The position numbers were made by a program, and so were the translations under genes. The notes below the pieces were generated by a model. That model did not search any database. It had not been told where the DNA came from and saw only the letters and a list, made by a program, of their open reading frames with translations. DNA of 31,839 nucleotides from a virus, in IMG/VR virus record IMGVR_UViG_3300009413_000040, positions 1 through 31,839 of that record; one strand, given 5' to 3'. Of this stretch, positions 1 to 31,839 are shown in pieces; position 1 is the stretch's first letter, and every line of letters starts with the position of its first letter.

Positions 1-71
1 ATCATATTGATGCCGAATAAGAACACCATTGTCTCCGGCTTAGATAGCCATATCATTATCTTTCTTTTCAT
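1..71 (-). CDS. Hypothetical protein, N-terminal fragment cut by window edge
   Basis: An ATG at 71-69 opens a frame that stays open to the left edge. It begins MKRKIMIWLSKPETMVFLFG, a basic start followed by a hydrophobic stretch. It lies 8 bases after the nrdJ stop, in keeping with the tight spacing of the cluster. The ribosome binding site is weak (only a GGA about 8 bases upstream). With only 23 codons visible no function can be assigned, and the start is a proposal from position and frame openness. Confidence 0.45.
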   Translation of the reverse strand, partial: MKRKIMIWLSKPETMVFLFGINM

Positions 72-79
72 AGTGTCCG

Positions 80-1936
80 TTATTTTAACTCACAGGCTCC
101 GCCAGCACAAGCTAATTCTCCCTGGAGGTCTGTTTCATCTTCCTCTTCTCGGATCTTTGTTAAATCGACAGCCTTCAAAGATGCTAGCATGGCCTCGTAA
201 GTTTCTCTTGAACAATCTTCAAACGGAGCCTGCTTGTACGTATGATCTTTATAAGGCAAGACAGACAGTCCGTTATAGTATCTTCTATTTTCCCACATCC
301 ACTCTCCAACGTCTTCCCATTCTCGATCATGGACAGAGACCGTTGCCGATACATTGTGAGTATTCTGCCCTGTATTGTGCCCAGGAGCAACCCATTCAGA
401 GCTAACCTTTCTAACCCTTCTTAATAGTTGAAGCGCACTCTCTTGCCTAGTAATTGATCCGCTTGGTGCCCTCTGAGGCATGGATATCACAGCCGTATCG
501 TGTGGCCTAAAATATTCATCTTCAACAAGCTCAGGATGATGTTCAGCCAAGTATTTATATATTGCTTCATTTTTCCCCACGCGAATTCTTCTAATGTAAT
601 AATCACCATGCCAGGCGTGGATACCGGAGGATGTGCCAAGGGCGAGAGATGTGGTTCCCGCAGGCTTCACCGCCGTTAATCGGGCAGCCTTGTTGATTCC
701 AATTATTTTGGCTACTCTCTCGTTCTCTTTTCTAATAGTTTTCGTCGCCTTGGCCATATCTAATTTAAGGACCTTGCCGGATGCAATACCCGTCATACTT
801 ACTCCCAAGAGCGCATCCTTCTCGCAGGTCCTTCTCCATATGTCTCTAAGGTAATGAAAGTCCGTATAGGAGGCTTGTAGCGTACCGATAAAGGCAGCCA
901 CGCGGCACCTCTCCTCGTATTCTTCTTGTGTCTCGACATCGGATACATTTATTTCAGTTAGGTTACACATCTGGAACGGCCTAAGGGCGATCTCGCAACA
1001 AGGGTTCGATCCCCAGTCCTTGTCATTGGAAAAATAAAACCCAGGCTCCCCGCTACCAGATGCCCTGACCCTCTCCCAGAGCCCCATAAAGAACTCCTCA
1101 GTTACCCTATGTCTCAGTAGTACCGCAGAGTTGTTCGCCCTGCCCCTCTGGGGATTTTTTTCCCACCAGTTGCCAGACTTGGCCGAGATCATTTCTTCGT
1201 CATCGGCAGAGAAAAGCGAAATAAGCGCCGCCCGCCTTATCCCACCTGCTAGAACCGCATCTGCGATATAGCACACTATATCATGCACCTCTATGGGGCT
1301 CAGCTTATCCCCGGTGTTTTTATCAGCCAGTGCACCTTCAATCTTTACCAAGCATTCCTTTAGCGGTTGTGGCCCCGGAGCCTTACCACCAGACGTAACC
1401 AGTAAAGATCCTTTCGGCCTGATATCACTAAAGTCAAATCTTAGCTTAGATGTTCCCTTAAAGTAGGAACCCGTCAGAGCCTTGACCGCATCCGCCCAAC
1501 CCTCGATAGAATCGTTTACTAAAAACCGCCTAGTTCTATTTAAATTAGGCTTTTTTATCTCGGGCAACTTCTCAACGTGATGTTTTTGTGCCGAAAACCC
1601 CACTCCGGTGCCTCCCAATAGCAAAAACATAATCTCAGAAAATACTCTCCAATCATCAACAGGGCAAAAGGCACAATTGTAATTCCTATTGGGTGCGACC
1701 TCAATTGGCTTACCTCCGAATTGAAGGGCGCGCATTGACGGCAGTACTTTCTTATCAAAAACAAGCGCGTAATTCTTTTTTATCTCTTCTTTAATCTCCG
1801 GGAACTTCTTAATATGCATATCCATATTTCTTTTAACAATCTCATTCCACGTCTCTCGTCTATTCTTTTTCTTCAAGAATCTCGCGTATTTCATGTGGAT
1901 TGTTACATCTGATAAGATGTCTGACGATAATGTCAA
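80..1936 (-). CDS. nrdJ: Class II (adenosylcobalamin-dependent) ribonucleotide reductase, monomeric type
   Basis: Reduces ribonucleotides to deoxyribonucleotides with a cobalamin-generated thiyl radical, supplying phage DNA synthesis. The 618-aa protein resembles the monomeric Lactobacillus-type reductase (739 aa) but is shorter. Visible active-site elements are C88 in YNCAF, the NPCCEI motif with C313 (thiyl position) and E315, and C324 in the following MCNL. The two redox cysteines near the C-terminus (C610, C615 in CAGGAC) are also present. No NrdB-like radical subunit is needed. The start is a TTG at 1936: an AGGAG lies 9 bases upstream, just after the helicase stop, whereas the first ATG (1894) has no such site. 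The usual Gly after the thiyl Cys is a second Cys here. It is last in the visible replication cluster. Confidence 0.95.
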   Translation of the reverse strand: MTLSSDILSDVTIHMKYARFLKKKNRRETWNEIVKRNMDMHIKKFPEIKEEIKKNYALVFDKKVLPSMRALQFGGKPIEVAPNRNYNCAFCPVDDWRVFSEIMFLLLGGTGVGFSAQKHHVEKLPEIKKPNLNRTRRFLVNDSIEGWADAVKALTGSYFKGTSKLRFDFSDIRPKGSLLVTSGGKAPGPQPLKECLVKIEGALADKNTGDKLSPIEVHDIVCYIADAVLAGGIRRAALISLFSADDEEMISAKSGNWWEKNPQRGRANNSAVLLRHRVTEEFFMGLWERVRASGSGEPGFYFSNDKDWGSNPCCEIALRPFQMCNLTEINVSDVETQEEYEERCRVAAFIGTLQASYTDFHYLRDIWRRTCEKDALLGVSMTGIASGKVLKLDMAKATKTIRKENERVAKIIGINKAARLTAVKPAGTTSLALGTSSGIHAWHGDYYIRRIRVGKNEAIYKYLAEHHPELVEDEYFRPHDTAVISMPQRAPSGSITRQESALQLLRRVRKVSSEWVAPGHNTGQNTHNVSATVSVHDREWEDVGEWMWENRRYYNGLSVLPYKDHTYKQAPFEDCSRETYEAMLASLKAVDLTKIREEEDETDLQGELACAGGACELK

Positions 1937-1948
1937 CGTAGTCTTCTC

Positions 1949-3298
1949 CTATTTGTTCTTTAGAAATTTCTGGTACTTCTCGGCTAGGTTATTGGTCCCA
2001 TCTCTATTCGCCTGCAACATGTCCTCCAGATCGAGACTGTTGTCCTTCGGCCGGCTAACATTGATCTTGCACCTGCTAAAGTCAGTGTCCACACTAAAGA
2101 TCAGGCCGTCAATACCGTTTCTATTCTTGGCAATAAACATCTTTCCCTTTCCGCTTATAGTACAAATAAAGTCCGCCGGAAAACATTTTGCAAAAGCGTC
2201 CGCGATAGAATCCATGCTAACCACGTCGGCATTTACACCAGTCCTGTTCGTTTGGCTTGCAGTCACCATCACGCACTCGTTAATCTGGCCGATAGCGCGC
2301 AATTCTTCATACATCTCTTCAAGGGCCTTCGGCCTGAAATCCTTTCCAGAAGATCCTGCTCTAAGCAAATCGGCGTAATCAACGATTACAACATCCGGCT
2401 TGAACCCATTCTGCGTAAGGCGATTAATGTGGTTTTCAATCGTCTTCGGAGTTGCCCTCTTAGATGGATATTCTTTGATGACAAGTTTGCCAGGGACAGA
2501 CTTAATTTTAGTTAGAATATCTCCCTTCTCCTTGTGCAAATCGTCCAAAGGGATATCCGTGATACAAGAATCGAACCTATTCCCTACGATCTCCTCAGAT
2601 AGCTCTAGCGTGTAATATACAACGTTCTTGCCTTCTTTGAGAGCCGCACTAGCGATATTAACCAAGGCCATGCTCTTGCCGCCACCAGTGATGGCAATCA
2701 ACACATGCAATTCCTTCCTTCCGAAACCACCCTTGGTGATCTTGTCAATTTCTTCCCAGCCAGACGGAACCGGCTTCCTTATGTTATGAGAATATCTTTT
2801 TTCAAAGTCCTCGATATAATCATGGCCTTGATCCACATCGGTGCCAAGCTTCAGTGCCGCCCCTAAAAGGCTTTGAATCTCTTCGAAAGAAGACGACTTT
2901 AACAAGGGCACAACCTTCAATATGGTCTCTTGGACTCTTTGTTTTCTACAGAAATTCAGCGCCTGCTCTTTAATATATTCTTTTTCTTCAATCTTATTAA
3001 AGTCGATACCCATCATCTCAACAAAACCAGCAAGTTGCTTTGTCGCCGGGTCTTTGCCTTCTGAGAACTGCGTCCCTATGACGGTCTTTAGAATATCTAA
3101 AGTGGGATGCACTTTATACTTTTTCTTGTAGTCATAAATGATCTCTACAAAACTTTGTAAGTATTTAAACTCCAAAAATTGTAGGTCTAATACTTCTTGT
3201 ATCTGGTTTGAAAAAGTTCGATCAAATAAAATAAGTTGGGCCAGCTTCTCTTGGAAGCTTTTACCGTACTTTGCGAAGTTCGCTGAGGTATCTTTCAT
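1949..3298 (-). CDS. Replicative DNA helicase, DnaB/T4 gp41-like
   Basis: Hexameric 5'-3' helicase expected to unwind the fork and work with the polymerase, SSB and a primase. The 449-aa protein has an N-terminal helical half (about 1-160) and a RecA-fold C-terminal half. Walker A is TGGGKS (204-209), the LELSEE segment at 231-236 carries the catalytic-Glu region, Walker B is VVIVDYAD (303-310), and an SQTNR motif (348-352) matches the DnaB sensor region. The length is close to T4 gp41 (475 aa). The ATG at 3298 lies inside the end of the 5' nuclease gene (38-base overlap), which implies translational coupling. No primase domain is visible, so a primase must lie elsewhere or be supplied by the host. 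Confidence 0.9.
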   Translation of the reverse strand: MKDTSANFAKYGKSFQEKLAQLILFDRTFSNQIQEVLDLQFLEFKYLQSFVEIIYDYKKKYKVHPTLDILKTVIGTQFSEGKDPATKQLAGFVEMMGIDFNKIEEKEYIKEQALNFCRKQRVQETILKVVPLLKSSSFEEIQSLLGAALKLGTDVDQGHDYIEDFEKRYSHNIRKPVPSGWEEIDKITKGGFGRKELHVLIAITGGGKSMALVNIASAALKEGKNVVYYTLELSEEIVGNRFDSCITDIPLDDLHKEKGDILTKIKSVPGKLVIKEYPSKRATPKTIENHINRLTQNGFKPDVVIVDYADLLRAGSSGKDFRPKALEEMYEELRAIGQINECVMVTASQTNRTGVNADVVSMDSIADAFAKCFPADFICTISGKGKMFIAKNRNGIDGLIFSVDTDFSRCKINVSRPKDNSLDLEDMLQANRDGTNNLAEKYQKFLKNK

Positions 3299-4256
3299 TT
3301 CTTTCTATCCTGTTTAGTGAAGCAAAGAGTTCATCGAAATTTACACCAAAAATGCCATCTTGCACAAGCATTTTTTTGATGCCCGACTGGTTATTCATCA
3401 GTCGCTTGCTTTTCAATTCTTCTTTTAGGGTTTGTGTTGTTTGGAAGCTTATGCTTGGAGAGTACAATTGCATTATGTCGTAGTTGTTTTTTATTATTTT
3501 CTTGCCTTCTGCAACTCTCTCCAGAGTTTTATAGCCTTGATAATTGTCCTTGCAATATTGCACAATATATTCTATTGGATGCAAGGTATCTTCCTTTAAA
3601 AAAGGAAACTTATTTGCGACGGTCTTTAGACCAACGCCTTTGATACCCTTGAGATTGTCGCTTCTATCGCCTGAAATGGCTCTCGCAAGGGCAAAGTTGT
3701 TTGGGTGGATTCCATATTCATCAATCACACTCCTAGCAGTCAAAGGCTTGTCACTACTTGGTCTAATTAGTACCGTACAATGATCTAAAATCTGAAAAAA
3801 GTCTTTATCATTAGATAAAATTACTTTTTGCCATTCTTCACAAAGATGGCTTTGACACACCCAGGAAATCAAGTCATCAGCCTCAACACCGTCAGCAATA
3901 ATTTGTTTAAACGGCATGTAATTGAAATACTCAACTAATCTAAGGTGTTGCCGGATTCTACCCTCTTTTTCTTGGTCTTCCGAGCATAGGTTGTGACTCC
4001 TATTTAGCCGAATTGGTTTTCGTCCACTCTTATAATCTTTATTGATTTGCTTTCTTTTTTTTGATCCGCCTGCTCCGTCCCAAGCTATAACAACTCTTGT
4101 GGGCTTTACTTCTCTAAATACTTTTTGTAAAATCTTCAGAGTCCCCACAATTCCGCCAATATGTATACCGTTCGTCGACATAGAGGGGTTTGCGGCATAA
4201 GCACGCATGTAAGTATTTAAGCCATCAACAATCAGTATCCTATTGTATCCATCCAT
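3261..4256 (-). CDS. 5'-3' exonuclease / flap endonuclease (Pol I N-domain family)
   Basis: Removes RNA primers and 5' flaps during lagging-strand synthesis. The 331-aa protein carries the metal-binding acids of the FEN/T4 RNase H family: D11 (VDGLN), D60 (AWDGAGG), E125, D127 and D128 (GVEADDLI), D150 and D152 (SNDKDF), and D197 and D200. These last two precede a helix-three-turn-helix motif (NLKGIKGVGLKTV). In bacteria this domain is often the N-terminus of DNA polymerase I. Here it is separate, with the polymerase about 3 kb upstream in the same direction. The ATG at 4256 lies 4 bases after the stop of the 60-aa gene. It ends inside the helicase start. Confidence 0.92.
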   Translation of the reverse strand: MDGYNRILIVDGLNTYMRAYAANPSMSTNGIHIGGIVGTLKILQKVFREVKPTRVVIAWDGAGGSKKRKQINKDYKSGRKPIRLNRSHNLCSEDQEKEGRIRQHLRLVEYFNYMPFKQIIADGVEADDLISWVCQSHLCEEWQKVILSNDKDFFQILDHCTVLIRPSSDKPLTARSVIDEYGIHPNNFALARAISGDRSDNLKGIKGVGLKTVANKFPFLKEDTLHPIEYIVQYCKDNYQGYKTLERVAEGKKIIKNNYDIMQLYSPSISFQTTQTLKEELKSKRLMNNQSGIKKMLVQDGIFGVNFDELFASLNRIERNERYLSELRKVR

Positions 4257-4260
4257 CCCA

Positions 4261-4443
4261 TCATCCTACCTCTTCAAGAAGGTGCTCAGGGAAAACAACC
4301 AGTTTGTTATTATAGTAGACCTGAACGGTCAGGGGAATAGCCCCCTTGTTCTTCATGTACTTAACAACTAGACCGCAACCCGGAGAACACTTTATCTTAA
4401 CAGCGGCTCCTCGTTTAAATCTCTTATTCGGCGTCCTCTTCAT
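4261..4443 (-). CDS. Small basic protein, KOW/SH3-barrel-like
   Basis: A 60-aa basic protein. The segment GAAVKIKCSPGCGLVVKY and the later VQVYYNNKLVVFPEHLL look like a short SH3-like barrel of the KOW kind, as seen in small phage proteins. That reading rests on appearance, not on a specific family match. The ATG at 4443 lies within the last codons of uvsX (20-base overlap) and the stop is 4 bases before the 5' nuclease start, so it is embedded in the recombination/replication operon. Its function is unknown, and a nucleic-acid-associated role is only suggested by charge and neighbours. Confidence 0.75.
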   Translation of the reverse strand: MKRTPNKRFKRGAAVKIKCSPGCGLVVKYMKNKGAIPLTVQVYYNNKLVVFPEHLLEEVG

Positions 4444-5536
4444 AAAAGCGTGCCGCCTCTCCCTCTCGGGATTCGAATTTTTGAATCACTTCGAGATCCA
4501 TTAGTTGCAAAACGCGTCCCTTGAAGGTGGCATCTTGCAATTTCTCAACCCAGGTCGTCTTCTGAAATTTCGCTTCGGTACCATCTTCGTGCACCAGCGT
4601 ATACCACGCGCCTGCGGACTTCAGGTTCTCCGAGCCCTTGAGGGCATCCAACCACGACTCTTCGTCTCTGATCTTGACATCCTCCCCCCAAAGAATCTTA
4701 AACTGGCAAGTCCTGCCCATCGTACCGAATCTAGACTTCTTGATTTTAACTCCCGTCTCTGACCCGATTCGGAATCCTTTATCGTCATATACAAAAGATG
4801 CTTTGCCTTTTCTACCGGTCAACCATATTCGCAAAGAAAACGAATAATGGAAGGCTTTGCCACCAGAAGTCACCCAGGGATCGGTATATTTTTCAGCTAT
4901 ACTCGTAGTTATGTTCGTCTTAAGTTGATTTAAAACAACCAGAGTCGCATCCCTATTGGCGATTACTTGAGTTAGCTTGGATAATGCAAGACTAGATATA
5001 CGAGCCTTTAATGCAATATCGCTTCTTGGATTGTATCCGCCTTCAAGCTCTGCCTCACAAGGAGTAAATGCGTATGAGTCCCATATAAACAGATACTTAT
5101 CATCCGTATCCTTTAGTAAGGTTTCAATAGCATCAAAAACAAACTCCACCGACTTAGCCTGGGTATAAATTAACCCATTTAAGTCGCAACCTGCTCTGTT
5201 CAAAAACGAAGAATCCAGGGCTGATTCAGAGTCAAAATATACAACTTGAATCCCCATCTTTTGTGCATTGGCAGCCACTTGTGCAGCCAAGTACGATTTG
5301 CCAGACGACTCCAAACCTGCAACTTCTGTCACCTTTCCTACCGGCACCCCCGCTAGCTGGCCTTTGCATATAATGCCATCCAGCCAGCGGGAGCCCGTAG
5401 AGATCCATTCTTCAACGTCAGTAGGATTTTCTTTTTCTAAATTATAGGCAACTGTCATGCCTGCCTTTTTATTTAGAATATTCCTAATTCGATCAAAGCC
5501 GGATGTTTCTTCTTTACTTGCCATCGAGGCCCCCAT
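4424..5536 (-). CDS. uvsX: RecA-like recombinase, UvsX
   Basis: ATP-dependent strand-exchange protein for recombination-dependent replication and repair. The 370-aa protein has Walker A GLESSGKS (74-81), the catalytic-Glu segment YFDSESALD (100-108), Walker B YLFIWDS (148-154) and an LNQLKTN segment in the L2/DNA-binding region. The C-terminus is acidic (FYEEDAE), as in T4 UvsX (391 aa). The start used is the ATG at 5536, which overlaps the SSB stop as TAATG with an AAGG a few bases upstream. A second in-frame ATG at 5524 is possible. It lies directly after its expected partner, the gp32-like SSB. Confidence 0.95.
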   Translation of the reverse strand: MGASMASKEETSGFDRIRNILNKKAGMTVAYNLEKENPTDVEEWISTGSRWLDGIICKGQLAGVPVGKVTEVAGLESSGKSYLAAQVAANAQKMGIQVVYFDSESALDSSFLNRAGCDLNGLIYTQAKSVEFVFDAIETLLKDTDDKYLFIWDSYAFTPCEAELEGGYNPRSDIALKARISSLALSKLTQVIANRDATLVVLNQLKTNITTSIAEKYTDPWVTSGGKAFHYSFSLRIWLTGRKGKASFVYDDKGFRIGSETGVKIKKSRFGTMGRTCQFKILWGEDVKIRDEESWLDALKGSENLKSAGAWYTLVHEDGTEAKFQKTTWVEKLQDATFKGRVLQLMDLEVIQKFESREGEAARFYEEDAE

Positions 5537-6282
5537 TAGCTACCTTCTTCTAGTTGCTTAAATACGGCATCAATCTCTGATTCCTCAGACCCTCCGGTGC
5601 CGTACTTCTGTACCCCTCCGGACTCTCCTCCCGTTGGGTCAGCAGACAAAAACTTGTCTAGCACCCCCGCTACGTCTACAGAAGTCTTCTTATTATATTT
5701 TTCATTTACATCCGGCATCGTAGCGAAAATTGCGTCAATTTCCTTTTTGGTCCCCGCTAGTGGACTATTATGCCGCTTTGGAACAACCTTCGTTGCCAGT
5801 TGGCGATTCTTGGCCGCTTCAGAATCATAAGTAAGAGTTAGATCAAGGCCGTCTTTGACATTGGTGATGTCCTCGTACTCGGGATTGTTAACATAGCCGA
5901 TCAGATCCCGATAAATCGTTCGAGAATAATTCCAAAGCTTAACGGTCCCCGCTTCATCACCACGAACAACAATAGGAGATACGTATCGCGCCGATGGCAG
6001 CAACTCCTTCGCACTCTTTGTATCGCCCTCCTCATAGAGGCCCCATGCGAACTCACAAATAGCACATGATTCTCCATAGTTCTTCTTCGGGCATAGGAAT
6101 GGTGCCTCTTCGCCAATTCTATAATGTACATGGAACTCCTTAAAGGGATCTCCATCCTCGGGGCACAGGATCCGAATTTCCTGGGAGCCGTCTTCTGGCT
6201 TCCAATTGAGAGGATCAACCCTCTTTTCTCCGCCCTCTTTAAGGGCGCGATACTTCGCTTTCATTTTTTCCATGTCTAACAT
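5536..6282 (-). CDS. 32: Single-stranded DNA-binding protein, T4 gp32-like
   Basis: Coats ssDNA at forks and recombination intermediates and is expected to work with UvsX and the polymerase. The 248-aa protein has the zinc-binding pattern H51-C64-C73-C76 (HVHYRIG ... LCPKK ... CAIC), close to gp32's H-C-C-C spacing. It begins with a basic helix (MEKMKAKYRALKEG), like gp32's LAST-type N-terminus. The tail is acidic (ESEIDAVFKQLEEGS) after a Gly/Ser-rich linker. I chose the ATG at 6282 because GAGGAG sits about 9 bases upstream. The open frame runs 21 codons further, but that extension overlaps the preceding gene and has no ribosome binding site. Confidence 0.92.
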   Translation of the reverse strand: MLDMEKMKAKYRALKEGGEKRVDPLNWKPEDGSQEIRILCPEDGDPFKEFHVHYRIGEEAPFLCPKKNYGESCAICEFAWGLYEEGDTKSAKELLPSARYVSPIVVRGDEAGTVKLWNYSRTIYRDLIGYVNNPEYEDITNVKDGLDLTLTYDSEAAKNRQLATKVVPKRHNSPLAGTKKEIDAIFATMPDVNEKYNKKTSVDVAGVLDKFLSADPTGGESGGVQKYGTGGSEESEIDAVFKQLEEGS

Positions 6283-6283
6283 T

Positions 6284-7123
6284 TTAAATCTCCTCTTGTT
6301 GAATAAAATGTGTGTGCAACCTACAGTACACCTGAACACCCTCATACTCTGAGGGATGCACAGAATAGCTCAAGCTTTTCATGTCTTCACCGGACATGCT
6401 TTTTACTTGTTGTTTGATCTTATAAAGAAGATTCGAATCCTCGTCAAGGATCTTTTCGTTTACCACGTAAAAAATCTCCGTGTTCCTTATATTGTGCAAA
6501 TCAAAGCACATCTTGCTCTCATTATCATTAAAGGAAATAAAGCCTAATGTGGATATCCTACTAATATCGTCTACTTCTCCATTTTGCTCAAATACGCTAT
6601 CTTCCTTTTCATAAAAATTGCACAAATCATACGAGCGCGCTATGACTTCATTAATTGAGTCATTTAATTTTAACAGCGGGACTTCTTCTAATATCTCATG
6701 TATCTTCTGATTGTTGAAAAGGTACAGCTTTCGAAAGATCCCAGACCTTGCCATGTTCTGTAGGACCTGGCGTACAATATTTTCTCCCGTCCTGCTAATG
6801 CCATTCAAGGTGTCCGTATCTGGCTGCACATAAAGCACCTCTATATTCTTGTCTTTTATTTGCTCTAGGATTGCTAGCGCCGCACCTGATATTTTGCCGC
6901 TACCGGCCATTATGAAAACGACATTCTTAGTGATGCCTCTAAAAAAAGTCTTCAGTCTCGGTACTGACTCTTCTGCCTCTTCCATAGAGGCAATCTTGGG
7001 AAAAGAAAAACACCTCGTCCCTTTGATGCCAACATCTATTTTATAGACTTTATAGCCTTCTCGATCCGAGAACTTCTCTGCGATTTTGCAGCCCGCGCCG
7101 CCTAGCCCTATTACAGTCTTCAT
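6284..7123 (-). CDS. FtsZ/tubulin-like GTPase homologue (divergent)
   Basis: A 279-aa protein whose first 190 residues follow the FtsZ/tubulin order. It has a nucleotide-binding VIGLGGAGCKIAE start (4-16) and KVYKID (25-30) at the T2 position. NVVFIMAGSGKISGAALAIL (67-86) stands where FtsZ has the GGGTGTG loop. LFNNQKIHEI (135-144) corresponds to FtsZ IPNDRLLEI, and PLLKLNDSINEVI (149-161) to the next helix. NGEVDD (181-186) aligns with the T7 catalytic loop NxDxxD as NxExxD. The Gly-rich loop is degenerate, and the C-terminal half is short with no obvious tail. It starts by an ATGA overlap with the polymerase stop, and its last codons (GAGGAG) are the SSB ribosome binding site. A filament or segregation role is inferred from family only. 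Confidence 0.72.
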   Translation of the reverse strand: MKTVIGLGGAGCKIAEKFSDREGYKVYKIDVGIKGTRCFSFPKIASMEEAEESVPRLKTFFRGITKNVVFIMAGSGKISGAALAILEQIKDKNIEVLYVQPDTDTLNGISRTGENIVRQVLQNMARSGIFRKLYLFNNQKIHEILEEVPLLKLNDSINEVIARSYDLCNFYEKEDSVFEQNGEVDDISRISTLGFISFNDNESKMCFDLHNIRNTEIFYVVNEKILDEDSNLLYKIKQQVKSMSGEDMKSLSYSVHPSEYEGVQVYCRLHTHFIQQEEI

Positions 7124-8109
7124 TGCGCCCTCATGTCTCCGTAATTTTTTCCCGCTTTGATATTGATTTTAAACTTTCCAAGTCTTGTATTCTCAAGAAT
7201 TTCTCTTACTTCTTTTAAAAGGTGGAGTTCGGTTTTATCAACGTCTAGAACAAGACAGTCATGAATACAAAATAAGATTTTCGAGTTATGCAAGCCCAAC
7301 CTTTCTTTCACCTTATACACTTGTTCAAAAAATAGGTCATTCGCCGTGGACTGTACTACGTAGTTTAATGCAAAAAAATCCGAATCGCATTGAATAACTC
7401 TATCATACAAGTTTTTAATTTGCCCATCCTCATAAAATTCCTCACAAATTTTATCTTTATTGAATATCTTTTCAAATTTTGCCGCTTCGGGAATCCGCTT
7501 TCCATATAGCCAGCTAAAAGCCTTTTTCTTGCTCTCTTCTCTCGAAATAGTGTCTAAAAACACCTCTTTCCTTATCCAGTCGTGGATATCTACGGCGGGC
7601 TGCCTCGCATTACTCAGCCCCAGCAGTACTCGTAAATCCATTGCATTATAATCAAATTCAACCAACAGGTCCTTTTTTGGTGTTATACAAACTCGCCTTT
7701 CTTTTGGCAGATTTAAAATTGGAAAACTATTGCTTTTTGTAGCCAGTCTTCCAGTTTTAGCACGAAACATATCGTATTTGATTCTTTTATTCGAGCAATC
7801 AAAATTCCCCTCTATCTCTTTCACCACATCATAAATCTTAGAGAGACTCTCATAATTATCCGGCTTTCCGACAGTGTTTAATATGTGTTCAGCAATAGCC
7901 TCAAGGACTTCCCGACGCTCTTGAGCAACCCATCCGGCGTATAATTTCTCATCCTCATCTAACCCCAGCGCCTTAAAAGATCTCTCATATGATCTCAACA
8001 CTCCTTCAATCTCAAGCATCCTCTCTTTTAAAAAAAGGGGGCATTTCTTGATTAAATCGCCCTCACGGCAATAAATTGAGGCTCTTTTAATTAACTCTCT
8101 ACTACTCAT
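7120..8109 (-). CDS. polA: Family A DNA polymerase, compact polymerase domain only
   Basis: DNA-dependent DNA polymerase, presumably the phage replicase. The 329-aa protein holds only the thumb/palm/fingers part. The GRLATKSNSFPILNLP segment (120-135) precedes motif A, VEFDYNAMDLR, with catalytic D153. Motif B (O helix) is R190, K194, F198 and Y202 in REESKKKAFSWLYG, spaced exactly as in E. coli Pol I. QSTAND is at 253-258 and motif C is CIHDC with catalytic D284. There is no 3'-5' or 5'-3' exonuclease domain. Intervals between motifs are shorter than in Pol I (A to B about 37 versus 49 residues; B to C about 90 versus 124). Pol I E710 is replaced by D158, and E883 after the motif C Asp by C285. 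A GAGGT ribosome binding site precedes the ATG. Confidence 0.93.
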   Translation of the reverse strand: MSSRELIKRASIYCREGDLIKKCPLFLKERMLEIEGVLRSYERSFKALGLDEDEKLYAGWVAQERREVLEAIAEHILNTVGKPDNYESLSKIYDVVKEIEGNFDCSNKRIKYDMFRAKTGRLATKSNSFPILNLPKERRVCITPKKDLLVEFDYNAMDLRVLLGLSNARQPAVDIHDWIRKEVFLDTISREESKKKAFSWLYGKRIPEAAKFEKIFNKDKICEEFYEDGQIKNLYDRVIQCDSDFFALNYVVQSTANDLFFEQVYKVKERLGLHNSKILFCIHDCLVLDVDKTELHLLKEVREILENTRLGKFKINIKAGKNYGDMRAQ

Positions 8110-8118
8110 TCGACCTCT

Positions 8119-9240
8119 TTATTTTTGCTGTTCCAAAAATAAATTAACGTACCGACTGGCCTCAACCAAGGGATTGCCTCCGGAGGCCTGGTTATATATC
8201 GAATATATATCAAAAATTAGCTTTTCTCTCAAGCTCTTATTAAGGGATATCTCCTCTTCAAGTATCCTTATGTCAATGTATTTTCTGATCCAAAAAAAAT
8301 CGTCAAAGAGTATTTTATAATAACTTTCTTCGTCTATAGTTTCTCTTTTTATAACGCGGCTAATAGTCTTATCACATTCTTCAATGCGAGCAGGATATGT
8401 AAAATACAAATTTGAGGCTTCAGCTAAATCCGTTTGCCCAATTAAACTCTTATATGAAAACAGGAAGAAGTCTTTGAGATATTGTATGTCTAGCGATGCT
8501 GTCTTAATATAAAAAGAGTCAAAAAAGTTATCTTTTGTAATATTATACTTATTCATATAAACGTGCAAGTTTTCTGAGTTCAAATTCGCCACAAGACGCC
8601 ATGGGACGCGCCTATCAACTAAAAAACCGGCCTTCGCTGCACTATTAACGTAGTTACTAAACCAGACCTCTTTAATAAAATTTGCATTTTTTATAAAAAG
8701 ACTCTTTTGATCCGACAGCAACTCTATCATGAGCCCGCTTATACACGGATTTACAAAGCTTAAGTTAGACTTAATAAATTTTGTAAGCGTAATAGGTAGG
8801 TTTCTATCGTCATGCCTCAGGGTTTCAATGTAGTGGTCTATTAAATTTTCTACTCTTACTATTTTTCTCTCATCTTCAGTGCCAAACAACCCTCTAGCAT
8901 AAGACTTATGGGCTGTGTTTAAATAATTTTCGTATACCTTTCTAGCATCCGGCGCTGCCAGAGTCGCATCTGACGTAAACAAGCGGCTACCAACCGCCCC
9001 CTTGCCCTCTATTGGTCTAAAATTCATATCTTCTTGAAATTTAAAAAACGCGTCGTGTACAAAGTTAAAAACTTTAAATCGCTTATTTTTAAAAAATAAC
9101 ATTTTTTCATAGTCTGGTATAACGTATTCTCCGTTGTTATTAACCTTGCCATATTTGCTGTTTTCCGTCAGATCAATCGAATTACTAAAATCCGCTATAA
9201 TTTCGTATACGGAACTATCAATGGCATTTCTAATGGACAT
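8119..9240 (-). CDS. Conserved hypothetical, probable virion/tail protein
   Basis: A 373-aa soluble protein with many aromatic residues and no membrane segment or recognisable enzyme motif. A noticeable piece is AGFLVDRRVPWRLVANLNS (about 204-222), a type of motif I associate with structural proteins of large marine myoviruses, although I cannot name a family. It follows the 987-aa protein after 3 bases and is the last gene before the polymerase, so it sits at the structural/replication border. A GGAG lies about 9 bases upstream of the ATG at 9240. A baseplate or tail-completion role is inferred from position. Confidence 0.7.
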   Translation of the reverse strand: MSIRNAIDSSVYEIIADFSNSIDLTENSKYGKVNNNGEYVIPDYEKMLFFKNKRFKVFNFVHDAFFKFQEDMNFRPIEGKGAVGSRLFTSDATLAAPDARKVYENYLNTAHKSYARGLFGTEDERKIVRVENLIDHYIETLRHDDRNLPITLTKFIKSNLSFVNPCISGLMIELLSDQKSLFIKNANFIKEVWFSNYVNSAAKAGFLVDRRVPWRLVANLNSENLHVYMNKYNITKDNFFDSFYIKTASLDIQYLKDFFLFSYKSLIGQTDLAEASNLYFTYPARIEECDKTISRVIKRETIDEESYYKILFDDFFWIRKYIDIRILEEEISLNKSLREKLIFDIYSIYNQASGGNPLVEASRYVNLFLEQQK

Positions 9241-9243
9241 TAT

Positions 9244-12207
9244 TTATTCTCCAATTTCCGTCGCTACCGATAGCCTGGCCAAGCCCTGGATATGAGGGTT
9301 ATACTGCCAAATGCCTGCTATCTTTGTTATATATTCCGATGTAGTTATTTCGCCACGAATATCCATGGCAATATAATAACCGCCTATGCCAATTTGATCC
9401 ATTTTTCTATACGAATTCAACCCCAGGTAGTTACCATCAATATAAAATAGTTGGCCCTTGTCAATTAAGTTATTCCCATACAAGGTCAGTTGCACATTGT
9501 ATGGATTCCAAAGAACGAATGTGCTCGCTCCAGATGTCACCGCCGAGATCCTTGCATCTCTTAGTTTCGGATCGTCAATTTTTGAAAAATCCGCCGAGAT
9601 TAAAAGCCCCCGATCTAATCCGACCCTAAAATGAGGTATGCCATTTTCTTCATTCGACTTCTGCGTTCCATCTAGCTTTTCAAACTCGTAAAAGTCTACA
9701 TAGTATAAAAGAAAGCTCCCTATATCATCCGGCCTATCTCTTCTTTTTCTAGACAACATAAACTGGTCGCCCATATCATCGCCAACCAATTTGCTGCTCA
9801 TATAATACTTATCCGGGCCCGAAGCTCCAGCACCCGTTCCGTTAAGCTCGCTTAAGATATCACCAGCGGCGCTTGTATCAAATAAGACCTCCTGGTCTGA
9901 ACCGAGCTTAAAGAGCCTAGCCTCTTCTCCGGATAGAAACTTTTTATGGCCATTCTTTTTTCCAATAAAATTTCTACGTCTTGGTATTATTCTCCTAGGA
10001 ACAATTGCGCTCGTTAAATTGTCCTTGTTAATATTGTCCCTGTCAAAGTCCATTAACGGTTCAACGTACTTTTCAAAAATTGCGTCTATAAGCTCCTGGG
10101 CCGATATTTTTTTACGCTCTGTTCGAATCATATAGTTTACTAGAAATGCTCTGAAAGAGTCCATTTCAATAGGCAAATCAGCCAGGTTAAAGCTCTCTAT
10201 GACTTTGCCACCTCTCGTTCTAATCCTAGCCGTTCCTAAAACAGGAAAAACCCGCTCTGACACAATGCTTTCATCAAACGAAAACAAGCAATCTACTATA
10301 TCTCCTAGCTTAGTAAAAAATATCGGAAAATACTGCGAGTCCGGAGAGTCTCCCGCATGTTGCTCCGTCCACACCTCAAGTTCTTCCTCGGTCTCGAAAC
10401 CCCCCAGTCCGGTCGTCGGGTCGGAGGCGACAACAAGACTCTTCGGATCGCCGTCTAAAACAATCGCCGCAGGAGAGGTTATCGGAAGAGAATCCCTTGG
10501 TGACAGGCTAGCCGCATTATCAATATCGGTCTGTGCGCTGTTTAATACCGCGTTTATAAAATTTTCTTTATTAAAATCAACAGATGACAAAATAGATGGC
10601 CCAAGATAGAGAGAGTTAACATGCTTAAATTTTAAGCTCTCCATGCTTACTGCCATTTTTTCAAAAAATTCTTCAGTTCCATAAACTTTTTCAGCAAAAG
10701 CGCCATCGTATTTGAACTGGGCAGTACTTGCCATATCACCAATACCACCGATAATAGACGGTGTATAGCTAAAGGCGTTAACCTGTACATACCCCAAATG
10801 AGGGCGAATACCAAAAAATAAATAATTTACAAACAACTTCTTTGCCGTAGTATCCAAGACGGCATTAATGTGTTCTATCGCAGCGGAAAGGCCATCTTTT
10901 TGTAGAGTGCTATTTGAGCCGAATAACATATCATGCAAAAACACCACCAAAATCGCCTGTATCTGATTTTGTTTTGCCTGTCTCCTGATTTCCTTAGAGA
11001 GAGGACTCTTGATATTGATTGTGACTACTTCCTCATTCATACCCCTAAGAACACGAACTGGGATGTCTGTATTAATTATATTACCATCCAATAGATTCGC
11101 GAGCCTATCATCAATTTGTTTCGCGATTATCGTCTTATACGTTCCCTGCTTATAAGTGTCATTCAAGATCCTCACGACATCTTTTTTATCCGATGCCGAC
11201 ATTCGATCTTGTTCATGGGCGACTTCAAGACTTTTAATCGCATCGCCTTCAACTATTTCTAAGTATCTAACAATTTTAGAGACAGTCTCTGCAAAAAGAA
11301 ACAGCTTATCAACCGCCACCGGACGATCAGAGGATTCAAACCTGCTAAAAATATCCCCACGCACCTCTTTAAAAACACTCAATCTTTCAAGTGAAAATAC
11401 ATTATTGCTGGGCCGCCCCATGATGCCTTCCCTGGCTGCCTGGTATACAACAGAGACTCTTACCGACCCGTCATGATCAAAGTTGATGGTGTGGTCTACA
11501 ATGTACAAGTCGAACACCTCTTTCATACCAAGAAAGATGCTTTTTTCCTCTCTCGTTAGAAGCACTTCGGTTGGGTCATCCGGTTCCGACCACCCAACCT
11601 CAATCTTGAGCGTTTTTTCCTCAATGTGCTGCTTATCGCTCGCTATCGTTTGAAACGGAAACGTAATGAGTTCCGTCAGATCACTATTCAAGAAAGAATA
11701 CAGATTGTCAAAAGCTAAATCGATCGTCAGTGTGATATCTTGATCGGAGGGTCTCTCGTTACGAATAACGTATGTTATTCTTTCGACCCCACCCGCGCCT
11801 ACATCACTTGCAGCGTCGTTCGTGACCAACGTTGCACTATAGGGATCAAAGTCCTCTACTTCATACGCAGTCTTCATAAGAATCTGCTTTTCTTCTCTTT
11901 TTCCTACGGGAGATACGGATCCAATCGCTTTTTTTGTTCCGATCTTATAAAGCCTTATATACGGCATTAAAATAGCCAGTTGTTCATTTCTAAACGAAGT
12001 AAATATACTTCGATCCTTGTTCTTTGTTACAAGAAACTCGCTTTTGAAATTTCGGGGCTCACTCGGATTTAATAATCCAATATATTTATAAGGAACAACC
12101 CTATACCCTGGTTCGTTCAAAAGCTCAGGCATAACTTCCAGTAAGATATCCTGAAATCTTTCAGTGCCCTTCCTAAAAGCACTTACACTTATATTCCTCT
12201 CAGCCAT
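9244..12207 (-). CDS. Large baseplate-associated protein, unassigned
   Basis: A 987-aa protein downstream of the tube cap and LysM wedge genes, where baseplate hub or wedge components are expected. The N-terminal part (about 1-270) looks beta-rich, with LVTNDAASDVGAGGVERITY followed by a segment describing strand-rich folds. The middle (about 270-480) is more helical and charged. The C-terminal 250 residues are again beta-rich and end with an IWQYNPHIQGLARLS segment. I see no lysozyme, protease or Walker motif. Candidate roles are a hub or an inner baseplate ring protein, but no T4 gene can be named. The ATG at 12207 is 3 bases after the preceding stop and has a weak ribosome binding site. 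Confidence 0.75.
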   Translation of the reverse strand: MAERNISVSAFRKGTERFQDILLEVMPELLNEPGYRVVPYKYIGLLNPSEPRNFKSEFLVTKNKDRSIFTSFRNEQLAILMPYIRLYKIGTKKAIGSVSPVGKREEKQILMKTAYEVEDFDPYSATLVTNDAASDVGAGGVERITYVIRNERPSDQDITLTIDLAFDNLYSFLNSDLTELITFPFQTIASDKQHIEEKTLKIEVGWSEPDDPTEVLLTREEKSIFLGMKEVFDLYIVDHTINFDHDGSVRVSVVYQAAREGIMGRPSNNVFSLERLSVFKEVRGDIFSRFESSDRPVAVDKLFLFAETVSKIVRYLEIVEGDAIKSLEVAHEQDRMSASDKKDVVRILNDTYKQGTYKTIIAKQIDDRLANLLDGNIINTDIPVRVLRGMNEEVVTINIKSPLSKEIRRQAKQNQIQAILVVFLHDMLFGSNSTLQKDGLSAAIEHINAVLDTTAKKLFVNYLFFGIRPHLGYVQVNAFSYTPSIIGGIGDMASTAQFKYDGAFAEKVYGTEEFFEKMAVSMESLKFKHVNSLYLGPSILSSVDFNKENFINAVLNSAQTDIDNAASLSPRDSLPITSPAAIVLDGDPKSLVVASDPTTGLGGFETEEELEVWTEQHAGDSPDSQYFPIFFTKLGDIVDCLFSFDESIVSERVFPVLGTARIRTRGGKVIESFNLADLPIEMDSFRAFLVNYMIRTERKKISAQELIDAIFEKYVEPLMDFDRDNINKDNLTSAIVPRRIIPRRRNFIGKKNGHKKFLSGEEARLFKLGSDQEVLFDTSAAGDILSELNGTGAGASGPDKYYMSSKLVGDDMGDQFMLSRKRRDRPDDIGSFLLYYVDFYEFEKLDGTQKSNEENGIPHFRVGLDRGLLISADFSKIDDPKLRDARISAVTSGASTFVLWNPYNVQLTLYGNNLIDKGQLFYIDGNYLGLNSYRKMDQIGIGGYYIAMDIRGEITTSEYITKIAGIWQYNPHIQGLARLSVATEIGE

Positions 12208-12210
12208 GGA

Positions 12211-12546
12211 CTAAACTCCAAAAATAGCAAGAATTTCTTCTAATGGATTAGGGATAAAGATAGTCTCTCCAATCTTAATCTCGTGTTCCGAAGACTTCTT
12301 ATTAAAGAATGCAATTATCCACCATAATTCGGGAAAGCCATAAGATTGATTTGCCACATTATAGAGCTTGTCACCTACTTTCCAAACATAAGGTGTTAAT
12401 TGTAATCTCTCCATCTGTTTTTCGTCAGGGTAGTTTAAATCAGGCGTTGTGAAATGCCGAATGTATTTAACATCCCTCTTGTCAAAAAAGCTTTGGTACT
12501 CGCTTCTTTTATTTACGACGATATCTCTGTTTTTATACCTATCCAT
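12211..12546 (-). CDS. 53: LysM-domain baseplate wedge protein, gp53-like
   Basis: A 111-aa protein whose C-terminal half is a clear LysM-type domain: YVWKVGDKLYNVANQSYGF, then WWIIAFFNKKSS and GETIFIPNP. Myovirus baseplates contain LysM proteins of this kind (T4 gp53, 196 aa, in the wedge, and P2 gpX). The N-terminal 50 residues are polar, with YQSFFDKRDVKYIRHF. It lies between the tube cap protein and the large baseplate protein, and its ATG overlaps the preceding stop by one base. The gp53 assignment rests on domain and context; a hub LysM protein is the alternative. Confidence 0.8.
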   Translation of the reverse strand: MDRYKNRDIVVNKRSEYQSFFDKRDVKYIRHFTTPDLNYPDEKQMERLQLTPYVWKVGDKLYNVANQSYGFPELWWIIAFFNKKSSEHEIKIGETIFIPNPLEEILAIFGV

Positions 12547-13397
12547 TATTTAAGAATATCCTTTGTAAGCCTCGCATCTACCGCATCAATAATTGTTGCG
12601 CTCAGTTCTTTATCCATTGAAATAGAAGCAATCTGTTCATTCGGATCCACGGCGAAACCAGAAACGCCATTGAGAACGCCCCCTCCGTGTGGGAACGTCT
12701 GAACATTCTTGTCTGGCGTATCTTGATGCCATCCCGGCGTATGCGTGTGTAACACCGTAAACGTTCCGGCTAGGGCAACAGATTTCGGATAAATGTTGAC
12801 CCCTTTATACTTGGAGTTTGTTAACGATCCCTCGGTTTCTCCACTTGCGTCCCTGGTCTTTATTCCTTTTCTAACAACCTTAAACGCCCCCATGCTAAAG
12901 TCCGGTGTATACGATAGTCCGCTTAAAAATCCGTATAAATACCCGGCGTCAACTTGATTCTGAATTAAATTACCAAACTTGATTCCTATTACAGGTCCCG
13001 CCGTAATCGCTTTCCCCTCACTAAATTCTCCCTCAAACTCATATCTCGGATAAAGCATGGAAAGTAACAAGTCAATTTTAGCATGATTGATCTCCGCATG
13101 TTTAAGACCATGAGCAGGAACATTCCACCCCAGGGTAAATATTCTCGTTGTGCTTCTAAAGTTAACAATAGGGTCCATTCTACCATAAACACTTTGTGAA
13201 CGCCAGTCCGAAGTGAATGTTTCTGAGAAGCCCTGAAGATACGCCGAAAAGGCCACTTCCCTGCCTGTCGGTACATGAAAGAATTCAAGCTTTAAAAGAT
13301 GATCTTCAACTATATTCCTCTCACCAAAATTGGCAGCCTTAGGCGTTTTGGTAGTTAACTTATTTAGCTTTTTTACATTTTCATTTACTTCAGGCAT
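12546..13397 (-). CDS. Baseplate tail-tube cap/initiator protein (gp48/gp54-like)
   Basis: A 283-aa protein encoded directly after the tape measure gene. The segment FTSDWRSQSVYGRMDPIVNF followed by RSTTRIFTLGWNVPA (about 62-95) is the sort of motif seen in tube-like baseplate proteins that nucleate the tail tube. The fold would be a tube-protein-like beta barrel. T4 has two such proteins, gp48 and gp54, and I cannot tell which this matches; only one candidate is in the window. The ATG at 13397 follows the tape measure stop by 11 bases. It is expected to sit at the junction of tube and baseplate hub. Confidence 0.72.
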   Translation of the reverse strand: MPEVNENVKKLNKLTTKTPKAANFGERNIVEDHLLKLEFFHVPTGREVAFSAYLQGFSETFTSDWRSQSVYGRMDPIVNFRSTTRIFTLGWNVPAHGLKHAEINHAKIDLLLSMLYPRYEFEGEFSEGKAITAGPVIGIKFGNLIQNQVDAGYLYGFLSGLSYTPDFSMGAFKVVRKGIKTRDASGETEGSLTNSKYKGVNIYPKSVALAGTFTVLHTHTPGWHQDTPDKNVQTFPHGGGVLNGVSGFAVDPNEQIASISMDKELSATIIDAVDARLTKDILK

Positions 13398-13408
13398 TCT
13401 AATCGTTC

Positions 13409-15907
13409 CTAGGCTTTACTAAGTGCCTTTGCTACGTGACTTGCTACCACTGGTGTTATCTGTTCTGCCAAGATCGAAGCCACTCTCTGGCCATTTAATA
13501 TAGCCTCAATTTGGATTGGAGGTATCGCCAGGTTCGTAAGTTGGACACCTCCTTGTGGTGCTCCAATGGGGGATATTTTTGACTGCGCTATTTCTGCATG
13601 TCTGGCCGCCTGAGCAAAAAAGCCAGCCATGGCAGCAGGCTTATCAACATCCAAACTTTTAAGCTCAGAAATAACGCCCTTTAACTTCATAATGTTGTCC
13701 GCATTGAAATTAAAATTAATTCCGCCAATGGCAGAGAACTGAGCTAATAAGCCCCCCATTTCCCTAAGGGGCCCTACTTTAATGTTATTAATGCTAGACT
13801 GCAACCCGGAAAGGTTACTGCTCAACTGGCTAACCAAGGAAACCTTGCTTTCATCCATAGCATTCACCGCCATAGACAACTGGGCCACATCTTGGCTTCC
13901 CTTGAACGTTATCTCTTCTGGAACGCCGCGTATTGCGCTAACCAGCTTCCCTATACCAAAGGCGGCAACGCCAACCCCGGCAGACACAGCAGCTATTTTA
14001 ATCGCAAGACCACTCATCGCCGTTGACGCAGCGGCAGCGGGCCTGGGCATCATCACTAAGGTGTCAACATATCTGGTCCCCATAGACGCTGCGGCCCCGG
14101 TGTTACTTGCCAGGCCTCCAAACGTGCCGGTAAGCTTCGTTAAAACACCCCCGGCTGCCCCTGCTCCTCCGGAGAGCCCCCTAAACATGCCAATCAGGCT
14201 ACCTACACCAAGAATCATTTTTCCAATATACATACCACCGGCCAAAGTAGCCATTACGGAGGCTAAATTCCACGAAGAACCAGTCGCTTTTATGATGCTA
14301 TCATTTAATTCTAAAATCCAGCTTAAGAACCGCCCAGTCGCACTAGCCACTCTTGTAATTTGTTCTCCATATTGGTTAAATATAGCGGTAAGCTGCTCCA
14401 TAATGCTTACCGTTAGCGCTGCCTTCTTGCGGGCCGCGTCTTCTGTCTCAGCTTGATGTTGTTTATATGCCGTATACTGCCTAGTCGTCATATTGAAGAT
14501 ACGCTGTGCCGTATCTAAATCTCTAATCCCCGCTGCTGTCTGGATTGCAAGTTGCATATGCTTATTAAGCTGATTGAACTGTAGCCCTGACGCCTTCATC
14601 GATTGAATGATATGTTCGACTCTCTCGCCTTCCGTTGCATTTAACATTCTAACACTGTTCAAATACGGGCCGCCCAAAAGGGCATTTAAGCGTCCAACGT
14701 GACGAGCCGCAGTATCAAACGTATCATACCTAGACGCAATCTGCATCAAATCACCAATTGAAATGCGTAGGGATTGGGCCTGCTTGGCCATCTGAGCAAA
14801 CATCCCCCTCGCAGACTGCCCGTATCGAACAAGAACAGGCATGGCACGGTTAAATTCGTCTACAAGGGCTCCAGCGGGCATCCCAAGCTGTTCTGCTAGG
14901 CCACGAAGCTCAAGAAGGTATGCTTTGGACTGGGCAACAGTATTTCCAAGTGTTCCCATGAGATAATCTTGCGCCCTGGCTGCCTGCTGTGTCGAGATTC
15001 CTAGTTTAGCCAATACAGCGTTGAACTCGGCCAACTCCATTCTAGAGCTTTTGGTTAAAAGTCCAAAACTTCTAAAGTTGTTTAATAGTGCCGATATAGA
15101 GCCCGTAACTTGTCCCATGGTCATCGCAACTTGTCCGTTATTTCTCCAGACGCGTTCGATTTCCATATTATACATTCCAACTAGGCCTGTGCTCTGCTGA
15201 AACTGCGAGATAACATTGCTATATTCCATTGCCATTTTCATGGTTGAGAATATTATTTTATCTAAGACAGAACCCAGCATATTTGCAGGATTGAGCACCC
15301 TGCTGGTGATCGTCCTGCCAAAAGCCGACACACTCTGCGTTAATGCAGATATTCCTCGACCTCCTTGTGTAGAAGCGGTTAATATGTTTCCTAGGAATTT
15401 TTGTGAATGGTCCGTAATTCCCGCAAATCGCCGTAGTAGCGAGTCAGCAGCGCCGACTGCTTGCGTTTGGGCACCCACAATGGCATTTTCCACCGCTAAG
15501 CGCCTCTCGGCATTCATGAGGCGTTGGCGTTCAAGGGAGACACTCTGCTTTACCGCTGTCAGGTCCTCCTTTGAAAGGCGGACACCGTTTTCATGCATAT
15601 TGAGCTTTTTTAGCTCTTGAGCCAAGGCTTCTCGTGCATTGTCCACTTCCTTCTGTGAGACCGAGAGTTGTTCTTGGCTAATCGAAACTCTGCTATATAA
15701 CTTATTATTAATCTCTTCGCTAAGATGATTAACTTGGTTCATCGCATCCGCAAGATAGTTTGCGTCAATCTTAGCTTTTTCGAGATCAAAGTCTCCCGTT
15801 ATATCTACATTAACGCCAGATCCCGCTGCGGCTGCACGCTTAAAGCCAGACTCAATCGCGGATATAATAGAAGTTTGAAGCTGTCTTAGGTCTTGTCCAT
15901 TGGCCAT
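13409..15907 (-). CDS. Tail tape measure protein
   Basis: Sets tail length and occupies the tube lumen. The 832-aa protein is long, Ala/Gly/Ser-rich and mostly helical. A coiled-coil-like charged region spans about 60-150 and long amphipathic helices about 160-520. A hydrophobic Gly-rich stretch (ATLAGGMYIGKMILGVGSLI plus GAGAAGG, about 545-590) is typical of tape measures, and there are further hydrophobic Ala segments to about 660. At about 1.5 angstrom per residue it predicts a tail near 125 nm, longer than T4 (gp29 is 590 aa). The ATG at 15907 has GAGGAG about 8 bases upstream. It follows the putative chaperone pair and the 103-aa gene, the usual order. Confidence 0.88.
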   Translation of the reverse strand: MANGQDLRQLQTSIISAIESGFKRAAAAGSGVNVDITGDFDLEKAKIDANYLADAMNQVNHLSEEINNKLYSRVSISQEQLSVSQKEVDNAREALAQELKKLNMHENGVRLSKEDLTAVKQSVSLERQRLMNAERRLAVENAIVGAQTQAVGAADSLLRRFAGITDHSQKFLGNILTASTQGGRGISALTQSVSAFGRTITSRVLNPANMLGSVLDKIIFSTMKMAMEYSNVISQFQQSTGLVGMYNMEIERVWRNNGQVAMTMGQVTGSISALLNNFRSFGLLTKSSRMELAEFNAVLAKLGISTQQAARAQDYLMGTLGNTVAQSKAYLLELRGLAEQLGMPAGALVDEFNRAMPVLVRYGQSARGMFAQMAKQAQSLRISIGDLMQIASRYDTFDTAARHVGRLNALLGGPYLNSVRMLNATEGERVEHIIQSMKASGLQFNQLNKHMQLAIQTAAGIRDLDTAQRIFNMTTRQYTAYKQHQAETEDAARKKAALTVSIMEQLTAIFNQYGEQITRVASATGRFLSWILELNDSIIKATGSSWNLASVMATLAGGMYIGKMILGVGSLIGMFRGLSGGAGAAGGVLTKLTGTFGGLASNTGAAASMGTRYVDTLVMMPRPAAAASTAMSGLAIKIAAVSAGVGVAAFGIGKLVSAIRGVPEEITFKGSQDVAQLSMAVNAMDESKVSLVSQLSSNLSGLQSSINNIKVGPLREMGGLLAQFSAIGGINFNFNADNIMKLKGVISELKSLDVDKPAAMAGFFAQAARHAEIAQSKISPIGAPQGGVQLTNLAIPPIQIEAILNGQRVASILAEQITPVVASHVAKALSKA

Positions 15908-15918
15908 TCAAATGCTCC

Positions 15919-16230
15919 TCACTTAATAGGCCATCTGATGCCTGTCTCGCCTTCAAATTTCTTTATCGCATCCATGAGGTTTAATTTATTTTGAAAGGTA
16001 CGAGGGTCGTTAAGTCCAAACTTTGCTGCTGCGTCTAGATACCTTCTTTCACCCCCTAGGGCACCTAGAAATGAGTCAACTTCGGCCCTCGTACCAGTAA
16101 CATCAAACTTGCCGACACCTGCACCTTTTAGGACCCATTCAAGCCATCCGCCAAACATAGCAAGCCAGGACTCATCGAGCCGACCCGTTCTGTTGACCCC
16201 TAGATAGATTTTATGAGTCGCTATGTCCAA
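15919..16230 (-). CDS. Small protein between tail chaperone pair and tape measure
   Basis: A 103-aa protein that I do not recognise. It has a Trp/Gly-rich start (SWLAMFGGWLEWVLKGAG, about 21-38) and a helical C-terminal half ending ETGIRWPIK. It starts with TTG at 16230, supported by AAGGAG six bases upstream and by the absence of a nearby in-frame ATG. It lies 11 bases before the tape measure gene. Position suggests a tail assembly or tape-measure-associated role, which is inference only. Confidence 0.75.
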   Translation of the reverse strand: MDIATHKIYLGVNRTGRLDESWLAMFGGWLEWVLKGAGVGKFDVTGTRAEVDSFLGALGGERRYLDAAAKFGLNDPRTFQNKLNLMDAIKKFEGETGIRWPIK

Positions 16231-16287
16231 AGTGTGCTCCTTACACCGGTCTATAAATAATTAGTAAGAAACACAAAATAGCTCTAG

Positions 16288-16563
16288 CTATTCAAGTGTT
16301 ACTTTTTCGGATCCAGATGCCTTCTCGTACTCTTTTTGCTCATCTTTCTTGCGCTCAACAAGCTGCTTGTAGTACCAGTTTCTTAGTCCAACAGGCAGAG
16401 AATACGCCTCGATAAAGCTCCACCCACCATAATATTTCATCTGGTCTATCTGAGTGTGCATGTCAACGCCATACTCAAGAGCGTATTCCTCCGGGAAGAA
16501 TAAGTCGCTCCTAAGGCTAATCTTGACAATCTCGTTGAGCCACTCAATTAGCTCCTTGGGTAT
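16288..16563 (-). CDS. -1 frame extension of the gp26-like protein (tail assembly chaperone second part)
   Basis: This open frame begins inside the 3' end of the gp26-like gene and runs to a TAG at 16288. The protein-like part starts IPKELIEWLNEIVKIS and ends EKASGSEKVTLE. It has no credible start of its own: upstream there are only TTG codons at 16620 and 16611 with no ribosome binding site, and after the overlap the first in-frame ATG is at 16461. It is exactly the -1 frame relative to the upstream gene and is joined to it at a T-TTT-TTA heptamer. Slippage there would add 91 residues after L282, giving a 373-aa fusion. The layout matches the G/GT and E/E' tail chaperones of lambda- and P2/Mu-type phages. 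Confidence 0.75.
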   Translation of the reverse strand: MPKELIEWLNEIVKISLRSDLFFPEEYALEYGVDMHTQIDQMKYYGGWSFIEAYSLPVGLRNWYYKQLVERKKDEQKEYEKASGSEKVTLE

Positions 16564-17408
16564 AAAAAATCGATACCGATAGGAGGCTCCACCTCTTCCT
16601 CGTATCCACAAGCCCCACAAGCGTAATCCTGTTTCAGATCAATGCTTGGGTTCAGCATCTTATACTTTTCCCTGAGGAAGGCCAAATCGGCCGCTGGGGC
16701 GCTCTCTAGGAAGAACTTTATGGTCTCTGTATCATCTATATCGTTAACGCTGACAACAATCTGTTTTAGCGTGTCTGACGATACGGAATTAAGGCTTTTA
16801 TTCTTCTTCTTATCGGACGTAACGATATCGAACATCCTCTTTTCATCTTCCCCGGTTAAAAGCTTTACTTTAACTACTACTTCCGTTAGAGGCAGCGTAA
16901 TCGAAAATTGAGACCCCTCTAGTCTTGCCACATTTAGTTCCGTAGGGTCGTCTTCCGTATATCCCTGGTATACATTGGTCTTTTCCAGGTCAAATGCAAA
17001 TGTTGTCGCATCGCCACAACTAGGACATGTTACTTGCGTTTTATATTCATTCGTATATGCCGTTGCACGAGCCGCAATCACAAGTGCGCTCTTGTCGGCA
17101 GATAACAATTGATTAACATTAATCTCCGACGGGACAAGGCTTTGCAACACTTTGTCAATCGCGACGCCTCTTCTGATATATTCGACATTGGTCAACATAT
17201 CTTCTTCTTTTCCAGTCATAAAGTTTATTTCAACCGTATTAGCACCCTCTAGAGGATGCCCCTCTGGATAAAAGCTTCCCGCCGACGGCAAATCAACATA
17301 TTCAGTCGGTTTTGGGAAATTAAGCAAATTCTCCATTGCCTCAACAACAGGAGAATCGCTAGAAGAACCATGGACACCGATTCGTCCAGAATTCCTATCT
17401 ACACTCAT
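16548..17408 (-). CDS. 26: T4 gp26-like baseplate/tail assembly protein with two CxxC pairs
   Basis: A 286-aa protein resembling the T4 baseplate protein family that includes gp26 (T4_baseplate, PF12322 as I recall). The family signature LPSAGSFYPEGHPLEG with INFMTGKEEDMLTN is at about 40-73. Two cysteine pairs, C128-x-x-C131 (CPSC) and C264-x-x-C267 (CGAC), would form a zinc site. In T4, gp26 helps assemble the baseplate hub. Here the gene lies between the tail tube and tape measure genes, the place of tail assembly chaperones, and its end carries a slippery heptamer leading into a -1 extension. The zero-frame product ends IDFLYPRS. The ATG at 17408 has AGAGG about 9 bases upstream. Confidence 0.85.
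   Translation of the reverse strand: MSVDRNSGRIGVHGSSSDSPVVEAMENLLNFPKPTEYVDLPSAGSFYPEGHPLEGANTVEINFMTGKEEDMLTNVEYIRRGVAIDKVLQSLVPSEINVNQLLSADKSALVIAARATAYTNEYKTQVTCPSCGDATTFAFDLEKTNVYQGYTEDDPTELNVARLEGSQFSITLPLTEVVVKVKLLTGEDEKRMFDIVTSDKKKNKSLNSVSSDTLKQIVVSVNDIDDTETIKFFLESAPAADLAFLREKYKMLNPSIDLKQDYACGACGYEEEVEPPIGIDFLYPRS
16563..16569 (-). promoter_or_regulatory. Programmed -1 ribosomal frameshift site T-TTT-TTA
   Basis: On the coding strand the gp26-like gene reads GAT TTT TTA TAC, so T TTT TTA is in the X-XXY-YYZ phase that permits tandem -1 slippage. The same heptamer is used in HIV gag-pol, and P2/Mu-type tail genes use the related T-TTT-TTG. After slippage the ribosome reads ATA CCC AAG GAG and continues for 91 codons instead of stopping at 16548. 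About 15 bases downstream is a small potential hairpin, TTGAG-TGG-CTCAA. A purine-rich AGGTGGAG lies about 17 bases upstream. Both possible stimulators are weak, so efficiency cannot be judged. Confidence 0.72.
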
Positions 17409-17427
17409 TAAAAACCTCTACTTGTTA

Positions 17428-17967
17428 TTAAACGCCTAGGACGCTTCTCTCGTATCTCGCCCAGTCATACGTGATATCGACCGTGCAATCAACCAGCGTA
17501 TCGTCCGCATAGCTAAGGTCACCGAAGGTCGCTCTTGAAATAATAGGATTATTTAGAACCCACGTACCAACAGTAGTTCCATTCGCATGTAGTTCTTTAA
17601 GAGTAATAACACTACCAATATTCTCGGATACCGCTTTCTTTGAAATAGTTTTTGATAGCTTATCAGTCGTCTCAGATGGATCAACGTATCCGAATGAGAG
17701 CAGAAGCTCATACAATCTATTTGCAGCGTTCTCTTGAACGGTGTCAACGAAGGTGGCACTAATCGGATCCCAGGAAACTCGTCCCGGGAACCGGAAATTG
17801 TAATCAAGAAGAGCGTGCTCTTGGATACCAATGGAGTAGGAGGGCTTCGTTACTGATCTACAGAAGTAACTATCTAATACTTTACCAGTTAGAAGTCCAA
17901 ACTCAATCAAGAATCTATACTTTCTTTTCGGTTGTAAATCAGGGCTTGTCCAAAACGTTGATGCCAT
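17428..17967 (-). CDS. 19: Tail tube protein, gp19-like
   Basis: Forms the rigid inner tube of the contractile tail. The 179-aa protein (T4 gp19 is 163 aa) begins with the KRKYRFLIEFG strand typical of tube proteins. The core motifs FRFPGRVSWDPISATFVD (about 58-75) and a C-terminal VDCTVDITYDWARYE are also characteristic. It follows the sheath gene after 54 bases, as in T4 where 18 and 19 are adjacent. AGGAG lies about 10 bases before the ATG at 17967, and an additional AAGGAG sits further upstream in the same leader, which fits a highly translated gene. Confidence 0.93.
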   Translation of the reverse strand: MASTFWTSPDLQPKRKYRFLIEFGLLTGKVLDSYFCRSVTKPSYSIGIQEHALLDYNFRFPGRVSWDPISATFVDTVQENAANRLYELLLSFGYVDPSETTDKLSKTISKKAVSENIGSVITLKELHANGTTVGTWVLNNPIISRATFGDLSYADDTLVDCTVDITYDWARYERSVLGV

Positions 17968-18021
17968 CCTTAAATTCTCCTATGCTATGCATACTCCTTT
18001 TAATTAGTAGTAGCTATATTT

Positions 18022-21000
18022 TTAATCGCTAAATGATGCCCCTGAATTCGTTATAATGAAGTCAATCAGGAAGAATTCAACCGCCTTGGTGGGCTTAAGG
18101 AATAGCTTCGCATAAATTGTATTCTGGTCAATCAAATCCGGCGTCGTCGTGGTTTCGTCCAACACCAGCTTGTAATCATCAATGCCGAATCTAGATCTCA
18201 TATCGTTTAGAATCGGAGTTACGTTATTGGTGAATCTTGACCACGTTGCAGGCACATTAGGCTCAAACAGAAGCTGCGCTGCGACTTGGGAAATGGCCTT
18301 CTTGGCGAAGACAAGCATTCTTCTTACATTAATTCTATCAAGGGCCGATGCCTTTGTTTGCATCGTCTTTTGACCGAAGATCACAATGCCTTCAGACGGG
18401 AATGATGCAATCGGATTAATATTGTCAGCATACAGGTCGTCTCTTTCCTTGGCCGATAGCTTGTGCGAAATGTTTACAACAGTCACACCAGCGTTACCGG
18501 CAGTTAGCCCACCACGGTTAAAGCCAGCAGGCGCAAACCAGGGTGCCTCGACGAGATCCGTAAAGGACATGGCTCCAAGAGCAACAACAGACGGTGGTAC
18601 CCAAACCAGGGCATTGCTGATCGTGTCTCTAATCTGCACCCACGGGAAATACGTTGCACCATAGCTGTTATTAATAAACCTATTTCGAAGAGTCGTAATA
18701 GCGGTTGATACAACCGGCTTACGAACCGCCTCAGCGAGTGCAGACTCTGCCTTGGGAATATAATCATTCTCAAGGTCAATGACGGCAAGCGCATCGCCTC
18801 TCTCTTCGCACATCTCAATGAGATATTGTGTAAGACTCGGATTCTTAAGACCCGGAACAGAAGCCAAATTGAACTCGGCATCTTCCGGCTTACGAATTGC
18901 GTCAACGGCTCTTCTAACAGTGTAGTAATTTGCACTATTTAATTCACCAAAAACAGTCCCGCCATTCAGCGTTCTTAAGATCGGCTCTTTTTCTGTAATG
19001 TCGAAGCCATCATAACCACCAAACATAACAGTGGTGAATTGATCATAGCCAGCATCCAATACGTTTTTATAAGATGAGCCACTCGTTGGAGAGAGGACCT
19101 TTGCCCCCGCCCCATTGGTGACAATGCCAGCATTTACAGCACCAGCAGTAAATGATCTTCCCTCGACGCGCAGGAACTCCTGGTACCTAGCATGCTCACC
19201 TGTATAGCCGGCAACATGCGGGGCCGTCCCCTCCGCAGAGCCACTGTACGGGCCAATATCATCAAGTGAGAATATAAAAGAATTCTCAGTCTGTGTATTT
19301 GTCGTAGTGGAATCCAGTGTGTCAGGGAATGCACGAAGCAAGTCTTTAACAGATTTATCGAATAGTCCGTTTTCATCATCGGTATATACACCGAAATAGG
19401 CGTCGGTCGAATTGGCCAGCGCCCCGCTGACGTCCAGCGTACTCTTTCTTAATTGCAATCTTGGGTATACAACCGTGCCAGTGAAGAGGCACCCGCCCGT
19501 AAGGGGCTGAGCGGTTTCTCCCAAGAAGGCCGCAATGTCATTGAAGCCTTGCACAGGAACAGTCCCGACTGCAAGAGTACTATCAGATTGTGAGTCTACA
19601 ACGTATGTGACATCCGTGGACGAGAGCCATCCGCCTCCACGACCGCCAGCGACGCCTCCAGGGGTGGTTGCGACAGAAATAGCAGTTTCGCTTGTGCCAA
19701 CTGTCGTATTTGTTACACTCTTAAAATTAGAGGCCCCTGCGGCCCCTGCGGCTTCGCCTAGGTTATACCCATGCCCATCTCCAATGAGGCCCCATTTTAG
19801 ATATCTTTGAGGACCGAAGGCACCAAATGGTAGCCACTCCGGCTCGCCATTGTCTTCAAGAGACTCGTTCATTTCAACACGAATATAATCAGATTGGTTT
19901 ACAAACTGCCCATACTCAATATTTCTTCTTGACGCCTCATCCCAATCAGCATATCTATCACCAATTCTCTTGGCAATATAGTTATCGGAATTTGGATTCA
20001 AATTACAATTAGTGAATACCTCAACGTCTTGAATGTTTACGTCTGAGTCTTGCATGCGTCTCACTCTTACGGTGAACGAGCCATAGGGGTCTGCATCGGG
20101 GTTCGATGAATAGCTAATATCACTAATTGACACCTTATACCGTGCCTGATCGTACTCGCCTCCGTTTCTGCCATGCAAGCGGAACAACCTGGGCATGTTC
20201 GCTGCCCGATACGCAGTATTATTATCGCTCATGTCCTGAGCAATAAACCAGCCGGTGGCTGCTCTTTGGAACGCCTTTCTATTCTCTGCGTGATTGACGT
20301 TCGTATTGCCCATTCCAAAAATCGCGCCATGCCAAGTCGTAGAGCTTCTAAGGGAGGGTATTACCCACTCATCCTCTCTAAGCCATTCTTCATATGATTC
20401 TCCTAACCAGTATGTTTCAGTGGTATCCGCAGAATACAAATCAGTATTAGTCTTCGCAGGATTTGTATTAAACACCTTTCTAATAAACAAATCAGAAGTC
20501 TTATTAAAGTTAAATCTCGTCCCCTTGCTAAGGGCTCCCGAATCGTCGTAAATTTCCACTCGAAATTCATTACCGAGACCAGAGCCACCTTCGGATGTGA
20601 ACAGTGCGTTTGTTCCAGTTACAGATGTCTTACCGGCAGCAGCATTAGCGAAGGTGGAATTCGCGCCGGGTCCAAAGGTTCTCAGCGTGCCCGAGAGAAC
20701 AACTTTGCCGCCCGCAGGAAGATACCAAACGGCAGCCAAGGTGCCAGTTATCGGCAGGTGGCCATCACCCGCTGCGGGGACGCCCGTGGTGGTTCTGCAA
20801 CTTGAGGACGGCCATACAAAGAGGCCATATGCGCCACCAACAGCAGAAGACGTGGCATTAACGCTCAGCGCATTTGCATGCCAGCCAGCACGGCCAGCAG
20901 TGGCGCGCTCAGTGTGTTCAGTGCCTAAAAGACGGACATATGTGGCAGTTTCACCATTTTTAAGCCATGCTTGCATAGCATATGAGCCGTAAGTTGGACC

Positions 21001-21234
21001 CATTAAGTTACCATCACGCCATACATCATCAGTACTAATGCCAGCGACAGGCTCACCAAACTTTTGAACGAATTCGTCAAAGGAGCGAACAGTCACAGGG
21101 ACCATCGCTGGTCCTCTTAGGGAGCGGCCAATAACAATCGGCCCCAGGGCGAGATTTTCCGCAGGTAATTGGGACTGATCAATCTCATTAACAAACACCC
21201 CAGGTGAAATAAATTTAAAGCTTTTTTCTGCCAT
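18022..21234 (-). CDS. 18: Tail sheath protein, gp18-like, oversized
   Basis: Contractile sheath subunit. The N-terminus FISPGVFVNEIDQSQLP, then GPIVIGRSLRGPAMVP and SFDEFVQKFGEP, is the classic sheath start. The C-terminal third has the conserved core (RRMLVFAKKAISQVAAQLLF, then NDMRSRFGIDDYKLVLD) and ends in the VEFFLIDFIITNSGASF strand that links neighbouring subunits. At 1070 aa it is far longer than T4 gp18 (659 aa). The extra length lies in the middle (about 130-700) and is Gly/Ser/Thr-rich, with VAGGRGGGW and GAAGASNF, as expected of surface-exposed protruding domains. The ATG at 21234 follows a 70-base leader with a late-promoter-like box. Confidence 0.93.
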   Translation of the reverse strand: MAEKSFKFISPGVFVNEIDQSQLPAENLALGPIVIGRSLRGPAMVPVTVRSFDEFVQKFGEPVAGISTDDVWRDGNLMGPTYGSYAMQAWLKNGETATYVRLLGTEHTERATAGRAGWHANALSVNATSSAVGGAYGLFVWPSSSCRTTTGVPAAGDGHLPITGTLAAVWYLPAGGKVVLSGTLRTFGPGANSTFANAAAGKTSVTGTNALFTSEGGSGLGNEFRVEIYDDSGALSKGTRFNFNKTSDLFIRKVFNTNPAKTNTDLYSADTTETYWLGESYEEWLREDEWVIPSLRSSTTWHGAIFGMGNTNVNHAENRKAFQRAATGWFIAQDMSDNNTAYRAANMPRLFRLHGRNGGEYDQARYKVSISDISYSSNPDADPYGSFTVRVRRMQDSDVNIQDVEVFTNCNLNPNSDNYIAKRIGDRYADWDEASRRNIEYGQFVNQSDYIRVEMNESLEDNGEPEWLPFGAFGPQRYLKWGLIGDGHGYNLGEAAGAAGASNFKSVTNTTVGTSETAISVATTPGGVAGGRGGGWLSSTDVTYVVDSQSDSTLAVGTVPVQGFNDIAAFLGETAQPLTGGCLFTGTVVYPRLQLRKSTLDVSGALANSTDAYFGVYTDDENGLFDKSVKDLLRAFPDTLDSTTTNTQTENSFIFSLDDIGPYSGSAEGTAPHVAGYTGEHARYQEFLRVEGRSFTAGAVNAGIVTNGAGAKVLSPTSGSSYKNVLDAGYDQFTTVMFGGYDGFDITEKEPILRTLNGGTVFGELNSANYYTVRRAVDAIRKPEDAEFNLASVPGLKNPSLTQYLIEMCEERGDALAVIDLENDYIPKAESALAEAVRKPVVSTAITTLRNRFINNSYGATYFPWVQIRDTISNALVWVPPSVVALGAMSFTDLVEAPWFAPAGFNRGGLTAGNAGVTVVNISHKLSAKERDDLYADNINPIASFPSEGIVIFGQKTMQTKASALDRINVRRMLVFAKKAISQVAAQLLFEPNVPATWSRFTNNVTPILNDMRSRFGIDDYKLVLDETTTTPDLIDQNTIYAKLFLKPTKAVEFFLIDFIITNSGASFSD

Positions 21235-21257
21235 TACAAAGGTCTCCCATTTTCAGC

Positions 21258-21265
21258 ATTTATAT
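21258..21265 (-). promoter_or_regulatory. Possible late promoter upstream of the sheath gene
   Basis: On the minus strand TATAAATG lies in the 70-base gap before the sheath start, matching seven of eight positions of the T4 late promoter box TATAAATA, in an AT-rich context. Placement just ahead of an abundant late product is sensible. Whether this phage uses a gp55-type late sigma factor cannot be seen in the window, so this is a weak call. Confidence 0.3.
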
Positions 21266-21304
21266 TCTTTATAATTAGTATAAGGGCGCAGCAAAATGCA
21301 TTTA

Positions 21305-22147
21305 TTATGGTATTTCACCTTTAAGTACAGTTTCTTGCACGAATCGTATATCTGGGCGGCCTTCCCTGACAATAATTTTCGGTGTTTCTTGATTTCGATC
21401 CGCGCCGATTATATATCCCACTACCTTGATCATTACCTGGGTCTCATACTTTCTATCATCCAATTGCATCATATCTATGTTATTTACGAAAGAATAATCA
21501 CCTTGAATAAAGGATTCATAGGTGTGGCCATCCTTGTGCAAGAGAAATGAGTCTAGTGCGCCTGTCTTGGTTGCAAATACGCTGATTGCATCATTCATCT
21601 GTTGCGCATACTCTGTTCTTATGTTAACTGCGTACATTATGGTTAAGTGAACTGGAAACGGTACCGTTACTGTCTCGTAGACGACCTTTTGATTTCCTAC
21701 CGGGTGATACGGTTGTGTGCCCGACGTTATTTGCAGAGAGGCCGCATTTGCGCGATCTGCGGTCTTTTCGTGTTGTACCTGGCGTGCTATCGTAATAGAT
21801 CCCCTCTTGGCGTCATACGGGCTATTTATTGACGGTGGGAATAGATAGGCTCCATAGCCTGCCCTTTCAGACAGATCCTTTATAACCGATTTCCTTTCGA
21901 TTGAAATTAGCGGAAATATCAGGGTACCCTCGTCGTCCCGGATGTTTTGATCATGCTTCGATAAAAACGCCCTCTCTGGAGAAACGAATTTAACGGGGAC
22001 CTTGCGCCACCCTTCATTGTTCTCCGTATGGATGTCCAGCACCTCATCTACCCATTCGTACATCGCAAAATCAATGGTTTCTAGGGTGGAGGGTTCTAGC
22101 AAGATCTCCTTCTTATTAATGTCATTATCGATATCGTAATTTGGCAT
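21305..22147 (-). CDS. 13: Neck protein, gp13-like
   Basis: Head-to-tail connector protein of the T4 neck. The 280-aa protein (T4 gp13 is 309 aa) shares the order of gp13 features. EGWRKVPVKFVSPERAFLSK (about 45-64) parallels gp13's FIRVPITYASKEHFMMKL. PFPVHLTIMYAVNIRTEYAQ with MNDAISVF (about 163-192) parallels its IKMIYELSIFTRYEDDMFQ region. The strand ETQVMIKVVGYIIG comes near the end. It directly follows the gp14-like gene through a TAATG overlap, the two together forming the neck, and precedes the sheath. I recalled these parallels from memory and did not compute an alignment. Confidence 0.78.
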   Translation of the reverse strand: MPNYDIDNDINKKEILLEPSTLETIDFAMYEWVDEVLDIHTENNEGWRKVPVKFVSPERAFLSKHDQNIRDDEGTLIFPLISIERKSVIKDLSERAGYGAYLFPPSINSPYDAKRGSITIARQVQHEKTADRANAASLQITSGTQPYHPVGNQKVVYETVTVPFPVHLTIMYAVNIRTEYAQQMNDAISVFATKTGALDSFLLHKDGHTYESFIQGDYSFVNNIDMMQLDDRKYETQVMIKVVGYIIGADRNQETPKIIVREGRPDIRFVQETVLKGEIP

Positions 22148-22650
22148 TAGATTTCATTCCTTCTGTGGGTCTCGACAGTGAACGTTCCCTTTCTGGCCCT
22201 CACACACTCAGCCGAGACTTCCATTTTGTGATCAATTTGACCATATATCTCTTTCGGTTCTCTTAGCTTGACAATCTCGTAAAACTGCTCTCCGTAAAGA
22301 ACAAAGTCGCCTTCTCTAACAAACAGGTCTTGGTCCTCAGTTAATCGCCGCTTATGGAAATGAACCGTAATCCTAGTTCTCCTATCAATTCCATAGTTTG
22401 TCGTGTTCGTTTCATTATCATCAAAATCAACAAGGACATTTATATGGACTGGATCCGTAAAGGATTTATTTATCGATTCCCCGTACAATGGATGAAAATT
22501 AGAGTGTTCTAGGCTAACCGGATAATACGCGATTCTCTGCCCAATCACATACTCAATGATCTCATCATTGATTTGTTTTACTAGGTTGCGTTCCTTCTGT
22601 CCAAGAAACAACGGGGGCGGAGGTGCAGCCTGTTTATTTTTCTTTGCCAT
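22147..22650 (-). CDS. 14: Neck protein, gp14-like
   Basis: Probable neck/connector protein that completes the head and binds the tail. The 167-aa protein (T4 gp14 is 256 aa) has gp14-like elements in order: IIEYVIGQRIAYYPVSLE, FHPLYGE, the strand RRTRITVHFHKRRL, and EGDFVLYGEQFYEIVKLREP. In T4 gp14 the corresponding parts are the YYLKREYI, FGED and [20 protein letters not shown] segments. The N-terminus is Lys/Pro-rich (MAKKNKQAAPPPPLF), and the protein lacks T4's C-terminal extension. Its stop overlaps the gp13-like start. Confidence 0.75.
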   Translation of the reverse strand: MAKKNKQAAPPPPLFLGQKERNLVKQINDEIIEYVIGQRIAYYPVSLEHSNFHPLYGESINKSFTDPVHINVLVDFDDNETNTTNYGIDRRTRITVHFHKRRLTEDQDLFVREGDFVLYGEQFYEIVKLREPKEIYGQIDHKMEVSAECVRARKGTFTVETHRRNEI

Positions 22651-22656
22651 TCATGA

Positions 22657-23883
22657 TTACCCCACGTAAATCCCGCCAGGACTATTTTTAAGAGCATTCA
22701 TGGCCGCATCTCCCGCCTCTGCCTCTCTACGAGCAACCTCTGAATATACCATTTCATCCAAGAGCTTCTGAAGTTCCTGCTTCAAGGATAACTTTTCTTC
22801 TTTCGATTGTGCCGATAATTCAGCGTGATTTAAGGTAACCGAACCATTCGGAATTGGAAGAGCGGCAACTTTTCCTCTTACTTGTGCCAAAATCCCCTTT
22901 GCAACTGCCAAGGCATATCTTCTAATCCAGTGCTTGCCAATACTATTAATATTTTTATACGGTATATTCGCCAATGGAATAGTATTAATATTATTAATGC
23001 CATCATGCCCTAAGTTTTTGTCTTCCGCCTCTGAGGTCCACGGATCTCTTGGAATCATATATCGAATCCAAATCTTATCCGGCGAAGATGCCTTGGGAAC
23101 AGGGTAGAGCCTAAGCGTGTTATTCATTAATTCATAAGAATAATGAGACACTCTTACATGTAAAGCATCTTCATAAGACATGGCCTGGGCCTTGTTTTGC
23201 CAGACCGGGACTATGTGGAAAACACTATCATCAGAATATTGTCCATACGAGTTAGCATTGCCGACCATGCCAAGGTTACCGTAAAATCCAAAAAAGCGCC
23301 ACATGGCCATTGGAGAGCGGTAATACACGTCTTTCACTATAATTTTTCTTCTCTCCGACGGGCTCTTATAGCTCGCTGACGCCAATATGACATCATCTAG
23401 ATTATAGTCTTGTGTCCCTACTATCACATCAATGGAGGCAGAATACATTGTATGATTTCCACCAACCTTTACCTCCGAAGAGTACGCAGATGCGATCCTC
23501 TTTGAGAACCCATAGCCATAGTCGGGAAATTTTTGTGAAATATTTGTTCCAGAGATTATCTCTCCATCTTGATTAAAAGTGCCCGTCGTATAGCCCAAAA
23601 CGCTCATTAGTACATTTTTAGCTTGATGAGAATTCACCATATAGGAATACTCTAATACGGCTTCTTCATATGAGGTATAAACATCGCTCGTGGTTAATTC
23701 AATCTCCAATACATTCCCACCCAATTGTGAGTATGTATACGCAACCTGATCAACTGCTCCTTGAACAAAATACTGTTCTTCTTCATATACACCAAAAGGT
23801 AGGTTTGCAACATCAGCATGCGTGCCCGTTGATGGCAGCCTGATAGCCGGTGTTTGCGATGTTGGGTTTAGTATATGTGCCAT
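22657..23883 (-). CDS. Probable head-tail connector or virion structural protein
   Basis: A 408-aa protein directly after the capsid terminator and directly before the gp14- and gp13-like neck genes. The N-terminal 250 residues are strand-rich and Tyr-rich, with GVYEEEQYFVQGAVDQVAY. An aromatic MAMWRFFGFYGNLG segment is at about 203-216. The C-terminal 120 residues are helical, with WIRRYALAVAKGILAQVRGK and a charged KEEKLSLKQELQKLLDEM, ending GGIYVG. No catalytic motif is visible. The position points to a connector or head-completion role. No ribosome binding site is visible before the ATG (upstream AATTAATAC), which is unusual among its neighbours. Confidence 0.75.
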   Translation of the reverse strand: MAHILNPTSQTPAIRLPSTGTHADVANLPFGVYEEEQYFVQGAVDQVAYTYSQLGGNVLEIELTTSDVYTSYEEAVLEYSYMVNSHQAKNVLMSVLGYTTGTFNQDGEIISGTNISQKFPDYGYGFSKRIASAYSSEVKVGGNHTMYSASIDVIVGTQDYNLDDVILASASYKSPSERRKIIVKDVYYRSPMAMWRFFGFYGNLGMVGNANSYGQYSDDSVFHIVPVWQNKAQAMSYEDALHVRVSHYSYELMNNTLRLYPVPKASSPDKIWIRYMIPRDPWTSEAEDKNLGHDGINNINTIPLANIPYKNINSIGKHWIRRYALAVAKGILAQVRGKVAALPIPNGSVTLNHAELSAQSKEEKLSLKQELQKLLDEMVYSEVARREAEAGDAAMNALKNSPGGIYVG

Positions 23884-23914
23884 GTATTAATTAGTTTATG
23901 GAATGCTTTGCAGT

Positions 23915-23951
23915 AAATAAAAACCCCCGGCCAACAGAGTCAGCCGAGGGT
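23915..23951 (-). terminator. Rho-independent terminator after the major capsid gene
   Basis: The minus strand reads ACCCTCGGC, an 11-base loop, GCCGGGGGT, then TTTTATTT. This gives a 9-bp GC-rich stem (one T-G wobble) followed by a T tract. It lies 24 bases after the capsid stop and 32 bases before the next ATG, so it separates head from neck transcripts. It is the only strong intrinsic terminator I found in the window. Confidence 0.85.
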
Positions 23952-23975
23952 CCTATTAGAACAACCTATTGGTTA

Positions 23976-25904
23976 CTAGCCGCCAGTGCTATCGCCAAGT
24001 AGGTCAGTCACGATCACGATACCATACATATCAGGTCGAACCATCTTCTTACCGTAACGGGTCATTACACCCTTGTTCGGTACGAAGGTGTCCGGATCGT
24101 AAATCAGCGGAGTGGTCTGTAGTGGCACATAAGGTGCGTATACATAGCCGCTCTCTAGGAAGCTGTTACCCTTACGTCCTACAAGAACAACGTTCCGATA
24201 GAAGTAGGGGTTGACGTAAACGTCAAACTTCTTGCTGAGTGAACCAACCTTCACAGCGCCAGTCGTACCCTTGGAGTCGTCATGAGTGACGGCACCACGG
24301 AAACCAGCAGTAAACTCAAGGATGTTGGCAACCTCCGGAGAGACCACAATAAAGTTGGCCCCACCTCTGAGAGTCTTACGATGGATCTGAGCAGACACAT
24401 CATTAATCGTCTCAAGGAGAGTCTCATACCACTCACTAACATTACCAGTGAAGTCAGCGCCAAGCAAACTCTCGTTTGCAACCGTTGAAATAGGCTGCCC
24501 AGTCGTGCGATCTAGGAACCTACCGGGTAGGCGAGACCAGTACTGAGTACCTGCGGTTGCGTGCTTGACGAGATCCTGTAGAATCTCTTGGTCAATCTCA
24601 AGAGCAATCTGCTCAGAGAGAATCGACGTAAGCTCAACTTCGGCGTCAATATTGTGATAGGCATTTAGATCCTGAGAAAGCTCAGGAGTCCAACGAGCCT
24701 TAAGTTTCTTGGTAACGGCACGAATATCAATGGCATCGACCTTGATGTCGATTTCAGGGATTCGTACATTGCCACCATCAGCTAATCCGCCTCCGGTCTG
24801 ACCAAACTCTAGACCCCATACGTCGTCACCGACAATAGAACCTAAACCAGGAGCAGCATCGAAATCATCGCTAATCGCGAAGCCCCAGGTACGAGTTACA
24901 GCGGCCGAGGCCGGAGTACCATTCTCATCAGGGTCAAGGTACCGCATGTCAGCAGTACGCCCACCGGCACCAGCAGCTTCTGTTCCAAAGGTGTAACACA
25001 ATAGTACAGCCTTTGTAGAGACCAAGTCCTTCAATGGATCACCACCGTTATTAGGATCAATAATCCTAGTAAGCCTGCGGACCAGCGTACCAGATGCCGC
25101 AGTATCCGGGGCAGTCGTAACCGTTACGTTTTCTCTAATGGTCGTAGTATTGCGCTCATCCAACCGACCCTCACTGCCTGCCGCAACAGATGCAGTGAAC
25201 GCATTAAAGTCCACAAATGCAAAGCCACAATAGGTACCAGAGGCAATATCTGGATCGTGTTGTAGTAACTTGGGTGCTGAGAACGACGACGTAGCCGCAT
25301 TTCCGGCGAGAACTCGCCGTCCAGTTAGCTTCAGAGACAGATTCTCATTGTTACTCGCCGTTCCCCACAAAACATCCATTGTGGTGACATCGGCGTGAGT
25401 TGCGCTCGTACCAGTAGGTGCAGCATAACCATTATTTAGGTTATAGAATCCGCCACCACCATTAGTGACAAGATCCACACCACCAGTAATTTGAGCACCA
25501 ACAACGTTACCACCGAATAGCGACTCATTCTGCGAGAGGCCGATATCCTTGTCGGGATCGCCTGCCTGGAAGTCCAGGAAGAAGATGAGACCGGATGGTA
25601 AACTCATTGGTTGTACTGATACGAGTTCATTAGCGATAAGATCACCAAACACTCGTCTTACAATTGGGAACGCAACTGCTGCAAAGCCTTCAACGTCACC
25701 AGCAGCCATTGAGGAAGCTTCTCGTAGAAGCTCTCCCGCCTGGTTCTCTAGTAACATGGCCATATTGCTGCACTCGTTTTGGGCGGCAGTGTCTTCAAGA
25801 CCTTCAAGAAGTCCTGTCTGCTCCCACTTTTCAACTAGCGCGGCATTCTCAGCAGAAACATTGCGTTCAACAATATCTTTTGTTAAAGCTTTTAAAACTG
25901 ACAT
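23976..25904 (-). CDS. 23: Major capsid protein, gp23-like precursor
   Basis: Forms the hexamers of the head shell (HK97 fold). The 642-aa precursor has the gp23 hallmark FPIVRRVFGDLIANELVSVQ, followed by PMSLPSGLIFFLDF (about 79-112), and the C-terminal region with VVLVGRKGNSFLESG and RPDMYGIVIVTDLLG. The first 62 residues are a helical propeptide ending GELLRE/ASS. That is a perfect (L/I)-x-E/A site at E62-A63, against E65-A66 in T4. It is longer than T4 gp23 (521 aa), with extra Gly/Asn-rich sequence at about 120-370, probably an insertion domain. AGGAGG lies 10 bases before the ATG. Terminator follows. Confidence 0.95.
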   Translation of the reverse strand: MSVLKALTKDIVERNVSAENAALVEKWEQTGLLEGLEDTAAQNECSNMAMLLENQAGELLREASSMAAGDVEGFAAVAFPIVRRVFGDLIANELVSVQPMSLPSGLIFFLDFQAGDPDKDIGLSQNESLFGGNVVGAQITGGVDLVTNGGGGFYNLNNGYAAPTGTSATHADVTTMDVLWGTASNNENLSLKLTGRRVLAGNAATSSFSAPKLLQHDPDIASGTYCGFAFVDFNAFTASVAAGSEGRLDERNTTTIRENVTVTTAPDTAASGTLVRRLTRIIDPNNGGDPLKDLVSTKAVLLCYTFGTEAAGAGGRTADMRYLDPDENGTPASAAVTRTWGFAISDDFDAAPGLGSIVGDDVWGLEFGQTGGGLADGGNVRIPEIDIKVDAIDIRAVTKKLKARWTPELSQDLNAYHNIDAEVELTSILSEQIALEIDQEILQDLVKHATAGTQYWSRLPGRFLDRTTGQPISTVANESLLGADFTGNVSEWYETLLETINDVSAQIHRKTLRGGANFIVVSPEVANILEFTAGFRGAVTHDDSKGTTGAVKVGSLSKKFDVYVNPYFYRNVVLVGRKGNSFLESGYVYAPYVPLQTTPLIYDPDTFVPNKGVMTRYGKKMVRPDMYGIVIVTDLLGDSTGG

Positions 25905-25932
25905 AGTTTTGTTTCCTCCTAAAAATTGTCAA

Positions 25933-27012
25933 TTATTTAATTCCTGCTAATCGCTGCATGCGAGAAATTGCCGGTTTAACCTGCTTGCTTTCTCTCACAA
26001 GAAGTCGATTAGAAGAGCGCTTTTCTACTGCCTCAGAAAGTGACTCTGGTCTGCCGCTACTCGCAGCAGAGCCCACTGTACTCTGAAGTGCTTCATAAAT
26101 CGCTCGGGCTTCTTGCATACTCCGCGTTTCTTTGATAGATTTGACAAGCTTTTCTTTTTGTCTCTCATTTAACGAGCTATCTTGTAGAACGCGATTTGAA
26201 TATAACAATTTTGCTCCAGATACCGTTACAGTATCTAATTCTTCTTTTAGTATGTTCATTGTCTCTTCATATTTTGCTACTTTCTCAGTTAAAAGAGAGA
26301 CCTTTTCTTTATTTCTTTTAACCTCTGCCAAAAGCAGCTTGTTATTTTCGTTTGCTTCTTGTAGAACTGAGTTTTCCTCGTTCTTCTTGTCCAGTCGCGC
26401 GAGGCCCTCTTCGGTTAGCTCCAAGGAATCTTCGGGCTCTTCTTCGGCTGGCTCTTCTAGGGCCTCGCCTTCCGGCTCTAGGGCCATCTCTTCTTCGGCT
26501 GGCTCTTCTAGGCCTCCGCCAAGAGTCTCGTCTCTATCGAGCATTTCGTCTCCAAGCATTTCATCCTCTTCTTGACCCAAGAGCTTCTCAAGCTCTCCAA
26601 GGTCAAGACGAAGCTCCGCAGAGCCCACGGCCTCACCATCTTCAACCGACATGTCATCAAGATTAATTGTCAGTGTAATTTCCTCGTCGCCGCCCTCAGA
26701 GGCAGAATTCGGAAGACCCTCTAGCTCGCCAAGGTCCTCTTTTTCATCGCCTAGTCCCGCCGCTTCCGGTGGGAGGGGTGGCATTTCAGCAGCGGCTTCT
26801 TCACCGCCACCGCCACCAAGCATGAGATCATCCGGACCGGGCTGATCTGGGCTCATCGGCAGGCCTTCGTCGTCTTCCTTCTCAAGGATACTCTTAACGG
26901 CCTCTTTAACCTTCTCAGAATATTGCTCCAGAACTATCGTTTCTGCATTTTTTAAAGCTATATTCCTAAGCTCTCTTGCATCGGCTATTGACTTTTCATA
27001 TAATGACGACAT
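25933..27012 (-). CDS. 22: Prohead core scaffolding protein, gp22-like
   Basis: Internal scaffold on which the capsid assembles, later degraded by the prohead protease. The 359-aa protein has an N-terminal helix, then a long acidic Gly/Pro/Glu-rich middle (about 55-205) with EEPAEEE repeats. A charged coiled coil follows (about 208-270: NKLLLAEVKRNKEKVSLLTE), then a basic C-terminus ending RMQRLAGIK. Position directly before the capsid gene matches T4 22-23 (gp22 is 269 aa). The identification rests on composition, order and the adjacent protease. AAGGAG lies upstream of the ATG at 27012, after a 110-base leader with an inverted repeat. Confidence 0.85.
   Translation of the reverse strand: MSSLYEKSIADARELRNIALKNAETIVLEQYSEKVKEAVKSILEKEDDEGLPMSPDQPGPDDLMLGGGGGEEAAAEMPPLPPEAAGLGDEKEDLGELEGLPNSASEGGDEEITLTINLDDMSVEDGEAVGSAELRLDLGELEKLLGQEEDEMLGDEMLDRDETLGGGLEEPAEEEMALEPEGEALEEPAEEEPEDSLELTEEGLARLDKKNEENSVLQEANENNKLLLAEVKRNKEKVSLLTEKVAKYEETMNILKEELDTVTVSGAKLLYSNRVLQDSSLNERQKEKLVKSIKETRSMQEARAIYEALQSTVGSAASSGRPESLSEAVEKRSSNRLLVRESKQVKPAISRMQRLAGIK
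26437..26512 (-). repeat. In-frame 51-base direct repeat in the scaffold gene
   Basis: A 25-base unit beginning CTCTTCTTCGG on the plus strand occurs at 26437-26461 and again at 26488-26512, exactly 51 bases apart. It encodes two copies of EEPAEEE 17 residues apart. The perfect DNA match suggests recent in-frame duplication of an acidic linker. Confidence 0.75.
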
Positions 27013-27085
27013 TTAAAAATCTCCTTACGCTCGGTCTTATTAAATAGTATATAAAACATTTAAAATGCATTAATTACGCCGCTCT

Positions 27086-27103
27086 ACACCATGGCCAAGG
27101 TGT
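27086..27103. repeat. Near-perfect 18-base inverted repeat in the scaffold leader
   Basis: On the minus strand ACACCTTGGCCATGGTGT is self-complementary at all positions except one T/T pair. It lies about 75 bases upstream of the scaffold start in a 110-base gap, the longest in the window. It is not followed by a T run on either strand, so it is not a standard terminator. It could be a protein-binding operator or a 5' leader hairpin; the sequence does not say which. Confidence 0.5.
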
Positions 27104-27122
27104 CAAAAACCACAATCTTATA

Positions 27123-27620
27123 TTAGCCAACATCCCATCCAACCAAACTAGCCGAAGCGAACGTTAGCCCAGAGCCAGTAAGTTGGTACATTTCACGTAC
27201 CGGAATATGGGTTAATTCTGCAAAAAGCTGGTACCCCGATCCGGCTATCATAGTAGTCGCGAAAATCTCAGTGCACTTAACGTTAAATGTCACGGAATCC
27301 TCGTCTGAGTCAAGCTGAATGTAGTGGTGTTGGTTGAAGACGTTTTCAGACCCGCCCGCACTACTTGTTGGGTTAAAATGGACTCTGATACTAGGTGTTG
27401 TGTTGACTGTGCCAGATGCAATTATGGTTACCGACTTGGCCACCGTTGGAAATTGTATCCTATGCGTTTGATTCACTTTCGTTGGCACACCGGTAGATAA
27501 TTCTGCTGCCGTACCGGCCACGTTTCCCGTAATAAACGGGTATCCGGCTACTTGGTAGGAACCGACATTGCCAATCCCTGGTCTAGTCACGCCAAACGTT
27601 CTATTGCTGTTAACTCCCAA
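27123..27620 (-). CDS. Small beta-rich virion protein (possible head decoration)
   Basis: A 165-aa protein of alternating polar/hydrophobic strands with Gly/Ser/Thr-rich turns, beginning NRTFGVTRPGIGNVGSYQVA. Later segments include HRIQFPTVAKSVTIIASG, SIRVHFNP, HHYIQLDSDEDSVTFNVK and GYQLFAELTHI. It looks like a single beta-sandwich domain of the type found on phage heads or fibres. I cannot name a family with confidence. It starts with TTG at 27620, with GAGGGG six bases upstream; the nearby GTG frame stops at once. The neighbours are bS21 upstream and the scaffold downstream, so a head-surface role is the best guess. Confidence 0.7.
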   Translation of the reverse strand: MGVNSNRTFGVTRPGIGNVGSYQVAGYPFITGNVAGTAAELSTGVPTKVNQTHRIQFPTVAKSVTIIASGTVNTTPSIRVHFNPTSSAGGSENVFNQHHYIQLDSDEDSVTFNVKCTEIFATTMIAGSGYQLFAELTHIPVREMYQLTGSGLTFASASLVGWDVG

Positions 27621-27635
27621 TTTGCACCCCTCTAG

Positions 27636-27860
27636 TTATCTTCTGTTTTTAAGTCTATTTTTGCGCTGTTCTTTTTTAACGCGTCTTTTCTGTTCGTTCC
27701 TTTTTTGGGAAAGTTTTTTATAATATTTTGTTCTTTCTATGTATTCTTCCAGGATTTTTAGTTTTGAAACTTTTTTCATAAATCTCTTGATCATCCTCTC
27801 CGGATCTGAGACTTCCTTACTTGTAATTTCAAAATTATACGGTCTTTTTCCCCTTCCCAT
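27636..27860 (-). CDS. rpsU: Ribosomal protein bS21-like
   Basis: A 74-aa very basic protein. From residue 17 it follows the bS21 pattern: VSDPERMIKRFMKKVSKLKI, then LEEYIERTKYYKKLSQKRNE and a Lys/Arg-rich tail. Bacterial bS21 has the same order (an ALRRFKRxVxKxGIL helix, then a RREFYEKPSxKRKR helix and a basic tail) and similar length (about 70 aa). bS21 sits on the 30S platform near the anti-Shine-Dalgarno sequence, so a phage copy could alter initiation on phage mRNAs. bS21 genes are known in environmental phages. Here it lies inside the head gene cluster, 4 bases after the 126-aa gene, with AAGG before the ATG. The first 16 residues are phage-specific. Confidence 0.82.
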   Translation of the reverse strand: MGRGKRPYNFEITSKEVSDPERMIKRFMKKVSKLKILEEYIERTKYYKKLSQKRNEQKRRVKKEQRKNRLKNRR

Positions 27861-27864
27861 TACT

Positions 27865-28245
27865 TTACCTTTTGGCCTTTATGGCCTTTACAACGCCCGC
27901 CGCTCTTGCGAGGCCAGGAATCTCCGACAGCTTTGTCATGCTTATGCCAGGATTTCCCTTGTCTTTTTGTTGAACTCTATCCGCCGATACATCCTTGAAC
28001 ACATCAACGCCACCTAGCGTCTCGCCTCCAATACCATCCAAGAGCCTCTTCCTTGTCTCCGCTAACCTGCTGTAATTAGGCTCTTCATTCGGTTTGGGTG
28101 TGTTTGTTTTTGCTTCGTTAATTATTTGCTTGCCTGCGGTTACCCCCGTCGCAATCTCTGAAATCAGAGGCGATAAAAAGTTTTCCTCAAAAACTATTTC
28201 TCGAATGCATTCTTTTATTATGCCTTTTAACTGCTTTTTCGTCAT
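27865..28245 (-). CDS. Probable internal head protein with prohead-targeting N-terminus
   Basis: A 126-aa protein. It opens with an amphipathic helix, TKKQLKGIIKECIREIVFE, that closely parallels the start of the next upstream gene (TKTHLKELVKEAIEEVLFE). A perfect prohead protease site IINE/AK lies at E44-A45. The rest is polar, with a Lys/Pro-rich linker and a basic C-terminus (VVKAIKAKR). T4 internal proteins likewise carry an N-terminal capsid-targeting peptide that gp21 removes. The role of the mature part is unknown; basic charge would suit DNA packing. The ATG at 28245 overlaps the end of the upstream gene's spacing by one base of gap, with AGGAT ahead. Confidence 0.75.
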   Translation of the reverse strand: MTKKQLKGIIKECIREIVFEENFLSPLISEIATGVTAGKQIINEAKTNTPKPNEEPNYSRLAETRKRLLDGIGGETLGGVDVFKDVSADRVQQKDKGNPGISMTKLSEIPGLARAAGVVKAIKAKR

Positions 28246-28246
28246 A

Positions 28247-28966
28247 TTAATATCCTGCGGGGTACTGTTTCATTTTTTCGTGCGATTGTCTCAAATTAGT
28301 ATTTCCAAGGGCTATGCTGCCTGCGTGCCTTCCCGTATGTCTTGGAGGCTCTGCATCGTCGCTTAACTTGATTTCAAATCTCGGCTTGTGAACCGCATAA
28401 AACTTCAAAAAGCCATTATGCGCCTCTTTATATCTTTGAAAAAACGGGTCTAGTTGTTCATAAAAATATTTACTTGTATTATCATTGAAGTTTTCAAGGT
28501 GCCCAACCGCTTCAGACAACGAAAAGGCCATATTCGACAGCAAATCATACTCATCCGAATAGAAAACCTTGTTTCTGGACGTCATCTGATTAGCGCCATC
28601 ATAATCCGGTGAATCTTCAGAGTTTTCAATCATTTCGGCCCTAAATTTTAGTATATAATAGTACAGAGGGAGCGCCTCGTTTAGTTTAATGGCCTCTAGG
28701 TCTTCTAATTCTAACTTATTCCTAGGGTCTCCAAAAAGATTATTAAAAACCTGGACCGAGAGCCTTAAAAAGGAGTGATCAAGCTCCTTTTCATTATACA
28801 TTTTTTCTAGCTCTATGACCTCTCTTGATAGGCTACGAAGCTTGCTGGCAACAGTCGCAAACTGGACCTTATAAAGAGACGACAACGAACGGGCTTCAAA
28901 CAAGACCTCCTCTATTGCTTCCTTTACCAACTCTTTTAAGTGTGTTTTTGTAACTTTTACACTCAT
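28247..28966 (-). CDS. Probable internal head protein with prohead-targeting N-terminus
   Basis: A 239-aa mainly helical protein. Residues 5-24 (VTKTHLKELVKEAIEEVLFE) form an amphipathic helix shared with the next gene and end in a perfect L-x-E/A protease site (LFE/A at E24-A25). The body has charged helices (FRAEMIENSEDSPDYDG, LSEAVGHLENFNDN) and a C-terminus rich in His and Arg (PPRHTGRHAGS). No enzyme motif is visible. It follows the protease through a TAATG overlap. The T4 equivalents in position would be core or internal proteins, but no direct homologue can be named. Confidence 0.72.
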   Translation of the reverse strand: MSVKVTKTHLKELVKEAIEEVLFEARSLSSLYKVQFATVASKLRSLSREVIELEKMYNEKELDHSFLRLSVQVFNNLFGDPRNKLELEDLEAIKLNEALPLYYYILKFRAEMIENSEDSPDYDGANQMTSRNKVFYSDEYDLLSNMAFSLSEAVGHLENFNDNTSKYFYEQLDPFFQRYKEAHNGFLKFYAVHKPRFEIKLSDDAEPPRHTGRHAGSIALGNTNLRQSHEKMKQYPAGY

Positions 28967-29565
28967 TATTCGTTATTTTCCTCTAAAATGTCATTAATCG
29001 CTCGATTGATCCTATCTGCCTTTGTGGCTTCAAAATCTTCCTTTCCCTCTCTAAGCATAAACGCGCCGGCAGTAGATGGCTCAGTCACCAAATCAAAACA
29101 AATAAGGTGAAAATCCTCATTCACCATTGTTTTATCGCCTTGTTTATCAGTTGAACCAAGACCTCTAGAGGAAATTCCAAATTTAACGCCTCCCTCTAAA
29201 AGACCTCTGGCAATACCGCCAGCGGGGGTGTTTAAAATCTTTATCTTACCCTTAACATCGTCTTTATCCCACCAAACATCGGTTACCAAGTGAGATACGT
29301 TTTTCATTTCTATAACAGAGGTATCGGGATGATCTAATTCACCAACAGAACGACCTTCGCGAATTAGTTTTTCGTAATTTCTCATTTCTCGCTCTAAGAC
29401 CTTTTTAGGATAAACTCTGCCATTTGCGTTTTCGGCATCTGCGCGCTGTAAGACACCCGCCATTATCAACTCGCCCTCATTAAGAGACGCACGATCTTCT
29501 TCTGTCAAAAGATCCGGTTCATTTTCCCATTGTAGAAATTCTTTAATTAAAAGTTTGTCGCTCAT
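28966..29565 (-). CDS. 21: Prohead core protease, gp21-like (S77)
   Basis: Serine protease that matures the prohead by cleaving scaffold and capsid precursors. The 199-aa protein (T4 gp21 is 212 aa) has the herpesvirus-protease-like layout: catalytic His79 in SVGELDHPD, the serine motif KFGISSRGLGS (S132/S133), and the downstream FDLVTEPSTAGAFM segment (157-170). A possible self-cleavage site LRE/G (E173-G174) follows, after which the C-terminus is charged. T4 gp21 also cleaves itself. It sits upstream of scaffold and capsid genes as in T4. GAGGA lies about 8 bases before the ATG at 29565. Confidence 0.93.
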   Translation of the reverse strand: MSDKLLIKEFLQWENEPDLLTEEDRASLNEGELIMAGVLQRADAENANGRVYPKKVLEREMRNYEKLIREGRSVGELDHPDTSVIEMKNVSHLVTDVWWDKDDVKGKIKILNTPAGGIARGLLEGGVKFGISSRGLGSTDKQGDKTMVNEDFHLICFDLVTEPSTAGAFMLREGKEDFEATKADRINRAINDILEENNE

Positions 29566-29594
29566 AGTATTATCCTCAGAATAAATAGTTTCTT

Positions 29595-31442
29595 TTATCT
29601 CTTTTTTCTACCACCAGGGATTCTTCTCACTCCGGGCCTTCTTAGGGACCCCATCTTCTTTTTGGGCTTCTCCGGTGCTGCCTGTTGGGCTATACTCGGT
29701 AGTTTAGGCTCTAAGGGTTCAATATCTTCCGGGGATGTAAGCTCTTCACCAACATCCGCACTCTCAACTCCGGCGAGTTCTTCAGGGGCTTCTTCTATCG
29801 CCCCTTCTTCTCCCCCATAAAGTTGTTGCATGAACTGCTCGGGCGTCATCTGCGCCACGTCTTCCCAAGGGTCTTCCTCTTCTCTTGCCTTCTTCTTTTT
29901 GCGCTCAGTGGGCTCTGCCTTTGTAACTTCAAAGGTGGCGATTTCCTCGGCGAGTTCTTCGGCTCCCATCTTTGAATTATATTCGACACCAAGCCTACGA
30001 GCCATATTGCGCAATCTCATAAGCTTGCCCCGATCGGACAATTCGGCCACCCAAGCCAACAACTCATTCGCTCTATCGACAATAAGATTATTTTCTTCAA
30101 CACTACCGGGCTCAGGGGCTTCCTCTGGGATTTCGACTGGCTCCGGAATAGACTCTTCTACAGCAGGAGAGGGAGGGCCAGGCTCTCCAGGGGTAACAGG
30201 CTCGGTGGGTTCCTCTGCGGGCTCTCCAGGGGTTGCTTCTACAGCTTCATCGGGTATGACTTCATCGGGTATGACTTCATCAGGCGGTGCTTCTACCGCC
30301 TCTTCAGGCACAATCTCTTCCAAGGGTGCCTCTGCTTCCAGCGATTCAGGCTCCTCTTCCGGAGCAGCAGCGGGCACGTTAAAGAGAGCTTCAACTATTC
30401 TAGGTACTGTCCCTTTTCTACCACCCCTGATCTTGACTTCTAATTCCCTTGCCATTTTTTTAACGTCAGTCCAAGAATACTTGCTTTTGTCCATAAGTGC
30501 CGCCGTAGCTTCTTCAGGGCTCATATCTCTCAGAGCCGGCTTTTCACCCTCAAGAGGGAGTTCCATCTGTCTCTCATCAGGCTCCATCGGGGGCCTTTCC
30601 GCAATATCTCTAAACATATTACTGGATGCCGGGGCTCCCGCTTTGGCCTCCTCGGCGTACTCTCTAACTGCCTTTACCGCATCTTGGGGGTTAAGGGAGA
30701 TTTGTCTAAAATAGTCCCTTAGGGCGTCAACTGGGTCATCCAAGACCTCATCCGTTCCCCTTGTTAGGGAGGACAGGGACAGATCCCCCTTCAGTAGGCC
30801 CAGCAGCCCATCGACCAACATCTTATAATCGTTAGTTCTGTATCTTTCTGAGTCGAAATTCTGTTCATTAGCATACCTTTCTAGTCCAATCATAAAATCC
30901 GGGAGTTGCAAATTATCAAATTCTTTTGCAAATGCCGGTTTGTTAAGGGAAAATTCAGAGATCACATGAAAGAAATTTTCCTTGCCAAGTCTTCTAACCA
31001 AGGCAATCCCAGCAAGATTGGCAGCCGCAGAATCCTCTAAGCGCTTTGCGAACTCGTTTGCATATACATCCAGCGCCTGCCTAGTGTTTAGGCTCTGTTC
31101 CTTCTCGGAATCAGTATCAGGCACTTCCCTTTCTTTGGCCGCGTTGGTTACCGTTACAAATGAGGTTATAATATCTTGTAATATTTTTTGATGGTCCTTC
31201 GACCCATAGCCGCCCTGGTAATACCTATTAATAAACGCCTTAAGCAGATTATACAAGTTTCTAAACTCTGGGTTTAATGCGACGTCCTCATTTCCTACCG
31301 AGTCTCTAAACTCCTGGTAGCTTGGAAAATCTCCTCGAACATCTTCGAACAAAAGATTGCGCTCACGCAAAAAATAATATAATTCCTTGCAGACTATATT
31401 TTCAACCCGACTTTCTTTTATTTGAAACTCAACCTTGTTCAT
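29595..31442 (-). CDS. Pro/Glu-rich head protein with two SAP-like segments
   Basis: A 615-aa protein in the position of T4 prohead core genes 67/68. The N-terminal 300 residues are helical. A SAP-like helix-turn-helix segment (YSWTDVKKMARELEVKIRGG, about 315-350) precedes a Pro/Glu/Ala-rich linker of about 110 residues, and a second similar segment (LMRLRNMARRLGVEYNSKMG) follows at about 466-500. The C-terminus is strongly basic (RRPGVRRIPGGRKKR). A possible protease site IKE/S lies at residues 8-11. I chose the ATG at 31442 because it makes an ATGA overlap with the preceding stop; a TTG four codons earlier lacks support. A scaffold or DNA-associated internal protein is likely, but unproven. 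Confidence 0.78.
   Translation of the reverse strand: MNKVEFQIKESRVENIVCKELYYFLRERNLLFEDVRGDFPSYQEFRDSVGNEDVALNPEFRNLYNLLKAFINRYYQGGYGSKDHQKILQDIITSFVTVTNAAKEREVPDTDSEKEQSLNTRQALDVYANEFAKRLEDSAAANLAGIALVRRLGKENFFHVISEFSLNKPAFAKEFDNLQLPDFMIGLERYANEQNFDSERYRTNDYKMLVDGLLGLLKGDLSLSSLTRGTDEVLDDPVDALRDYFRQISLNPQDAVKAVREYAEEAKAGAPASSNMFRDIAERPPMEPDERQMELPLEGEKPALRDMSPEEATAALMDKSKYSWTDVKKMARELEVKIRGGRKGTVPRIVEALFNVPAAAPEEEPESLEAEAPLEEIVPEEAVEAPPDEVIPDEVIPDEAVEATPGEPAEEPTEPVTPGEPGPPSPAVEESIPEPVEIPEEAPEPGSVEENNLIVDRANELLAWVAELSDRGKLMRLRNMARRLGVEYNSKMGAEELAEEIATFEVTKAEPTERKKKKAREEEDPWEDVAQMTPEQFMQQLYGGEEGAIEEAPEELAGVESADVGEELTSPEDIEPLEPKLPSIAQQAAPEKPKKKMGSLRRPGVRRIPGGRKKR
30246..30290 (-). repeat. 15-base tandem repeat in the Pro/Glu-rich linker
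   Basis: TTCATCGGGTATGAC occurs twice in perfect tandem (30246-30260, 30261-30275). A degenerate third copy follows (30276-30290). On the coding strand it gives the repeated pentapeptide DEVIP. Being a multiple of three, copy changes would alter linker length without a frameshift. Confidence 0.8.
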
Positions 31443-31839
31443 AGCAAATAACAACTCACTAAATAATTGTCTTCATCGTCTTCTTTGTACCATTCAACCT
31501 GTACGTTACTATCCGACGGGCCGACTAGGAACTGATCCGGGCGCTTAAATCCCACATCAAACTTAATATTACCAAATCTTGACGTTATCGCATTTGCCGG
31601 AACCCCCTGGCCCGCATGCTCCGGCTTTAATACATAGCCATAGTCATCCAAAATAGAATAAACTAGATCGAGCGCCTGCTGTACATTCTTCATGGAGGTT
31701 TCCCCATCCATCCCCTCTGAGCGAAACGCGCTATTGATCATAAATTTAATTGAAGGAAAGATGGTGTGTGCCGTTTCCTCCTTCAAGCGTTCTGTTTCTT
31801 CTTTCAATAGTTCACTATATTTTTCTTTATTTATTTTAA
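31439..31839 (-). CDS. Hypothetical protein, 5' end beyond the window
   Basis: The frame is open to the right edge (KINKEKYSELLKEETERLKE), so the true start is probably outside; an internal TTG at 31807 is the only near candidate start and lacks a convincing ribosome binding site. The visible part of about 133 aa has an N-terminal charged helix, then VQQALDLVYSILDDYGYV and a strand-rich C-terminal half (RFGNIKFDVGFKRP, VQVEWYKEDDEDNYLVSCYLL). I recognise no family. It is coupled to the next gene by an ATGA overlap, and lies where the portal-proximal head genes would be expected. Confidence 0.7.
   Translation of the reverse strand, partial: KINKEKYSELLKEETERLKEETAHTIFPSIKFMINSAFRSEGMDGETSMKNVQQALDLVYSILDDYGYVLKPEHAGQGVPANAITSRFGNIKFDVGFKRPDQFLVGPSDSNVQVEWYKEDDEDNYLVSCYLL

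Follow-up and report, generated by a model that had tools for sequence, protein, structure and literature searches.

A diverged bS21 homologue in the head operon of a T4-like phage lineage

The head operon of a T4-like phage carries a short gene whose product we regard, on sequence grounds, as settled to be a true, diverged phage homologue of bacterial bS21. The gene lies in the window, by which we mean the whole 31,839-nucleotide stretch of viral DNA analyzed here, and comparison with related viral contigs indicates that this phage bS21 is conserved and syntenic (Table 1). Our preferred reading, to which we give a probability of roughly two in three, is that the protein is most likely produced along with the head proteins and would, late in infection, fill vacant sites or replace host bS21 in the 30S subunit. 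There are few candidate means by which a virus could rebuild the ribosomes of its host, and phage ribosomal proteins are among them. A bS21 gene that is fixed in place and strand and is under purifying selection in divergent phages points to a constant role connected with capsid production.

Table 1. Features of the head locus in the window
Feature	Coordinates	Strand	Basis
Major capsid protein, Gp23 family	23976..25904	-	PF07068, E 2.5e-73
Acidic 359-aa protein, scaffold position	25933..27012	-	Between protease and capsid gene; relatives' homologues precede capsid gene
g165, directly downstream of bS21	27123..27620	-	TTG start with strong Shine-Dalgarno (SD) site; often adjoins bS21 in relatives
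Phage bS21 homologue, 74 aa	27636..27860	-	Held-out family profile, 53.4 bits, E 8.6e-16; family profile versus PDB bS21 chains, E 2.7e-13
g126, candidate prohead-core protein, conserved partner upstream of bS21	27865..28245	-	Co-occurrence with bS21; [LIV]xE-like site
g239, head-operon gene between protease and g126	28247..28966	-	Position
Prohead core protease, T4 gp21 type	28966..29565	-	PF03420, E 7.6e-28; phrog_207, E 1.1e-49
g619, 619-aa open reading frame	29595-31454	-	N-terminal amphipathic helix with [LIV]xE-like site

Identity of the small basic protein

The open reading frame has 74 codons and an ATG start on the minus strand, and it encodes a strongly basic protein (28 K/R versus 9 D/E; pI 10.8). 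Taken alone, this protein fails both curated models of the family, scoring 13.8 bits against a cutoff of 27 with Pfam PF01165 (E 0.05) and 18.4 bits against a cutoff of 28.95 with NCBIfam TIGR00030 (E 0.0014). Such cutoffs serve automatic naming, and profile homology is the stronger test. Because the single sequence fails them, relatives were gathered via the capsid protein rather than via bS21, and small related open reading frames were found upstream of many of the capsid genes. As the sole query, the window protein retrieved only an identical twin contig and a weak match in Microcystis phage Mel-JY01; a scan of cellular genomes with one relative as the query gave three distant matches.

A profile built from 20 relatives, with the window protein held out, scored that protein at 53.4 bits, and no other six-frame segment of the window matched it strongly. 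Full shuffles of the same protein (n = 5,000) reached 10.2 bits at best, and local shuffles in 12-residue blocks (n = 5,000) reached 21.1 bits at best. E. coli bS21, with the sequence of which the bS21 chains in the PDB agree, scored 45.5 bits with the held-out profile. Moreover, all 21 aligned family members matched both PF01165 and TIGR00030 at E < 0.1 (best values, 1.9e-14 and 3.1e-14, respectively). When the family profile was run against the PDB, bS21 chains were matched down to E 2.7e-13, and the few non-bS21 matches were all at E 0.7 or worse. The bS21 identity proposed in the first-pass annotation is upheld by these results, and the family-profile check that it had named came out divided: the single sequence lies below the curated cutoffs, whereas the held-out profile of relatives recognizes it.

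An AlphaFold2 model predicts helices at residues 20 to 33, 36 to 45, and 50 to 73 (mean pLDDT, 85; pTM, only 0.37). A Foldseek search of the PDB returned no match, which is uninformative for so small a helical model of low pTM, and the predicted structure contributes little to the identification. The labels "DNA helicase" and "Wzz," which came from weak matches, were rejected as noise from basic helices.

Placement in the head operon and conservation in relatives

The same-strand gene run around bS21 includes the gp21-type protease, the acidic protein in the scaffold position, and the Gp23 capsid protein. On the minus strand, bS21 is downstream of the protease gene and upstream of the scaffold-position and capsid genes, with 4 nt between the end of g126 and its start and 15 nt between its end and g165. 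Pfam and PHROG searches gave no match for g165 and only weak, nonsignificant matches for g239. In the window, no tRNA genes were found, and an Rfam search returned no match and hence no conserved RNA element.

Relatives were collected in two sets, which share a few contigs. Among the capsid-selected viral contigs that span the protease to the capsid gene, 16 of 16 have bS21 in between and on the same strand; this count omits loci found through bS21 as well as the identical twin of the window, and two of its loci are near-identical contigs. The second set was selected with an alignment of proteases, a single protease query having retrieved the twin only. Here, bS21 was present in 42 of the 51 viral loci with at least 2.5 kb of downstream sequence, always on the same strand, and nine relatives with enough room had no bS21 near the protease. 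The location inside the head operon that the earlier annotation had described is thus borne out, and the arrangement is conserved across the lineage. Of all 55 copies of bS21, 33 have their start no more than 480 nt from where the protease match ends, and in some relatives the cassette lies at least 9 kb from the capsid gene (L053, L066, L070, and the record of L005). Mel-JY01 has the same head-gene order as the window; in Flavobacterium phage immuto, which has a related head module, no bS21 was found in the 12.5 kb read.

The bS21 genes of the relatives are under purifying selection. Their dN/dS values were 0.08 to 0.16 in the six closest pairs, a figure that rests on relatives, the window copy having an identical twin only. 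A pattern search was impractical with the mixed bS21 alignment because of its high variability.

The occurrence of the gene immediately upstream tracks that of bS21: g126 was found in 38 of the 42 protease-selected loci with bS21 versus 1 of the 9 without it. Relatives also often keep a g165 homologue next to bS21. In 70 of 71 g126 homologues, [LIV]xE occurs within residues 11 to 40. The minus-strand genes g126, g239, and g619 encode a common N-terminal amphipathic helix that ends in an [LIV]xE-like site, which we take to resemble the capsid-targeting and cleavage signals of T4. This shared helix may be a capsid-targeting and protease-cleavage signal of the lineage. The bS21 proteins lack an N-terminal helix of this type.

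Proposed late role in the ribosome and alternative explanations

bS21 sits on the platform of the 30S subunit beside the 3' end of the 16S rRNA, and initiation on natural mRNAs requires it. We propose that the phage protein would be made in large amounts late in infection, along with the head proteins, that it would fill vacant bS21 sites or replace host bS21 in the 30S subunit, and that it would there keep or retune initiation while the virion proteins are made. Late cotranscription with the head genes is predicted from the placement of the gene. From g126 to the capsid gene, this strand showed no terminator-like site, nor was a TATAAATA late promoter motif found near the bS21 gene. Incorporation of the window protein into ribosomes and an effect on the choice of mRNA are likewise proposals.

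Published work bears on this reading from both sides. Chen et al. (2022) described phage bS21 genes beside protease, capsid, portal, and terminase genes, found head-linked phage bS21 to be highly expressed together with structural genes, and proposed late replacement of host bS21 (PMC9723584). The idea that a late, head-linked phage bS21 replaces the host protein is therefore already published. What is new here is the lineage-wide, same-strand arrangement of g126 and bS21, and the window gene is a divergent addition to the published bS21 phages. Mizuno et al. (2019) showed that one phage bS21, that of pelagiphage HTVC008M, enters E. coli ribosomes (PMC6375957). Against late replacement, in that one published test, the ribosomes with phage bS21 translated poorly, with in vitro translation at ~5% of the control in a heterologous host (PMC6375957). 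Also counting against it are the window copy's failure to reach the curated cutoffs on its own, the loss of the proline of its KPS motif, the 9 of 51 relatives without bS21 near the protease, and the lack of an SD signature specific to late genes.

The SD sites of the window genes are clear against background (P = 4e-9), which suggests that the host probably uses them. The first-pass annotation had supposed that late bS21 would serve structural genes with strong SD sites or TTG starts. With genes assigned by the analyst to replication and structural classes from their names and positions, the mean energy of the anti-SD duplex was -5.6 kcal/mol in both (n = 8 and 19, respectively; P = 0.89). 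The ribonucleotide reductase gene has a TTG start with a good SD site, as do g103 and g165. Therefore, the sequence supports neither part of that supposition and offers no link between bS21 and SD-rich or TTG-start late genes. The TTG start listed for g619 is doubtful, in that an in-frame ATG follows four codons later and no SD site precedes the TTG.

Other explanations were weighed. A bS21-derived protein could be packaged in the head, be injected, and act on host ribosomes as soon as the next infection begins; alternatively, the packaged protein could be a basic, DNA-binding internal head protein. The strongly basic composition and the location among candidate prohead-core genes are consistent with packaging, the possibility of which was raised by Chen et al. 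(PMC9723584). However, the N-terminal helix and [LIV]xE-like site carried by g126, g239, and g619 are absent from the bS21 proteins, and the residues kept in the family are bS21 residues and not merely basic ones. We consider packaging in either form unlikely. It is quite improbable, in our judgment, that the bS21 fold was recruited to work outside the ribosome on behalf of the head genes, binding RNA or aiding assembly, for instance by regulating the translation of its own operon. The close association with g126 and the head genes across the lineage and the departure of the window copy from the KPS motif would fit such a role, but the core bS21 motifs are preserved in the family overall and the window yielded no conserved RNA element (Rfam only).

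That a basic coiled-coil open reading frame resembles bS21 by chance is scarcely credible. Only the single-sequence scores below the curated cutoffs speak for it; the held-out profile and shuffle controls together with the protease-selected synteny (42 of 51) refute it, and the purifying selection in relatives also argues against it. Late filling or replacement of host bS21 remains our preferred reading. We can also entertain, as a tentative generalization that we would not bet on, that in a large T4-like lineage bS21 is a near-core head-operon gene rather than an occasional auxiliary one, linked to the prohead-core-like g126 and drifting from the cellular form, and that its product is a ribosome component dedicated to the late phase or one that is packaged. 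The bS21 genes of the lineage supply many natural variants for testing.

Comparison with known bS21 proteins

Like the window gene, the bS21 genes of the freshwater Bacteroidetes phages and the 900 bS21 phages of Chen et al. are found a few genes from the prohead protease and major capsid genes, and a protease lay within 10 genes of bS21 in 310 of the 900 published phages surveyed (PMC9723584). The Bacteroidetes clades, however, encode bS21 and the structural genes on opposite strands (PMC9723584), whereas the window gene is on the same strand and inside the operon. The proteins differ as well. Tyr54 of F. johnsoniae bS21 helps to block the anti-SD sequence in Bacteroidetes, and in the phage proteins from the Bacteroidetes clades that position is still aromatic (PMC9723584). 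Counting from the shared (K)xS motif puts Lys63 of the window protein at this position, in place of the Bacteroidetes-type aromatic residue; the F. johnsoniae sequence was confirmed against 7jil.

In pelagimyophages, bS21 is a core gene, yet it was reported to lie outside any specific gene cluster (PMC7029224). The bS21 of pelagiphage HTVC008M, gp109, is matched by the same family profile (39.1 bits), but its gene (L094:41228-41431) is flanked by cobS and hsp20, close to replication genes, and is not in a head operon. Therefore, phage bS21 genes occupy at least two genomic settings. The RpsU protein of Mel-JY01 (PP395634) has 40% identity to the window protein over 47 residues, and the gene order of the window recurs around it: protease, a small gene, bS21, further genes, and a Gp23-type capsid gene, all on the same strand. 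RpsU differs in keeping the KPS motif and in having a longer N terminus.

The window protein has the core features of a short helical bS21 (the RF motif and YYxKPS), except that Leu replaces the Pro of KPS. It shares with E. coli bS21 the RF motif, the ER..YY-K-S core, and a basic C-terminal helix, and it departs from that protein in an N-terminal extension, a one-residue insertion before YY that a few relatives also have, and KLS in place of KPT/KPS. Pro was present in this motif in 61 of 74 distinct homologues, and Leu was found in the window protein alone. The extension had been put at 16 residues and described as unlike cellular bS21. Its actual length is 8 residues, as the Phe of the conserved RF motif is at position 27 versus 19 in E. 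coli bS21, and it is not peculiar to this protein, as several phage relatives have N termini of similar or greater length. In one subgroup (L017, L049, L081, and L178), the proteins have an extra conserved N-terminal segment of ~40 residues (YDRKLDKKRKKYGKKINA) and have lost the RF motif.
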